From assembly GCF_001693815.1 (NCBI RefSeq), contig NZ_MBQD01000026.1:62001-126000 (forward strand): a stretch of DNA of 64,000 nt. The letters are read 5' to 3'. Below the pieces are notes generated by a model. The model was not told the DNA's origin. It searched no databases and was given only the letters and a program-made list of their open reading frames with translations. Origin of the DNA: Tessaracoccus lapidicaptus. GTDB lineage: Bacteria; Actinomycetota; Actinomycetes; Propionibacteriales; Propionibacteriaceae. This document shows positions 1-64,000 of this stretch, in pieces; within the stretch, counting starts at the first letter, position 1; every line of letters begins with the position of its first letter. Position numbers and translations under genes: made by a program.

Positions 1-1
1 C

Positions 2-796
2 TCCGCCATCGCCGACGACATCGACCTGGCCGGGTATCTCGCGACCATGGAGAACGGGCTGAGCTTCGGCCCGCTGGAGGGCCGCCGCGGCGTCGGGACC
101 TTCGGCGGCTCCGAGGACCATACGGCGATGCTGTGCTGCCGGGAGGGCCGGCTCAGTGAGTTCGCCTTCTGTCCCATCGTCGAGCGAGGCTCGGTCCCGA
201 TGCCCGAGGGCTGGTCGTTCGTCGTCGCGGTATCGGGCGTCCTGGCCGAGAAGACCGGGGCGGCGCTGGAGGCCTACAACGAGGCCTCGGCACTCGCCCG
301 GGAGATCGTCGACGAGTGGAACGACGTCATGGGCCGCTCGGACGCCACGCTGGCCGACGCCCTCGCCAGCGGGGAGGACGCGATGCTGGCGCTTGAGGCC
401 ATCACGGAACACGACGAGTGGTGGTCCGACCGGCTGCGCGCGTTCCTCACCGAGTCGACCGTCGCCATCCCGCGCGCCCTGGCCGCGCTGCGCTCGGGGG
501 ACGTCGCCGCTTTCGGGGCCGCCGCAGACCTGTCCCACCGCACCGCCGATGAAGCCCTCGGCAACCAGATCCCCGAGACCAACCGGCTGCAGGCGCTGGC
601 CCGCGCCCTGGGCGCGCCCGCGGCGTCCGGGTTCGGCGCCGGCTTCGGCGGCTCAGTGTGGGCCATGGCCCCGACCGCGGACGCCGACGGCTTCGCCGCC
701 GAGTGGCTCGCCCGCTACCTGGCCGAGTTCCCTGACGCCGCCGCACGGGCGACGACGCTGGTCACACGACCCGGTCCGCCGGCCCACCGGGTCTGA
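2..796 (+). CDS. GHMP-family sugar kinase, galactokinase-like (5' truncated)
   Basis: The frame is open from the left edge, so the N-terminal part, including the first GHMP motif, lies outside the window; about 264 residues remain. A Gly-rich ATP/Mg segment (GTFGGSEDH, fragment residues about 32-40) and a C-terminal GHMP motif 3 (GFGAGFGGSVWAM, about 210-222) are visible, the latter very close to galactokinases. Such enzymes phosphorylate C1 of galactose or a related sugar in the cytosol. Motif 2 differs from the usual GalK pattern, so another GHMP sugar kinase is possible. The stop lies 15 bp before the next gene, suggesting cotranscription. Confidence 0.7.
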   Translation, partial: SAIADDIDLAGYLATMENGLSFGPLEGRRGVGTFGGSEDHTAMLCCREGRLSEFAFCPIVERGSVPMPEGWSFVVAVSGVLAEKTGAALEAYNEASALAREIVDEWNDVMGRSDATLADALASGEDAMLALEAITEHDEWWSDRLRAFLTESTVAIPRALAALRSGDVAAFGAAADLSHRTADEALGNQIPETNRLQALARALGAPAASGFGAGFGGSVWAMAPTADADGFAAEWLARYLAEFPDAAARATTLVTRPGPPAHRV

Positions 797-811
797 TCGA
801 GCGGAAGCGGC

Positions 812-1627
812 ATGGGGTCCCCGACGATGCGCGCGGCGCGCCTGGCCTCGGAACTCCGCCGCGCCCGGCACGCGGCGGGCGACTGGACGGTCGCGGCGCG
901 GGACATGGCCGCGGCCCTCTGGTCGCGCCGTCGCTGGCACCCCGAGTCCGCGAGCGACCCGGGACCGGCGTGCGCCGACATCACCGTCGTGCTGCTGCCC
1001 GGCATCCTCGAGCCGTGGAGCTACCTGGCGCCGCTCGCGCGCTGGCTCGGGCGGCGGGGGCACCGGGTCGAGTTCGTGGAGACCCTCGGGTGGAACGACG
1101 CCGACCTGGAACAGTCCGCCGAGCGCTGCCTCGGCGTGTTGCGGGAGCGTGGGCTGCGACGGGTGGTTCTGGTCGCGCACTCCAAGGGTGGGCTGATCGG
1201 GAAGGCGGTCCTGCTGCGTCAGGGCGACGAGGACCTGGCCGTCGGGCTGGTCGCGGTGGCGACCCCGTTCGGCGGCTCGAGCGTCGGCCGTCGGCTGCAC
1301 CGCCTCGTGGCCCGCTCGCCGCTGGGCCTCTTTTCACCGGGGAACGCGGTCTTGGGCGGGCTGGCGGCCGAGTTGGCGGTCAACGCGCGCATCGTGTCAC
1401 TGGCCCCGGCCTGGGACCAGGTGATCCCCGACGGCTCGCACCTGACCGGCGCCACCAACGTCGACCTCGCCGTCGGCGGCCACTTCCGGCCGCTGCGCGA
1501 CGAGGCGGTATGGCGCCTCATCCACGAGCATGCGCACCGCCGGGCCGAGGACGCGCCCGAGGGACCTAGTCGATGTGGATGTCCTCGTAGCTGCGAGGAT
1601 CCTCGATCGGTTCGAGGTGGCCGATGA
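812..1627 (+). CDS. Alpha/beta hydrolase, lipase-like
   Basis: A 271-residue protein with an alpha/beta hydrolase core. HSKGG (residues 123-127) fits the nucleophile elbow with Ser124; Asp207 and His224 are suitably placed to complete a triad. The PGILEPWSYLAPL stretch near residue 63 is the usual oxyanion-side strand and loop. The first 45 residues are Arg/Ala-rich and look like an amphipathic lead rather than a signal peptide. Substrate unknown; triacylglycerol-lipase-like proteins and PGAP1-type esterases share this layout. It closely follows the sugar kinase. Its 3' end overlaps the convergent cation efflux gene by about 60 bp, so the last 20 residues, which are Cys/Arg-rich, may be non-conserved. 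Confidence 0.65.
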   Translation: MGSPTMRAARLASELRRARHAAGDWTVAARDMAAALWSRRRWHPESASDPGPACADITVVLLPGILEPWSYLAPLARWLGRRGHRVEFVETLGWNDADLEQSAERCLGVLRERGLRRVVLVAHSKGGLIGKAVLLRQGDEDLAVGLVAVATPFGGSSVGRRLHRLVARSPLGLFSPGNAVLGGLAAELAVNARIVSLAPAWDQVIPDGSHLTGATNVDLAVGGHFRPLRDEAVWRLIHEHAHRRAEDAPEGPSRCGCPRSCEDPRSVRGGR

Positions 1628-2477
1628 CGCGCAGCTCGGTGTACTCGCTGCGGATGAGGTCGATGAGGTCCTCCATCGCGTCGTGGCCGCGCTGCACGGA
1701 CCAGGCGCCCGGGACCAGCATATGGAACTCCATGAACGCGCGCGCCCCCGAGATGCGGGTGCGGAAGGCGTGGAAGTGCACCTCGTCGGATTCGTGGTCG
1801 GTGAGGATCTGCCGCAGCCGGGCGTTGTCCTCCTTCGGCAGGGACTCGTCCATGAGCCCCGAGGCCGACTCGGAGACGAACCGCCACCCGGTCCACAGGA
1901 TGTTGATGCCCACGAGGAGCGCGACGACGGGGTCCAGCCAGTTCCAGCCCGTGACGCCCACCAGCACCACGCCGACGACGACGCCCGCCGACGTGACGAG
2001 GTCGGTGAACAGGTGGTGGGCGTCCGCGCGCAGGGTGATGGAGTTGTAGCGGCGCCCCGCGCGCAGCAGCACCCAGGCGACGGCGCCGTTGACGAGCGCC
2101 GCGACGACCGAGATGACCAGGCCGATGCCGATCTCCTCCAGCGGCCGCGGCACGATGAGGCGTTCTATGGCGAAGCCGACGATGGCCGCGGCGGCCACGA
2201 AGATCATCACGCCCTCGATGGCAGACGAGAAGTACTCGGCCTTGGAGTGGCCGAAGTGGTGATTCTTGTCAGCCGGGCGGGCCGCCACCCGCAGCGCGAA
2301 CAGCGCCACCACGGCCGCGATGAGGTTGACCACCGATTCGGCCGCGTCGGACAGCAGGCCGACCGACCCGGTCACCCACCAGGCGGCCGTCTTCAGCGCG
2401 ATGGTCGCCAGCGCGGCCGCGATGGAGAGCCAGGCGAACTTCGTCAGATCGACGCGGGGCTGGGACATGGACTCCAT
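1566..2477 (-). CDS. Cation diffusion facilitator family transporter
   Basis: A 303-residue CDF protein with about six membrane segments over residues 1-215 and a soluble C-terminal ferredoxin-like domain (about 215-303). The paired acidic metal sites of TM2 (LLSDAAES) and TM5 (ADAHHLFTD) are present, as is HHFGHSKAEY in the TM2-TM3 loop, typical of the FieF/CzcD group. It exports divalent metal (Zn, Fe, Mn or Co) in exchange for protons; the metal cannot be read from sequence. A second in-frame ATG lies 9 bp downstream at 2468 and could be the true start. Convergent with the hydrolase before it. Confidence 0.9.
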   Translation of the reverse strand: MESMSQPRVDLTKFAWLSIAAALATIALKTAAWWVTGSVGLLSDAAESVVNLIAAVVALFALRVAARPADKNHHFGHSKAEYFSSAIEGVMIFVAAAAIVGFAIERLIVPRPLEEIGIGLVISVVAALVNGAVAWVLLRAGRRYNSITLRADAHHLFTDLVTSAGVVVGVVLVGVTGWNWLDPVVALLVGINILWTGWRFVSESASGLMDESLPKEDNARLRQILTDHESDEVHFHAFRTRISGARAFMEFHMLVPGAWSVQRGHDAMEDLIDLIRSEYTELRVIGHLEPIEDPRSYEDIHID

Positions 2478-2511
2478 TGTGCCTGTCCCCCGCCCCGGCG
2501 GCCAATCCGAC

Positions 2512-3456
2512 TCAGCGCGCCATGAGGTTGGTGATGTCCCCGCCCTCGCGCAGCGCTGCGACGTTCGCCTCGATGAGGCGCTCGGCGCGCTGCGGCCGCC
2601 CGCTGGCGACGTGCGGGGTGATGATCACCGACGGCTCGTCCCACAGCGGTGACGACTCGGGCAGCGGCTCGACCGCCGTGACGTCGAGGGCGGCGCCGGC
2701 CACGTGGCCGGACCGCAGCGCCGCCAGCAACGCGTCCTCGTCCACCGTGGTCCCACGCCCCACGTTGACGACCAGCGCCGACGGCTTGAGCTGCTTGAGC
2801 CGCTTGGCGTTGAGGGCGGCGTGGGTCGACTCGTCGCGGGGCAGGATCATGATGAGGACGTCGGTGCGGCCCAGCACTTCGGGCAGCGAGTCCTCGGCGA
2901 CGACGTCGAAGCCGTGCCGTGGCCCGGCCGAGCGGGCGACGCCGGTGACCCAGGCGCCCATGCCGCGCAGCAGCGGAGCGAGCCGCGACGCGATGGACCC
3001 GAACCCCCACACCGTCACCTGGGCGCCCTCCAGCGAGATGACGCGCCCGTCGTGCGCGCGCTCCAGCATGGCGCCGCCCAGGACCGCGTCCCACGCGTGC
3101 TCGCGCTGCCGCCGCATCGCGAGCGGGAGCATGCGCACCAGCGCCAGCGTCAGCGCCAGCGCGTGCTCGGCGACCGGGCCGTCGTGCAGGCCCACGCCGC
3201 TGGCCAGCGCCACGTCCGGCGCGAATCCGGCGGCTCGGAGGATGTCGGGGCCGGCGAGGAGGCCCTGCACGAGCCTCAGGTGGCGCATGCGGCGCGCCGC
3301 GTCGGTGAGGACGTCGAGCGGCTGGCCCCACACGACGAGCACCTCGGCGTCGACGTGCTCCTCGGGCACCGGCTCCCCCGCCGCGATGACGACGACGTCG
3401 GCGTCGTCGATGTGCGGCAGCGCTCCGCGGTAGGCATCGGGAACAAGGATCTTCAT
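2512..3456 (-). CDS. D-isomer specific 2-hydroxyacid dehydrogenase
   Basis: A 314-residue NAD(P)-dependent dehydrogenase. The Rossmann motif GFGSIASRLAPLL is degenerate at its third glycine (GxGxxA). The catalytic Arg lies in VNVGRGTTVDEDAL, the Glu in the VEPLPESSPL stretch and the His in TPHVAS, the three diagnostic residues of the family. Substrate is unassigned: the group includes phosphoglycerate, glyoxylate/hydroxypyruvate and lactate dehydrogenases. The short length without an ACT domain argues against a SerA-type regulated enzyme. It is divergent from glyQS across 86 bp. Confidence 0.88.
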   Translation of the reverse strand: MKILVPDAYRGALPHIDDADVVVIAAGEPVPEEHVDAEVLVVWGQPLDVLTDAARRMRHLRLVQGLLAGPDILRAAGFAPDVALASGVGLHDGPVAEHALALTLALVRMLPLAMRRQREHAWDAVLGGAMLERAHDGRVISLEGAQVTVWGFGSIASRLAPLLRGMGAWVTGVARSAGPRHGFDVVAEDSLPEVLGRTDVLIMILPRDESTHAALNAKRLKQLKPSALVVNVGRGTTVDEDALLAALRSGHVAGAALDVTAVEPLPESSPLWDEPSVIITPHVASGRPQRAERLIEANVAALREGGDITNLMAR

Positions 3457-3530
3457 GGCTGTGGTTGACCTCCATCGGCGGGTGACCCCAGCATGGCACA
3501 GGGCGGTGGCCCCGCACGGCCGCGACTCGG

Positions 3531-3536
3531 TACCCT
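3531..3536 (+). promoter_or_regulatory. -10 box TACCCT for leaderless glyQS
   Basis: TACCCT is followed by 6 bases and then the GTG at 3543, the same geometry seen ahead of many genes here. It supports the GTG start over the ATG at 3552, although AGGGG at 3539-3543 could also serve as a ribosome site for that ATG. Confidence 0.5.
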
Positions 3537-3542
3537 GCAGGG

Positions 3543-6500
3543 GTGCTGACGATGCAAGACGCCCTCCGCCGCCTCTCCGACTACTGGACCTCGAAGGGGT
3601 GCCTGACGTGGCAGCCCTTCAACACGGAGGTCGGCGCGGGGACGATGAACCCCGCCACGGTGCTGCGCGTCCTGGGCCCTGAGCCGTGGGACGTGGCCTA
3701 CGTCGAGCCGTCGGTGCGCCCGGACGACTCCCGCTACGGCGAGAACCCGAACCGGCTGCAGATGCACACGCAGTTCCAGGTCATCCTCAAGCCCGAGCCG
3801 GGCGACCCGCAGGAGCTGTACCTCGGCTCCCTCGAGGCGCTGGGCATCGACCTGGCCAAACACGACGTGCGCTTCGTCGAGGACAACTGGGCGCAGCCCG
3901 CCATCGGCGCGTGGGGCCTGGGGTGGGAGGTGTGGCTCGACGGGATGGAGATCACGCAGTTCACCTACTTCCAGCAGGTGGGCGGCCAGAACCTCGACCC
4001 GATCCCGGTGGAGCTGACCTACGGCGTCGAGCGCATCCTCATGGCCCAGCAGGGCGTCACGCACTTCAAGGACATCGTCTACTCCGTCGCCTCCGACGGC
4101 CGGCCCGTCACGTACGGCGAGGCCTTCGGCCAGCAGGAGTACGAGATGAGCCGCTACTACCTCGACGACGCCGACGTCGAGGCCAACCGGCGGCTGTACG
4201 AGACCTATGTCGCGGAGGCGACGCGCATGGTCGAGGCCCGGCTCCCGGTGCCCGCGCACGGCTACATCCTCAAGTCCAGCCACGCCTTCAACGTGCTCGA
4301 CGCGCGCGGCGCCATCTCCACCACCGAGCGGGCGAAGGCGTTCGCGACGATGCGCCGCCTCATGCGCGACACCGCGGCCCTGTGGATCGAGCGCCGCGAG
4401 GAGCTGGGCTTCCCGCTGCTGCGCGAGCCGAAGGCCGTCGAGCCCGCCGCCGAGGAGTCCGTGGATCGGGCCGCGCTGGGCGACGCGCCGCGCACGCTGG
4501 CGTTCGAGATCGGCGTCGAGGAACTGCCGCCGCACGTGGTGCCGCAGACGGTCGACGCGGTGCGCGAGGCACTCACCGCGAAGCTCGCCGCCACCCGCCT
4601 GGAGTACGGCGCCATCACCGTCGACGGCACGCCGCGCCGCATCGTCGCGGTGGTCGAGGGCCTCGCCGCATCGGAGCCGGACGCCGAGCAGCTGCGCAAG
4701 GGCCCGAAGTGGGCCGCCGCGTTCGACGCCGACGGCAAGCCCACCAAGGCGCTCGAGGGCTTCATGCGGGGCCAGGGCGTCGACGCGTCGCAGGTGGTCA
4801 AGGCCGAGATCGGCGGGCAGGAGCACGCCGCCGTCGCCGCGACCGTGGCCGGGCGCCACGTGCTCGACGTCGCGGGCCAGGCCATCGCGGACATCGTCGG
4901 CGGGCTGCGCGCGGAGAAGAACATGCGCTGGAACGACGCGTCGCTGTCGTTCTCGCGGGCCATCCGCTGGCTGGTCGCGCTGTGGGGCGAGGCCGTCGTC
5001 CCCGTGTCCGTGTCCGGGCTCACGGCCGGGCGCCGCACCTACCTGCAGCGCCCCGTCGGGGACCAGGCCACGTCCGGGGTCCGCCCCGACGGCGCCCGCG
5101 TCGGCTGGGTCCATGTGGCGTCCGCGGACGAGCTGACCCGCACCATCGCGGACGGTGCCATCACGCTGTCTACCGCGGAGCGCCGCGCGTCGGTCGTCGC
5201 GCAGGCCGAGGCGCTGGCCGCCGGGGTGGGCGGCACGGTCGACGTCGAGGCCGACGCGGCCGTCGTCGACGAGATCACCAACCTCGTCGAGGACCCCCGC
5301 GGCGTGCTGGGCCACTTCGACGAGCGCTACCTCGACCTGCCGGCCAGGATCCTCACCACCGTCATGCGCAAGCACCAGCGCTACCTGCCGGTCTACCGCG
5401 ACGGCGCCCTGGCGCCGCACTTCGTCACCATGGCCAACGGGCTGTGCGATGACGATACGGTGCGGGCGGGCAACGAGTCCGTCATCCGCGCCCGCTACGA
5501 GGACGCGCTGTTCTTCTGGAACGCGGACCTGACGGCCGACGACGTCGAGTCGTTCGTGCCGGGGCTGGACCAGCTGACCTTCGAGGACCGGCTGGGCTCG
5601 GTGGGCATGCGCGCACGACGGATCGCCGACGTCGCGGCCCGCCTGGCCGACCGCGTGGGCCTCGCGGGCGACGAGCGTGCGACGCTGGAGCGGGCCGGCC
5701 GCCTGGCCAAGTTCGACCTCGCCACGCAGATGGTCGTGGAGATGAGCTCGCTGGCCGGGTTCATCGCCCGCGAGTACGCCGTCCGCAAGGGCGAGACGCA
5801 AGCGGTGGCGGACGCGCTGTTCGAAATGGAGCAGCCGCACACGTCGGCCGACCCGGTGCCCGCGTCGACCCCTGGCGCCCTGCTGGCCCTGGGCGACCGC
5901 TTCGACCTGCTGGCCGCGATGTTCGCGCTCGGCGCCAAGCCCACCGGATCGTCCGATCCGTTCGGCCTGCGCCGCGCCGCGCTGGGCGTGGTGCGGATCC
6001 TGCGCGAGTCCGCCGGCACGCCGCTGGAGACCCTCACCGTGCGGGCCGGCCTCGAGGATGCCGTGGCCCGGCTCGCCGAGCAGGGTGTCGCGGTCGCCGA
6101 GGACGCGGTCGACGCGGCGCTGGAGTTCACCGTCGGCCGGTTCGCGCAGCTGCTGCGCGACGAGGGCACGCCGGCGGAGCTGGTCGCGGCGATCCTGCCC
6201 GCTGCCGACGCCCCGGGCCGGGCCGCGCGCCTGCTGCGGGAGCTGGTGGCGGCCCGCGAGGACGGGCGGCTGCGTACGCTGGTGTCGACGCTGGTGCGGA
6301 TCGACCGGATCCTCCCGGCGGGCACCGCGGTCGGCTACGACGCGGCGCTGCTGACGGAGCCCGCCGAGGCGGAGTTGCGCGCGGCCGTGGAGGCGGTCGC
6401 GGCCGGCTCAGCCGACGAGTCGATCCCTGCCTTGCTGGACGCCACGGGTGACGTGGTGGCGGCGGCGGACCGGTTCTTCACCGACATCCTGGTCAACGCC

Positions 6501-6605
6501 GAGGACCAGGCGGTCCGGGCCGCGCGTCAGGGTCTGCTGGCGTCGGTCCTGTCGCTGGCGCCGTCGGGGATCGACTGGAGGGCCTTGGACATCGCCCTCG
6601 GGTGA
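3543..6605 (+). CDS. glyQS: Glycyl-tRNA synthetase, fused alpha and beta chains
   Basis: One 1020-residue chain. Residues 1-300 match the bacterial GlyRS alpha (catalytic) chain, with EVGAGTMNPAT, RYGENPNRLQ, QFQVILKP and WEVWLDGMEITQFTYF. From about residue 319 (LAFEIGVEELPPHVV) to the end it matches the beta chain, which handles tRNA recognition. The total equals the usual alpha (about 300) plus beta (about 690) lengths, and no frameshift is needed, so this is a natural fusion. It charges tRNA-Gly. Most well-known actinobacteria instead carry the unrelated single-chain alpha2 GlyRS, so this form is unusual for the group. The GTG start gives MLTMQDAL, matching common GlyQ N-termini. Confidence 0.95.
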   Translation: MLTMQDALRRLSDYWTSKGCLTWQPFNTEVGAGTMNPATVLRVLGPEPWDVAYVEPSVRPDDSRYGENPNRLQMHTQFQVILKPEPGDPQELYLGSLEALGIDLAKHDVRFVEDNWAQPAIGAWGLGWEVWLDGMEITQFTYFQQVGGQNLDPIPVELTYGVERILMAQQGVTHFKDIVYSVASDGRPVTYGEAFGQQEYEMSRYYLDDADVEANRRLYETYVAEATRMVEARLPVPAHGYILKSSHAFNVLDARGAISTTERAKAFATMRRLMRDTAALWIERREELGFPLLREPKAVEPAAEESVDRAALGDAPRTLAFEIGVEELPPHVVPQTVDAVREALTAKLAATRLEYGAITVDGTPRRIVAVVEGLAASEPDAEQLRKGPKWAAAFDADGKPTKALEGFMRGQGVDASQVVKAEIGGQEHAAVAATVAGRHVLDVAGQAIADIVGGLRAEKNMRWNDASLSFSRAIRWLVALWGEAVVPVSVSGLTAGRRTYLQRPVGDQATSGVRPDGARVGWVHVASADELTRTIADGAITLSTAERRASVVAQAEALAAGVGGTVDVEADAAVVDEITNLVEDPRGVLGHFDERYLDLPARILTTVMRKHQRYLPVYRDGALAPHFVTMANGLCDDDTVRAGNESVIRARYEDALFFWNADLTADDVESFVPGLDQLTFEDRLGSVGMRARRIADVAARLADRVGLAGDERATLERAGRLAKFDLATQMVVEMSSLAGFIAREYAVRKGETQAVADALFEMEQPHTSADPVPASTPGALLALGDRFDLLAAMFALGAKPTGSSDPFGLRRAALGVVRILRESAGTPLETLTVRAGLEDAVARLAEQGVAVAEDAVDAALEFTVGRFAQLLRDEGTPAELVAAILPAADAPGRAARLLRELVAAREDGRLRTLVSTLVRIDRILPAGTAVGYDAALLTEPAEAELRAAVEAVAAGSADESIPALLDATGDVVAAADRFFTDILVNAEDQAVRAARQGLLASVLSLAPSGIDWRALDIALG

Positions 6606-7148
6606 CGGGTCGTTCGCTCAGGTCGCGGCTGCCCGCCCGCTGAGGTCGCGCCTGCCTCGTTCGCTGAGGTCGCGGCGTCCCGTTCGCTGAGGTCGCGCCT
6701 GCCTCGTTCGCTGAGGTCGCGCCCGGTGCGCAGCACCCGGGCGAGTCTCGAAGCCGACGCCGCGGGCGTCGATCCCCCGACCCCATCGTTCGCTAAGGTC
6801 GGGGCGTCCCGTTCGCTGACGTCGCGCCCGGTGCGGAGCACCCGGGCGAGTCTCGAAGCCGACGCCACCCCGTTCGCTGAGGTCGCGCCCGGTGCGCAGC
6901 ACCCGGGCGAGCCTCGAAGCCGACGCCACCCCGCTCGCTGAGGTCGCGCCCGACGGCGGAGCCGTCCGGGCGAGCCTCGAAGCCGACGCCACCCCGCTCG
7001 CTGAGGTCGCGCCCGACGGCGGAGCCGTCCGGGCGAGTCTCGAAGCCGACGCCACCCCGCTCGCTGAGGTCGCGCCCGACGGCGGAGCCGTCCGGGCGAG
7101 TCTCGAAGCCGACGCCGCAGGCGTCGATCCCCCGACCCAATCAGCTCA
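6606..7148. repeat. Extragenic palindromic repeat array, left outer
   Basis: No gene. The array starts with about five copies of a 24-bp tandem unit (core GCTGAGGTCGCGCCTG), then about six units of 60-63 bp. Each unit holds the core GCTGAGGTCGCG, hairpin 1 (arms starting CGCCCG and ending CGGGCG) and the conserved GAGTCTCGAAG. Hairpin 1 has two alternative stems: GTGC/GCAC (at 6720-6743, 6825-6848 and 6886-6909) and ACGGC/GCCGT (6947-6972 and the next two units). Hairpin 2 (CGACGCC/GGCGTCG around a 3-base loop) closes two units at 6755-6771 and 7110-7126. Long open frames across it, such as one of 322 codons on the minus strand, are repeat artefacts. Confidence 0.9.
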
Positions 7149-7316
7149 AGGTGCGGGGAGCCGTGACCCGTCGCCCGGGCGGCCGTCGTGGTCCGGGGGC
7201 GTGCCGGTGAGGCGGCCCTGGCACGGGTCTGTCTAAGCGGGACGCCAGACGGGTGATCGTCGGGTTGGGCATCCCTGCGCGCGGCCGCCCCACCGTCTCG
7301 CCCCCTCGCGGGACAC
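7149..7316. repeat. Conserved block, left copy (inverted relative to 10198-10470)
   Basis: This is the reverse complement of most of 10198-10470, at an estimated 85-90% identity where they align. The left copy lacks about 105 bp present in the right. Two stems are visible: CGTGCC (7200-7205) with GGCACG (7220-7225), and GGGACGCC (7239-7246) with GGCATCCC (7268-7275). Both recur in the right copy. No coding frame is convincing. It may be a structured RNA or the core of a repeat element. Confidence 0.75.
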
Positions 7317-7510
7317 TCCCGTTCATTGAGGTCGCGCCTGCACCGTTCGCTGAGGTCGCGCCTGTCTCGCTCGCTGAGGTCGCGCCCGGTGCGAAGCACC
7401 CGGGCGAGTCTCGAAGCCGACGCCACCCCGCTCGCTGAGGTCGCGCCCGACGGCGGAGCCGTTCGGGCGAGTCTCGAAGCCGATGCCGCAGGCATCGTTC
7501 ACTCAGACAC
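7317..7510. repeat. Extragenic palindromic repeat array, left inner
   Basis: Three tandem GAGGTCGCG cores, then hairpin 1 at about 7386-7409 (GTGC/GCAC stem, GAA loop) and about 7446-7471 (ACGGC/GCCGT stem), and hairpin 2 at 7481-7497. In that last hairpin both arms are altered (CGATGCC with GGCATCG instead of CGACGCC with GGCGTCG), so pairing is kept. It ends just downstream of the formate/nitrite transporter stop. Confidence 0.88.
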
Positions 7511-7547
7511 CACCCTCCGAGCGCTCCTCTTCGCGGTGGCCCGGCTC

Positions 7548-8378
7548 TCAGCGGCCGGCGTCGCGCTTCGGGCGGAAGACCAGCCAGTAGAACAACCCGA
7601 TCATCAGGCCGCCCCCGATGATGTTGCCCAGCGTCACCGGGACCAGGTTGGCCGTGAGGAACGTCCACCATCCCAGGTGCTCGACCCCGGCCGGCGCCAA
7701 CTCCGGCTGGATGAAGATGGCCAGCGGAACCAGGAACATGTTGGCGACCGAGTGCTCGAATCCCGTGGCGACGAACAGCGCCACTGGGCCGACGAGGGCC
7801 ATGATCTTGTCGGTGGTCGTCCGCCCGGAGAACGCCGCCCACACCGCCAGGCACACCAGCAGATTGCACGCGACGCCGAGCGCCAGTGCCTCAATGAAAG
7901 AGTGGTCGAGCTTATGGCTCGCGGCGGCCAGCACCACCTGGCCCCACGCACCGTCGGCGCTGTGCTGGACGCCACCGAGAACCATCAGCGCCACGATGGT
8001 CAGGGCTCCCGCTGCATTGCCGAGGTACACCAGACCCCAGTGCCGGAGGAGCTTCCACCAGGACAGATGCCCTGACGCTTTGAGCATCAGCGTCATCGTG
8101 GTGGACGTGAAGAGGTCCGCTCCGGTCAGGACGACCAGGATCAGTCCGACGCTGAACACCACGCCACCCAGCAACTTGGCAACGCCCCACGGGAGTGCCT
8201 CGGCGCCGACCTGCGTCGTCACATAGAACACGAAACCGAGCGCGATGTAGCCGCCGCCGGTCAGGGAGAGCAGCAGAGTGCGCGGGACAGTCGCTTGTGC
8301 TTTATAGAGCATGGTGTCCTGCACGAGCCTGGCCATCTCGGCGGGTGTCGCCATCGCAATCGTTCGTTCGTCGCTCAC
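7548..8378 (-). CDS. focA: Formate/nitrite transporter (FNT) family channel
   Basis: A 276-residue inner-membrane protein with six or more hydrophobic spans. FVFYVTTQVG in TM1, GADLFTST, NLLVCLAVW and GFEHSVANMF are FNT landmarks; the His of the last motif is the gating and protonation residue in FocA/NirC. FNT pentamers pass formate or nitrite; which one cannot be decided here. A role in nitrite handling with the nitrate reductase island 25 kb away is inference. GTG at 8378 is preferred because a TAGTTT box lies 8 bp upstream; TTG at 8411 and ATG at 8354 are alternatives. Flanked by palindromic repeats at its 3' end. Confidence 0.88.
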   Translation of the reverse strand: MSDERTIAMATPAEMARLVQDTMLYKAQATVPRTLLLSLTGGGYIALGFVFYVTTQVGAEALPWGVAKLLGGVVFSVGLILVVLTGADLFTSTTMTLMLKASGHLSWWKLLRHWGLVYLGNAAGALTIVALMVLGGVQHSADGAWGQVVLAAASHKLDHSFIEALALGVACNLLVCLAVWAAFSGRTTTDKIMALVGPVALFVATGFEHSVANMFLVPLAIFIQPELAPAGVEHLGWWTFLTANLVPVTLGNIIGGGLMIGLFYWLVFRPKRDAGR

Positions 8379-8386
8379 GCGTGGAG

Positions 8387-8392
8387 AAACTA
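8387..8392 (-). promoter_or_regulatory. -10 box TAGTTT ahead of the FNT gene
   Basis: TAGTTT on the minus strand ends 8 bases before the GTG at 8378, implying a transcript with almost no leader. Confidence 0.45.
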
Positions 8393-8528
8393 GTGACGCG
8401 TGTTCCGACAACGACCGGGGGCGGGGTCACCATGCGCGGGGCGGTAATGCTAGGGCGGTCGTAGAAGATCCTGGCATCGGGTCGACGGCGACGCGTTTTT
8501 GTCAGTGGCCTCCGTAAGAATAGTGCAC

Positions 8529-9977
8529 ATGAGCGACTTGCGGGATCTCGGGCAGCGGCACCTCGCCGCGCTCTGGGACGCCGCGCGCTCCCTCACTCAG
8601 GATCCGGGCGCCGCGGCCCAGCGTCTCGCCACACTGGTCACCGCAGTCACCGAAGCCGAAGCCCAACTCGCCGGTCTACGCCTCCACCTGCTGCATGAGG
8701 CAAAGCTCGCCGCGGCGGAGGCCGTGATCGACGGGGTGCGGCAGTCGGTGCGCACCACGCCCGCCCAGGCCACCGCGAGCCTCCGCCTGGCCGCTGATCT
8801 GTGTGACCGGTTCCCGCTGATCGGCGCCGCCTTGAACGACGGCTTGATCTCATTGGCGCAGGCCGACGCCATCGTCACGGGCTTGCGGAAACTGCCCGGG
8901 CGATTGACCCGGGCGGAACTGACGCGTTGCGAGGAGGAGATCCTCGCCCACGTCGACACCCTGGGCCCCTCGGAACTGCGGGTGCTCGCGGCGCGGCTTG
9001 TGGAAGTGATCGACCCCGACGCATCGGACGCGGATGACGCGAAGCGCTTGGCGCGCGAGGAAGTGGCAGCGCATCGGGGCAGGTTCCTGCGGCTGGCGCC
9101 GGACTATCACGGCTCGATGCGCATCACCGGACAGTTGCCCGTCTCCGACGCGGCACTGCTGACCGCGCAACTGGACGCGTTGCTGCCCGACGCGTCCACC
9201 TACACCTCCGCCGGTGAGGCCGCGTCACGGGACGCGCGCCGCGCGGATGCGCTGGTCTTACTGATCCAGAAGGCCGCCTCCAGTGGCGCTCTGCCGGCGC
9301 ATGGTGGGGACAGGCCGCAGGTGCACGTCACCCTCGACCTCGACACCCTCAAGCAGGGCCTCGGGAAGGCCTGCCTGATCGGGGTCGACGACGTCGACGG
9401 CCTGTCCGCCGGGGAGGTCCGCCGATTGGCCTGCGACGCCGGCGTCATCCCTGTCGTGCTGGGCGGGCCATCCCGGCTGCTGGACGTGGGCCGCACCTAC
9501 CGCATGTTCACCCCCGGCCTGCGCGCCGCGCTGGTGCAGCGCGACGGTGGGTGCGCGTTCCCCGGCTGTGCGGCGACCCCGGCGTGTTGTGAGGCGCATC
9601 ACATCGTGCCGTGGTGGCAGGGCGGTGTCACGCGGCTTGGCAACGGGGTATTGCTCTGTCCGCACCACCACCGCCTGGTGGAACCGGATCCGTTGCAGTC
9701 CGAGGCGTCGCAGTGGCGGGTGGATCTGGATCCGATCACCGGGCTGCCGTGGTTCACCCCGCCCAAGCATGTTGATCCCGCGCGGCGGCCGCGGCAGCAT
9801 CGACGCTTCCGACTCCGACAGATCCAGGCCGGGGCACCACCATGCCCAGACCCCGACCCACCCGACGCTGACCCGCCGGACGTCCACCCTCCCGAGACGG
9901 AGTTGTCCGCCGCCGGCCGGCCGGACCTGGATGATCTCATCCGCCGCTCCGCCGCCATCTGGGGCGACGGCACCTGA
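8529..9977 (+). CDS. DUF222 / HNH endonuclease, 13E12 repeat family
   Basis: A 482-residue protein. Residues 1-310 form the helical DUF222 region. The C-terminal part has an HNH nuclease motif with zinc-binding cysteines: CAFPGC, then HHIVPWWQGG, then LCPHHH (roughly residues 340-385). An acidic Pro/Asp-rich tail follows. The family is common and multicopy in actinobacteria; it is the protein part of the REP13E12 repeats of mycobacteria, and its job is unknown. ATG at 8529 is chosen (AAGAAT box 7 bases upstream); TTG at 8499 would add 10 residues. It sits between two inverted copies of the palindromic repeat system, which suggests a link to repeat spread or maintenance. Confidence 0.85.
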   Translation: MSDLRDLGQRHLAALWDAARSLTQDPGAAAQRLATLVTAVTEAEAQLAGLRLHLLHEAKLAAAEAVIDGVRQSVRTTPAQATASLRLAADLCDRFPLIGAALNDGLISLAQADAIVTGLRKLPGRLTRAELTRCEEEILAHVDTLGPSELRVLAARLVEVIDPDASDADDAKRLAREEVAAHRGRFLRLAPDYHGSMRITGQLPVSDAALLTAQLDALLPDASTYTSAGEAASRDARRADALVLLIQKAASSGALPAHGGDRPQVHVTLDLDTLKQGLGKACLIGVDDVDGLSAGEVRRLACDAGVIPVVLGGPSRLLDVGRTYRMFTPGLRAALVQRDGGCAFPGCAATPACCEAHHIVPWWQGGVTRLGNGVLLCPHHHRLVEPDPLQSEASQWRVDLDPITGLPWFTPPKHVDPARRPRQHRRFRLRQIQAGAPPCPDPDPPDADPPDVHPPETELSAAGRPDLDDLIRRSAAIWGDGT

Positions 9978-10197
9978 CCTGCGCCGTCTGGGGGATCGAC
10001 GCCTGCGGCGTCGGCTTCGAGACTCGCCCGGACGGCTGCGCCGTCGGGCGCGACCTCAGCGAGCGGGGTTGGGGGATCGACGCCTGCGGCGTCGACTTCG
10101 AGACTCGCCCGGACGGCTGCGCCGTCGGGCGCGACCTCAGCGAACGGATGGGCGCGACCTCAGCGAGCGGGGCCTGCGCGGCGACGCAGTCGGAGGC
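9978..10197. repeat. Extragenic palindromic repeat array, right inner
   Basis: Two nearly identical units in the opposite orientation to the left arrays. Each holds hairpin 2 (CGACGCC, loop TGC, GGCGTCG; first at 9997-10013), GCTTCGAGACT, hairpin 1 with the ACGGC-type stem (first at about 10025-10050, loop TGC), and the core CGCGACCTCAGCGA. The array begins at the stop codon of the HNH gene. Confidence 0.88.
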
Positions 10198-10470
10198 GTT
10201 CCCGCGAGGGGGTGGGACGGTGGGGCGGCTGCGCGCAGGGACGCCCAACCCGACGATCACCCCACTGGCGTCCCGCCTAGACAAACCCGTGCCAGGGCCG
10301 CCCCGCCGGCACGCACCCGGACCCGGCCACGCCACCGCCGAAACATGTGTGGGGAGACGGGAACCGACGCTCGGGCGGCCTCGACTACTCACCCCCAGCC
10401 AGTCGGTCAGCCAAACAGGGCACCCGGCGACAAAGGCCGCCCGAGCGACGGGTCACGGCTCCCCGCACCT
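10198..10470. repeat. Conserved block, right copy
   Basis: Inverted copy of 7149-7316 with about 105 extra bases near 10330-10435. It keeps the stems GGGACGCC (10238-10245) with GGCGTCCC (10267-10274) and CGTGCC (10288-10293) with GGCACG (10308-10313). The left copy differs in the first stem by a C-to-T change that still pairs (G-U). No protein-coding signal is seen. Confidence 0.75.
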
Positions 10471-10735
10471 TCAGAGGATGGGGTCAAGGGATCGACGCCT
10501 ACGGCGTCGGCTTCGAGACTCGCCCGGGTGCTGCGCACCGGGCGCGACCTCAGCGAACGGACAGGCGCGACCTCAGCGAACGATGCAGGCGCGACCTCAG
10601 CGTACGGTGCAGGCGCGACCTCAGCGAACGATGCAGGCGCGACCTCAGCGAACGGGAAGGCGCGACCTATGCGAACGGTGCACGCGCGACGTTAGCGAGC
10701 GGGCGGGTGCGACCTCAGGGGGCGGTGGGGCGCGG
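10471..10735. repeat. Extragenic palindromic repeat array, right outer
   Basis: One full unit: hairpin 2 with loop TAC near 10490-10510, then hairpin 1 of the GGTGC/GCACC type near 10520-10545. About seven tandem units of 24 bp follow (core GCGCGACCTCAGCGAACG), decaying towards 10720. The array lies upstream of the patatin gene. Confidence 0.85.
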
Positions 10736-10775
10736 ACCAGACCCAGGTCCGACGCCGATGCACTGCGGCCCCGAT

Positions 10776-10781
10776 TAGGCT
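10776..10781 (+). promoter_or_regulatory. -10 box TAGGCT for leaderless patatin gene
   Basis: TAGGCT followed by 6 bases and GTG at 10788. Confidence 0.6.
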
Positions 10782-10787
10782 GGGCGG

Positions 10788-12269
10788 GTGGCTGGCAAGG
10801 GTTGGTTCGGGCTCCCGTTCTTCGGGCAGGGCCCACGCGACGAACGCGTGTCCTGCACGCTGTCCGGGGGCGGATCCCGGGCGAGCTTCCAGCTCGGCGC
10901 GCTCGACTATCTCTACCGCCACGACGACGACTTCACCCCCACCGCGTTCGTGGGCGCCTCCGCGGGTGCCATCCTCGCCGCGACGCTGGCGCAGTCCGCG
11001 ACCCGAGACGGACAGATCGCGTTCCTCCGCCGGCTGGACGACATCTGGATGGGCATGACCTCCCAGACGGACATGTTCACGCCGCGCCCTTGGTTCAGCC
11101 GACTGCAGGACGAGGGCCCGGCATGGTTGCAGGTGATGGCTCCCCCGCCACCGGCTCCGCGGACGCCGTGGATACGCCCGGGGATCCTGCCCTTCCGCCG
11201 CCCCTCCCCCGCGAGCCCCGTCACCCCACCGGAGCCGACGGCACTCGACCCGCTGGAATTGGCGCTGGCGCCGGACGACGAGACGGTCCGGTCGGACTGG
11301 TCCCTCGCGGTGCTGTCGGGGCTGGCCAACCAGCTGGGCCGGCTGCCGCGCATCGGCAGCGAACTGAACTCCATCTGGCACGGGGTCGAACGGTCCCGGT
11401 CCATGTACCGGCCAGGACCGATGCTCCGCGACCTCCTAGACCCCGCGACGTTCGACCCCAGCCGCGTCGCCGGCTCCGGAGCGACCCTCCGGATCGCCAT
11501 GGTGGCGCTGGAGACGGGCGAGCTGCACTTCATGACAGAGACGGGCCGGCTGGTCGACCGCACGGACCAGCCCGTAGGGCCGGAGGTCCACGACCTGCCC
11601 GTGGGTGTGCTGGCGTCGTGCGCCATCCCGGCGGTGTTCCGCCCCGTGCCGATCGGCGACCTCACCTATGTCGACGGGGGCGCGCGCGAGAACCTGCCTG
11701 CCGAACTCGCTGTGGGCCACCTGGGCGCTGGCCGCAACTACGTCATCTCGTCGCAGTCGCAGGGTGTCCCGCGCCGCGCGAGCATGGCGGACGCGGACCT
11801 GTTCAGCGTCGTCATGCGCTCCACGGAGATCCTCATCGACGAGGCCGGGCGCGACGAGCTGGCCTACGCGCACTCGGCGGGCGCGTTCGTCGTCCACCCG
11901 GAGATCGCCGTCCACGATTCGATGACGGTGCATCCTGGGTTGTTGGCGATCAACCGAGACTACGGCTGGCTGCGGGCGGCAGAACGTCACCTGGGGCTGG
12001 GCGAGAGCACAGAATCGCTGCACCGGGCGATCATCGAACTCCGCATGCGCCTCCTGCAGCTGGAGGAGCGGGTGATCGCGTCGCGGGACCCGGTGCGCAA
12101 GGACCAGCTAGCGCTGCGCAGCGCCAAGATCCAGCTCCGCGACGCTCTCCGCATGGCCCGTGACACCCCCCTGCCCGACGGCGCCGACACCTGGTGGACC
12201 ACGTGGGAGCGGCACCCCGTGCCCCCTGCCGGGGATCCGCCGTGGATGCCGTTGCCGCCACAGGGGTGA
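10788..12269 (+). CDS. Patatin-like phospholipase
   Basis: A 493-residue protein with a bacterial patatin domain. The oxyanion motif [11 protein letters not shown] is at residues 27-37, the nucleophile Ser58 is in GASAG (56-60), and the catalytic Asp296 is in VDGGAREN. These make a Ser-Asp dyad lipid acyl hydrolase. A Pro-rich linker (about residues 118-150) interrupts the domain. The C-terminal 100 residues are helical and charged. There is no signal peptide, so it is likely cytosolic or membrane-peripheral. Substrate unknown. It is followed after 16 bp by the amylosucrase gene, which has its own -10 box. Confidence 0.85.
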
Positions 12270-12272
12270 GAC

Positions 12273-12278
12273 TAGGCT
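12273..12278 (+). promoter_or_regulatory. -10 box TAGGCT for leaderless amylosucrase gene
   Basis: TAGGCT followed by 7 bases and GTG at 12286; fixes the start well inside the longer open frame. Confidence 0.6.
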
Positions 12279-12285
12279 GAGGCAC

Positions 12286-14145
12286 GTGAAGACGACCTTT
12301 GACCTCAGGTGGGAACGCTACGGCGCGGACCTCATCACCGCGCTGGAGAGCGTCTACGGTGAGCGCGCCTGGGAGGTGACCGATCGGGTCCGCGAGCTGG
12401 TTCGCGCGAAGTTCGACCAGCGAAGCGACGAGCTGCGGGAGCTCGACGAGGCTCGCCTGCTGCGGCCGGACTGGCTGCAGCTGCCCTCGCAGGTGGGCTA
12501 CGTCGCCTACACGGAGCGCTTCGCCGGCACGCTGGCCGGGATCACCGGGCACGTGGACTACCTGCAAGACCTGGGCGTGACCTACCTGCACCTCATGCCG
12601 TTGCTCCAGCCGCGCGAGGGCGCCAACGACGGCGGCTACGCCGTGGCCGACTACCGCACCGTCCGGCCGGACCTGGGCACGATGGCGGACCTGGAGGCGC
12701 TCACCGGCCAGCTGCGGGGGCACGGCATCTCGCTGGTGGTGGACCTAGTGCTCAACCACGTCGCCCGAGAGCACGAGTGGGCGGTCCGGGCGCGCGCCGG
12801 TGAGCAGAAGTACCGCGACTACTTCATGGTGTTCCCGGACCGGGAGATGCCGGAGCAGTACGAGGCGACGCTGCCGGAGGTGTTCCCGGACTTCGCGCCC
12901 GGCAACTTCACGTGGGACGACGACCTCGACGGCTGGGTGTGGACCACGTTCAACGACTATCAGTGGGACGTGAACTGGGCGAACCCCGACGTCTTCGTCG
13001 AGTACCTGGATCTGATCCTGGACCTGGCCAACCTGGGTGTGGAGGTGTTCCGGCTCGACGCCATCGCCTTCATCTGGAAGGAGATGGGCACCGACTGCCA
13101 GAACGAGCCGCCCGTGCACGCCATCACGCAGGCTCTGCGCCAGGCGGCGCGGATCGCGGCTCCCGCCGTCGCGTTCAAGGCGGAGGCGATCGTCGGGCCG
13201 AAGGACCTCATCGCGTACTTCGGGACCGGGGAGCACCACGGGAAGCTCTCCGACATCGCGTACCACAACTCGCTGATGGCGCAGCTGTGGTCGACGCTGG
13301 CCACCCACGACACCACGCTGCTGCGCCGGGCGCTCGGCGCGTTCCCACCGAAGCCCGCCACGGCGACGTGGGGTACCTATGTCCGCTGCCACGACGACAT
13401 CGGCTGGGCGATCGACGACGTCGACGCGGCCACGGCGGGCCTCAACGGTGCCGCGCACCGCAGGTTCCTGAGCGACTTCTACTCCGGCGAGCACCCCGGG
13501 TCCTTCGCGCGCGGGCTGGTCTTCCAAGCCAATCCCGCGACGGGTGACCGCCGCATCTCGGGCTCCCTGGCCTCACTGGCCGGCCTGGAGGCGGCGCTGA
13601 AGGCGGGGCGGCCCTACGACGTCGAGCTCGCGGTGGCGCGGATCAACCTGCTCCACGCGGTCATCGCGGGCTGGGGAGGCATCCCGCTGATCTACATGGG
13701 CGACGAGCTGGCGATGCTCAACGACCACGACTTCGCCCGCGACCCCGCGCACGCCGAGGACAACCGGTGGGTGCACCGGCCGGTCATGGACTGGGCTGCG
13801 GTCGCGGCGCTGGGCGAGAACCCGTCGTCGCCGGCGGCCCGCGTCAACGCTTGGCTGCGGCACGTGCTGGCCGTCCGGCGCGCCACGCCGCACCTGCACG
13901 CGTCCCGTGAGGCCGAGTTCCTGGAGACGGGGGATCCGCGCGTGCTGGCCGTCAGGCGCGACCATCCGCTGGGTCCCATGGTGCAGGTGTACAACTTCTC
14001 GCCGACGGAGGTGACCGTGCCGATGGGATGCCTGGCGGAGACGCTCGGCGAGACGGGACACGAGCTGCTCGACGACGTCGAGTGGGACCTGACGCCGTGG
14101 GTGATGACGCTGCGGCCGTACGCGGTCCACTGGTTCACCGCCTGA
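12286..14145 (+). CDS. Amylosucrase-type GH13 glucanotransferase
   Basis: A 619-residue GH13 (subfamily 4-like) enzyme. It has a helical N-terminal domain (about 1-90), then a barrel with [23 protein letters not shown], nucleophile Asp258 (VFRLDAIAF), acid/base Glu300 (FKAEAIVG) and stabiliser Asp371 (CHDDIGW). CHDDIGW and the N-terminal domain are hallmarks of amylosucrase, which builds alpha-1,4-glucan from sucrose; sucrose hydrolase is the main alternative. There is no signal peptide. No glycogen synthesis gene adjoins it. The GTG at 12286 is chosen from the -10 box and the [13 protein letters not shown] start. Confidence 0.85.
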
Positions 14146-14167
14146 GGGATCCGCGAGCGGCCGTCGG

Positions 14168-14240
14168 TGCCCCCAGCGGGGCTCGAACCCGCGACCCATG
14201 GATTAAAAGTCCACTGCTCTACCGGCTGAGCTATAGGGGC
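14168..14240 (-). tRNA. tRNA-Lys (TTT)
   Basis: A 73-base cloverleaf. Acceptor GCCCCTA pairs with TGGGGGC, the discriminator is A, and the T-loop segment is GGTTCGAGCC. The anticodon loop CTTTTAA gives TTT. CCA is not encoded. Confidence 0.95.
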
Positions 14241-14246
14241 CCGTGC

Positions 14247-14252
14247 AGTCTA
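14247..14252 (-). promoter_or_regulatory. -10 box TAGACT for tRNA-Lys
   Basis: TAGACT on the minus strand lies 6 bases before the mature tRNA 5' end. It sits within 10 bp of the divergent CAGGCT box at 14261-14266, so the two promoters must share space. Confidence 0.5.
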
Positions 14253-14260
14253 TCGCGTGG

Positions 14261-14266
14261 CAGGCT
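14261..14266 (+). promoter_or_regulatory. -10 box CAGGCT for the GroEL-apical-like gene
   Basis: CAGGCT, then 6 bases (GGGCGC), then ATG at 14273. The same 15 bases precede moaC on the other strand at 30563-30577. Confidence 0.5.
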
Positions 14267-14272
14267 GGGCGC

Positions 14273-14908
14273 ATGCCCGCCTGGTCCTGGTTCGCCATCG
14301 CCCTCACGGTCGGTGTCGGCCTGCTCGCGCTGGCGGCGACGGCCGACCGTCGCTCCAGCCGCCGGAGAGCCGGGGTCGGCGTCCCCGCCCCGCGCCGCGA
14401 TGTGCCCGACGTCGACCGCCACGTCCCGCGCTACGTCACGCAGCACGAGATCGACGCCCTACCGCGCCCCTACGACCCCGACGCCGGCCTCGGGCCTCGG
14501 ACCGGTGAGGGATTCCGGTTCGGCCACGCCCATGCGGACTTCGCCACCGCGCCCGCGGGGGCCGATCTGCGCGACCCGCTGATCCTCGTGGTCGACGGCG
14601 CCGTGACGTCAATGCGTGAACTCCTCGCCCCGCTCGGCGCCGCGACGGCCGAGCACCCGCTGGTCGTGGTGGCCGCCTCTCTGCACCCCGAGGTGATCCA
14701 GACGCTGGCCGCGAACCGGCGGGCGTTGCGCCTGCCGGTGCTCGCCGCCGTCGCCGACGCGCGCGACCGCCGTCGACTGGCGGAACTCACCGGCGGCGAG
14801 GAACTGACCGAGGCCGACCTGCGCGCCGGCTACCTGCCTGAAGCCGCCTTCGGCCGGGCCCAGCGGTGGACCAGCACCGCGACGCGCACGTGGGTCACGA
14901 CCAGCTGA
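14273..14908 (+). CDS. Membrane-anchored protein resembling an isolated GroEL apical domain
   Basis: 211 residues. Residues 4-23 form one hydrophobic N-terminal span, followed by an Arg-rich stretch (26-42) that should stay in the cytosol, and a linker to about 78. Residues 79-208 line up with the GroEL apical (substrate and GroES binding) domain as I recall it: DPLILVVDGAVTSMRELL against SPFILLADKKISNIREML, DRRRLAELTGG against the DRR...LTGG segment, and FGRAQRWTSTATRTWV against LGQAKRVVINKDTTTI. There is no equatorial or ATPase domain. Several hydrophobic substrate-binding positions appear replaced. Function is unknown; a tethered holdase or interaction module is speculation. It is divergent from tRNA-Lys. 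Confidence 0.7.
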   Translation: MPAWSWFAIALTVGVGLLALAATADRRSSRRRAGVGVPAPRRDVPDVDRHVPRYVTQHEIDALPRPYDPDAGLGPRTGEGFRFGHAHADFATAPAGADLRDPLILVVDGAVTSMRELLAPLGAATAEHPLVVVAASLHPEVIQTLAANRRALRLPVLAAVADARDRRRLAELTGGEELTEADLRAGYLPEAAFGRAQRWTSTATRTWVTTS

Positions 14909-15144
14909 ACTGAACCTCAACCACGCACCCTGAACCTCAAGTGGGACTTCAGCTGGCTTGATTCTGAGGCGCCCGGCACTTTCTCATCCTCCTCTCAGGC
15001 GGCGCAACACGCGCCACCAGCTCACATCAGCCCTTGTCAGGGCCGACCAACTGGCGGCGACCGCCCTCGAATCACACCGATGTGATTGTGATCCCGCGCC
15101 CGGCGTGTCGCGGCGAGGACTCTCAGGCAACCCTCAAGTGCCCA

Positions 15145-15174
15145 TTGTTGGGCGATGACTAGGGCTCTTAATGT
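15145..15174 (+). promoter_or_regulatory. Probable promoter of the SH3 protein gene
   Basis: TTGTTG (15145-15150), an 18-base spacer, then TAATGT (15169-15174). Transcription would start near 15181, giving a leader of about 75 bases. Confidence 0.45.
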
Positions 15175-15187
15175 CCGGGGCAGTGGC

Positions 15188-15233
15188 CGGACGTGTCGGG
15201 GGCCGACGAAGCCCCGAGGAAGCGGCACGTCCG
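15188..15233 (+). promoter_or_regulatory. Nested-stem 5' leader, possible RNA regulatory element
   Basis: Outer perfect 8-bp stem CGGACGTG (15188-15195) with CACGTCCG (15226-15233). It encloses a stacked 6-bp hairpin TCGGGG (15196-15201) with CCCCGA (15212-15217), followed by a single-stranded GGAAGCGG. A competing stem GTCCGG (15173-15178) with CCGGAC (15187-15192) would break the outer stem if the transcript starts upstream. I cannot match it to a known riboswitch class. Confidence 0.4.
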
Positions 15234-15253
15234 ACCTCACGCAAGAAACGCAC

Positions 15254-16651
15254 ATGAGGAGAGACGTGAGAACAGCACTGAAGGGCCTTCGCGGGCTGGC
15301 ATCGGCCGCCGGCATCGCGGTCCTCGTCCAGGGGCTCGGCACCCTCGCACTCGGCCCCCTGGCGGACGCTCAGCTGGGCGACGTCACGGCGACGACCGCC
15401 GTGAACATCCGCACAGCTCCGTCCACGTCCGGCTCCAAGCTGGGCCTCCTCTACCGCGGCCAGTCCCTGCCGAGCCTGGGCTCCGCCAACGGCTGGACGA
15501 AGGTGACCTACAACGGGCGCACCGCATACATCGCATCCGCGTACCTCAAGGGCGGCACCGCCGCCGCCGGCCCGTCGTCCGAGACCACCAACGGCACGAG
15601 CCAGGGCACCACGGGCGCCGTCTACACCACCGCCAACCTCAACCTGCGCACCGGCCCCTCGACGTCCGACCGCATCGGCGTCGTCGTCCAGCGCGCCACG
15701 GCGCTGCAGCTGACCGGCAAGGTGAGCGGCACCTGGGCCCAGGTCACCTACAAGGGCGTCACCTACTGGGCCGCGACCCGCTACCTCAGCGCCACCGCCG
15801 CACAGGCCTCCTCCGAGCTGCCGAAGGTGACCGGTAAGGCCCGCGCCACGACGGCCCTGATGATCCGCACCACGAACACCACCTCGTTCGTCAACCTGGG
15901 CGACGTCCCGCGCGGCACCATCCTCGACGTCACCGGCGTCGTCACCAACGGCGTCGCGCAAATCGTCTACAACGGCGCCGTCCGCTGGGTCAACGCCCGC
16001 TACCTGGTGGCCGTCGACGCCGCCACCCCTGCACCCACGGTCCCCGCGACGCCCGCCACGACCACCCGGTACGCCACGACGGTGCTGAACATTTGGACCG
16101 CCAGCAGCGGCACCTCCTTCGTCGGCGAGATCCCGAAGGGCACCGAGATCCAGGTGACGGGCGTCGTCGAGAACGGCCGCGCGCAGGCTGTCGTCAACGG
16201 TGCCGTCCGCTGGTTCACCGCACGCTACGTGTCGGCCACCAAGCCGGCCGACGGCACCGCGTCAGCCGGCAGCGGCACCACCCTGAACCGCGGCTACTCG
16301 AGCGGTCTGGACCAGACCAACGCCAACGTCCAGGCCATCACGCGCGACATCTGGAACCGCTACCCCGCCATCAAGACGATGTACGGCTGGCGCCGCGACG
16401 TCACGCCGGACCATCCGGCCGGCCGCGCCGTCGACGTGATGATCCCGTCGTACTCCTCCAACCAGGCCCTCGGCTGGGAGATCGCGAACTACTACCGGGC
16501 GCACGCCAAGGAGTACAACATCAACTACATCATCTTCGCGCAGAAGATCTGGTCGGTGGCGCGTGACTCCGAGGGATGGCGGCTGATGGCCGACCGCGGC
16601 AGCGACAACGCCAACCACTACAACCACGTCCACATCAACACCTACGGCTGA
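15254..16651 (+). CDS. Secreted multi-SH3 cell-wall protein with peptidase-like C-terminal domain
   Basis: 465 residues. A signal peptide covers about the first 38 residues (RRDVRTALKG, then a hydrophobic stretch ending ADA). Four bacterial SH3-like repeats follow; each shows a VNIRT/LNLRT-type strand (for example TTAVNIRTAPSTSGSKLG and TANLNLRTGPSTSDRIG). The last 120 residues (GYSSGLDQTN to the end) match the actinobacterial ARB-07466-like domain, with DHPAGRAVDVMIP and NHYNHVHIN giving His/Asp/His metal ligands like VanY-type peptidases. It likely acts on or binds peptidoglycan outside the cell. GTG at 15266, with AGGAG close upstream, is an alternative start. Confidence 0.82.
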   Translation: MRRDVRTALKGLRGLASAAGIAVLVQGLGTLALGPLADAQLGDVTATTAVNIRTAPSTSGSKLGLLYRGQSLPSLGSANGWTKVTYNGRTAYIASAYLKGGTAAAGPSSETTNGTSQGTTGAVYTTANLNLRTGPSTSDRIGVVVQRATALQLTGKVSGTWAQVTYKGVTYWAATRYLSATAAQASSELPKVTGKARATTALMIRTTNTTSFVNLGDVPRGTILDVTGVVTNGVAQIVYNGAVRWVNARYLVAVDAATPAPTVPATPATTTRYATTVLNIWTASSGTSFVGEIPKGTEIQVTGVVENGRAQAVVNGAVRWFTARYVSATKPADGTASAGSGTTLNRGYSSGLDQTNANVQAITRDIWNRYPAIKTMYGWRRDVTPDHPAGRAVDVMIPSYSSNQALGWEIANYYRAHAKEYNINYIIFAQKIWSVARDSEGWRLMADRGSDNANHYNHVHINTYG

Positions 16652-16668
16652 TCGGTCCACCCCTGAAC

Positions 16669-16705
16669 GCGACGGCGCCGCATTCCCCCGATGCGGCGCC
16701 GTCGC
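16669..16705 (+). terminator. Strong hairpin terminator after the SH3 protein
   Basis: Perfect 15-bp stem, arms 16669-16683 and 16691-16705 (GCGACGGCGCCGCAT and its complement) around a 7-base loop. There is no T-run, as is common in actinobacteria. Confidence 0.8.
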
Positions 16706-16720
16706 TGCGTTCCCCGGGGT

Positions 16721-16750
16721 TTGCGCGGGCCGCCGCCTACTCCCTAGACT
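16721..16750 (+). promoter_or_regulatory. Promoter of tRNA-Glu
   Basis: TTGCGC (16721-16726), an 18-base spacer, TAGACT (16745-16750); the tRNA begins 14 bases later. Confidence 0.5.
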
Positions 16751-16763
16751 GTCCACCACGCTG

Positions 16764-16836
16764 GTCCCCATCGTCTAGCGGCCTAGGACTCCGCCCTTTC
16801 ACGGCGGCAGCACGGGTTCGAATCCCGTTGGGGATG
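16764..16836 (+). tRNA. tRNA-Glu (TTC)
   Basis: 73 bases. Acceptor GTCCCCA pairs with TGGGGAT (first pair G-U), anticodon stem CCGCC/GGCGG around CTTTCAC gives TTC, and T-loop GGTTCGAATCC. Discriminator G, no encoded CCA. First of a Glu-Asp-Phe cluster typical of actinobacteria. Confidence 0.95.
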
Positions 16837-16921
16837 CTCTCGTTCCTTCCCTCGGGAAGGGGCTTGAAACCGGTAACGACAAGGGATTTCACCCGATTTC
16901 CCATCTCTGCGGGAATCACGC

Positions 16922-16927
16922 TATAGT
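16922..16927 (+). promoter_or_regulatory. -10 box TATAGT for tRNA-Asp/tRNA-Phe
   Basis: TATAGT lies 34 bases before tRNA-Asp, with a weak -35 (TTCCCA, 16898-16903) at 18 bases. It lies against one arm of an 8-bp inverted repeat, CCGGTAAC (16870-16877) with GTTACCGG (16926-16933). Confidence 0.45.
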
Positions 16928-16961
16928 TACCGGGCTGGCACGGCCAGCAGGTCAAGAAATT

Positions 16962-17035
16962 GGCCCCGTAGCGCAGTTGGTTAGCGCGCCGCCCTGTCAC
17001 GGCGGAGGTCGCGGGTTCGAGTCCCGTCGGGGTCG
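16962..17035 (+). tRNA. tRNA-Asp (GTC)
   Basis: 74 bases. Acceptor GGCCCCG with CGGGGTC, anticodon loop CTGTCAC between CCGCC and GGCGG arms, T-loop GGTTCGAGTCC. Discriminator G, CCA not encoded. Confidence 0.95.
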
Positions 17036-17063
17036 CTAGGTCGGCGGAAACGCCCGGCCACCT

Positions 17064-17137
17064 GGCCAGGTAGCTCAGCTGGTAGCAGCGTTCGCCTGAA
17101 AAGTGAAAGGTCGCCGGTTCGATCCCGGCCCTGGCCA
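17064..17137 (+). tRNA. tRNA-Phe (GAA)
   Basis: 74 bases. Acceptor GGCCAGG with CCTGGCC, anticodon loop CTGAAAA closed by TTCGC/GTGAA (one G-U pair), T-loop GGTTCGATCC. Discriminator A. Shares a transcript and terminator with tRNA-Asp. Confidence 0.95.
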
Positions 17138-17145
17138 CCGCATGA

Positions 17146-17171
17146 CCCTCGCCCCACGTGGCGGGGGTTTT

Positions 17172-17172
<1 letters not shown>
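17146..17172 (+). terminator. Intrinsic terminator of the tRNA cluster
   Basis: Arms CCCTCGCC (17146-17153) and GGCGGGGG (17160-17167), loop CCACGT, then TTTTT. The run overlaps the stop of the convergent hydrolase gene. Confidence 0.8.
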
Positions 17173-20791
<3,619 letters not shown>

Positions 20792-20803
20792 GCCGGCCAG
20801 ACG

Positions 20804-20842
20804 GCGACGGCGCCGCTCCCCTGTCGGGGGCGGCGCCGTCGC
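20804..20842. terminator. Bidirectional hairpin terminator
   Basis: Arms GCGACGGCGCCGC (20804-20816) and GCGGCGCCGTCGC (20830-20842), with an inner CCCC/GGGG pair. It sits between convergent icd and the YceI gene. The outer arm is identical in 13 bases to the terminator at 16669. Confidence 0.8.
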
Positions 20843-20858
20843 ATGGTCGGGGCTGGGC

Positions 20859-21551
20859 TCAGGCGAAGATCTTCTTCAGCCACGCCACGAAGCCGCCCCG
20901 GGCGGCGGGCTGGGCCTGTGCGGCCGGCGCGGACGCGCGGGCCGGGGCGGGCTGCTCGTCTTCCACCGGCGCGGCCTCGGGGGCGTCGCCGCTGCGGATG
21001 GCGGACACCTCGAAGACCAGCGTCACGTTCTCCGACACGAGGACACCACCGGTCTCCAGGGCGGCGTTCCACTCGAGGCCGAAGTCCTTGCGGTTGACGA
21101 CGACGGAACCGGACAGGCCGACGCGCTCGTTGCCGAAGGGGTCGGTGGCGGCGCCGTCGAAGTCGAAGTCGATCGCGACGGGGCGGGTCACGCCGCGCAT
21201 CGTCAGCTGGCCCTCGACACGCAGCACCTGCGGGGCGGTCTCGACGACGCGGGTGGAGACGAACGTGATCGTCGGGTGCGTCTCGACGTCGAAGAAGTCG
21301 GCCGAGCGCAGGTGCCCGTCGCGGTCGGCGTTGCCGGTGTCGACCGAGCCGGCCTGGATGGTGAGCGCGATGGCGGCGTCCGCCAGGCCGGGGCGCGTGG
21401 TGGCCGAGCCCTCGAACTCGGTGAAGGCACCACGGACCTTGGTCACCATGGCGTGGCGGGCGACGAAGCCGATCTCGGTGTGGCTCGGATCGATCGTGTA
21501 TCGGCCCGAGAGGGCGGCGATCGTGGGGGCGGTGGCGGGGGCGGTGGTCAT
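20859..21551 (-). CDS. YceI family lipocalin-like protein with C-terminal tail
   Basis: 230 residues. A YceI domain (about 12-185) starts GRYTIDPSHTEIGFVARHAMVTKVRG-like and contains MRGVTRPV and RKDFGLEWN. YceI barrels bind isoprenoid-like or amide lipids. Here there is no signal peptide, and an Ala/Pro/Glu linker (about 186-220) leads to an amphipathic tail, GGFVAWLKKIFA, which could dock on the membrane. ATG at 21551 is chosen for AGGAG 5 bases upstream. It has its own promoter with an inverted repeat. Confidence 0.85.
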   Translation of the reverse strand: MTTAPATAPTIAALSGRYTIDPSHTEIGFVARHAMVTKVRGAFTEFEGSATTRPGLADAAIALTIQAGSVDTGNADRDGHLRSADFFDVETHPTITFVSTRVVETAPQVLRVEGQLTMRGVTRPVAIDFDFDGAATDPFGNERVGLSGSVVVNRKDFGLEWNAALETGGVLVSENVTLVFEVSAIRSGDAPEAAPVEDEQPAPARASAPAAQAQPAARGGFVAWLKKIFA

Positions 21552-21566
21552 GGAAACTCCTGAGCT

Positions 21567-21615
21567 TTGTTGAATGTTTAACAAAACTCTACGCCCGGTC
21601 TCGTTGAACTGTCAA
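21567..21615 (-). promoter_or_regulatory. Promoter and operator-like repeat of the YceI gene
   Basis: -35 TTGACA (21610-21615), an 18-base spacer and -10 TAGAGT (21586-21591) on the minus strand. Next to it lies the inverted repeat TTGTT/AACAA (21567-21584), placed at the start site like a repressor operator. The MarR gene upstream on the same strand is one candidate regulator. Confidence 0.6.
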
Positions 21616-22904
21616 TCAGCGACCGCGGCCGCCTCCCTGCGCGCGACGAAGACCCGCAGCCGCAGCGGCCAGCCGCGCTCGACGGCGAGGCGGACGCCGT
21701 CGTGGAGCATGAGGTACGCCAGCACCGCGCCGGCGGCCAGCCCCGTCGCCAGGGCGCCCGTCAGCACCATGGCGCGAGGGCCCCACACCTCGCCCAGCCA
21801 CCCGATGAGCGGAGCGCCGATCGGCGTCCCGCCGGTGAAGATCGCGACATAGACGGCCATCACCCGGCCGCGGAACTCCGGGGCCGTCCCGAGCTGGACC
21901 GCGGCGTTCGCCGTCGTCATCACGGTCAGGGCGAAGAATCCGGCGGGCACGAGCAGCAGGGCGTACACGGGGTAGGACGGCGTGACGGCCAGCAGCGCCG
22001 TGCTGGCGGCGAAGGCGCCGAGCGCCGCCAGGACCGTCCGCAGGCTGGGCCGCATGCGCCGGGTGGCGGCCAGCGCCGCGCCGAGGGTGCCGACGGCCAT
22101 GACCGTGCCGAGCAGGCCGTACTCCTCCGCACCCTTCCCGAACACTTCCGTGGCCATCAGCGCGTTGTAGATCTGGAAGTTCATCCCGAAGGTGCCGAGC
22201 GAGAAGACGATCACCATGAGGATGATGAGGTCCGGCCGCCCGGCGAGGTAGCGCAGCCCGTCGCGCGTGGCGCCGCGCGCCTTGATCCGGCGCGACGGGT
22301 GCAGCTCCGCCGGCCGCAGCGCCACCACAGCGGCCAGCATGAAGACGAAGCTCACCGCGTTGATGAGCAGCGTCGGGCCCACGCCGAACGCCGCGATGAG
22401 CAGGCCCGCCGAGCCGGGCCCGATGAGCCGCGCGCCGTTGAACGACGTCGAGTTGAGCCCCACCGCGTTCGGCAGCAGCTCCGCGGGCACGATCTCCGAG
22501 ACGAACGACTGCCGGGCCGGGTTGTCGAAGGCCGTGATGACGCCCTGGAGGAACGCGAACACGTAGACGTGCCACAGCTCCACGACGCCCGCCGCCACGA
22601 CGCCCCAGAGCGCGAAGGCTGTGACCCCCAGGAGCACCTGCGTGGCGAACAACACTCTCCGCTTCGGCATCCGGTCCACGACCGCGCCCGCGTACGGCGC
22701 CAGGATGGGGATCGCCAGGAACTGCAGGGCCGTGACGATGCCCAGCGCGGCGCTGGACCCCTCGGTGAGCTCGGTGAGGACCAGCCAGTCCTGCCCCACG
22801 CGCTGCACCCAGGTGCCGAGGTTGCTGATCAGCGCCCCCGCGAAGAACAGCCGGTAGTTGCGCACGGCCAACGACGCGAACATCCTCCCCCGCTCACTCC
22901 GCAT
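21612..22904 (-). CDS. MFS transporter, EntS-like exporter family
   Basis: 430 residues with about 12 membrane spans. The N-terminus SLAVRNYRLFFAGALISNLGTWVQ, the PYAGAVVDRMPKR loop and FDNPARQSFVSE are landmarks of the MFS_3/EntS drug and siderophore exporter group. Starts 11 bp inside the end of the MarR gene, so the two are cotranscribed and the substrate is probably the compound sensed by that regulator. Confidence 0.85.
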   Translation of the reverse strand: MRSERGRMFASLAVRNYRLFFAGALISNLGTWVQRVGQDWLVLTELTEGSSAALGIVTALQFLAIPILAPYAGAVVDRMPKRRVLFATQVLLGVTAFALWGVVAAGVVELWHVYVFAFLQGVITAFDNPARQSFVSEIVPAELLPNAVGLNSTSFNGARLIGPGSAGLLIAAFGVGPTLLINAVSFVFMLAAVVALRPAELHPSRRIKARGATRDGLRYLAGRPDLIILMVIVFSLGTFGMNFQIYNALMATEVFGKGAEEYGLLGTVMAVGTLGAALAATRRMRPSLRTVLAALGAFAASTALLAVTPSYPVYALLLVPAGFFALTVMTTANAAVQLGTAPEFRGRVMAVYVAIFTGGTPIGAPLIGWLGEVWGPRAMVLTGALATGLAAGAVLAYLMLHDGVRLAVERGWPLRLRVFVARREAAAVAD

Positions 22905-23328
22905 GTGACACCTCCATGAGGAGGTCGGCCGCCCGGCGGAGCAGGTCCAGTTGCTCGGGCGAGAGCGTCGCGATGTGCGCGAGCATCCAGGTGTCGCGGT
23001 TGGCGATGGTCTCCTCGACCACCCGCAGGCCCTCGGCGGTGAGCGAGACGAGGATCTGGCGCCCGTCGTCGGGGTGTTGCGACCGTTCCACCAGGCCCTT
23101 GTCCGCCAGGCAGTTCACGGTCCGAGTCATCGACGGCGTGCTGACGGCGTCCCGCGAGGCCAGGTGCGTGGGGGTCTGGGGTCCGGCGAAGTGCAGGTAG
23201 ACCAGCACCGAGAACTGATGTGGGGCGACGTCGCTGGTGCTCTCGAAGCGCACCCGGCGCGAGATGCGCTGGCACGCGACACGGACGTCGTTGGCGAGGG
23301 TGAGGAGTTGTGGGTCGTAGTCGGGCAT
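22894..23328 (-). CDS. MarR family transcriptional regulator
   Basis: 144 residues with a winged-helix core: HQFSVLVYLHFAG, TPTHLASRDAVSTPSMTRTVNCLADKGLVER (recognition helix) and the wing DDGRQILVSLTAEG. It most likely represses itself and the MFS exporter, with release by a ligand. A 12-bp perfect inverted repeat straddles its -10 box. Confidence 0.9.
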   Translation of the reverse strand: MPDYDPQLLTLANDVRVACQRISRRVRFESTSDVAPHQFSVLVYLHFAGPQTPTHLASRDAVSTPSMTRTVNCLADKGLVERSQHPDDGRQILVSLTAEGLRVVEETIANRDTWMLAHIATLSPEQLDLLRRAADLLMEVSHAE

Positions 23329-23341
23329 GCAGTCCTTCAGT

Positions 23342-23385
23342 AGCAGTTGATTAGTCTAGGTCATTACCTTGAGTAATCAACTGCT
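23342..23385 (-). promoter_or_regulatory. MarR operator and promoter
   Basis: Perfect 12-bp inverted repeat AGCAGTTGATTA (23342-23353) and TAATCAACTGCT (23374-23385). On the minus strand a -35 TTGATT (23375-23380) lies in one arm and the -10 TAGACT (23353-23358) touches the other, spacer 16. This is a classic autorepression layout. Confidence 0.7.
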
Positions 23386-23402
23386 CCGGGACGGGCGGAC
23401 CG

Positions 23403-24347
23403 TCAGCCGACGGTCGCCATGACGTAGGCGACGAACGTCACCACACTCACCACGGTGTACAGGCTGAGCACGTTGTTGGCGTAGATGGTCTCGACGGCGC
23501 GCTCCCGCGGCAGGAAGATCGGCACGATGAACGGCGGCGGCAGGATGAACAGCATGAACACCGCGGCGCGGACCGGCTGACCGAGCCCGAGCCACTGTCC
23601 CGCGACGACCTCCGACAGCAGCACGGCCAGGGCGAGCGTCGTCACGTACCGCGCGGCGACCAGCGGCGCGGCGGCCTTCGCACCCGCACGCGTGAGCCTG
23701 GTGCCGTAGCCGACCACGAGGAGGATCAGGGGGACGATGACCGCCGCCAGGTACTCGAGGCTGCGTAACACTCCCCCACCGACCGGGTTGTCGGCCAGCA
23801 GCCCGCGCCACCCGAGCACGTTGAGCAGCAGGCCGGCCGCGATGGCGATGATCACGGGCGACTTGACGAACGACAGGAGCGTCTCGGACAGGGACACCGC
23901 GCCGTCGCTCTGGCGTTTGAGCAGGGTGACGTACACGAACCAGATGAAGAACTCGTGGCCGAGCCCGACGATGGCGGCGGTCGGCACCTCGGCCACACCG
24001 TAGGCGGCCGTGTAGAGCGCCAGGCCCACCATGCCGAACTCGAATCCGGTGAACAGGAACGGCGCGACGCGCGGCGCTCCGAGCAGCCGCCCGACCGCGA
24101 CGCCCAGCGCGAGCAGCGCGACGCAGGCCAGCGGCACGATCACGATGAGCGCCAGGTACGCGGCCTGGAACTCCATGGACAGGAAGGCGGTGAACAGCAC
24201 GGCGGGGAGCACGACGGTGACGATGAGCCGCTTGTAGCCCTCGACCACGATGTCGTCGAGCACCCGCAGATGCCGCAGCAGGGCGCCGAGGATGATCAGC
24301 GCGACGATGGGGATGACGCCCGTGAGCGTCTGCGCGATGGTGCCCAT
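23403..24347 (-). CDS. AEC family (auxin efflux carrier-like) transporter
   Basis: 314 residues with about ten membrane spans, of the AEC type (N-terminus TLTGVIPIVALIILGALLRH; GFEFGMVGLALYTAAYG; ILPPPFIVPIF). Bacterial members include malate and malonate carriers; the substrate is unknown. ATG at 24347 is preceded by GAGGAA; the frame extends upstream without support. A TAGGGT box (24382-24387, minus) gives it its own promoter just downstream of purM. Confidence 0.85.
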   Translation of the reverse strand: MGTIAQTLTGVIPIVALIILGALLRHLRVLDDIVVEGYKRLIVTVVLPAVLFTAFLSMEFQAAYLALIVIVPLACVALLALGVAVGRLLGAPRVAPFLFTGFEFGMVGLALYTAAYGVAEVPTAAIVGLGHEFFIWFVYVTLLKRQSDGAVSLSETLLSFVKSPVIIAIAAGLLLNVLGWRGLLADNPVGGGVLRSLEYLAAVIVPLILLVVGYGTRLTRAGAKAAAPLVAARYVTTLALAVLLSEVVAGQWLGLGQPVRAAVFMLFILPPPFIVPIFLPRERAVETIYANNVLSLYTVVSVVTFVAYVMATVG

Positions 24348-24421
24348 GGATTCCTCGTTCGACGGTGGGGGGGACACCTGCACCCTAACGAGTGGGGCGG
24401 CGGCGCCGGCCCCGGCCCCCG

Positions 24422-25465
24422 CTAGACGAGGACGGCGTCGCCCGGACCCTCGGAGGCCTCGATACGGCCCAGGACCCACGACTCGACGCCGCGGCCCGCC
24501 AGGCGGGCAAGAGCCGCGTCCACCTGGTCCTGGGGCAGGATGGCGACCATGCCGACGCCCATGTTGAGGGTGGCGTCGATGTCGGCCTGCGAGATCCGCC
24601 CGACCCGCTGCACGAGCTGGAAGATGGCAGGCGGGGTCCAGCTGGAGCGCTGCAGCACCGCGACCATGTCGCCGGGGATGACCCGGGCGAGGTTGTTGGC
24701 GAGGCCGCCTCCGGTGATGTGGCTCATGGCGTGCACCTCGACCTGTCCGATGAGGTCCAGGACGTCGAGCGCGTAGATGCGGGTGGGCTCGAGCAGCTCC
24801 TCGCCGAGCGTGCGGCCGAGCTCGTCGACGTGCCGGTCCAGCGCCCAGCCGGCGCCCGACAGCAGGACGTGCCGCACCAGGGAGTAGCCGTTGGAGTGCA
24901 GGCCCGACGCGGCCATGGCGATGACGGCGTCACCGACGCGGACCCGCTCGGGGCCGAGGATCTTCGAGCGCTCCACGACGCCCGTGGTCGCGCCGGCGAT
25001 GTCGTACTCGTGCGGCTGCAGGAGGCCCGGGTGCTCGGCGGTTTCGCCGCCGACGAGGGAGCAGCCGGCCGCGAGGCAGCCGTCGGCGATGCCCTTGACG
25101 ATGTCCGCGATGCGCTCCGGCACGACCTTGCCGCAGGCGATGTAGTCGGTGACGAACAGCGGCTCGGCGCCGCAGACCACGAGGTCGTCGACCAGCATGC
25201 CGATGAGGTCGATGCCGATGGTGTCGTGCTTGTCCATGGCCTGCGCCACGGCCACCTTGGTGCCGACGCCGTCGGTGGAGGTGGCGAGCACCGGGTGCTG
25301 GTAGCCCTTGAGCGCCGACGCGTCGAAGAAGCCGGCGAACCCGCCGAGCCCGCCGAGCACCTCGGGGCGCCGGGTGGCGGCGACGTGGGCCTTCATGAGG
25401 TCGACGGCGCGGTCGCCGGCCTCGATGTCGACGCCCGCGGCGGCGTAGGCGCTCCTGTCGCTCAT
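24422..25465 (-). CDS. purM: Phosphoribosylformylglycinamidine cyclo-ligase
   Basis: 347 residues. SYAAAGVDIEAGDRAVDLM-like N-terminus, STDGVGTKVAVAQ, GGETAEHPG and HITGGGLANNLAR are AIR synthetase motifs. It makes aminoimidazole ribotide with ATP, the fifth step of purine synthesis. Its ATG overlaps the purF stop by 4 bases (ATGA), with GGAGAGG just upstream, so the two are translationally coupled. Confidence 0.97.
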   Translation of the reverse strand: MSDRSAYAAAGVDIEAGDRAVDLMKAHVAATRRPEVLGGLGGFAGFFDASALKGYQHPVLATSTDGVGTKVAVAQAMDKHDTIGIDLIGMLVDDLVVCGAEPLFVTDYIACGKVVPERIADIVKGIADGCLAAGCSLVGGETAEHPGLLQPHEYDIAGATTGVVERSKILGPERVRVGDAVIAMAASGLHSNGYSLVRHVLLSGAGWALDRHVDELGRTLGEELLEPTRIYALDVLDLIGQVEVHAMSHITGGGLANNLARVIPGDMVAVLQRSSWTPPAIFQLVQRVGRISQADIDATLNMGVGMVAILPQDQVDAALARLAGRGVESWVLGRIEASEGPGDAVLV

Positions 25466-26892
25466 GACCTCTCCTCCAGTTTCAGCAGCTCGGCCTGGGC
25501 CGGCGGGATGGCGACGGGATACTGCCCGTCGAAGCAGGCCCGGCAGAGCTGGTCGGCCGGCACCTGGGTGGCGGCGGTCAGCCCGTCGAGCGAGATGTAG
25601 CCCAGCGAGTCGGCGCCGAGCGAGCGGCGGATCTCCTCCACGGTGAGCCCGGGGGCGATGAGCTCGGCGCGGGTGGCGAAGTCGATGCCGTAGAAGCACG
25701 GCCACTGCACCGGCGGCGACGAGATCCGCACGTGCACCTCGCGGGCGCCGGCCTCGCGCAGCATGCGCACCAGGGCGCGCTGCGTGTTGCCGCGGACGAT
25801 GGAATCGTCGACGACGACCAGCCGCTTGCCCTCGATGACCTCGCGCAGCGGGTTCAGCTTGAGCCGGATGCCCAGCTGCCGGATTGTCTGGCTGGGCTGG
25901 ATGAAGGTGCGGCCCACGTAGGCGTTCTTGACCAGGCCCTGTCCGTAGGGGATGCCGGAGGCCTGCGCGTAGCCGATGGCCGACGGCGTGCCCGACTCCG
26001 GCACGGGGATGACGAGGTCCGCGTCGACGGGGTACTCCTCGGCGAGGTGCTGCCCGATGCGCACACGGACGGCGTGGACGCCGTGACCGGCGATCGTCGT
26101 GTCCGGGCGGGCGAGGTAGACGTACTCGAAGATGCAGCCCTTGGGGCGCGCTTCCGCGAACCGGGCGGAGCGCAGGCCGCGTTCGTCGATGGCGAGGAAC
26201 TCGCCGGGCTCGACCTCGCGGACGAAGCTGGCCCCGACGATGTCCAGGGCGGCGGTCTCGGACGCCACGACCCAGCCGTTGGCCAGCCGCCCGACCACCA
26301 GCGGCCGGATGCCCTGGGGGTCGCGGGCGGCGAAGAGGGTCCGCTCCGTCATGAAGGTGAGGCAGAAGGCGCCCTGCAGGCGGGGCAGGACCTTCATGGC
26401 GACCGACTCGATCGGCTCGTCGCCGAAGCTCGCCATGAGGGCCGTGACCAGCGACGTGTCGTTGGTCGAGTCCATCGTCTTCTTCTCCGGCACCCGCTCC
26501 GTCGGATCGAGGTCGGCGAGCCAGGCCTCCAGCTCGTGCGTGTTGGTGAGGTTGCCGTTGTGGGCCAGGGCGAGGCCGCCGTCGCGGGTGGCGCGGAAGG
26601 TGGGCTGCGCGTTGTGCCAGATGCTGGCGCCGGTGGTCGAGTAGCGGGTGTGGCCGATGGCGAGGCGTCCCGGCAGCGACTTCAGCGTCGCCTCGTTGAA
26701 CACCTGGCTGACCAGGCCCATGTCCTTGTAGACCATGATCCGCTGCTGGTCGCTGACCGCGATGCCGGCGGACTCCTGGCCGCGGTGCTGCAGCGCGAAG
26801 AGGCCGAAGAACGTCAGCTGCGCGACGTCCTCGTCGGGCGCCCACACCCCGAAGACGCCGCACTCTTCCTTGGGACCGTCGTAGCCGAGCAC
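25462..26892 (-). CDS. purF: Amidophosphoribosyltransferase
   Basis: 476 residues. The nucleophile is Cys11 (EECGVFG) after a 10-residue propeptide, as in processed PurF. Glutaminase motifs LQHRGQESAG and GHTRYSTTG, and the PRPP loop VVVDDSIVRGNT are present. Four cysteines (C-terminal LCRACFDGQYP among them) could bind an Fe-S cluster as in the Bacillus-type enzyme. It commits PRPP to purine synthesis. GTG at 26892 is fixed by TAGAGT 7 bases upstream. Confidence 0.96.
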   Translation of the reverse strand: MLGYDGPKEECGVFGVWAPDEDVAQLTFFGLFALQHRGQESAGIAVSDQQRIMVYKDMGLVSQVFNEATLKSLPGRLAIGHTRYSTTGASIWHNAQPTFRATRDGGLALAHNGNLTNTHELEAWLADLDPTERVPEKKTMDSTNDTSLVTALMASFGDEPIESVAMKVLPRLQGAFCLTFMTERTLFAARDPQGIRPLVVGRLANGWVVASETAALDIVGASFVREVEPGEFLAIDERGLRSARFAEARPKGCIFEYVYLARPDTTIAGHGVHAVRVRIGQHLAEEYPVDADLVIPVPESGTPSAIGYAQASGIPYGQGLVKNAYVGRTFIQPSQTIRQLGIRLKLNPLREVIEGKRLVVVDDSIVRGNTQRALVRMLREAGAREVHVRISSPPVQWPCFYGIDFATRAELIAPGLTVEEIRRSLGADSLGYISLDGLTAATQVPADQLCRACFDGQYPVAIPPAQAELLKLEERS

Positions 26893-26899
26893 GCGCCAG

Positions 26900-26905
26900 A
26901 CTCTA
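26900..26905 (-). promoter_or_regulatory. -10 box TAGAGT for leaderless purF
   Basis: TAGAGT followed by 7 bases and the GTG at 26892. Confidence 0.6.
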
Positions 26906-26960
26906 CCTGCTGCCGGCTGGGGCGGCCTCCTCCGCCCATCCGGCCGCACGCCGGATGCGC

Positions 26961-28016
26961 TCAGCCGGGGTGCAGTGCGACCTGGGTGGCCTTCACCACG
27001 GCGAGCACGTCGTCGCCCGGCGCGAGCGCCAATTCCCGCACCGACGCCGGCGTGAGGTCCGCCGCGATGCGCTGCCCTGCCACCGCGAGCGTCACCCGCT
27101 GGACCGGCCAGCGGTCCTCGACGGCGACCACGACGGCGGGCAGTTCGTTGCGCGGACTGCCGTGGGTTGCCGCGCGGTACACGGCGACCGCGGCGGGCGC
27201 GAAGACGGCCCGCGCCGGCCCGGGCGGGAGATCGCCGTCCACGGCGCCGGCGATGGCGATCGTCGGCGCGAGCCACACCCGGGCGTCGCCGTGGGTGTCG
27301 CCGTGCAGGAGGTTGACGCCGACGAATCCGGCGAGGAAGGCCGACGCCGGCCGCTGGCAGAGATCGTCGACGTGGCCCTCGGCGGTCACGCGTCCGCCGG
27401 TGAGTTCGACCATGCGGTCGGCCAGCGCCGCGACGTCGAGCAGGTCGTGGGTCGCGATGACGGTGGTGACCCCGCGCAGCCGGGTGCGCAGGAGCCGACG
27501 GAGTTCGGGGGCGACACCGGCGTCCAGGGCAGCGAGGGGCTCGTCGAGGAGGAGGACCTCGGGGTCGGTCGCCAACGCCCGCGCCAGGGCGACGCGCTGC
27601 TGCTGCCCGCCGGAGAGCTCGCGGGGCCGGCTGCCGGCGAGGTCGGCGCATCCGACGGCGGCGAGCTCGGCGGCGGCCCTCGCCCTGGCCGCGCGCCGGT
27701 CGCGGCCTCGCGCCCGGAGGCCGAACGCGACGTTGTCGACGACGGTGAGGTGCGGGAAGAGCAGGGCGCGCTGCTCCAGGTAGCCCACCGCCCGGCGGTG
27801 CGGGGGGATGTGGACATCGGGCCCGGTCAGTGTGCGCCCGTGCACCGTCACCTCCCCGTCGTCGGGTACGAGGTCGCCGGAGATGAGCTGCAGCAGACTC
27901 GACTTGCCCGCGCCGTTGGGACCGACGACGGCCAGCATGGAGCCCTCGGGGACCGTGACGTCGACGTCGAGGCCGCGTGCGGCGTGCCTGGCCCGGACGC
28001 GGATGGCCTCACCCAT
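26961..28016 (-). CDS. modC: Molybdate ABC transporter ATP-binding protein
   Basis: 351 residues. Walker A GPNGAGKSS, signature LSGGQQQR, Walker B VLLLDEPLAALD and switch His (IATHD) are all present. The C-terminal third (about 225-351) is a TOBE/MOP-like molybdate-binding fold. It powers ModB. Overlaps modB by 8 bases. Its place between molybdenum cofactor genes supports molybdate over sulfate or tungstate. Confidence 0.93.
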   Translation of the reverse strand: MGEAIRVRARHAARGLDVDVTVPEGSMLAVVGPNGAGKSSLLQLISGDLVPDDGEVTVHGRTLTGPDVHIPPHRRAVGYLEQRALLFPHLTVVDNVAFGLRARGRDRRAARARAAAELAAVGCADLAGSRPRELSGGQQQRVALARALATDPEVLLLDEPLAALDAGVAPELRRLLRTRLRGVTTVIATHDLLDVAALADRMVELTGGRVTAEGHVDDLCQRPASAFLAGFVGVNLLHGDTHGDARVWLAPTIAIAGAVDGDLPPGPARAVFAPAAVAVYRAATHGSPRNELPAVVVAVEDRWPVQRVTLAVAGQRIAADLTPASVRELALAPGDDVLAVVKATQVALHPG

Positions 28017-28791
28017 GGGTTCTGCCCAGCCTGGCGGCGGCCGCGACGACCAGCGCGGAGACGCCCAGCAGCACGATGGCGAGCGCGAGCGCCAGGTCCG
28101 TGTCCGACTCGCGCAGGAGGTAGATCTCCAGCGGCAGGGTCCGCGTCACGCCCTGCAGGGATCCGGCGAACGTGAGGGTTGCGCCGAACTCCCCGAGCGC
28201 CCGCGCGAAGGACAGCGCGGTGCCCGACAGGATTGCCGGCGCCACCAGCGGCACCGTCACCCGGGCGAGCACGTACGACGGCGACGCGCCGAGGCGGGCG
28301 GCCGCGCGCTCCATGTCGGTGCCGGCGGTGCGCAGCGCCCCCTCGAGCGAGACCACGAGGAACGGCAGCGCCACGAAGGTTTGTGCCACCACGACGGCGG
28401 CCGTGGTGAACCCGATCTCGACGCCGAGCACCGCCAGCGGCTGCCCCAGGAGCCCGCGCCTGCCGAGCGTCGTGAGGAGAGCCAGGCCCGCCACCACCGG
28501 AGGCAGCACCATCGGGACCGTGAGCAGCGTCCGGGCGGCCGCCACCCATTGACCCCGCGCGCGGGCCAGGACCAGGGCCGTCGGGACCCCCAGGATCAGG
28601 CAGATGACGGTCGAGGCGGCGCAGGTGGCGAGGCTGAGCAGGAGCGCGTCGCGGGACCGGTCGGAGGCGAGCAGCTCCCCCAGCCGGGCCCACGGGGCGC
28701 GCGCCAGCAGGCCCGCCAGCGGAATGACAAGCAGCGCCATCGCGAGCGCGAACGGGAGCCACGCCCAGCGCGGCAGGCCGGCGCCGGTCAT
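28009..28791 (-). CDS. modB: Molybdate ABC transporter permease
   Basis: 260 residues, five to six membrane spans. The EAA loop ERAAARLGASPSYVLARVTV is present, and LGEFGATLTFAG is the ModB/CysT signature. ATG at 28791 overlaps the modA stop by 4 bases (ATGA); a longer upstream start would run into modA. Confidence 0.93.
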   Translation of the reverse strand: MTGAGLPRWAWLPFALAMALLVIPLAGLLARAPWARLGELLASDRSRDALLLSLATCAASTVICLILGVPTALVLARARGQWVAAARTLLTVPMVLPPVVAGLALLTTLGRRGLLGQPLAVLGVEIGFTTAAVVVAQTFVALPFLVVSLEGALRTAGTDMERAAARLGASPSYVLARVTVPLVAPAILSGTALSFARALGEFGATLTFAGSLQGVTRTLPLEIYLLRESDTDLALALAIVLLGVSALVVAAAARLGRTHG

Positions 28792-29507
28792 CGCGGCGGC
28801 CCGAATCCGGCGGCCCGAAGGTCCGCCTGCCATGGACCGGCGAGGGCGGCCACGAAGGCCTCGGCGCCCTCCGGGTGCGGCGCCTGTGCGACGACGCCCG
28901 CCCAGTACGTGTTGGGGTCGGCCGCCGCTCCCGGGATCTCCATGGCGGTCACCGCGTCACTGGCCAGCGCGGCGTCGGTGGCGTAGACGATCCCGGCGTC
29001 GGCCTCGCCGGAGGCAACCTTGCCCAGCACGTCGGTGACCTTGAGCTCCTCCGAGACCGGGTCGAGGCGCACGCCGGCCGCCTCGGCCAGCCGCCGGGCA
29101 CCGGACCCGCAGGGGACCTCCGGGGCGCAGACCACCAGCCTGGTGTCCGCGAGCGAGCCGTCGAAGCCCGTGACGCTGGCCGGGTTGTCGGCGGGCACGA
29201 CGAGCACCAGGCGGTTGGTGGCGACCATGACGGGCTCGCCGTCGAGCAGGCCCTCCTCCGCGGCGGCCAGCATGGTGTCGTGGTCGGCCGAGACGAAGAC
29301 GTCGGCCCGGGCCCCCGAGCGGAGCTGGTCGAGCAGGCCGGTGGAGCCGTCGAAGCTGAAGCGGGCGGTGTCGTCGAGGTGGGGCAGCACGGTGCTGAGC
29401 GAGGACGCCGCGAAGACCACCGGCGCGTCGCCCTGGGCCGGCTGGCCGCACCCGGCGAGCGCCGCGACGGCGACCAGCGCACCCACCCGCTGCCCGATCG
29501 TCGCCAT
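28788..29507 (-). CDS. modA: Molybdate-binding lipoprotein
   Basis: 239 residues. A lipoprotein signal is at residues 1-20 with lipobox LAGC. The mature protein starts with VVFAASSLSTVLPHL, the oxyanion-binding loop of ModA, and has DVFVSADHDTM and DAGIVYATDA. It captures molybdate outside the membrane for ModBC. ATG at 29507 is set by TAGCGT 7 bases upstream. Divergent from mogA. Confidence 0.93.
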   Translation of the reverse strand: MATIGQRVGALVAVAALAGCGQPAQGDAPVVFAASSLSTVLPHLDDTARFSFDGSTGLLDQLRSGARADVFVSADHDTMLAAAEEGLLDGEPVMVATNRLVLVVPADNPASVTGFDGSLADTRLVVCAPEVPCGSGARRLAEAAGVRLDPVSEELKVTDVLGKVASGEADAGIVYATDAALASDAVTAMEIPGAAADPNTYWAGVVAQAPHPEGAEAFVAALAGPWQADLRAAGFGPPR

Positions 29508-29514
29508 GGGCGGC

Positions 29515-29520
29515 ACGCTA
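29515..29520 (-). promoter_or_regulatory. -10 box TAGCGT for leaderless modABC
   Basis: TAGCGT, 7 bases, ATG at 29507. It faces away from the mogA box 32 bp off. I see no molybdate riboswitch here; both transcripts lack room for a leader. Confidence 0.6.
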
Positions 29521-29552
29521 GCACTGCGGCTCCGCCGGGGGCACCCGCACAT

Positions 29553-29558
29553 TAGGCT
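29553..29558 (+). promoter_or_regulatory. -10 box TAGGCT for leaderless mogA
   Basis: TAGGCT, 7 bases, ATG at 29566. Confidence 0.6.
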
Positions 29559-29565
29559 GGCCGAC

Positions 29566-30081
29566 ATGCCGTACCGCGCCACCGTCATCACCTGCTCCGA
29601 CCGGGCCGCCGACAACGTCTATGAGGATCGCTCCGGCCCGGTGCTGCGTGAGGCCCTCGACGGGCTGGGTTTCGATGTCGCGGAGGCCGTGATCGTCCCC
29701 GACGAGGCCGAGGTGATCGCGACCGAGATCCGGCTGGCGGTGGCCGACGGCGCGCGGGTCGTGCTCACCACGGGCGGCACCGGGGTCGGTCCCCGCGACG
29801 TCACCGTCGAGGCGACCCGCCCCCTGCTGACGTACGAGGTCCCAGGTGTCGCGGAGGCCGTCCGCAGCCTCGGCTCGGCCAACACGCCGCTGTCGTGGCT
29901 GTCGCGAGGCCTGGCCGGGGTGATCGAGCAGGACGGGAACCGGGCCTTCGTGTTCAACGCTCCGGGGTCGCGGGGCGGGGCCAGGGACGCGATCGCGGTG
30001 CTCGGCCCCCTGCTGGTGCACATCGTGCAGCAACTCGACGGGGCCGACCACGACCTCAGCCGCCCGGCCAGCCAGGGCTGA
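29566..30081 (+). CDS. mogA: Molybdopterin adenylyltransferase MogA/MoaB family
   Basis: 171 residues. TCSDRAADNVYEDRSGP, LTTGGTGVGPRDVT (the conserved TGGTG loop) and LPG-like NAPGSRGG define the family. It adenylates molybdopterin before metal insertion by MoeA. The single-domain form could also be named MoaB. Divergent from modABC, convergent with moaC across 7 bp. Confidence 0.92.
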   Translation: MPYRATVITCSDRAADNVYEDRSGPVLREALDGLGFDVAEAVIVPDEAEVIATEIRLAVADGARVVLTTGGTGVGPRDVTVEATRPLLTYEVPGVAEAVRSLGSANTPLSWLSRGLAGVIEQDGNRAFVFNAPGSRGGARDAIAVLGPLLVHIVQQLDGADHDLSRPASQG

Positions 30082-30088
30082 GGCGAGG

Positions 30089-30565
30089 TCAGGACTGCGC
30101 CGGGCGCGTCCAGTCCCCCGAGCGGCCGCCGCTCTTCGCGGTGATCCGCGCCGACACGATCTCCGCGGACCGGTCCACGCCCTTGACCATGTCGACGACG
30201 GCGAGCGCCGCGACGGTCACCGCGGTCAGCGCCTCCATCTCGACGCCGGTGCGGTCCGCGGTGCGCACCGTCGCCTCGATGTCGACGCCCTCCTCGACGA
30301 TGGTCAGGTCGACGACGGCGCCGTGGACCCCGATGACGTGGGCCAGCGGCAGCAGGTCCGGCACCTTCTTCGTCGCCGCGATGCCGGCGACGCGGGCGAC
30401 GGCCAGCACATCGCCCTTCGGCACCGTGCCGCCCCGCAGCGCGGCGACGACGTCGGCCGAGCACCGGACCGTCGCGACCGCGGTGGCGGACCTGACGGTG
30501 GGCTGTTTGGCGGTGACGTCGACCATGCGGGCCTGGCCGCGGGCGTCGAGATGCGTGAACTCCAT
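30089..30565 (-). CDS. moaC: Cyclic pyranopterin monophosphate synthase
   Basis: 158 residues. The conserved core has ARMVDVTAK, the KKVPDLLPLAHVI stretch near residue 68 (histidine and substrate loop) and VEMEALTAVTVAALAVVDM near 110. Completes the first molybdenum cofactor step begun by MoaA. ATG at 30565 follows CAGGCT by 6 bases. Confidence 0.95.
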   Translation of the reverse strand: MEFTHLDARGQARMVDVTAKQPTVRSATAVATVRCSADVVAALRGGTVPKGDVLAVARVAGIAATKKVPDLLPLAHVIGVHGAVVDLTIVEEGVDIEATVRTADRTGVEMEALTAVTVAALAVVDMVKGVDRSAEIVSARITAKSGGRSGDWTRPAQS

Positions 30566-30571
30566 GCGCCC

Positions 30572-30577
30572 AGCCTG
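30572..30577 (-). promoter_or_regulatory. -10 box CAGGCT for leaderless moaC
   Basis: CAGGCT then GGGCGC then ATG, identical over 15 bases to the box of the GroEL-apical-like gene at 14261. Confidence 0.45.
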
Positions 30578-30591
30578 TCAGGTTCGCGGGC

Positions 30592-30797
30592 TCTCACCAA
30601 CACACCCCCGGATCCTGGAGGAGGCGGGCATCGTGACCACGCGCAGGCAAGGCCGGGAGAAGCTCCACCACCTCAACCCGGTCCCCATCCAGCAGATCCA
30701 TGAGAGATGGATCGGCAAGTACACCGACCGGGCCGGGATCGCCTCGGCCCTGTTACAGCTCAAACACGTCGTCGAGAGCGACTCCACGAAAGGCTGA
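30592..30797 (+). pseudogene. 3' remnant of an ArsR family regulator
   Basis: The frame encodes the C-terminal half of an ArsR-type regulator that partners SRPBCC proteins: HPRILEEAGIVTTRRQG, then REKLHHLNPVPIQQIHERW. The N-terminal dimer helix and most of the recognition helix are gone, and moaC's promoter abuts directly. A short product could start at GTG 30633 but would lack DNA-binding parts. It ends 2 bp before the next gene, the usual pair layout. Confidence 0.75.
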
Positions 30798-30799
30798 CC

Positions 30800-31282
30800 A
30801 TGAGCAACACCGTCGTCTACAGCATCTACATCAAGGCCTCCGCCCAGCGGATCTGGAAGGCCCTCACCACCCCCGAGGACACCTCCCGCTGGGGCTACGG
30901 CGGCAGCGTCGAGATCGATCCCCGTCCCGGCGGCGACTACCGGAGCCTCAGTACCGAGGAAATGAAGCAGATGGGCATGGGCGACGTGGCCGTCCAGGGC
31001 CGGGTCATCGAGATCGACGAGCCGCGCCGGCTGGTCCTGGACTGGGCGCCGAGCTGGTACCCGGGCGCCGAGGCCACCCGGCTGACCTGGGAACTCACGG
31101 AGTACCCCAGCGGCCTGACCCAGGTGGTCCTCACGCACGACGTCACGAACAACACGCAACTGCTGGCCGAGGTCAGCGGCGGGGCCGATCCGCAGACCGG
31201 CGGCGGCGGATGGCCGTGGGCGCTCTCGGATCTGAAGTCGCTGCTGGAGACCGGGCAGTCGATGGACGAACTCGCGGGCTGA
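30800..31282 (+). CDS. SRPBCC (AHSA1-like) domain protein
   Basis: 160 residues. YSIYIKASAQRIWKALTTPE is the typical start, with the GG-rich PGGDYRSLST loop and the RLTWELTEY strand. This is a helix-grip fold with a hydrophobic pocket and unknown ligand. Such genes usually sit behind an intact ArsR regulator; here that regulator is truncated, so the gene may be constitutive or silent. Confidence 0.85.
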   Translation: MSNTVVYSIYIKASAQRIWKALTTPEDTSRWGYGGSVEIDPRPGGDYRSLSTEEMKQMGMGDVAVQGRVIEIDEPRRLVLDWAPSWYPGAEATRLTWELTEYPSGLTQVVLTHDVTNNTQLLAEVSGGADPQTGGGGWPWALSDLKSLLETGQSMDELAG

Positions 31283-31333
31283 CCGTGTGCGGGCGTGCCG
31301 GGTGTGCCGGGTGTCGAGCCCCGGCGCGCCCGC

Positions 31334-32542
31334 TCAGGCGCGAGTGCGGTGCACCGCGACGACGTCGCCCGGCGACACACCATCGACGTCCTCGGCGACG
31401 ACGGCGAGCCCGTCGGCCAGGTGCAGCGACGCCACCAGGTGTGAACCCGATCCCAGGCGATGCGCCGGCCGCACCGCGCCGTCGACGACGCGCACGGGCG
31501 TGTACTGCCGCCGCCCGGGCGGGCTGCGCCACCCCTCGGCCACCGGCAGGTCCGCTCCAGCCCAGGCCGTGGGAAGGCCCTGGAACGCCGCGATGAGGGG
31601 GCGGAGGAACGCGTACGAACTCACGTAGACGCTGACGGGGTTGCCGGGCAGGGCCAGGAACGCCACGCCACGGCCGTCCGGATCGCGCAGGGTCCCGCAC
31701 GCCTGGGGCTTGCCCGGCTGCATGGCGACCTTGACGAACTCGATGCGGTCCTCGACCACCTGGCGCACGACCTCGAACGCCCCGACGGAGACCCCGCCGG
31801 TCGTGACGACGATGTCCGCGGCCACGGCTTCGTCCATGGCGGCGGCGAAGCGTGCGGGGTCGTCGTCGACCGCGCGGCACAGCACCACCTCGCCACCGAA
31901 CCGCTCCACGAGCCCGGCCACCAGGAGTGAGTTGGAGTCCGGGATCTGGCCGAAGCCCACGGTCCCTCCCGGCGCGACCAGCTCGGAGCCGGTGGCCAGC
32001 ACGGCCACCCGCGGGCGACGACGCAGCGGCACGGACCCGTACCCGATCGATGCGGCGGCCGCGGCCGCCTCGGGCGACCACACGGCGCCCGCGCGGAGGA
32101 CGAGGTCGCCAGCCTGCACGTCCTCCCCCGCGCGACGCACATGGCGCCCGGCGGACGTCGAGTCCCGGACGACGACACTCGACGGGAGCGGTGCCGCGCC
32201 CATCGGTTGGTCCGTCAGCTCGACCGGGACGACGGCGTCGGCGCCGGGAGGCAGCGGGGCGCCCGTCATGATCCGGGCCGCCTCGCCAGGCCCCACCGTC
32301 GGCGTGCCCGTGGCGCCCGCGGGGATGTCACCGACGACCCGCAGCAGGGCGCCGGGCGTGCAGTCGGCGACCCGCACGGCGAAGCCGTCCATGGCCGAGT
32401 TGTCGAACGGTGGCACCGCGAGACGGGCGGGCAGGTCCTGGGCGAGGACCCGGCCCCACCCGCCGCCGATGGGCGTGTCCTCCGCCTGCAGGACCGTGGC
32501 GAGGCCGAGCACGCGGTCCAGATAGTCCTCGACGCTCAGCAT
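31334..32542 (-). CDS. moeA: Molybdopterin molybdenumtransferase
   Basis: 402 residues. PPFDNSAMDGFAV, ARIMTGAPLPPGADAVVPVE, TTGGVSVGAFE and ALPGNPVSVYV are MoeA motifs across its domains. It inserts molybdate into adenylated molybdopterin. ATG at 32542 shares one base with the moaE stop (TGATG); a GTG 18 bp upstream is an alternative. Confidence 0.95.
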   Translation of the reverse strand: MLSVEDYLDRVLGLATVLQAEDTPIGGGWGRVLAQDLPARLAVPPFDNSAMDGFAVRVADCTPGALLRVVGDIPAGATGTPTVGPGEAARIMTGAPLPPGADAVVPVELTDQPMGAAPLPSSVVVRDSTSAGRHVRRAGEDVQAGDLVLRAGAVWSPEAAAAAASIGYGSVPLRRRPRVAVLATGSELVAPGGTVGFGQIPDSNSLLVAGLVERFGGEVVLCRAVDDDPARFAAAMDEAVAADIVVTTGGVSVGAFEVVRQVVEDRIEFVKVAMQPGKPQACGTLRDPDGRGVAFLALPGNPVSVYVSSYAFLRPLIAAFQGLPTAWAGADLPVAEGWRSPPGRRQYTPVRVVDGAVRPAHRLGSGSHLVASLHLADGLAVVAEDVDGVSPGDVVAVHRTRA

Positions 32543-32958
32543 CACGGGCACATCGACCACTCGTGCGTGCCGTCGGCGAGGAACTGCTTCTTCCAGATCG
32601 GCAGGCGCTCCTTGACGAGCTCGACGAGGTCGGATGCGCAGCCGAACGCCTGCGCCCGGTGCGACGCGGCGACGGCGACGAACAGCGCCACTCCCCCGAT
32701 GCCGAGCGTGCCGACGCGGTGCTGGGCAGCGATCGCGTGCACGCCCTCCCGGTCCGCGAACTCGGCGACCAGATCCCGCATGACAGCGTCCGCCGTCGGA
32801 TGGCCGACATACTCGATGCCCGTCACCGCGACGCCGTGGTCGTGGTTGCGCACGATGCCGCCGAACGTGACGACGGCGCCCGCGCGGTCGTCGCTGACGA
32901 ACGCGGTGAGCGCGGCCACGTCGACGTCGTCGGCCGTCACCCCTGCGAGTTGCTTCAC
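32542..32958 (-). CDS. moaE: Molybdopterin synthase catalytic subunit
   Basis: 138 residues. GAVVTFGGIVRNHDHG and the RLPIWKKQFLADGTHEW end carry the lysines that accept sulfur from MoaD. No moaD lies in the window. GTG at 32958 follows TAGGCT by 7 bases. Cotranscribed with moeA. Confidence 0.94.
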   Translation of the reverse strand: MKQLAGVTADDVDVAALTAFVSDDRAGAVVTFGGIVRNHDHGVAVTGIEYVGHPTADAVMRDLVAEFADREGVHAIAAQHRVGTLGIGGVALFVAVAASHRAQAFGCASDLVELVKERLPIWKKQFLADGTHEWSMCP

Positions 32959-32965
32959 ACTGACC

Positions 32966-32971
32966 AGCCTA
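32966..32971 (-). promoter_or_regulatory. -10 box TAGGCT for leaderless moaE-moeA
   Basis: TAGGCT, 7 bases, GTG at 32958; abuts the 19-bp repeat array. Confidence 0.6.
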
Positions 32972-33025
32972 ACTGCGAGTCGTCGTCGTGGATCCGGCTG
33001 TTGTCCAACGCCCTGGAGCGGCGGC

Positions 33026-33296
33026 GCCTGCCCTGGCGCGGGACGCCTGCCTTGGCGCGGGACGCCTGCCTTAGCGCGGGACGCCTGCCTTGGAGCGGCA
33101 CGCCTGCCGTAGCGCGGGGCGCCTGCCTTAGCGCGGGGCGCCTGCGCTAGAGAGCAGGCGCCGCGACGTTAGGCAGGCGCTCACCGGGAGCCTGCGCTCT
33201 AGTACAGGCGGCTGGACGGACGGCAGGCGTCCAGCGTTAGGGCAGGCGCCTCGGGTGAGGGCAGGCGCCTGGCGTTAGGGCAGGCGCCCGCGACCC
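33026..33296. repeat. Mirror-image array of 19-bp units
   Basis: Seven head-to-tail 19-bp units start at 33026, 33045, 33064, 33083, 33102, 33121 and 33140 (type GCCTGCCTTGGCGCGGGAC). After a centre of about 43 bp, five units of the same length run in the opposite sense from 33202 to 33296 (type GGGCAGGCGCCTGGCGTTA). The inverted core GGCAGGCG complements CGCCTGCC, so the two halves can fold onto each other. No coding signal. The array ends 2 bp before the narK2 stop and may mark its transcript end. Confidence 0.85.
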
Positions 33297-33298
33297 CG

Positions 33299-34687
33299 TC
33301 AGCTGGGCTTCGGGGCACCCGGCCGTGCGTAGCGGAACCACGTGATGGCGATGCACCCCACGGCCCAGACCGCTCCGATGGCGTAGAACGTCGTCGGGCT
33401 CATGATGGTGAGGCCCACGCCGAACAGGAACGGCCCGAAGGCGGCGATCGCCGCGGTCCACCCGATCACGCCGCCGGCCTGCCGCTTCTCGAAGATCATC
33501 GGCATCTGCTTGAAGGTGGAGGCGTTGCCGATGCCGGAGAACAGGAAGATCAGCAGCATGCCCCACAGGAACTGGTTGAAGTCGCCCTGCAGCGCGGCGG
33601 CGCTGGAGGTGTCGGGCGTCAGCGCGGGCATGGTGAACAGGATCGAGCCCAGGATGCCGATGCCGGAGATGAGGGTCCAGATGGCGCCGCCCATGCGGTC
33701 GGTCAGGGGCGAGAACAGGACGCGCGCCCCGGCCCCGACCAGGGGGCCGAGGAACACGAACTTGACCGGGTCGGGCAGCGAGTAGCCCTCGACGAGGATG
33801 GTGGCCGTGGTGCCCGAGCCCTCGACGATGTCGGTGTTGCCCGCGCCGTAGAGGTTGAGCATGAGCAGGCCGAACTGGGCAGCCAGGCCCGAGAACGTGC
33901 CGAAGGTCATGATGTAGAGGATCGTCATCCACCAGGTGTCCTGGTTGCCGAAGATGTCGAACTGCTGCTTGATGTTGGCCTTGATCGGCACCGACCGCAG
34001 GACGATGTACGCCCAGATCGCGCCCGCGATGATGAACGGCAGGTAGACCAGCGCCGAGTTCTGGTACCAGACGACGACCGGCTCCTTGCCCGCGAGGGTC
34101 ATCTGCTGCGAGCCCAGGAAACCGAACATGCCGAACGTGATGAGCCAGGGCGTCAGGAGCTGCACCAGCGAGACGCCGAAGTTGCCGATGCCGGCCTGGA
34201 GCCCGAGGGCGGTGCCCTGCAGGCGCTTCGGGAAGAAGTACGAGGTGGAGGCCATGAAGCCGGAGAAGGCGCCGCCGCCGATGCCGGACAGGAACGCCAG
34301 CCCCATGAGGCGCCAGTACGGCACGTCCGGGTTGGTCACCTCGACGCCCCAGCCGAGGACCGGCAGGACGAGCAGCAGTGTGGTCAGGGTGACCATCTTG
34401 CGGGTGCCGATCTTGGGCGGCAGCACCATCCACACCAGGCGCAGCAGGCCGCCGGAGAGGCCGGGCATGGCCGCCATCCAGTAGAGCTGCTCCTTCGTGA
34501 AGTCGAAGCCGAGCGCGTTGAGCTTGGGCACGATGGCGCTGGGGAGGAACCACGCCACGAAGCACAGCGTCAGCGTGAACGTGGTGACGGCAAGGGTGTT
34601 CCAGGCGAGCTTGCTGTCCCACTTCTGGGGATCCTCCGGATCCCAGGACTGGAGCCAGTCGCCCTTCGTCTCGAGCTTGGTGCTCAT
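33299..34687 (-). CDS. narK: Nitrate/nitrite transporter, NarK family (second)
   Basis: 462 residues, 12 membrane spans. LQAGIGNFGVSLVQ and FSGIGNASTFKQMP are the two Gly-rich NarK signatures; an Arg sits in TM2 (LRLVWMVLPPK) where substrate is bound. It imports nitrate and/or exports nitrite. ATG overlaps the stop of the first narK by 4 bases. The N-terminal WDPEDPQKWDSKLAWNT is typical of the NarK2-like antiporter subgroup. Confidence 0.92.
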   Translation of the reverse strand: MSTKLETKGDWLQSWDPEDPQKWDSKLAWNTLAVTTFTLTLCFVAWFLPSAIVPKLNALGFDFTKEQLYWMAAMPGLSGGLLRLVWMVLPPKIGTRKMVTLTTLLLVLPVLGWGVEVTNPDVPYWRLMGLAFLSGIGGGAFSGFMASTSYFFPKRLQGTALGLQAGIGNFGVSLVQLLTPWLITFGMFGFLGSQQMTLAGKEPVVVWYQNSALVYLPFIIAGAIWAYIVLRSVPIKANIKQQFDIFGNQDTWWMTILYIMTFGTFSGLAAQFGLLMLNLYGAGNTDIVEGSGTTATILVEGYSLPDPVKFVFLGPLVGAGARVLFSPLTDRMGGAIWTLISGIGILGSILFTMPALTPDTSSAAALQGDFNQFLWGMLLIFLFSGIGNASTFKQMPMIFEKRQAGGVIGWTAAIAAFGPFLFGVGLTIMSPTTFYAIGAVWAVGCIAITWFRYARPGAPKPS

Positions 34688-36027
34688 GACTTGGCCTCCT
34701 CAAGGGGAAGTTCGATGGTGCCGGCGAGTTCGGGGGACTTGTCGTGCAGCATCTTGACGATGGTGAGGTGCATCCACGCCGCGCAGATGACGGTCAGGAC
34801 GAAGATGACGAAGAAGGTGCTGGTCGGGAACCCGGACCACGCCTTCGTGTACGCGAACAGGGGCGGCAGGATGAACCCGCCCAGGCCGCCGAGCGTTCCG
34901 ACGAGGCCGCCGACCGAACCGACGTTGTCGGGGAAGTACTCCGGGATGTGCTTGAACACCGCAGCCTTGCCCAGACCCATCGCACAGCCCAGCAGGAACA
35001 CGAGCAGCGCGAAGAACCACACGTTGAGGCTGTAGGCGAGATGCTCGGTCTGGGTCCCGTCGGCGTGGTCGATGACGATATGCCCGTTGGGCATCATGAG
35101 GACACCGGAGGTCAGGAGCATGAGTCCGAAGGTCCAGTACATGACGCGCCGCGCCCCGTAGCGGTCCGACAGCCACCCCCCGACGGGCCGCAGCAGCGAC
35201 GCCGGGAAGATGAATGTGGCCGTCAAAAGGCCGGCGGTGGTCAGCGACACGTCGAAGTTGTCGACGTAGTACTTCGGCAACCAGGCCGACAGCGCCACGT
35301 AGGCGCCGAACACCGCGACGTAGTAGAGGCTGAACCGCCACACGCGCATGTGCTTGAGCGGCAGCAACATCTCTCGGAGGGGCTTCCCGCGCCCAGGCGC
35401 GCGGTCGACGTGCGGCACCACGAGCCACGTGATGACGCCGACGACAAGCAGCAGCACCGCGTAGATCACGGGCACCAGTCGCCAGCCGCCCTCGATGCCG
35501 AACGCATAGGTGACCCCGGCGGTGCCGGCGATGAGCGGCGGCCCGATGAACTTGGTCACCGACGCCCCGACGTTGCCGGCGCCGAACACGCCCAGCGCCA
35601 GGCCCTGCCGCTCGCGGGAGTACCAGGCGGCGTTCCAGGTGGTGCCCACCGAGAACAGGTTCCCGGCGAAGCCGACGAGGAACGCAAGCGCGAGCAGCAG
35701 CGGGTAGCTGTCGGCCTTCGACACCAGGAACGCCGGGATCGCGGTGGCGAACAAGAGGAACAGCGTGACGCGCCGCCCGCCGATGCGGTCGGCGATGATG
35801 CCGGCGGGCAGCCGCCACATGGAGCCGTTGAGGACGGCGACCGCGGAGATCCACGACAGCTCAACGTCGGTGAGGCCCAGTTCCTTCTGGATGGGCACTC
35901 CGAGGATGCCGAACATCAGCCACACCGCGAACATCACGGTGAAGGCGATGGTCGACATCGTCAGGACCCGGCCGGCGCCCTTGCCCGTCTCGTGGATGGG
36001 GGGCACCTCGATCAGGTGCTTGCTCAC
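34684..36027 (-). CDS. narK: Nitrate/nitrite transporter, NarK family (first)
   Basis: 447 residues, about 12 spans. GVPIQKELGLTDVELSW, NGSMWRLPAGIIADRIGGR and GVFGAGNVGASVTKF are NarK1/NasA-type motifs, while the second half has GLVGTLGGLGGFILP. Likely a nitrate/proton symporter partner to the downstream NarK. GTG at 36027 is chosen because GAGGAG lies 4 bases upstream; ATG at 36039 would place that site inside the gene. It follows narI after 76 bp. Confidence 0.92.
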   Translation of the reverse strand: MSKHLIEVPPIHETGKGAGRVLTMSTIAFTVMFAVWLMFGILGVPIQKELGLTDVELSWISAVAVLNGSMWRLPAGIIADRIGGRRVTLFLLFATAIPAFLVSKADSYPLLLALAFLVGFAGNLFSVGTTWNAAWYSRERQGLALGVFGAGNVGASVTKFIGPPLIAGTAGVTYAFGIEGGWRLVPVIYAVLLLVVGVITWLVVPHVDRAPGRGKPLREMLLPLKHMRVWRFSLYYVAVFGAYVALSAWLPKYYVDNFDVSLTTAGLLTATFIFPASLLRPVGGWLSDRYGARRVMYWTFGLMLLTSGVLMMPNGHIVIDHADGTQTEHLAYSLNVWFFALLVFLLGCAMGLGKAAVFKHIPEYFPDNVGSVGGLVGTLGGLGGFILPPLFAYTKAWSGFPTSTFFVIFVLTVICAAWMHLTIVKMLHDKSPELAGTIELPLEEAKS

Positions 36028-36103
36028 TGGTCTCCTCATGGTCGTCGGGGCAGGGTTCCTCCCGTCGGCGCGGCTGGGCCGGGCCGACGGCGGGGTCAAT
36101 GGG

Positions 36104-36865
36104 TCAGCGGCGGGAGCGCTGGTTGTCGGGAGTCCCGACCGGATCCCATCCGCGGCCCTTAACGGTCGCCGACCGCCGCGCGCCCTGAGCATCGCGGGAC
36201 CGGTAGACGATGTAGGGCCGGAACAGGTAGTGGAACGGGGCCGAGAACGCGTGCACGAGTCGGGTGAACGGGATGATCGCGAACAGCAGCATGCCGACGA
36301 CCACGTGGGCCTTGAACTGCCAGGTCGCTGCGCCCATCGCCTCGACATCGGGCTGGAACACGAACAGGGAACGGAACCATACCGAGACTGTCTCGCGGTA
36401 GTTGTGTTCCTCTCCCGTGGGCGTCGTGTCGCCGGTCAGCGTGGCCACCATGCCGAGGCCGATGACCGTGGCCAGCACCAGGTACATGATCTTGTCGTTC
36501 CACGTCGTGGCCTTGAACACCGCCGACGTGGAGCGGCGCCGCCAGATGAGCATCGCGAGGCCGACGATGAGCGCCAGCCCCGCCAGCCCGCCGCCGTACA
36601 GCGCGCCGGCGTGGTACGTGTGCTGGTCGATGCCGATCCAGTCCGTGAACGCCTTGGGGATCAACAGTCCGACCAGGTGTCCCATGAGGACGGCGATGAG
36701 CGCGAAGTGGAAGATCGGCGAGCCGATCTTCAGCAGCTTCGATTCGTACAGCTGCGACGAGCGCGTCGTCCAGCCGAACTGGTCGAAGCGGTAGCGCCAG
36801 ATGAGCCCGCCCACGAGCACCAGCACCACCACGTAGGGAAGGATCCCCCACAGCAGAACGTCCAT
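36104..36865 (-). CDS. narI: Respiratory nitrate reductase gamma subunit (cytochrome b)
   Basis: 253 residues with five membrane spans. Histidines in spans 2 (FHFALIAVLMGHLVG) and 5 (FKAHVVVGM and TRLVHAFSAP) fit the ligands of the two b hemes. It takes electrons from menaquinol to NarH. The C-terminus is basic and cytosolic. The TAA of narJ is 3 bp upstream. Confidence 0.96.
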   Translation of the reverse strand: MDVLLWGILPYVVVLVLVGGLIWRYRFDQFGWTTRSSQLYESKLLKIGSPIFHFALIAVLMGHLVGLLIPKAFTDWIGIDQHTYHAGALYGGGLAGLALIVGLAMLIWRRRSTSAVFKATTWNDKIMYLVLATVIGLGMVATLTGDTTPTGEEHNYRETVSVWFRSLFVFQPDVEAMGAATWQFKAHVVVGMLLFAIIPFTRLVHAFSAPFHYLFRPYIVYRSRDAQGARRSATVKGRGWDPVGTPDNQRSRR

Positions 36866-36868
36866 CGC

Positions 36869-37477
36869 TTAGCTCCCTTGCAGTTGCGGGTAGGGCAGGA
36901 GGGTGGGCTCGAGCCCGACGGCCTCCGTGGGCGGTCCGCCCAGCAGGTCGCGGACCTCCGAGCGGGTGCGCGGAGACGGGCCCCCGAGGGCGGAGCACAC
37001 CGCCGCGACGACGCCGGCCTGTGGCAGCTTGTCCTCCGCGAGGCCGATGCGCAGCAACTCGAGGCTGGCCCGATAGGTGGTCAGCAGCGCCCGGCCGAGC
37101 TCCGGGTGCCCGACGGCGGCGAACTCCAGCACCATCGGCAGAAAGTCGGGCAACTCCCCGTCGAGGTCGACGACCAGGCCGGAGTCCCGGTAGGTCTGCT
37201 TGATGGCGGCCAGCACCTCGCCGCGCCGGCGGGTGTCGCCGTCGGTCCAATAGGTCAGATGCAGCGCGTGCCGCCGGGACAGGTCGAACTCCTGGACGTG
37301 CCAGCCCTGCAGCTCCATGAGCGGCCGGCTCCGCAGGTGGGCGAACGTCGGCGCGAAGTCCTGGGCCGCGCCGGCCTCCGCGACCGCCTCCTCGATGAGA
37401 GGGAGACGGTCCAGCAGCTCCTGCTCGGGGTAGCTGAGCAGCAGCGCCGCCGCCTGGAACACGACCGCCGACATCAT
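36869..37477 (-). CDS. narJ: Nitrate reductase assembly chaperone
   Basis: 202 residues of the all-helical TorD/NarJ type, with LLSYPEQELLDRLPL near the start and LDGELPDFLPMVLEF carrying the family's DxLPDxLP-like motif. It guides cofactor loading of NarG. ATG overlaps narH by 4 bases. Confidence 0.94.
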   Translation of the reverse strand: MMSAVVFQAAALLLSYPEQELLDRLPLIEEAVAEAGAAQDFAPTFAHLRSRPLMELQGWHVQEFDLSRRHALHLTYWTDGDTRRRGEVLAAIKQTYRDSGLVVDLDGELPDFLPMVLEFAAVGHPELGRALLTTYRASLELLRIGLAEDKLPQAGVVAAVCSALGGPSPRTRSEVRDLLGGPPTEAVGLEPTLLPYPQLQGS

Positions 37478-39054
37478 GCCCCGCTCGCGTCGCGCTGCCG
37501 CGCCCGCGCGTCGGCGAAGCTCTCGATGGCCACGGGAACGACCCGGCCGGACGACGTGCCGAACGGGCCGTCGCCGCCAGAGCCCGGTCCGCCCTCGAAG
37601 TCCAGGGAGCAGCCCATCTCCTCAAGGTTGTGCGCCTGCTCGCGGTGCGCCTTGGGGATGACGTAGCGCTCGTCGTACTTCGCGATCGCCAGGAGCCGGT
37701 ACATCTGCTCCATCGCGCCCGGTTCCATGCCGACGGCGTGCGCCAGCTCCGGCTGCCGCTCGCGGCCCAGCGTCACGTCGCGCATGTAGGAGCGCATGGC
37801 GGCGAGCTTCTGCAGGACGAGCGTGACCACCTCGGTGTCGCCCGCCGTGAAGAGTTCCGCCAGGTACTCGACGGGGATCCGCAGCGAGTCGATGGCCCCG
37901 AACAGGTTGCCGCCGGCCTCGGAGTCGTGGCCCTGCGCCTTGAGCAGGTCCACCACGGGCGACAGCGGAGGCACGTACCAGACCATGGGCATGGTGCGGT
38001 ACTCGGGATGCAGCGGCAGCGCGACCTTGAAGTGCTTGATCAGCGCGTACACCGGCGACTTCTGCGCGGCTGCCAGCCAGTCGTTCGGGATGCCGTTGGC
38101 CTTCGCGTCGGCGATGACCTGCGGATCCGACGGGTCCAGCATGAGGTCCAGCTGCGCCTGGTAGAGGTCCTTGTCGTCGGCCAGCGCGGCCTTGGTGACC
38201 ATGTCGGGGTCGTAGAGGATGATCCCGATGTAGCGCAGGCGGCCCACGCAGGTCTCCGAGCACACCGTCGGCAGGCCGACCTCGAGGCGCGGGTAGCACA
38301 TGGTGCACTTCTCGGCCTTGCCGGAGCGGTGGTTGAAGTAGATCTTCTTATACGGGCACCCGGTGATGCACTGGCGCCAGCCGCGGCACTTGTCCTGGTC
38401 GACCAGCACGATGCCGTCCTCGGCCCGCTTGTAGATCGCGCCGGAGGGGCAGGCCGCCATGCACGAAGGGTTCAGGCAGTGCTCGCAGATGCGCGGCACG
38501 TAGAACATGAACGTCTTCTCGTACTCGAACTTGATCTGCAGGTTGGCGTCCTCGCGGAGCTTCTTGACGATCGGGTCGTCCTGCCCCGTCTCGTGGATGC
38601 CGCCCAGCGCGTCGTCCCAGTTCGCGGAGGCCTTGATCGCCATGTTGTCGCCCGTGATGAGCGACTTGGGCCGAGCGACGGGGAAGTCGTCGCCGAGGGG
38701 GGCCTGCACCAGGTTCTCGTAGTCGTAGGTCCACGGCTCGTAGTAGTCGGTGAGCTCGGGCTGCACCGGCGAGGCGAAGATGCTCAGCAGCTTCTTGAAC
38801 CGGCCGCCGGAGCGCAGCTTGAGCCGGCCCGACTTCGTCCGGACCCAGCCGCCCTGCCACTTCTCCTGGTCCTCGTAGGTGCGCGGGTAGCCCTGCCCCG
38901 GGCGGGTCTCCACGTTGTTGAACCACACGTACTCGGTGCCGGCCCGGTTGGTCCAGGCCTGCTTGCACGTCACCGAGCAGGTGTGGCAGCCGATGCACTT
39001 GTCCAGGTTCATCACCATGGCCACCTGGGCCATCACGCGTCGCTGCTTGGCCAT
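37474..39054 (-). CDS. narH: Respiratory nitrate reductase beta subunit
   Basis: 526 residues. Four Fe-S binding groups are visible: CIGCHTCSVTC, CEHCLNPSCMAACP, CRGWRQCITGCP (Trp in place of one Cys, giving the 3Fe-4S centre) and CTMCYPRLEVGLPTVCSETC. It wires electrons from NarI to NarG. ATG shares a base with the narG stop (TGATG). Confidence 0.97.
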   Translation of the reverse strand: MAKQRRVMAQVAMVMNLDKCIGCHTCSVTCKQAWTNRAGTEYVWFNNVETRPGQGYPRTYEDQEKWQGGWVRTKSGRLKLRSGGRFKKLLSIFASPVQPELTDYYEPWTYDYENLVQAPLGDDFPVARPKSLITGDNMAIKASANWDDALGGIHETGQDDPIVKKLREDANLQIKFEYEKTFMFYVPRICEHCLNPSCMAACPSGAIYKRAEDGIVLVDQDKCRGWRQCITGCPYKKIYFNHRSGKAEKCTMCYPRLEVGLPTVCSETCVGRLRYIGIILYDPDMVTKAALADDKDLYQAQLDLMLDPSDPQVIADAKANGIPNDWLAAAQKSPVYALIKHFKVALPLHPEYRTMPMVWYVPPLSPVVDLLKAQGHDSEAGGNLFGAIDSLRIPVEYLAELFTAGDTEVVTLVLQKLAAMRSYMRDVTLGRERQPELAHAVGMEPGAMEQMYRLLAIAKYDERYVIPKAHREQAHNLEEMGCSLDFEGGPGSGGDGPFGTSSGRVVPVAIESFADARARQRDASGA

Positions 39055-42000
39055 CAGTACTGCACCTCCTGGGAACGGCGCCGCACCGTCGACACGATGT
39101 CGCGCTGCACGCCGGTGGGACCGATGTAGTTGAAGGCGTACGCCTGGTGCGCGTATCCGCCGATGAGGTGGGTCGGTTTCAGCAGGATGCGGGTGACCGA
39201 GTTGTGGATGCCGCCGCGGCGGCCCGTGGCCTCCGACTTGGGCACGTCGATCGTGCGCTCCTGCGCGTGCTGCACGTAGCAGATGCCGTCGGGCAGCTTC
39301 GGCGTGACGACGGCGCGGGCCACGAAGACGCCGTTGGCGTTGGTGAGCTCGATCCAGTCGTTGTCCTTGACCCCGATGCTGGTCGCGTCACCGACGCTCA
39401 GCCATGCCTGGGGTCCGCCACGGCCCAGGCTCAACATGAACAGGTTGTCCTGGTACTCGGAGTGGATCGACCACTTGTTGTGCACCGTCAGGTAGCGCAG
39501 CGTGATGGCCTTCTCCCCGTTCGGCCCGAGCTCCGGCTCCCCGTAGGCCTTGGTCATGTCCAGCGGCGGCCGGAACGTCGGCAACTGTTCGCCGGCGTCG
39601 GTCATCCAGTCGTGGTCGAGGAAGAAGTGCATCCGCCCCGAGAGGGTGTGCCACGGCTTGAGGCGCTCGGTGTTGATCGTGAAGGCGGCGTAGCGGCGGC
39701 CACCGGTCTCGGAGCCGGACCACTCCGGCGACGTGATGACCGGCTGCGGCGACTGCTGCGTCGCGGCGAACGTGATGAGCTTCTCCTCCGAGCCCAGCGA
39801 CAGGTCGGCCAGCTTGCGGCCGGTCTTGCGCTCCAGGTCCCGGAAGCCCTGCGTGGCGAGTTCGCCGTTGGTGGTGCCCGAGAAGGTCAGGATCGCCTCG
39901 GCCATGCGCTGGTCCGTGTTGATGGCGGCCCGCCCTGCGGCCGGCCCCGACGGGTAGACGCCGTGCTTCTGCGCCAGCTGATGCACCTGGTGCCCCACCT
40001 GGTACGTGATGTTCTTCACGGTGAAGCCGAGTTTCTCGGCGAGCGGGCCTACGGTGAGCAGCTTGTCGGCGATCGCCGTGTAGTCGCGCTCGACGACGGC
40101 CAGCACCGGCATGTTCTTCCCGGGCACGCCCTCGAGGTCCGTGCCACGCCAGTCCGGCACGTGCCCGCCCGGCTGCGCGATCTGTCCCGGGGTGTCGTGC
40201 TGGAGAGCGACCGCGACCAGGTCGCGGCGCGTGTCGAGACGCCCCTTGGCCAGCTGCGACAGCTTCAGCGCGAGTTCGGTGAAGACGTCGAAATCGCTCT
40301 TGGCCTCCCACGGCGGGTCGATCGCCGGCGTGAACGCGTGGACGTACGGGTGCATGTCGGTGGAGCTGAGGTCGTACTTCTCGTACCACGTGGCCGCCGG
40401 CAGGACGATGTCGCTGAGCAGCGTCGAACTGGTCATGCGGAAGTCCGCGGTGATGAGGAGGTCGAGCTTGCCCTCGGGAGCGTCGTCGTGCCAGCGCACC
40501 ACCTCGGGCCGCTGGTCAGCGCCGTGGCCGTTCTCCATGACGTTGTTGTGCGTGCCGAGGAGGTGCTTGAGGAAGTACTCGTTGCCCTTGGCCGACGACC
40601 CGAACAGGTTGGACCGCCACAGAATCATCGTCCGCGGCCAGTTCTCCGGGGCGTCGATGTCCTCGACGGCGCTCTTCAACTCGCCCGACTTGAGCTGCGC
40701 CGCGACGTAGGCCTGCGGCGTGGCGTACTCGCCGCGTGCGACGGCGGCCTCGGCCTCGTCGGCGAGCTCGAGCGGGTTGCGGTCGAACTGGGGGTAGAAG
40801 GGCATCCAGCCGAGGCGGTGCGACAGGGCGATGGCGTCTGCGGTGTGCGTCCCGTCGAGGCTGCCGGTCGACAGCGGCGACTTGATGCGGTCCGCCGAGA
40901 AGCCGTCGGTGCGCCACTGGTCGGTGTGCATGTACCAGTACGCCGTGCCGATCATGGTGCGCGGCGGGCGCGACCAGTCGAGCGCGTTGGCCATGTTGAA
41001 CCAGCCCGTCATGGGCCGGCACTTCTCCTGGCCGACGTAGTGCGCCCACCCGCCGCCGTTGCGGCCGATGCAGCCGGTCATCATCAGCAGCGCGATGATG
41101 GCGCGGTAGGTGACGTCCGCGTGGAACCAGTGGCAGATGCCGGCGCCGATGATGATCATCGTGCGACCCTTGGACTCCTCGGAGTTCTGGGCGAACTCGC
41201 GGGCGGTCCGGATGCAGGCCTCCGCGGGCACCGACGTGATCTCGGCCTGCCAGGCGGGCGTGTAAGGCACGGTGGCGTCGTCGTAGCCGGAGGGCCAGAC
41301 GCCCGGGAGCCCGTCGCGGCCCACGCCGTACTGGGCGAGCATGAGGTCGAACACGGTCGTGACGAGGCGACCCTCGACCACGCGGGCGGGGACGCCGCGG
41401 CGGATGACGCTGCCCTCCCCCTTCGGGTCCTCGAAGCAGGGCAGCGCGACCTCGACCTTGTCGGCGTCGGCCTGGTCGATCAGGCTCAGCGCGGGGCGGA
41501 TGTCCCCGAGATCGAGGTTCCACTGGCCGGCGCCGTCCTCGGCGTACCGGTAACCCATCGAGCCGTTCGGGACGGCCGGGCCCGCCGTCGCCTCGTCCCA
41601 GACGACCGTCTTGAACGCGGCGTCGCTGACGGCGGCGTGCGCGGGCAGGTCGGCGGCGGTGAGGAACTTGCCGGGCACCAGGCCGTGGCCGTCCGGGTGG
41701 TCGACCAGCGTGATGAGCATCCCGAGGTCGGTGTACTGCTTGACGTAGCTGTCGAAGTAGTCGACCTTCCGGTCGACGAAGTTTTCCTTGAGGATGACGT
41801 GGCCCATGGCCATGGCCAGGGCGGCGTCGGTGCCGGCCTGCGCGGGGAGCCACTCGTCGGCGAACTTGACGTTGTCGGCGTAGTCCGGGCTGACCGTGAC
41901 GACCTTGGTGCCGCGGTAGCGGACCTCGGCCATCCAGTGGGCGTCGGGCGTGCGCGTCACCGGCACGTTGGAGCCCCACATCATGAGGTACGTGGCGTCC

Positions 42001-42767
42001 CACCAGTCGCCGGACTCGGGCACGTCGGTCTGGTCGCCGAAGACCTGGGGACTCGCCACCGGCAGGTCGGCGTACCAGTCGTAGAAGCTGGTCATGGCGC
42101 CGCCGATGAGGTGCGTGAACCGCGTGCCGATCGCGTGGCTGACCATGCTCATGGCAGGGATGGGCGAGAAGGACACGCACCGGTCCGGGCCGTAGTGCTT
42201 GATGGTGTTGACGTAGGAGGCAGCCGCGATCTCGATGGCCTCTTCCCACGAGATGCGTACCAGGCCGCCCTTGCCGCGGGCCTGCTGGTACCTGCGTCGC
42301 TTGGCCGGATCGGTGGAGATCTCCCGGAACGCCTCGACGGGGTCCCCCAGACGCTTCTTGGCCTCGCGGTACATCTCGATGAGCACGCCGCGACCGTAGG
42401 GGTAGCGCACGCGCGTCGGCGAGTAGGTGTACCACGAAAAGGCGGCCCCACGGGGGCAGCCGCGGGGCTCGTACTCGGGGCGGTCCGGCCCCGTCGTCGG
42501 GTAGTCCGTCTGCTGGGCCTCCCAGGTGATGATCCCGTCCTTGACGTAGACCTTCCACGAGCAGGAGCCCGTGCAGTTGACGCCATGGGTGGAGCGGACG
42601 ACCTTGTCGTGGCTCCAGCGGTCCCGGTAGAAGACGTCGCCGGCCCGGCCGCCCTCACGGAACACGGCCCGGCCGTCGTCGGTCTGGTCCCAGTGGGTGA
42701 AGAACCGGCCGATCTTCAACAGGGCATCGGAGGCGGGGCCGTCGACTCGCGCGGTGTCGGTGCTCAT
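39054..42767 (-). CDS. narG: Respiratory nitrate reductase alpha subunit
   Basis: 1237 residues, normal for the membrane NarG. FS0 cluster ligands His61, Cys65, Cys69 and Cys104 have exactly the Escherichia coli spacing. Asp234 (YADLPVASPQ) corresponds to the Mo ligand Asp222. WGSNVPVTRTPDAH is conserved. It reduces nitrate to nitrite at a bis-MGD centre on the cytosolic face. No twin-Arg signal is needed or seen. A palindrome, GTTCGAAC (42800-42807), lies 33 bp upstream and could be an operator; no clear FNR-type site is visible. Confidence 0.97.
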   Translation of the reverse strand: MSTDTARVDGPASDALLKIGRFFTHWDQTDDGRAVFREGGRAGDVFYRDRWSHDKVVRSTHGVNCTGSCSWKVYVKDGIITWEAQQTDYPTTGPDRPEYEPRGCPRGAAFSWYTYSPTRVRYPYGRGVLIEMYREAKKRLGDPVEAFREISTDPAKRRRYQQARGKGGLVRISWEEAIEIAAASYVNTIKHYGPDRCVSFSPIPAMSMVSHAIGTRFTHLIGGAMTSFYDWYADLPVASPQVFGDQTDVPESGDWWDATYLMMWGSNVPVTRTPDAHWMAEVRYRGTKVVTVSPDYADNVKFADEWLPAQAGTDAALAMAMGHVILKENFVDRKVDYFDSYVKQYTDLGMLITLVDHPDGHGLVPGKFLTAADLPAHAAVSDAAFKTVVWDEATAGPAVPNGSMGYRYAEDGAGQWNLDLGDIRPALSLIDQADADKVEVALPCFEDPKGEGSVIRRGVPARVVEGRLVTTVFDLMLAQYGVGRDGLPGVWPSGYDDATVPYTPAWQAEITSVPAEACIRTAREFAQNSEESKGRTMIIIGAGICHWFHADVTYRAIIALLMMTGCIGRNGGGWAHYVGQEKCRPMTGWFNMANALDWSRPPRTMIGTAYWYMHTDQWRTDGFSADRIKSPLSTGSLDGTHTADAIALSHRLGWMPFYPQFDRNPLELADEAEAAVARGEYATPQAYVAAQLKSGELKSAVEDIDAPENWPRTMILWRSNLFGSSAKGNEYFLKHLLGTHNNVMENGHGADQRPEVVRWHDDAPEGKLDLLITADFRMTSSTLLSDIVLPAATWYEKYDLSSTDMHPYVHAFTPAIDPPWEAKSDFDVFTELALKLSQLAKGRLDTRRDLVAVALQHDTPGQIAQPGGHVPDWRGTDLEGVPGKNMPVLAVVERDYTAIADKLLTVGPLAEKLGFTVKNITYQVGHQVHQLAQKHGVYPSGPAAGRAAINTDQRMAEAILTFSGTTNGELATQGFRDLERKTGRKLADLSLGSEEKLITFAATQQSPQPVITSPEWSGSETGGRRYAAFTINTERLKPWHTLSGRMHFFLDHDWMTDAGEQLPTFRPPLDMTKAYGEPELGPNGEKAITLRYLTVHNKWSIHSEYQDNLFMLSLGRGGPQAWLSVGDATSIGVKDNDWIELTNANGVFVARAVVTPKLPDGICYVQHAQERTIDVPKSEATGRRGGIHNSVTRILLKPTHLIGGYAHQAYAFNYIGPTGVQRDIVSTVRRRSQEVQY

Positions 42768-42799
42768 AGCGGTCAGCTTTCCATGCCGAGGACGGATAC

Positions 42800-42807
42800 G
42801 TTCGAAC
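42800..42807. promoter_or_regulatory. Palindrome upstream of narG
   Basis: GTTCGAAC in the 78-bp gap between mobA and narG. The gap also holds TAGCCT on the minus strand, a possible -10. Weak evidence for a separate nar promoter with an operator. Confidence 0.3.
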
Positions 42808-42845
42808 TTCTCGGGAAAAGGCTATTACATGGTGTCGTAGATGCG

Positions 42846-43406
42846 CTATTCGACACGTGCGGCGCGGGCCTGCTCCGGGGTGTCGATGTCGCGCGTGACC
42901 TCGGAGGACGCGGGCAACCGGCGCACGACGAGGGGCGCGAGCAGGCGGCGCACGGCCACGTCGCGCACAGTCGGGGCGGCCTCGACGACCCGGCGCAACG
43001 CCGCGACCCGATACCTCCCGGCGAGGTACTGCGGCCAGCCCTCGTCGTCGACCAGCACGACACCGTCGTCGCCCAGATCCGCGTCGGCGAGCGCCGCGAC
43101 GACCGCCCACGGGTCGGCAAGGTCCCCCGCCAGCACCAGGGTCTCGACGGCACCCTCCGGCAGCGCCGTCACGGCCGCGGCCAGCCCGGCCGCGGGGCCG
43201 CCGAGGGGTGGATCCTCCAGCACGACGGTGACCCCGGCCAGCGCGGGGTCCGACCGCTCGGGAGAGGCGACGACCACGCGCTCAGCCCACGCCGCAGCAG
43301 CCCGGACCGCCCGGCCCAGCAGCGTCTCGCCCTCCAGAGTCAGGGCCAGCTTGTCCGTGCCCATGCGCGAGGAGCGTCCCCCCGCAAGCACGACCGCACA
43401 GCGCAC
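42846..43406 (-). CDS. mobA: Molybdenum cofactor guanylyltransferase
   Basis: 186 residues. LAGGRSSRMGTDKLAL is the GTP-binding loop and GTDK the signature; PLGGPAAGLAAAV and LAGDLADP follow. It makes the MGD form that NarG needs, which explains its place directly upstream. GTG start 4 bp after the moaA stop, so moaA-mobA form an operon. Confidence 0.9.
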   Translation of the reverse strand: MRCAVVLAGGRSSRMGTDKLALTLEGETLLGRAVRAAAAWAERVVVASPERSDPALAGVTVVLEDPPLGGPAAGLAAAVTALPEGAVETLVLAGDLADPWAVVAALADADLGDDGVVLVDDEGWPQYLAGRYRVAALRRVVEAAPTVRDVAVRRLLAPLVVRRLPASSEVTRDIDTPEQARAARVE

Positions 43407-43410
43407 GACC

Positions 43411-44430
43411 TCAGCCGCCGATGGCGCTCATGGTGCGCTGCGGCTGGACGAACCCCGGCTCGTCGATGCCGTGGGCCTTGGCCTTGCGCGCGTGCGCGCC
43501 GGTCCAAGCGGCGACCAGGTCGTCGTCCGATCCGCCGGAGCGCAGGATGCCGCGCAGGTCCGTCTCGGTGCGCGAGAACAGGCACGTGCGGACCTGACCG
43601 TCTGCCGTGACCCGCGTGCGGTCGCACGCGCCGCAGAACGGGTTGGTGACCGAGGCGATGACGCCGATGCGCCCGCCCGGTTGCGCGGCGTCTGCAGCCA
43701 CTGCCCAGAGCTCGGCCGGCGCCGCCCCGCGCGGCTCGCCCAACGGCGTGAGGGCGAAGCGCTCCCCCAGCGCGCCCAGGATCTCCGCGGCGGTGACCAT
43801 CTGGCTGCGGTCCCATTCGCCGTGCGGGCCGAGCGGCATCTGCTCGATGAACCGGAGTTGGTGGCCGCGGGCCAGGCAGAATTCGGCCAGCGGGACGATG
43901 TCGGGCTCGTTCTCGCCGCGCATGATGACCGCGTTGACCTTCAACGGCCGCAGCCCGACCCTGTCCACGGCGTCGATGCTGGTGAGGACGTCGTGGAGGC
44001 GGTCGCGGCGGGCGAGGCGCGCGTAGCGGACAGGATCGAGCGAGTCGAGCGAGATGTTGACCCGGTCCAGCCCGGCCGCGGCCAGGCTCTCGATGCGCTT
44101 GTCCAGGCCCAGGCCGTTGGTCGTCAACGCGAGCTCGGGGCGACCGCCCGGTCCGCGCAGGGCCGCGGCGGCGCCGACGATGCGCTCCAGGCCGGGGCGC
44201 AGGAGGGGCTCGCCGCCCGTGAACCGGATGCGGGTCACGCCGAGGCGCTCGACGGCGACGCCGATGACGCGGGCCACCTCGGCGTCGGTCAGCGTCTGTT
44301 CCGTGGGCAGCCAGGCGAGGCCGTCGGCGGGCATGCAGTACGTGCAGCGCAGGTTGCAGCGGTCGGTCAGTGACACGCGCAGATCGCGCGCGACCCTCCC
44401 GTAACCGTCGAGCAGACCCGGCCCATGCAT
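43411..44430 (-). CDS. moaA: GTP 3',8-cyclase (radical SAM)
   Basis: 339 residues. The SAM cluster CNLRCTYC uses Cys25, Cys29 and Cys32. FTGGEPLLRPG follows. The C-terminal cluster is NPFCGACDRTRVTADGQVRTC-like and the chain ends in Gly-Gly, required for activity. First step of molybdenum cofactor synthesis. ATG follows TAGGCT by 7 bases. Confidence 0.96.
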   Translation of the reverse strand: MHGPGLLDGYGRVARDLRVSLTDRCNLRCTYCMPADGLAWLPTEQTLTDAEVARVIGVAVERLGVTRIRFTGGEPLLRPGLERIVGAAAALRGPGGRPELALTTNGLGLDKRIESLAAAGLDRVNISLDSLDPVRYARLARRDRLHDVLTSIDAVDRVGLRPLKVNAVIMRGENEPDIVPLAEFCLARGHQLRFIEQMPLGPHGEWDRSQMVTAAEILGALGERFALTPLGEPRGAAPAELWAVAADAAQPGGRIGVIASVTNPFCGACDRTRVTADGQVRTCLFSRTETDLRGILRSGGSDDDLVAAWTGAHARKAKAHGIDEPGFVQPQRTMSAIGG

Positions 44431-44437
44431 GGGGTGC

Positions 44438-44443
44438 AGCCTA
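44438..44443 (-). promoter_or_regulatory. -10 box TAGGCT for leaderless moaA-mobA
   Basis: TAGGCT, 7 bases, ATG at 44430. It is 43 bp from the start of the divergent regulator gene. Confidence 0.6.
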
Positions 44444-44486
44444 CCCCGACCGAGTTACTCCACCATGCTCGTGAGAAACTGGGTCG

Positions 44487-45140
44487 GTGACGAGCGAACA
44501 CCACGGCCTGGGGCCCACGCGGGCCCGCGTCCTGGCCCTGCTCCAGTCGGCCGCCGCGCCACTCAGCGTCGCCGACGTGGCCGACGAGCTCGGGCTGCAC
44601 AAGAACTCCGCGCGGTTCCACCTGGAGGGGCTGCGCGAGGCCGGCTACGTCGACTGCACCACCGGCGCCACCGGCCACCTGGGCCGCCCACCGCTGCTGT
44701 TCACGGCGACGAGCGACTCCCCCAACGTCACGAACTCCCATCTCATGGAGCTGACCCAGGTCCTCATCCGCAGCTTCGTGTCGAGCCTGCCGGATGCGTC
44801 GCGGCTGGCGGAGGAGGCCGGCCGCTCGTGGGGGCGCGAGGTCAGCGACGACACGGAGCCGGCCACCGACGTGCTGGACGGTCTGGTCGCCCAGCTCGCC
44901 GAGCGCGGCTTCGGCACCATCCGGGGCGAGGACGCGCTCACCTTCACCCGCTGCCCCTTCCGCCCCGAGGTCGGCCTGGCGGAGCTGCCCGTCGTCTGCG
45001 CCATCCACCAGGGGTTCATCGACGGCTACCTGGACTCCTGCGGCGGAACGCACAGCGCCGATCGCATCCAGGTGGGGCCCCGGCTGTGCCACCTCGACCT
45101 GCATGACGCCGGCGCGCAGATGCGCGTCGCGGCGAGCTGA
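44487..45140 (+). CDS. Helix-turn-helix regulator with Fe-S type cysteine set
   Basis: 217 residues. The N-terminal winged helix (SVADVADELGLHKNSARFHL, then a LREAGYV recognition end) is ArsR/DeoR-like. Four cysteines, Cys156, Cys171, Cys185 and Cys201, have spacing C-x14-C-x13-C-x15-C, close to the C-x12-C-x13-C-x14-C of SufR Fe-S repressors. It could sense iron-sulfur status, oxygen or nitric oxide. Its divergent position to moaA-mobA-narGHJI makes these its likely targets (inference); ArnR of Corynebacterium does a similar job with another protein. GTG start, with a GAAACT box 6 bases upstream. Confidence 0.75.
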   Translation: MTSEHHGLGPTRARVLALLQSAAAPLSVADVADELGLHKNSARFHLEGLREAGYVDCTTGATGHLGRPPLLFTATSDSPNVTNSHLMELTQVLIRSFVSSLPDASRLAEEAGRSWGREVSDDTEPATDVLDGLVAQLAERGFGTIRGEDALTFTRCPFRPEVGLAELPVVCAIHQGFIDGYLDSCGGTHSADRIQVGPRLCHLDLHDAGAQMRVAAS

Positions 45141-45184
45141 CCCCAGGGGCCGGCCCGCCGCGACGGTGGTGACAGTGGCGCGGA

Positions 45185-46075
45185 TCAGCCCTTGACGCCG
45201 CCCGCCAGCAGCCCGCCGACGATGTACTTCTGCAGGTACATGAACAGCAGGATGATCGGCACCGCGGCCACCACGGCGCCGGCCGCGAACAGCGACCACG
45301 GTGCGTTGCGCTCGTCCGAGCCCCACACATACATGCCGACGGCCAGCGTGTAGTTCTCCGGGCGGGCCAGCACGATGCGGGCCAGAATGAATTCGCCGTA
45401 GGAGGCGACGAAGCTCAGCAGCCCCACGACGGCGAGGATCGGCGTGACCAGGCGCATGATGATGCCCCAGAAGATCTGCGCGTGCGTGGCGCCGTCGATC
45501 TTGGCGGCCTCGTCGATGTCGGCGGGGACCGTGTTGAAGAAGCCGTACATGAGGAAGGTGTTGGAGCCGAGCGCGCCGCCGAGGTAGATGGCGATGAGCT
45601 GCAGGTTCGACCCGATGCCGAGGCCCGGGAAGATCTCACCCAGGGTCAGCGCCAGCAGGAAGATCGCGACGAAGGCGAGCATCTGCGGGAACATCTGGAT
45701 GATCAACAGGGCAGTCAGCCCCCCGCGGCGGCCGGCGAACCGGAACCGGCTGAACGCGTAGGCCGCGGCCGCCCCCATCACGACGGTCCCCACCGCGGTG
45801 ACGGTGCTGACGATGAACGAGTTCATCATCCACCGCGGGAAGTCGGTCTCCATGAGGTCTGCGAAGTTCACGCCGGAGACGGTGGTGAACAGGCGGGTAC
45901 TCCCGGTGAGGGTGCCACCCGGGTTGAGCGAGGCGGACAGCACGTAGAGAAGCGGGAAGACGCAGTAGACGATCATGAGGATCGCGAAGACGTGCTTCCA
46001 GCCGACCTGGCTCCACCACTTGGCGCCGCGCAGGCGGGTGTCGTTGTCGCCGTTGGCGAGGATCTTCCTGGCCAT
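45185..46075 (-). CDS. malG: Maltose/alpha-glucoside ABC transporter permease MalG-like
   Basis: 296 residues, six membrane spans. The EAA loop DEAAKIDGATHAQIFWGII and the C-terminal QKYIVGGLLAGGVKG are MalG signatures. ATG shares one base with the malF stop (TGATG). The ATPase partner is not here; actinobacteria often use one shared MsmK-type ATPase. Confidence 0.92.
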   Translation of the reverse strand: MARKILANGDNDTRLRGAKWWSQVGWKHVFAILMIVYCVFPLLYVLSASLNPGGTLTGSTRLFTTVSGVNFADLMETDFPRWMMNSFIVSTVTAVGTVVMGAAAAYAFSRFRFAGRRGGLTALLIIQMFPQMLAFVAIFLLALTLGEIFPGLGIGSNLQLIAIYLGGALGSNTFLMYGFFNTVPADIDEAAKIDGATHAQIFWGIIMRLVTPILAVVGLLSFVASYGEFILARIVLARPENYTLAVGMYVWGSDERNAPWSLFAAGAVVAAVPIILLFMYLQKYIVGGLLAGGVKG

Positions 46076-47649
46076 CACATGATCTCCTCGAGCTTGCGGG
46101 TCTGACGGAAGCCCAGCCACGAGATGACGCCCACCACGACGAAGATGATGATGCTCATGGCGCTCGCCAGGCCGTACTGACGGGTCCCCGACTCGAAGGC
46201 CATGGCGTAGACCATCGAGATGAGGATGTCGGTCTCACCGATCGGCAGCGGAGCACCGGGGTAGTTGGGGCCGCCACCGGTCAGCATGTAGATGAGTGAG
46301 AAGTTGTTGAAGTTGAACGCGAAGCTGGCGATGAGCAGCGGTGCGACGCTCACCAGGAGCAGCGGCAGCGTGATCGACCAGAAGCGGCGCCACGGCCCGG
46401 CGCCGTCCATGACGGCCGCCTCCGCCAGCTCCCCCGGGATGGCCTGCAGGGCGCCCGTGGCGACCAGGAACATGTACGGGAAACCGAGCCAGAGGTTGAC
46501 GCCGATGATGCTGAGCTTGGCGAGGATGCCGGAGGAGAACCACGGGATGTTGGCTCCGCCGAGGAGAACCTCGTTGATGAAGCCGAACTCCTGGTTGAGC
46601 AGCCCGCGCCACACGAGCGCCGCGAGGAAGCCCGGGAAGGCGTACGGGAGGATGAACAACGCCCGGTAGATGGTGCGCCCCTTGACGCGCGGGTCGTTGA
46701 ACACGACGGCCAGGATGAGGCCGAGCGCGAAGGTCGTGAGCACCGAGAGGATCGAGAACGCGAACGTCCAGCTGAGGATGGACACGAACGGGCCCGCCAG
46801 CCGCGAATCGGTGAACATGCGCGTGAAGTTGTCGAAGCCCACCAGGACCCGCCAGCCGGGGGTGAGCGCTTCGCCGGAGTCGGAGACGAACAGCCCCTGG
46901 GCAGGATCGGCGGTGTAGACCGTGCCCTCGGCGTCGGTGAAGGTGTCGCTGGCCTCGTCGTACTGCAGCAGCGACTTGGCGACGTAGGCCATGGCCGCGT
47001 TGTCGGTGCGTAGCCAGCCGTCGTCGGGGTCGTCGGTCATGCTGACGCGCAGCCCCAGGACCTCGTTCTGCCGTTGCTGGATCTCGGCCAGTTGCAGCAC
47101 GGTCGCGCCTGGAACCTCGGTGACCCGGCCGTCCTCGGCCACGGCGTCGCCGACCTCGGTCAAGGGCTCCTCCGCGTCGCCGACCAGGACGCGGTCGTCG
47201 TCGACGATGGCGAAGGCCATCTCGCCGTCGCGGTCCAGCACCGTCACCGGATAGGTGGGGGTGCCGTCGACGCGGCGGTCCGAGGTCTTCATGATCTGGG
47301 TGATGGCCGACGGCTTCGAGTCGTTGTGGCCGTCGCCGTAGTTGGTGAACGCCACGTAGGCCGTGTTGACCATGACGTAGATCTGGAAGACGGCCAGGAA
47401 CAGCAGGCCGGGGTACAGGTACTTGCCGGGGATCGCGCGCTTCGAGAAGTAGACGTAGTCCGCGATGATGAGGGCGAGGACGAGGAAGGCGAGGACGCCC
47501 CACTCCCGCTGGCCGTAGGCGGCGAGGATGCCGTAGAGGCCAAGCGCGTTGACCAGCATCATGAGGACGAGCTTGATGTAGAAGCCTGGGCGCGAGATGT
47601 CGCGCGCGTGGGAGAGCCGCCGTGGCGGCTGGGTCGGGGTGCTGCTCAA
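46075..47649 (-). CDS. malF: Maltose/alpha-glucoside ABC transporter permease MalF-like
   Basis: 524 residues. Several N-terminal spans (24-110) are followed by a long extracellular P2-type loop (about 110-280) as in true MalF, then the permease core with EAA loop AEAAVMDGAGPWRRFWSIT. The P2 loop contacts the binding protein. Separated from malE by a 12-bp stem hairpin. Confidence 0.92.
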   Translation of the reverse strand: MSSTPTQPPRRLSHARDISRPGFYIKLVLMMLVNALGLYGILAAYGQREWGVLAFLVLALIIADYVYFSKRAIPGKYLYPGLLFLAVFQIYVMVNTAYVAFTNYGDGHNDSKPSAITQIMKTSDRRVDGTPTYPVTVLDRDGEMAFAIVDDDRVLVGDAEEPLTEVGDAVAEDGRVTEVPGATVLQLAEIQQRQNEVLGLRVSMTDDPDDGWLRTDNAAMAYVAKSLLQYDEASDTFTDAEGTVYTADPAQGLFVSDSGEALTPGWRVLVGFDNFTRMFTDSRLAGPFVSILSWTFAFSILSVLTTFALGLILAVVFNDPRVKGRTIYRALFILPYAFPGFLAALVWRGLLNQEFGFINEVLLGGANIPWFSSGILAKLSIIGVNLWLGFPYMFLVATGALQAIPGELAEAAVMDGAGPWRRFWSITLPLLLVSVAPLLIASFAFNFNNFSLIYMLTGGGPNYPGAPLPIGETDILISMVYAMAFESGTRQYGLASAMSIIIFVVVGVISWLGFRQTRKLEEIM

Positions 47650-47683
47650 GGTGGTGGCCTTCGCGTCGTTGCGTCTGTAGAGT

Positions 47684-47719
47684 CCGGGGGCTGCGCGGCC
47701 GTGGCCACGCAGCCCCCGG
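47684..47719 (-). terminator. Hairpin between malE and malF
   Basis: Perfect 12-bp stem CCGGGGGCTGCG (47684-47695) with CGCAGCCCCCGG (47708-47719). There is no T-run. It likely halts part of transcription or shields the malE message, raising MalE over MalFG. Confidence 0.7.
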
Positions 47720-47728
47720 AGAGGTCGA

Positions 47729-48988
47729 TCAGGCCTGGAAGGCCGCTTCGAGGTTGGTCACCAGCGTCTGCCACGCCGCGACGGGCTCGGCCTTGCCGGT
47801 GAGGATGCTGACCTCGGCGCCGCCCCAGTACTGCCACACGGCACCCATCTCGGGGATGGCGGGCATCGGCTGGCCCTCGGCACCGGCCTCACCGAAGCCG
47901 GCGAGGATCTCGTCGGAGACCGCGTCGGCGGACTCGTTCAGGGCAGGCATGCGGCCGCCCATCTCGAACAGCGTGTCCTGGGTCTCCTTGGTGCCCATGA
48001 AGTCGAGGAACTGCTGCGCGAGCAGCTGGTTCTCGGACTTCGACGACAGGAACACGGCCTGGACGCCCACGAACGGGGCGGCGGGCTGGCCACCGGCCGA
48101 CGGGACCGGGAGGACGGAGATGTCGAGGCCGGCGTCCACGAACTCGCCGGTCCACCAGGGGCCGGTGATGATGTACGGGGACTTGCCGTCGAGGAAGGCC
48201 TGCTTGGCCTGGTCGCCGCCGATGGACGCCGAGAGCACGCCTTCGTCGGCCAGCTTCTTCAGGTACTGCGCGAACGCCTCACCCTCGGGTCCGGCCATGC
48301 CGAGCTCCGCGGTGTAGTCGCCGTTGGCGTCGGACTTGAACACCGGGGCGCCGAACGAGGTCTGGAGCGGGTACAGGTGGTACGGGTCCCCGTTCTCGCC
48401 CTGCTGGATCACGATCGGGAACTCGGCGCCGGAGACGCCCTTGCCCTGGGCGATCAGTTCGTCGAAGGTGGCGGGGGTGTCCTGGACGAGCGCGTTGTTG
48501 CGCACGAGGCCGATGTTCTCGACCGCGTAGGGCACGCCGTAGACCTGGCCCTCGAGGCTGACGGCGCGCAGTGCGACGTCCCCGAACGCCTCGGCCTTGT
48601 CGCCGAGCTCGACGGGCGACACGACGCCGTTCTTGACGAGGTCACCCGTCGCGTCGTGCGCGGTCACGATCAGGTCGGGGCCCTCACCGGTCGGGACCTG
48701 CGCAATGAAGTCGTTCTTGATGTCGGCCGACGGCTTCTGGACGACGTCCAGGGCGACGCCGGTCTCGGCGGAGAAGGTCTCGCCCAGCGTCTTGAACGCG
48801 TCGATGCGGGTCTCGTCGGCCCACACGGTCAGGCTGCCGGCGGCAGCGGGAGCCGACGACGTGGTGGCGGCGGCGCTGGTGGTGGCGTCGCCGGTGGCAG
48901 AGGGGGTGCTGGTCGACGACCCGCTGCCGCAGGCGGCGAGCGTCAGGGAGAGCCCGACCGCGGCTGCGGCGAGGAAGCTCTTGCGCAT
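47729..48988 (-). CDS. malE: Maltose/maltodextrin-binding lipoprotein
   Basis: 419 residues. Lipoprotein signal to about residue 19 with lipobox LAAC, then a Ser/Thr/Ala linker (21-50). SLTVWADETRIDAFK and GTKETQDTLFEMGGRMPAL are MalE-type. It captures oligosaccharides outside the cell. ATG at 48988 follows AAGGAG. A TTGCAA-N16-TACGAT promoter on the minus strand overlaps the LacI-type operator at 49056-49070. Confidence 0.93.
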   Translation of the reverse strand: MRKSFLAAAAVGLSLTLAACGSGSSTSTPSATGDATTSAAATTSSAPAAAGSLTVWADETRIDAFKTLGETFSAETGVALDVVQKPSADIKNDFIAQVPTGEGPDLIVTAHDATGDLVKNGVVSPVELGDKAEAFGDVALRAVSLEGQVYGVPYAVENIGLVRNNALVQDTPATFDELIAQGKGVSGAEFPIVIQQGENGDPYHLYPLQTSFGAPVFKSDANGDYTAELGMAGPEGEAFAQYLKKLADEGVLSASIGGDQAKQAFLDGKSPYIITGPWWTGEFVDAGLDISVLPVPSAGGQPAAPFVGVQAVFLSSKSENQLLAQQFLDFMGTKETQDTLFEMGGRMPALNESADAVSDEILAGFGEAGAEGQPMPAIPEMGAVWQYWGGAEVSILTGKAEPVAAWQTLVTNLEAAFQA

Positions 48989-49055
48989 GTGTGTAACTCC
49001 TTCGTCATCCGGGCCGCTCCACTGCAGCCCGTTCTGATGTGAATCGTAACGGTTT

Positions 49056-49070
49056 TTGCAACGCTTGCAA
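49056..49070. promoter_or_regulatory. LacI-type operator of malEFG
   Basis: TTGCAA-CGC-TTGCAA, two self-complementary half sites, overlaps the likely malE -35. Confidence 0.65.
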
Positions 49071-49176
49071 GTCTGTTGCATAACACTTCGATAACAACTG
49101 GCTGAGCCCACGGCCCCGCTTGGTGAGACCGCGATCCAATCCGAGCCCCACGGCGCCGAATGTGAACGATCTCATT

Positions 49177-49207
49177 CTGCAACGCTTTCTGCAAGACCGT
49201 TGCAAAG
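49177..49207. promoter_or_regulatory. LacI-type operator cluster before the regulator gene
   Basis: Three half sites in 31 bp: CTGCAACG (49177-49184), CTGCAAG (49189-49195) and CGTTGCAAAG (49198-49207). The first and third resemble the malE operator, suggesting autoregulation of the divergent gene. Confidence 0.5.
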
Positions 49208-49276
49208 TTTGCCGGACACCTGCAAACTATCCCTCGACACGTTGCAGCAGACGGTGCTCTCAAGGAAGAGGAGACC

Positions 49277-50269
49277 ATGATTCCCACCCGCGCGAGGCTG
49301 GCCGACCTGGCCGCCGCCGCCGGCGTCTCGACGGCGACGGTCTCCAGAGTCCTCAACGGCAAGCCCGGCGTCGCCGACGCCACGCGCGCCTCCGTACTGG
49401 CGACGCTCGAGACACTCGGCTACAGCACGGAACCCGAGCCCGCGGAGAGCGCCGGCCTCATCGCCGTCATGGTCCCGGAGCTGGCCAACCCGTCCTTCGC
49501 CTCGTTCGCCAACGAGCTCGCGTTGGTCCTGACGGCGGCCGGCCGCCAGATGATCCTCTGCACCGCCGGCCCCGGCGGCACCAGCGAGGAGCAGTATCTC
49601 GACGCCCTGCTCGGGGTCGAGATCGCCGGGATCATCTCCGTCTCCGGCACCCCAGCCGACACCGAGGCATCCCCCGAGCACTACCAGCGGCTGATCGACG
49701 CCGGCGTCCCCGCCGTGTTCATCAACGGGTACAACCCGTCCGTCGACGGCGCCTTCTTCTCCTGCTCCGACGCCGAGGCCGTCTCGATGTCCGTCGCCCA
49801 CCTGCGCTCCTACGGGCACGAGCGGATCGGGCTGGCGGTGGGCCAGATGCGCTATCTGCCCAGTCGCCGCAAGCACGCCGCGTTCCTCGGCCTCGGCTTC
49901 GACGAGCGCTCGGTGGTGTCGACGCTGTTCACCGTCGAGGGCGGTCAGGCCGCCGCGGCACGCCTCCTGGACGCCGGCCACACCGCGCTCGTCTGTGGGT
50001 CCGACGTCATGGCGCTGGGCGCCATCCGGGAGGCACGCTCCCGCGGCCTCGAGGTGCCCGGCGACGTGTCGGTGGTCGGCTACGACGACTCCGCCCTCAT
50101 GGCCTTCACCAACCCGGCGCTGACGACGGTCCGGCAGCCCGTCGCCGTGATGACGCAGGCCGCCGTCGGCTCCCTCCTCACCGCGATCCGCGGCCTCCCC
50201 ACCGACCCGACCGAGATGCTGTTCCACCCCGATCTGATCATCCGACACTCGACAGGACCCTGTGCATGA
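49277..50269 (+). CDS. LacI family transcriptional regulator of the alpha-glucoside locus
   Basis: 330 residues. The helix-turn-helix is RLADLAAAAGVSTATVSRVL with hinge LNGKPGVADATRASV; the rest is a periplasmic-binding-like sugar domain (SAGLIAVMVPELANPSF; SVVGYDDSALMAF). Likely represses malEFG and itself until an alpha-glucoside is present. Strong site AGGAAGAGGAG before the ATG. Its stop overlaps the start of the alpha-glucosidase gene (ATGA). Confidence 0.92.
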   Translation: MIPTRARLADLAAAAGVSTATVSRVLNGKPGVADATRASVLATLETLGYSTEPEPAESAGLIAVMVPELANPSFASFANELALVLTAAGRQMILCTAGPGGTSEEQYLDALLGVEIAGIISVSGTPADTEASPEHYQRLIDAGVPAVFINGYNPSVDGAFFSCSDAEAVSMSVAHLRSYGHERIGLAVGQMRYLPSRRKHAAFLGLGFDERSVVSTLFTVEGGQAAAARLLDAGHTALVCGSDVMALGAIREARSRGLEVPGDVSVVGYDDSALMAFTNPALTTVRQPVAVMTQAAVGSLLTAIRGLPTDPTEMLFHPDLIIRHSTGPCA

Positions 50270-51885
50270 CCGCTGAATGGTGGCGAGACGCCGTCATCTA
50301 CCAGATCTACCCCCGTTCGTTCGCCGATTCGACCGGCGACGGCTACGGCGACATACCCGGCATCATCTCCCGGATCGACTACCTGGCCGCGCTGGGTGTC
50401 GACGCGATCTGGCTGTCCCCCTTCTACCGCTCCCCCATGGCGGACGCCGGCTACGACGTCGCCGACTACGAGGAGATCGATCCGCTCTTCGGGAACCTGA
50501 CTGACGCCGACCGGCTCATCGAGGCCGCGCACGCGGCCGGGCTGCGGGTCGTGGTGGATCTGGTGCCCAACCACACCTCCGACGAGCACCGCTGGTTCCG
50601 GGAGGCGGTGGCGGCCGGCCCCGGCTCGCCGGAGCGGGAGATGTACCTGTTCCGCGACGGGCGGGGCACGCACGGCGAGTTGCCTCCGAACAACTGGAAA
50701 TCGGTCTTCGGCGGGCCGGGTTGGACCCGGCTGACGGCGCCCGACGGCACGCCCGAGCAGTGGTACCTCCACCTGTTCGACGTCAAGCAGCCGGACCTCG
50801 ACTGGTCGACCGAGCGCGTGCGCGCGGCGTTCGACGGGGTCCTGCGGTTCTGGCTGGACCGAGGCGTCGACGGCTTCCGGGTCGACGTCGCCCACGGCCT
50901 CGTCAAGGCCGAGGGCCTGCCGGACGACGGCGATGAGCAGTCCCTGCTCGACGGCCAGTCCGGGCCCATGTGGGACCAGGACGGCGTGCACGACGTCTAC
51001 CGTCGCTGGCGGCGCGTCCTCGACTCCTACGACGGCGACCGCTCGCTCGTGGCCGAGGCCTGGGTGGCCGACCCCGCGCGCCTCGCGCTCTACCTGCGTC
51101 CGGACGAGATGCACACCGCCTTCAACTTCCAGTTCCTCGACTCCCCGTGGGACGCCGCGTCGTACCGCGAGGTGATCACCGCGACGATGGCCGCCGACGA
51201 GGCGGTCGGGGCCCCGACGACCTGGGTGCTGAGCAACCACGACGTGCTGCGGCACGTCAGCCGCCTCGGCCTCCGGGAGCCGGGCTCCAGCCACGAGGGC
51301 CTCGGCGCCGCCGACGAGCAGCCGGACAACGTCGTGGGCCTGCGCCGTGCCCGCGCGGCGACGCTCATGATGCTGGCGCTGCCGGGATCGGCCTACCTGT
51401 ACCAGGGTGAGGAACTGGGGCTGCCGGACCACACGACGCTCCCCGACGACGTCCGCCAGGATCCCGCCTGGTTCCGCTCCGACTTCACCAAGCCGGGCCG
51501 CGACGGCTGCCGCGTCCCGATGCCGTGGACGGCCGACGCCCCCGGGCTCGGATTCTCCCCGACTGGACGCACCTGGCTGCCGCAGCCGGACTCGTACCGT
51601 GACGCGGCCGCCGACCGGCAGGTAGACGTCGCCGGGTCCACCTGGTCGATGTACCGCGACGCGCTGGCGCTGCGCCGCAGCCTCGGCCTCGGCCGCGGCG
51701 AAGTGGAGTGGATAGACGCCGGCGCCTCGGTCGTCGCCTTCGACAACGGGCCGGTCCGCGTCCTCACCAACATCCTGGGCGCCCCCGTCGACCTGCCGGA
51801 GGGCTACCGCGTGCTGCTCAGCAGCCACGCGCTGCCGGGGCGCGTGCTGCCGACCGACGCGACGGTGTGGCTCACCGCCGAGTGA
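50266..51885 (+). CDS. GH13 alpha-glucosidase
   Basis: 539 residues. WWRDAVIYQIYPRSFADSTGDG is the classic alpha-glucosidase start. Nucleophile Asp207 (GFRVDVAHG), acid/base Glu264 (VAEAWVAD) and Asp326 (LSNHDVLRH) are in place. It splits maltose and short alpha-glucans in the cytosol after uptake by the adjacent transporter. Alpha-1,4 versus alpha-1,6 preference cannot be read confidently, though GLVKAEGLP and the trehalulose-type loops favour GH13 subfamily 30-like enzymes. Translationally coupled to the LacI gene. Confidence 0.92.
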   Translation: MTAEWWRDAVIYQIYPRSFADSTGDGYGDIPGIISRIDYLAALGVDAIWLSPFYRSPMADAGYDVADYEEIDPLFGNLTDADRLIEAAHAAGLRVVVDLVPNHTSDEHRWFREAVAAGPGSPEREMYLFRDGRGTHGELPPNNWKSVFGGPGWTRLTAPDGTPEQWYLHLFDVKQPDLDWSTERVRAAFDGVLRFWLDRGVDGFRVDVAHGLVKAEGLPDDGDEQSLLDGQSGPMWDQDGVHDVYRRWRRVLDSYDGDRSLVAEAWVADPARLALYLRPDEMHTAFNFQFLDSPWDAASYREVITATMAADEAVGAPTTWVLSNHDVLRHVSRLGLREPGSSHEGLGAADEQPDNVVGLRRARAATLMMLALPGSAYLYQGEELGLPDHTTLPDDVRQDPAWFRSDFTKPGRDGCRVPMPWTADAPGLGFSPTGRTWLPQPDSYRDAAADRQVDVAGSTWSMYRDALALRRSLGLGRGEVEWIDAGASVVAFDNGPVRVLTNILGAPVDLPEGYRVLLSSHALPGRVLPTDATVWLTAE

Positions 51886-51937
51886 CGCCCGCCCGCCGGG
51901 ACCCCGACCCGCTGCTGGGAAGGGGTTCCGCCCCGGC

Positions 51938-51943
51938 TATGCT
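51938..51943 (+). promoter_or_regulatory. -10 box TATGCT for ptsH
   Basis: TATGCT about 57 bases before the TTG start; no clear -35. Confidence 0.4.
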
Positions 51944-51999
51944 TGGCCGCGAGTCCGTGGGCGACGGTGCCGGGACCTGAGATACGCAAAGGAGTCACG

Positions 52000-52254
52000 T
52001 TGCCTAGCAGGACTGTGACCGTCGGATCGGTGGTGGGTCTCCACGCCCGCCCCGCGGCCCTCATCGCGGCGGCCGCCGGCGAATACGACGACGACATCAC
52101 CATCTCGATGGACGGCGCGGAGGTCGACGCGGCCTCCTCGCTGCTGATCATGACGCTCGGCGCCGAGAAGGGCGCGCAGGTCACCGTCGAGTCGGACAAC
52201 GCGGACGCCGTCGAGCGCATCGCCGCGATGATCGAGCAGGACCTCGACGCCTAG
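52000..52254 (+). CDS. ptsH: Phosphocarrier protein HPr
   Basis: 84 residues. His15 (GLHARPAA) is the Enzyme I phosphorylation site and Ser46 (AASSLLIMTLG) the regulatory serine. TTG start with AAAGGAG 5 bases upstream gives exact HPr numbering. It passes phosphate to PTS sugar permeases. No Enzyme I gene is nearby. Its stop overlaps that of the convergent M28 peptidase in a shared CTAG. Confidence 0.95.
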   Translation: MPSRTVTVGSVVGLHARPAALIAAAAGEYDDDITISMDGAEVDAASSLLIMTLGAEKGAQVTVESDNADAVERIAAMIEQDLDA

Positions 52255-53609
52255 CGCGAGCTGAGGTCAGCGACGGCCGCCACGGTCGCGTCGGCGATGG
52301 CCCCCAGCCTCGCCCGCACCGTGGCCGTGTCGACGGCCGACAAGGTGTCGCAGGCGCGGTGGTAGCAGGGGTCCGGCGCGACGGCCGCGGACATGTCGAA
52401 GATCTCCCCCGACAGGCCGAGCGGAAGCATGGACCCGCTGTGCACCCCTGCTGCCGGGATCCCGGCTGCGGTGAACGGGGCGTCGTCGGATTCAGCCGCG
52501 ACGTCGATGAGCCGGGCGGAGGGCCCGACGGCGTCGAGGAGTGCCTCGGCAGGGGCTCCCGTGCCGTGGATCCCGATGTCACCGAAGGGTGAGGCGATTG
52601 TGTCGAGGTTGAGGTAGGCGGCGAGAGACTCTTTCGCCGCCTGGTCGAGCGCCTGCACGTAGGCGGTCGAGCCGAGCACTCCCTGCTCCGTGCCGTCCCA
52701 GAACGCGAACCGGGCTCCCGGCGCGCCGCGCGCGGCCAGTTCCTCCGCCACCGCCAACGCCACCGACACCCCGGAGGCGTTGTCGTTGATGCCGGGGCTC
52801 TCGGCGACGGAGTCCAGATGCGCCCCGACCAGCACCGGGTCCGCCGCGCCGTCAGGGCGCTGGGCCAGGAGATTGGTGACCGGCACCGTCTCGTGCCCGG
52901 GATCGACGGTGACCCGGACCACGACCTCACCGCCCCGCAGCCCGGCGCGGAGGGCGTCGCCCGCCTCGTGCGTGAGACCCAACGCCGGCACCACGTCGGC
53001 GCGGCCCGCGAGGTCGCCCCGGAGGGGGCCTTCGCCCGCGTCGTTCTGCACGAGCACAGCCAGCGCCCCGGCCCGCTCGGCCAGATGAGCCTTGTCCGCG
53101 AACGAGCAGCGGCCCCGCTGCACCAGGACGATGGAGCTGTCGGCCTGCGCGTAGTCGGACGCGGTGCAGCCGGTGGGGTCGGTGGTGGCCAGCAGCGGAG
53201 CGGTCAGCGAACCGGCCACCGGGGAGCCGACCATCGCGATGACCTCACCCGGATCGGAAGGGGGGCCGCTGAGCACCGTGACGTCCGCCGCGCCGGCTGA
53301 GGGATGCTCGGCGTCGAGCGTCACCCGCACGGTCTCGTAGCCGGCGTCCCGCAGCACCGACTCGACGTAGTCGAGCGCCGCGGCATGCCCCGCGGATCCG
53401 CTGGCCCGCGTCCCGCCGTTGAGGTCCGCGATCGCCTGGAACTGGCCGAGGTGCGCGAAGACGCGGTCCCCCATCCCCACTGCGGGTCCCGACTCGGCGG
53501 CCGCCGCCATCTCCGCGAACTCCACCGGCTCGTCGGACCCGCCGCCCTGGGCCGGCGCGCAGGCCGTGACGACGGCGACCATCGCCAGAGTCAGCATCGG
53601 TGCGCGCAC
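52251..53609 (-). CDS. M28 family metallopeptidase, lipoprotein with PA domain
   Basis: 452 residues. Lipoprotein signal with lipobox VTAC near residue 17. A PA domain (about 140-215, SSIVLVQRGRCSFADKAHLA) sits inside the N-terminal half. The M28 zinc site has GAHLDSVAESPGINDNASG, FWDGTEQGVLGS, the LNLDTI segment and a late CYH. It probably trims peptides outside the cell as an aminopeptidase. GTG at 53609 gives the basic MRAP start; ATG at 53597 is an alternative. Confidence 0.88.
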   Translation of the reverse strand: MRAPMLTLAMVAVVTACAPAQGGGSDEPVEFAEMAAAAESGPAVGMGDRVFAHLGQFQAIADLNGGTRASGSAGHAAALDYVESVLRDAGYETVRVTLDAEHPSAGAADVTVLSGPPSDPGEVIAMVGSPVAGSLTAPLLATTDPTGCTASDYAQADSSIVLVQRGRCSFADKAHLAERAGALAVLVQNDAGEGPLRGDLAGRADVVPALGLTHEAGDALRAGLRGGEVVVRVTVDPGHETVPVTNLLAQRPDGAADPVLVGAHLDSVAESPGINDNASGVSVALAVAEELAARGAPGARFAFWDGTEQGVLGSTAYVQALDQAAKESLAAYLNLDTIASPFGDIGIHGTGAPAEALLDAVGPSARLIDVAAESDDAPFTAAGIPAAGVHSGSMLPLGLSGEIFDMSAAVAPDPCYHRACDTLSAVDTATVRARLGAIADATVAAVADLSSR

Positions 53610-53700
53610 CCGACAGATTGTGCCGCAGAACCGGCCGGAGCGCGAGACTGGACAGCGGGCTCTGCCAGACTGGGCTCGAGCCGAGGTCGAGGAGGCGTCG

Positions 53701-54612
53701 ATGGTGTTGCCGGCCGGATGGTCAGAGCGGCTGCGGGTGCCGGTGGTCGCCGCGCCCATGTTCCTGGTGTCAGGGCCGGACCTCGTCGTCGCCTGCTGCC
53801 GCGCCGGCGTCGTGGGCACGTTCCCCGCGCTCAACCGGCGCAGCAGCGCGGACCTGGACGAGTGGTTGACCGCCGTCGAATCCGGGCTGGGCCCCACCGA
53901 CGCCCCGTACGGCGTCAACCTCATCGTGCACGCGACGAACACACGGCTGGAGTCGGACCTGGCGGTCGTCGTCGAGCACAAGGTCCCGCTGGTCATCACG
54001 TCGCTGGGCGCCGTCCCCGAGGTGGTCGCGGCCGTCCACAGCTACGGGGGCGTCGTGTTCCACGACATCACCACCCTGCGCCACGCGCGCAAGGCCGCCG
54101 CGGCGGGGGTGGACGGCCTCGTCCTCGTGGCGGCCGGCGCAGGAGGGCACGCGGGCACCGTCAATCCGTTCGCGCTCGTCGCCTCGGTGCGGCCGTGGTT
54201 CGACGGCACGATCCTGCTCGCCGGCGCGATGAACACCGGGGCCGACGTCGTGGCCGCCCGCGCGCTCGGCGCCGACCTCGCCTACCTCGGCACCCGATTC
54301 CTCGCCACCCACGAGTCCCTGGCCCCCGACGCCTACCGGGCCATGGTCGTGGCCGCCGGGGCCTCGGAGGTCGTGTACACCCCGGCCGTGAGCGGCATCC
54401 CGGCGAACTTCCTGGCCGCCAGCCTGGAGGCGGCGGGCATCGACCCCGCCGGGCCGCCGGCGGGGACCGAGGACGTCAAGGCCTGGCGCGACGTGTGGTC
54501 GGCCGGACACGGCGTCGCCGGCATCACCGACGTGCCCACGGTCGCCGAACTGGTCGACCGGCTCGACACCGAGTACCGCGCCACCCTCACCCGACTACAA
54601 GGAGAGCCATGA
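53701..54612 (+). CDS. Nitronate monooxygenase / 2-nitropropane dioxygenase-like FMN enzyme
   Basis: 303 residues with the TIM-barrel of the NMO family: VPVVAAPMFLVSGPDLV at the start, VAAGAGGHAGTVNPFALV at the FMN site, and ALGADLAYLGTRFLAT. It oxidises nitronates or a related substrate; family members are often misassigned, so the substrate is open. GAGGAGG precedes the ATG. Its stop overlaps the next gene (ATGA), which hints at a joint role with the CoA enzyme. Confidence 0.88.
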   Translation: MVLPAGWSERLRVPVVAAPMFLVSGPDLVVACCRAGVVGTFPALNRRSSADLDEWLTAVESGLGPTDAPYGVNLIVHATNTRLESDLAVVVEHKVPLVITSLGAVPEVVAAVHSYGGVVFHDITTLRHARKAAAAGVDGLVLVAAGAGGHAGTVNPFALVASVRPWFDGTILLAGAMNTGADVVAARALGADLAYLGTRFLATHESLAPDAYRAMVVAAGASEVVYTPAVSGIPANFLAASLEAAGIDPAGPPAGTEDVKAWRDVWSAGHGVAGITDVPTVAELVDRLDTEYRATLTRLQGEP

Positions 54613-55481
54613 GCAGCGTGCTGCTGACCCGCGACGACGGCGTCGCGACCCTCACCCTCAACCGCCCGGACCGGCTCAACGCCTTCACCCTCGACATGGG
54701 GCGCGAATTCGTCGCTGCGCTGCGCGAGGCCGACGCCGACGACGCGGTGCGAGCCATCATCGTCACCGGGTCCGGGCGGGCGTTCTGCGCCGGGATGGAA
54801 CTGTCGGACAGCGACAACGTCTTCGGCTTCGACCCGCGGATGGACCTCACCCCGGCGGAGCTCCGGGAGCGCTGGGCGGAGCCGGAGGTCACCGAGGGAG
54901 CCCGGGAACCGGGCGGCAAGCTCACCCTGGCGATCCTCGAATGCCGCAAACCCGTCATCGCGGCCATCAACGGCCCCGGTGTCGGCATCGGGTCGACGAT
55001 GACGCTGCCGATGGACGCCCGGCTGGCCTCCACCGACGCCCGCATGGGGTTCGTGTTCGCGCGGCTGGGGATCACGCCGGAGGCCTGCTCGACGTGGTTC
55101 CTGCCGCGTATCGTCGGTCCCTCGCGGGCCCTGGACCTGCTCTACAGCGGCGACATCATCCCGGCCGAGCGGGCCCTCGAGATCGGCCTGGTCGACTCGG
55201 TCCACTCCCCCGCCGATCTGCTCGCCGCCGCCCGCGCCGTCGCGGACCGGATGACGCTCGGTCGCTCCGCGCACGCCGTCGCGCTCACGCGGCAGCTCGT
55301 CTGGCGGCACCTCGCCAGCGACGACGTGCTCGGGGCGCACCTGGCGGAGTCGCTGGCCCTGCGCCACGCCGCGCACGGGGACGGCCGCGAGGGCGCGCTC
55401 GCGTTCCTGGGCAAGCGCGAGGCGCGGTTCACGCAGCCGGCGCCCGAGTCGTTCGGGCACGTGTTCCCGTCGGAGGACTGA
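54609..55481 (+). CDS. Enoyl-CoA hydratase/isomerase (crotonase) family protein
   Basis: 290 residues. TLNRPDRLNAFTLDM, the oxyanion hole GRAFCAGMELS and GPGVGIGSTMTLPMDARLAS are crotonase landmarks; Glu of TPEACSTWFLP sits at the second catalytic position. Acts on an acyl-CoA; the exact step is unknown. Coupled to the NMO-like gene. Confidence 0.9.
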   Translation: MSSVLLTRDDGVATLTLNRPDRLNAFTLDMGREFVAALREADADDAVRAIIVTGSGRAFCAGMELSDSDNVFGFDPRMDLTPAELRERWAEPEVTEGAREPGGKLTLAILECRKPVIAAINGPGVGIGSTMTLPMDARLASTDARMGFVFARLGITPEACSTWFLPRIVGPSRALDLLYSGDIIPAERALEIGLVDSVHSPADLLAAARAVADRMTLGRSAHAVALTRQLVWRHLASDDVLGAHLAESLALRHAAHGDGREGALAFLGKREARFTQPAPESFGHVFPSED

Positions 55482-55488
55482 GCCGGGG

Positions 55489-56964
55489 TCAGGAGTCGTC
55501 GCGCAGGTCGGCCGCGTCGAGCTCCCGCTCCATCCGCAGGATGAGCTCGGGCGTCATGGGCGGCAGCGGACCGGTGTCCTGCAGCCCCGACAGCGCCACG
55601 GGTGAGAGGAGCTCGTCGAGGGCCTCAGCGCTGATCCGGCCGTCCTTGAGCACGAGGTCCCGGACCGGGCGGCCGGTGCGCAGCGCCTCCTTCGCGATCC
55701 GCGTCGCCGTCGCGTAGCCCAGCACCGGCAGCAGCGCGGTGACCACGCCGACGGATTGGTTCACCTGCGCCCGCGTCCGGTCGACGTTGGCCGTGATCCC
55801 GTCGACGCAGTTGATGCGCAGCGTCCGCACGGCCCGTCGCAGCCAGGTCGAGTTCTGCAACAGGACGTGCGCCATGACGGGCTCGAAGGCGTTGAGCTGC
55901 AGCTGGCCCGCCTCGGACGCCATCGCGACCGTGACGTCGGCCCCGGCGATGACGAAGGCGACCTGGTTGACCGCCTCGGGGATGACCGGGTTCACCTTGC
56001 CGGGCATGATCGAGCTGCCGGCCTGAACCGGGGGCAGGACGATCTCGGCGAACCCCGCCTGCGGGCCCGAGCTGAGCAGCCGCAGATCGTTGCAGATCTT
56101 CGACAGCTTCATGGCCGCGCGCTTCATCACCGACGACGTCGACATGAACACGCCGGTGTCGCTGGTGGCCTCGATGAGGTCGCCCGCCTGCATGAGGTCG
56201 GGCAGACCCGTGATCTCGCGCAGATGGCGGATCACGGCAGGGCCGTACTCGGGCGACGCGGTGATGCCGGTGCCGATGGCGGTCGCGCCGAGGTTGAGCT
56301 CCATCAACAGGGGGCGCACGTCCTCGAGGCGGTCGATGTCCTCCCCCAGCGTGGTGGAGAAACCGCGGAACTCCTGGCCGAGCGTCATCGGCACCGCGTC
56401 CTGCAGCTGGGTGCGGCCGACCTTCAGCACCTCACGGAACTCGCGGCCCTTGGTCGCGAACGAGTGGCGCAGCAGCCGCATCTCGTCGGCCAGCTTCGTG
56501 AGGGCGGCGATGAGGCTGAGCTTCACCGCGCTGGGATACGTGTCGTTGGTGGACTGCGACCGGTTGACGTGGTCGTTGGGTGAGAGGAACGCGTAGTCGC
56601 CGAAGGGGCGGCCGGCGAGCTCGAGCGCGCGGTTCGCGATCACCTCGTTGACGTTCATGTTGGTCGAGGTGCCGGCGCCGCCCTGGATGACCCCGACGAC
56701 GAACTGGTCGTGCAGGTGCCCGTCGATGATGTCCTGCGCGGCCCGGTCGATGAGCTCAGCGCGCTCGCCGTCGAGGGCGCCGATGTCGCGGTTGGCGCGG
56801 GCGGCGGCCTGCTTGACCTGCGCGTAGGCGACGATCAGGTCTGGGTAGACGCTGATCTCGCGGCGACTGATCCGGAAGTTGTTCACGGCGCGGGCCGTGT
56901 TGATGCCCCAGTAAGCCTCATCCGGGAGCTCCATCTCTCCCAACGAGTCGCGCTCGATCCGCAC
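55489..56964 (-). CDS. aspA: Aspartate ammonia-lyase
   Basis: 491 residues. QGGAGTSTNMNVNEV, SNDTYPSAVKLSL-like and GSSIMPGKVNPVIPE (mobile SS loop) mark the aspartase/fumarase family. LKVGRTQLQDAVPMTLGQEF and the overall length favour aspartase over fumarase C. It converts aspartate to fumarate and ammonia, feeding fumarate respiration or propionate metabolism. GTG start; AAGGGA lies upstream and a TAGCGT box at 56995-57000 (minus). Confidence 0.93.
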   Translation of the reverse strand: MRIERDSLGEMELPDEAYWGINTARAVNNFRISRREISVYPDLIVAYAQVKQAAARANRDIGALDGERAELIDRAAQDIIDGHLHDQFVVGVIQGGAGTSTNMNVNEVIANRALELAGRPFGDYAFLSPNDHVNRSQSTNDTYPSAVKLSLIAALTKLADEMRLLRHSFATKGREFREVLKVGRTQLQDAVPMTLGQEFRGFSTTLGEDIDRLEDVRPLLMELNLGATAIGTGITASPEYGPAVIRHLREITGLPDLMQAGDLIEATSDTGVFMSTSSVMKRAAMKLSKICNDLRLLSSGPQAGFAEIVLPPVQAGSSIMPGKVNPVIPEAVNQVAFVIAGADVTVAMASEAGQLQLNAFEPVMAHVLLQNSTWLRRAVRTLRINCVDGITANVDRTRAQVNQSVGVVTALLPVLGYATATRIAKEALRTGRPVRDLVLKDGRISAEALDELLSPVALSGLQDTGPLPPMTPELILRMERELDAADLRDDS

Positions 56965-57021
56965 TGGCCGTCCCTTCCCGTCGCTTCCTCCGCCACGCTA
57001 CCGGCGCGGTTAGATGAGGGT

Positions 57022-57456
57022 ATGGAATTCGAGCTGATCGCATGGGTCGCCCTGCGCGATCAGGCCGGGCGGGTGCTGTTGGCGCGCCGCGACGGGACGG
57101 GGCGGGGCGACGGTCTGTGGAACCTGCCCGGCGGTCACGTCGAGCCGGGCGAGACGATCGCGGTGGCGGCGGCGCGCGAGGCCTCCGAGGAGGTCGGCGC
57201 CCGCCTGGACCCCACGGCGCTGCGGCACGTGGGCGTGCAGCGCTTCGACGTGCCGTACGCGGACGGGCGGGTGCAAGGGTTCAACTTCTTCTTCGACACC
57301 GACGTCTGGCACGGCCGGCTCGCGCCCGGGGAGGCCACGTCGGAGCTCGGCTGGTTCGAGCCGCGCGACCTGCCGGCCGACGTCCTGCCCTGGCTGCCCG
57401 CGGCTATCGCCGCCCACTGGCTCGAGGGCCGGTTCTGGGTGGAGACCGTCGGCTAG
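57022..57456 (+). CDS. Nudix hydrolase
   Basis: 144 residues. The Nudix box GHVEPGETIAVAAAREASEE runs into VG with the Glu residues for Mg binding. It hydrolyses a nucleoside diphosphate-linked substrate; specificity unknown. ATG at 57022 is preceded by TTAGAT and 6 bases, so the transcript may be leaderless. Stop overlaps that of the convergent GH76 gene in a shared CTAG. Confidence 0.9.
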   Translation: MEFELIAWVALRDQAGRVLLARRDGTGRGDGLWNLPGGHVEPGETIAVAAAREASEEVGARLDPTALRHVGVQRFDVPYADGRVQGFNFFFDTDVWHGRLAPGEATSELGWFEPRDLPADVLPWLPAAIAAHWLEGRFWVETVG

Positions 57457-58457
57457 GCGGACCGGCGGAGCACCGCCGCGGCTTCCAGCGCCAGCCATGC
57501 CTGCAGCTGTGCGGCGAGTTCGACGGTGTCCGCGACGGGTCCTGCCCCGGCGGGCGTGGTGTCCTGCGGGAAGACGGTGACCGGCCGGTGCCGCCAGCCG
57601 CGGACCTCGCGGCCCGACCACAGGGCCTCGGCGGTGGCGCCGACGAGGTCGGCGGCCGCGGCGCGGGCGTCGGCGGGGATTCGCGGATCGCGGGCCGCGA
57701 GCGCCAGGTAGCGGACGAGGATGCCGGTGAACAGTCCCCCGTCGCCGCCGCCGTGGGTGCGCAGGACCGCGGTGCCCGGGTGTGTGAGGCGGGTGCCGAC
57801 GGCGCCCAGCAGGCGGGTTGCGTCGTCGACCCGGCCGAGTTCCAGCATCACCGCCAGCACAGGGCCCTGGTTGTAGGTGAACACGTGCGGCACGAGGGTG
57901 GGGCGGCCGTCGACGCGGCGGAGCCCGTCGCGCAGCAGCCCGGTGTCGGGGTCCGCGAGGTGGGCCAGCAGCCAGTCGAGGAGCCGGCCCGCCGCGACCC
58001 GGTCCCCCGTCCGGGCGAGGTAGAGGGCGATCGGCGCGGTGGCGGCGGTGTTCTTGAAGTCCCGGTCGGTGCTCCAGAAGGCCCCACCGCCCCAGTCGTC
58101 GGTGATGGCGCCGCGTAGCGCCCGTTCGAGCCCGCGAGCAGGGCGGCCGGCGCGGTGCGCCGCCAGCGCCAACCAGGCCATGTCGTCGTAGAACCCGTTG
58201 CGGAGGCGGCCCCAGTTCCGCAACCGGATGCCGCGCAGGTGCCGCCGGATGAGGCGCTCGCTGACGACGGGAGACCCACGGCCGTGGGCGTCGACCATGC
58301 AGTCGAGCAGGTGCGCCTGCCACCAGTAATGCCAGTCGCGGTGCACCCGGCCCGGACGGGAGGTGCGGGCCAGGTGCGTGCCGGGCAGGCCGAGCGCGCG
58401 GGCGCCGAACAGGGTCAACACCGAGCGGGCGGCCTCATCGGCACGCGGCGCGGTCAC
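57453..58457 (-). CDS. GH76-like glycosidase (alpha-1,6-mannanase type)
   Basis: 334 residues of an (alpha/alpha)6 barrel. WHYWWQAHLLDCMVDA, the paired catalytic acids in FYDDMAWLALA, FKNTAATAPIALYLA, FTYNQGPVLAVML and GGLFTGILVRYLA are all typical of GH76. No signal peptide, so it is probably cytosolic, unlike the secreted fungal-mannan enzymes. GTG start overlaps the M20 peptidase stop by 4 bases (GTGA), so the two are cotranscribed. Confidence 0.82.
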   Translation of the reverse strand: MTAPRADEAARSVLTLFGARALGLPGTHLARTSRPGRVHRDWHYWWQAHLLDCMVDAHGRGSPVVSERLIRRHLRGIRLRNWGRLRNGFYDDMAWLALAAHRAGRPARGLERALRGAITDDWGGGAFWSTDRDFKNTAATAPIALYLARTGDRVAAGRLLDWLLAHLADPDTGLLRDGLRRVDGRPTLVPHVFTYNQGPVLAVMLELGRVDDATRLLGAVGTRLTHPGTAVLRTHGGGDGGLFTGILVRYLALAARDPRIPADARAAAADLVGATAEALWSGREVRGWRHRPVTVFPQDTTPAGAGPVADTVELAAQLQAWLALEAAAVLRRSA

Positions 58458-59776
58458 GCCAGGCGCTGGAGGAACAGGGCCTCGGCGAGCGCCGCCTTGG
58501 CGAAGTCGCCGAGGTCCAGCGACTCATCGACCCCGTGCATGTGCGACGTCGGGTCCGTCACGGCCGTGACGAGCACCAGGGCGCCGGGGTTGCGGTCGGC
58601 GAACTCGGCGACGATGGGGATGGAGCCGCCGACGCCGATCTCCACAGGCGCGACGCCGAACGCCTCGGCGAACGCGTCGAGGGCGGCGCGGGCACGGTCG
58701 TCGTCGAGGGAGATGACGCTGCCCGCGCCGTTCTGGCCGGCCTCGACCTCCACCCGCGCGCCCCACGGGGCGTTGGCCAGCAGGTGGTCGCGGAGGGCGG
58801 CTTCGGCGGCGTCGGCGTCCTGGCCGGGCGCGAGCCGGAGGCTCACCTTCGCCCGCGCCGTGGGGATGAGCGTGTTGGACGCGTCCTGAACGGGGGTGGC
58901 GTCGATGGCCAGCACCGAGGCGGCGGGCCGGGTCCACATGCGGGCGGTGGCCGGTCCGTCGCCGATCCACTGCACGCCGTCGAGGAGGCCGGTCTCGTCG
59001 CGCAGGCGGTCCTCGTCGTAGTCGACGACGGGGTCCGGGTCGCTGGTGAGACCGGCGACGGCGACGTTGCCGCGCTCGTCGTGGAGCGTGGCCAGCAGCC
59101 GGCACAGCGCGGTCAGCGCGTCCGGCACCACGCCGCCGAACTGGCCGGAGTGCAGCCCCGTCCGCAGCGTGGAGACGGTGACGGTCGCGTCGACCATGCC
59201 GCGCAGGGTCGTGGTGAAGGAGGGCTCGCCGACGTTCCAGTTCACGGCGTCGGCGATGACGAACACGTCGGCGGCGAGGTCGGCGGCGTGCTGATCCAGC
59301 AGCCCGGACATGCTGGGCGAGCCGATCTCCTCCTCGCCCTCGATGAAGACCTTGACTCCGACGGGCGGCCGGCCGTCGAAGGCCCGCAGCGCGGCGAGGT
59401 GGACCCCGATACCGCCCTTGTCGTCGGCCGAGCCGCGGGCGTACAGGCGCCCGTCGCGCTCCATCGCGGAGAACGGCGCCGAGGTCCAGGCAGCGTCGTC
59501 GCCCGTCGGCTGGACGTCGTAGTGCGCGTAGAGCAGGACCGTCGGGGCGCCGTAGGGGGCCGGGAAGTGTCCGTAGACGGCCGGCTTGCCGCCGGCGTCG
59601 AGGAGCCGCACGTCCGGGCAGCCGAGGTCGCGCAGCAGGTCCGCGACGCCGTCGGCGGCGGCCAGGACGTGATCGTGGTGGTCCGGGAGGGACGACACCG
59701 AGGGGATCGCGATGAGTCGCTTGAGGTCGGTGAGGACTGAGGGCAGGACATCGGTGACGCGGTCGGTGAGGCTCAT
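58454..59776 (-). CDS. M20 family dipeptidase
   Basis: 440 residues. AHYDVQP (His and Asp), ARGSADDKGG (bridging Asp) and EGEEEIGS (catalytic Glu) form the di-metal site; SHMHGVDESL supplies the last His. A lid/dimer domain covers about 190-310 (LHSGQFGGVVPDAL). It resembles carnosinase-like dipeptidases. ATG at 59776 is chosen by TAGGGT 7 bases upstream; GTG at 59785 would fall inside that box. Confidence 0.92.
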   Translation of the reverse strand: MSLTDRVTDVLPSVLTDLKRLIAIPSVSSLPDHHDHVLAAADGVADLLRDLGCPDVRLLDAGGKPAVYGHFPAPYGAPTVLLYAHYDVQPTGDDAAWTSAPFSAMERDGRLYARGSADDKGGIGVHLAALRAFDGRPPVGVKVFIEGEEEIGSPSMSGLLDQHAADLAADVFVIADAVNWNVGEPSFTTTLRGMVDATVTVSTLRTGLHSGQFGGVVPDALTALCRLLATLHDERGNVAVAGLTSDPDPVVDYDEDRLRDETGLLDGVQWIGDGPATARMWTRPAASVLAIDATPVQDASNTLIPTARAKVSLRLAPGQDADAAEAALRDHLLANAPWGARVEVEAGQNGAGSVISLDDDRARAALDAFAEAFGVAPVEIGVGGSIPIVAEFADRNPGALVLVTAVTDPTSHMHGVDESLDLGDFAKAALAEALFLQRLA

Positions 59777-59783
59777 GTTCCCC

Positions 59784-59789
59784 ACCCTA
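59784..59789 (-). promoter_or_regulatory. -10 box TAGGGT for leaderless M20 peptidase
   Basis: TAGGGT, 7 bases, ATG at 59776. Confidence 0.55.
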
Positions 59790-59827
59790 CCGAGACTCCC
59801 CGATGCCCCGGCGCGGGGCCCGAGCCG

Positions 59828-62080
59828 TCAGGCCATCGCGGCCGGGATCGGCGCCTTCCAGGCCGACAGCGCCTCCTCCAGGCCGAGGGTCAGCAGCCCC
59901 ACGAACTCGAGCTCCGGCTCGCCGGTCACCTCGCCCAGCCGTGTCACGGGGACGCCCTTCTCGGCGCACAGCGCCTCGAACGCCTCGACGTCGGCACCCG
60001 ACAGCGACACCACGGCGCGGGCCGCCGACTCGGAGAACAGGGCGACGGTGGGGTCGCCCTCCGGGACAGTGACGGCGAAGCCCAGGCCGGCGCGGAACGC
60101 CGACTCCGCCAGCGCGACGGCCAGGCCGCCTTCGCTGACGTCGTGTGCCGACGACAGCAGGCCGCGGCGCGACGCCTCCCCCATGACCGCGGCCAGCGCC
60201 TTCTCGGCCTCCAGCGACACGGCCGGGGGCATGCCGCCCAGGTGGTCGTGCAGCGCCGACGCCCAGATGGAGCCGGACAGCTCCTCGCGGGTCTCGCCCA
60301 GCAGGAGGATCGCGTCGCCGGGGTGCGCGAAGCCGGACCGCAGCCGCGTGGCCACGTTGTCGATCACGCCCAGCACGCCGACGGTGGGGGTCGGCAGGAT
60401 CGGGGCGGTCGCCGTCTGGTTGTACAGCGACACGTTGCCGCCGGTCACGGGGACACCCAGCTCACGACAGCCGTCGACGAGCCCGAGCACGGCCTCGGCG
60501 AACTGCCACATCACCTCGGGGTCCTCCGGGGAGCCGAAGTTCAGGCAGTCCGTGATCGCCACGGGCTCGGCGCCCGTGACGGCGACGTTGCGGTAGGACT
60601 CGGCCAGGGACAGCTGGGCGCCGAGGTACGGGTTGAGGTAGGAAAACCGCGAGTTGGCGTCGAGAGCCAGCGCGATGCCGAGGCCGGTCTCCTCGTCGAT
60701 GCGCAGCATTCCCGAGTCCTCGGGCTGCGCGAGGACGGAGTTGCCGCGCACGTAGCGGTCGTACTGCTCCGTCACCCACGTCTTGTCGGCGATGTTGCCG
60801 TGGCCCAGGATCGTGAGGATCGCGGACGTGAGCGCCTCGGGCGAGTTGTCGTGCGGCAGGTCCTCGGCGCGGTCGGCGTTGACGGCGTCGAGCCACGCCG
60901 GCCGGTGGTACGGGCGCTCGTAGACGGGGCCCTCGTGGGCGACCGTCTTGGGGTCGACGTCGACGATGGTCTCGCCGTGCCACTGGATGATGAGCCGGTC
61001 GCCCTCGATGACCTCACCGACGACCGTGGCCTGGACGTCCCACTTGGCGCAGATCTCCATGAAGCGGTCGACGTTGGCGGGTTCGACCACCGCCATCATC
61101 CGCTCCTGCGACTCGCTCATGAGGATCTCCTCAGGGGCGAGGTTGGGGTCGCGGAGCGGCACGAGGTCCAGGTTGACGAACATGCCGCCGTCGCCCGCCG
61201 AGGCCAGCTCGGAGGTCGCGCAGGAGATGCCGGCGGCGCCGAAGTCCTGGATGCCGTTGATGATGCCCGCCTGGAACAGCTCCAGGGTGCACTCGATGAG
61301 GAGCTTCTCCATGAACGGGTCGCCGACCTGCACGCTCGGGCGCTTGGCCGGGCCGTCCTCGTCGAACGTCTCGGAGGCGAGGATCGAGGCGCCGCCGATG
61401 CCGTCGCCGCCCGTGGCCGCGCCGAACATGATGACCTGGTTGCCGACGCCGGTCGCCTTGGCGAAGTGCAGGTCCTCGTGGCGCAGCACGCCGACGCACA
61501 GGGCGTTGACCAGGGGGTTGCCGAGGTAGCTCTCGTGGAACTGGACCTCGCCTCCGATGTTGGGCAGGCCGAGGCAGTTGCCATAGCCCCCGACGCCGGC
61601 GACGACGCCGGGCAGGACGCGGCGGGTGTCGGACTCGTCGAGGGGCCCGAAGCGCAGTGAGTCCATCACGCCGATCGGGCGGGCGCCCATGGCGAGGATG
61701 TCGCGGACGATGCCGCCGACGCCGGTCGCGGCGCCCTGGTACGGCTCGACGAACGACGGATGGTTGTGCGACTCCGCCTTGAAGGTCACGGCATAGCCCT
61801 GCCCGATGTCGACGACGCCGGCGTTGTCGCCGATGCCGGCCAGCAGCGGGCCGCGCGGGGTGTCCTGGCTCAGTTCGCCGAACTTGCGCAGGTGCACCTT
61901 CGACGACTTGTACGAGCAGTGCTCGGACCACATGACCGAGTACATCGCGAGTTCGGCGCTGGTGGGCCGGCGGCCCAGGATCTCGCGGATCCGCGCGTAC
62001 TCGTCGTCCTTCACGCCCAGCGCCGCGTACGGCTGCTCGACATCCGGCGTCTGGGCTGCGTGCTCAACGGTGTCTGCCAC
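59828..62080 (-). CDS. purL: Phosphoribosylformylglycinamidine synthase, PurL subunit
   Basis: 750 residues, the small PurL that works with PurQ and Pur[16 protein letters not shown] (catalytic His), [30 protein letters not shown] and NVSLYNQT are diagnostic. It makes FGAM from FGAR. GTG follows TAGATT by 6 bases; that box lies inside the last codons of pepN. PurQ and PurS are not in the window. Confidence 0.97.
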
Positions 62081-62084
62081 GGGG

Positions 62085-64000
62085 TCAATCTACCGTCGCG
62101 CGCTCCGCTGCGGGTAACTCGACGGCGTTCGCGGACCGCACCCGCGCCGCGACGTCTGCCTCGAAGATCTCCTCGCGGACCAGGCGGCGCAGCGTGGCCG
62201 GCGCGTCCGGGTGCTCGCTCAGCCACCGCCGTCCCGCCTCCGCGCCGTCGGCGGGGAACCCGCCGCGCACCAGCCGCATGGCGATCTCGATGGGGTGCTC
62301 CCGCCACACCGCCAGCAGCCCGGCGAGGTAGCGGTCCGTGAACGGGGCGCGCAGTGCGTCCTGACCTGGGGCGCGGAAGCCGGCGAGGAGGGCGTCGACC
62401 GCCTCGTTCGTCTCGCCGCCGACAGTGTGTGCGCGCCGCCAGGCGTCCTCCTTGAGCGTCGGGTCTGGGCGGGACATCACCGCGCGCAGGTGCGCCATAC
62501 GACCCGTCGCGGTGTCGTCGGCGGCCAGAGCCGCGGCCAGTTCGGCGTCGCTCGCCGCGCCCTGCGTCGCCAGCGACTGCCAGGCCAACCAGGTGAGGTC
62601 GACCGACACCTCCAGCCCCGGGATCCCGCCGTCCAGCACCCAGCGCACGTCCTCGGGGGCCAGGGCCGCGGCGCGCAGGTACGCCTTGGCCCACAGCTGC
62701 TGCTCGGCCGAACCCGGTTCGGCGTCGAGGGCGGCCCCGCGGCCCCCCTCCCGCCAGAGCGCCGCGACGGGCGGGTCGTCGCTGTACCGGTCCAGGGCGG
62801 TGAAGGCGCGGTCCAGCAGCGTCGCCAGTACGCCGGACTGCGTCTCGCCGGCGCGGAGGACCGCCGCTACGAACGCGGCCGGGGCAATCAGCCCGGCGCG
62901 GACATCCGACCAGAGCGCGGTCCAGGCGACGGCCCTGGCCAGCGGCTCCAGGTCGGCGACGTGGTAGAGCAGGACCTCGCGGCTGCGGGCGTCCAGCTCG
63001 ACGCGCGCGAAGGTCTGATCCTGGTCGTTGACGAGCACGACGTCCGGTGCGGGGAGCCCGGACGGCACCTCCACCGCGGTCTCCTGGCCCGCGATGACGA
63101 CGTCGAGCCGCCGTAGCAGGGTCAGGCTGCCGTCCGTCAGGGCATAGAGGCCGACGGTGGTGGCGTGCGGGCGGTCGGCCGAGTCACCCGCCGGGGTGTC
63201 GCGGCGCACCCGCAGCCCGGCGAGGCGGCCGGCGTGCGCGTCGACGTGGGCGCTCAGCCGGTCGTGGCCCGACGTCTCCAGCCACGCCGCGATCCAGCCG
63301 CTGAGGTCCCGGTCGGTCTCGTGGTCGAGCGCGGCGATGAAGTCGGCGAGGCTGGCCGCGCCGAAGGCGTGCGTGCGGAAGTAGCGGCGGCACCCGGCGA
63401 GGAATGCGTCCAGGCCCACGTAGTGCACGAGCTGCGTGAGCGCCGCGGACCCCTTGGAGTAGGTGATCCGGTCGAAGTTGGTCTTCGCGGCCTCGAGGTC
63501 CGGGATGTCGGCGACGATCGGGTGCGTCGTCGGCATGGCGTCCGCGAGGTAGGCCCCCACTTTGCGCGACGTGGCGAAGTTGACCCAGCCGTCGGCGAAC
63601 CCGCACGCCTCGACGGAGACGTGGCTGCCCATGAACTCCGCGAAGCTCTCCTTGAGCCACAGATCGCCCCACCAGCGGCAGGTCACCAGATCGCCGAACC
63701 ACATGTGGCTCATCTCGTGCACCAGCGTGTTGGCGCGGCCCTGCAGCTGCGCGGGTGTCGCGGGCGAGCGGAACAGGTAGTGCTCGGTGAACGTGACCAG
63801 CCCGGGGTTCTCCATGGCGCCCAGGTTGTACTCGGGCACGAAGATCTGGTCGTACTTCGCTCCCCACGGGTACTCGCCGAAGTTGGCGGTCAGCCAGTCC
63901 AGGCCCGCCTTGGTGAGCCGGAAGAGTTCATCGGCGTCGAGGTAGCGGGCCAGGCTTTGGCGGCACATCAGGCCGAGTTCCATGTCGCCCCAGGTGTCGG
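62085..64000 (-). CDS. pepN: Aminopeptidase N, M1 family (5' truncated)
   Basis: The frame runs off the right edge; about 638 C-terminal residues are present. [11 protein letters not shown] (substrate loop) and [13 protein letters not shown] with the downstream Glu in [10 protein letters not shown] form the zinc site; TYSKGSAAL follows with the transition-state Tyr. The long helical ERAP1-like C-terminal domain is complete. Cytosolic removal of N-terminal residues from peptides. The missing part is the N-terminal beta domain. Confidence 0.95.
62087..62092 (-). promoter_or_regulatory. -10 box TAGATT for leaderless purL
   Basis: TAGATT, 6 bases, GTG at 62080; overlaps the stop codon of pepN. 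Confidence 0.5.

Follow-up and report, generated by a model that had tools for sequence, protein, structure and literature searches.

REPs are among the commonest bacterial repeats, and the GTAG class of them has a known dedicated enzyme, the RAYT transposase. GTAG and CGTC REPs were defined by Di Nocera and co-workers (PMC3733652). GTAG REPs are short tagged palindromes in many copies, with stems that vary while pairing is kept, and in REPtrons a single RAYT gene lies inside inverted REPs, with different REP families and enzymes in one genome (PMC3733652). CGTC repeats, including dRS3 of Neisseria, carry the tag CGTC/TGTC/CCTC; according to this 2013 survey, they have no association with transposase genes, and a dedicated transposase is apparently missing (PMC3733652). 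Neither GIY-YIG nor Actinobacteria is mentioned in that paper, and the actinobacterial families described here are not in it. A search of open-access full text found no published link of GIY-YIG to REP, RAYT or intergenic palindromes, and earlier publication elsewhere is possible. To our knowledge, no function has been established for the UPF0213/YhbQ-YazA family of small GIY-YIG proteins. REP13E12, the multi-copy family of DUF222-HNH genes in Mycobacterium, serves as the integration site of the phage phiRv1 in M. tuberculosis.

The DNA analysed here (the window, 64,000 nucleotides) corresponds to C26:62001-126000 in a Tessaracoccus draft genome of 3.09 Mb. Two palindromes had been recognized in it in the preliminary description, and both were recovered. 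Hairpin 1 occurs with the inner stem GTGC/GCAC (type A) at starts 6713, 6818, 6879 and 7376 on the plus strand and 10509 on the minus strand, and with ACGGC/GCCGT (type B) at 6940, 7003, 7066 and 7437 (plus) and at 10013 and 10094 (minus). A bulged C and the frame CGCCCG..CGGGCG are common to all of these copies. Hairpin 2, CGACGCC/GGCGTCG, is found at ~6755-6771 and ~7110-7126 and in the right-hand arrays, and its variant CGATGCC/GGCATCG occurs once, at 7481-7497. What had been missed is that 6610-7505 and 9987-10718 are mutually inverted arrays, enclosing a formate/nitrite transporter gene (7548-8411, minus strand; PF01226, E 1.2e-73) and a DUF222-HNH nuclease gene of the 13E12-repeat family (8529-9977, plus strand), whose HNH residues are intact.

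On the left, the outer array (6610-7139, plus) is built of half-units of 24 nt in tandem (CGYTCGCTGAGGTCGCGCC) and of hairpin-1 units, three of type A followed by three of type B, with the first two copies of hairpin 2. It is separated by a conserved block (7150-7313, plus) from the inner array (7317-7505, plus), which holds half-units, one unit each of types A (7376) and B (7437) and the hairpin 2 variant. On the right, all elements are inverted: the inner array (9987-10182, minus) has two type B units (10013 and 10094), hairpin 2 and half-units; the partner of the conserved block spans ~10200-10476 (minus), with 91% identity between 10200-10323 and 7190-7313 and a further block to 10476; and the outer array (10485-10718, minus) has hairpin 2, the type A unit (10509) and a tandem run of half-units. 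The conserved block is also present in a GIY-YIG unit of the same genome and in the other DUF222 units. The arrays of the window are intergenic. The outer stem of this family has three pairs, GCT/AGC, and its tag is GAG/TCGA; the terminal tag of CGTC REPs was not found in it.

The 13-nt core CGAAGCCGAYGCC has 99 exact copies in the 3.09 Mb and its reversed control has 3, so that chance is excluded for the repeats. Full hairpin-1 units extracted genome-wide number 96, which agrees with REPs in short palindromic form and high copy number. Nine core matches outside the arrays appear to be due to chance, because the full unit is absent at those places. It had been proposed that both arms of the stems change together. 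The hairpin does behave as a unit, and this part stands. Within this genome, however, cassette A (31 units) and cassette B (60 units) contain no two-sided change of a stem pair, and every stem change inside them is one-armed, the very pattern named beforehand as evidence against the proposal. In addition, two units, at C24:209751 and C25:129602, are A/B chimeras with one arm from each type, and the double change in hairpin 2 is unique genome-wide. Thus, what separates A from B in this genome is the exchange of one preformed hairpin for another, together with recombination between the two, and stepwise compensation by point mutation within the genome is ruled out. The two types also differ in their surroundings: 57 of 61 type B copies lie within 2.5 kb of DUF222 units and 16 of 32 type A copies do (Fisher P = 3e-6). 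Type A is the type found in most gene-less arrays and around a GIY-YIG gene.

Covariation becomes significant once many genomes are included. For this check, 20 distinct repeats from Nocardioidaceae and relatives were picked regardless of pairing. Two-sided changes were seen at all six stem pairs, and the covariation score was 0.543 against 0.195 +/- 0.040 for shuffled alignments (none of 500 shuffles reached it) and at most 0.096 for slid versions. The pattern GTTGAGG-N8..38-TCTCGAAA has up to 357 copies per genome in Propionibacteriales, carrying many differing complementary stems, and its reversed control has none in those genomes. A phylum-wide search with GGTTGAG..CTCGAAACC gave matches that were mostly chance because the sample was too broad. 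Across families, the general frame is N4-GAG-[hairpin]-TCGA-N4', in which the tags are fixed and strong covariation is seen in the inner stem and in the outer arms. When GAG-hairpin-TCGA was sought at small GIY-YIG loci with outer pairing not required, the distribution was two-peaked, and in 63 of 99 matches four or more pairs adjoined the tag on the outside, giving outer stems such as GGTT/AACC, GGTC/GACC, CCCT/AGGG, CGTC/GACG and GATC/GATC. The same number of pairs was reached by 1 of 43 matches at UvrC-type loci and by 0-2 matches with altered tags. Genome sequence sampled over 1.6 Mb gave 383 matches, of which 43 had at least four outer pairs where ~1.5 were expected. Thus, the initial description of the repeats as REP-like is confirmed by high copy number, a conserved tag at the hairpin foot and a paired variable stem. 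In this large family of bacterial hairpin repeats, almost nothing but pairing is conserved.

The other part of the REP comparison, a RAYT-type transposase, was not borne out: the Y1 transposase domain (PF01797) is absent from all 39 Tessaracoccus genomes searched (this one and 38 relatives), and control genomes were positive, which rules out a RAYT in these genomes. Instead of it, REPtron-like units are built around another enzyme. This genome has two small GIY-YIG nuclease genes, each enclosed by inverted repeat arrays of its own. One of them, at C26:127300, lies 1.3 kb past the window end, inside inverted arrays of the window's own family (C26:126674-127763). It encodes a stand-alone domain of ~95 aa (PF01541, E 3e-13) like the UPF0213/YhbQ-YazA type proteins (PDB 1zg2, 1ywl), with UPF0213 protein BH0048 (1zg2) as best PDB match (E 2.8e-13). 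The catalytic Tyr, Arg and Glu are kept, and Y15, G17, R25 and E62 are invariant among ten aligned proteins. Over 359-625 bp, the left arm of this unit shares 80-88% identity with the arms of every one of the 11 DUF222 units, and window positions 10202-10607 match its left end with 87% identity. The DUF222 units therefore appear to have the terminal structure of this unit with a different gene inside. The second small GIY-YIG gene, at C1:29767, stands within a different repeat family, CCCTGAGG..TCTCGAAGGG (also given as CCCTGAGGAGG..CCGTCTCGAAGGG), in a 337-bit inverted repeat. Unlike RAYT REPtrons, these units lack a Y1/HUH transposase and enclose a GIY-YIG nuclease gene instead, and the tag of the window family is GAG/TCGA and not GTAG.

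The association of small GIY-YIG genes with tagged hairpins extends across Actinomycetota, where UvrC-type GIY-YIG genes of the same genome sets served as internal control. Upstream and downstream flanks were compared. Of the 31 small GIY-YIG loci that could be tested, 24 had inverted repeats of at least 37 bits, against none of 48 UvrC-type loci; the two classes were split by open-frame length and not sharply, with frames of 332 and 399 aa counted as small and one of 481 aa omitted. In seven genomes of known repeat density, 10 small GIY-YIG loci had 39 repeats (1.1 expected) and 15 UvrC-type loci had none (1.9 expected). Furthermore, in all four of the examined genomes with two GIY-YIG genes (G000, G334, G309, G453), a separate repeat family accompanies each gene. 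Small GIY-YIG genes without flanking repeats were seen in G017 and G005.

Outside Actinomycetota the association was followed more coarsely, mainly in Proteobacteria, using GIY-YIG genes from plasmids, chromids and mislabelled chromosomes in a plasmid collection and a simple detector for CGTC-type REPs. Of 25 GIY-YIG genes, 11 have such REPs on either side, mostly inverted; in several cases the REPs lie ~73-87 bp upstream and 77-80 bp downstream of the gene. Five of these replicons were also sampled in 50-kb control stretches, which contain 0-5 such REPs. Genes flanked in this way come from Sphingobium, Rhizobium, Shinella, Neorhizobium, Azospirillum, Novosphingobium, Aeromonas and Neisseria, and those without such flanks from Cupriavidus, Variovorax and Acidiphilium; yazA of B. 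subtilis, unlike the window-type GIY-YIG gene, also has no repeat association. Thus, CGTC REPs, although reported without a dedicated transposase and carrying another tag than the window family, are likewise hairpin repeats that enclose small GIY-YIG genes in inverted orientation. The GAG/TCGA frame was itself read by eye in Methylobacterium and Sphingomonas parapaucimobilis (CCTGAGG..CCTCGAAGG; GGCTGAGCGAAGTCGAAGCC). In the suf operon of Azospirillum lipoferum, a REP dimer, a GIY-YIG gene and a second REP dimer together occupy ~575-580 bp between sufB and sufC. The same site is empty in relatives, with a gap of 41 bp in A. oryzae and 54 bp in A. ramasamyi, so that the A. lipoferum unit behaves like an insertion; a target-site duplication was not found.

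Since inverted hairpins stand on both sides of small GIY-YIG genes in many bacteria, the GIY-YIG protein is the best candidate for spreading the repeats. We consider it likely that the repeats of the window are REP-like elements of a small GIY-YIG 'REPtron', whose nuclease acts on the tagged hairpins and spreads them. That the nuclease may read the tag and move or maintain the repeats is suggested by the REPtron-like layout, the specificity of each family and the one empty site. The invariant tags, GAG 5' and TCGA 3' of the hairpin foot, sit between the inner stem-loop and the short outer stem, both of which vary freely provided that pairing persists. Each family centres on a small (~95-105 aa) UPF0213-like GIY-YIG gene within inverted copies, as RAYT does in a REPtron. 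In the proposed scheme, the nuclease would recognize the tagged hairpin in extruded or single-stranded DNA and cut at its foot, and copying via replication or recombination would spread single hairpins, arrays and gene-carrying units with an inverted array at each end. Here the terminal arms would also have captured DUF222-HNH genes, which gave ~11 units that share these arms, the window's among them; type B hairpins would then have spread with the DUF222 units, and type A is seen in gene-less arrays and beside the nuclease gene. For the wider proposal, that small GIY-YIG proteins are the dedicated partners of a whole second group of REPs, those lacking RAYT (CGTC in Proteobacteria and others, GAG/TCGA in Actinomycetota and Methylobacterium), reading the foot tag and driving their spread, we lean only slightly towards acceptance. 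If true, these repeats and their nucleases would form a nuclease-based system parallel to REP-RAYT and independent of it. A stand-alone small GIY-YIG protein with its own cognate repeat per gene is a concrete, testable candidate enzyme, which would give a likely role to a very common uncharacterised protein family.

Against the GIY-YIG reading stand the small GIY-YIG genes that have no flanking repeats and the lack of an identified target-site duplication; its main weakness is that the presence of repeats and of small GIY-YIG genes do not strictly track each other in a small sample. Repeats are present in sampled stretches of G015 and G038, in which a small GIY-YIG gene was not found. Among eight genomes without one, two in all have repeats, and several genomes with the gene have few repeats in 100 kb, both in a small sample of low power. 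Such genomes would be expected if GIY-YIG and DUF222-HNH were passengers, that is, homing-type or neutral genes settled in repeat-rich intergenic DNA, with the repeats spread otherwise by recombination or replication slippage; the tandem half-units and A/B chimeras likewise speak for local duplication and recombination in shaping the arrays. We regard this explanation as unlikely, since it does not lead one to expect the near-constant distance and two-sided inverted placement of the repeats, the distinct family at each of two nucleases per genome, or control stretches poor in REPs.

The DUF222-HNH protein is the other candidate for moving the arrays. There are 11 near-full gene copies (PF02720 5e-33, HNH 9e-5), which places them with the REP13E12/13E12 family; in this genome they are embedded in inverted tagged-hairpin arrays, and the comparison with Mycobacterium covered the gene family only. 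The copies share 85-92% protein identity and are mostly intact, and their differences by codon position (696/400/1916) are concentrated at the third position, indicating purifying selection. Similarity among the units by BLAST is limited to the gene and the arrays, and in the window copy it begins ~30 bp before the ATG. Most hairpin copies in this genome stand in inverted arrays around these 11 genes and not around GIY-YIG, an observation that runs against the GIY-YIG model. The DUF222-HNH protein might then be the mover, in a 13E12-type element with long inverted ends of hairpin arrays, as the arrays on all 11 near-full copies with near-constant inner spacing would suggest. Elsewhere in the order, six genomes (five Nocardioidaceae and G414) have 25 repeats at 30 DUF222 loci where 3.5 were expected, an enrichment weaker than that at GIY-YIG genes. 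However, inverted repeats are missing from most DUF222 loci outside this genome, which rules out a universal link, and in the Tessaracoccus genomes G022, G012 and G013 DUF222 copies have multiplied with no arrays at all. Among 14 control genomes DUF222 is found in Corynebacterium only, yet similar REPs flank proteobacterial GIY-YIG genes, and the DUF222 arms are shared by the GIY-YIG unit of this genome. Movement of the arrays by the DUF222-HNH protein thus seems rather improbable. The window is a derived case, with DUF222-HNH in arms typical of a GIY-YIG unit and, as a further change, the formate/nitrite transporter gene between the left arrays and DUF222-HNH.

Selection of the hairpins as RNA elements, for example at transcript 3' ends or for stability, would account for the predicted hairpins and strong stem covariation, but it is very improbable, as many-copy arrays, inversion around single genes and conserved tags better fit a DNA-processing substrate, and an Rfam search of the window returned tRNAs only, so that the earlier suggestion of a functional folded RNA found no support there. 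On the preferred reading, that of a GIY-YIG nuclease acting on DNA hairpins, the fixed tags and the covarying stem predict the bases that the enzyme should read. By eye, the GAG/TCGA tag could be taken as tandem sheared G.A pairs; folding prefers a 2-nt bulge.

At 7548-8529 a formate/nitrite transporter gene separates the left repeat arrays from the DUF222 gene, an arrangement seen in the window only. Because similarity between this DUF222 copy and the others starts only about 30 bp upstream of the ATG, sequence comparison indicates that its own upstream region has been replaced. Between the outer and inner arrays of the window lies a conserved block, present as two mutually inverted copies (7150-7313 and 10200-10476), and this block is shared with the GIY-YIG unit, the small nuclease gene between inverted arrays just past the window end. 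A block resembling it, beginning GGTGGGGCCGGG, occurs elsewhere in Tessaracoccus (L081, L085 and L197).

In the genome that contains the window (G000), arrays of the window's repeat family lacking a gene are located at C2:103k, C21:93k, C22:40.7k, C22:58.8k, C24:166.8k and C25:30k. With respect to the contigs, all six lie on one and the same strand, though so few arrays give no basis for an interpretation. GGTT-type tagged hairpins are abundant in two other Tessaracoccus genomes, G015 and G038, in both of which the small GIY-YIG gene was undetected (samples L339-L418); these hairpins are possibly orphan families. In a further Tessaracoccus genome, G022 (L184-L190), DUF222-HNH genes have multiplied without arrays, and some copies also match one another over about 300 bp of upstream sequence.

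Outside Actinomycetota, a Planktothrix agardhii plasmid (L433) carries a GIY-YIG gene with TGTC-type repeats close by. On one side of this gene is that for an MmeI-type restriction enzyme, on the other DISARM drmA, and its surroundings look like a defence island. Among closely related Sphingobium plasmids, a GIY-YIG gene enclosed by REPs is apparently present in some and absent in others, the variable site lying between fnrL and a response-regulator gene.
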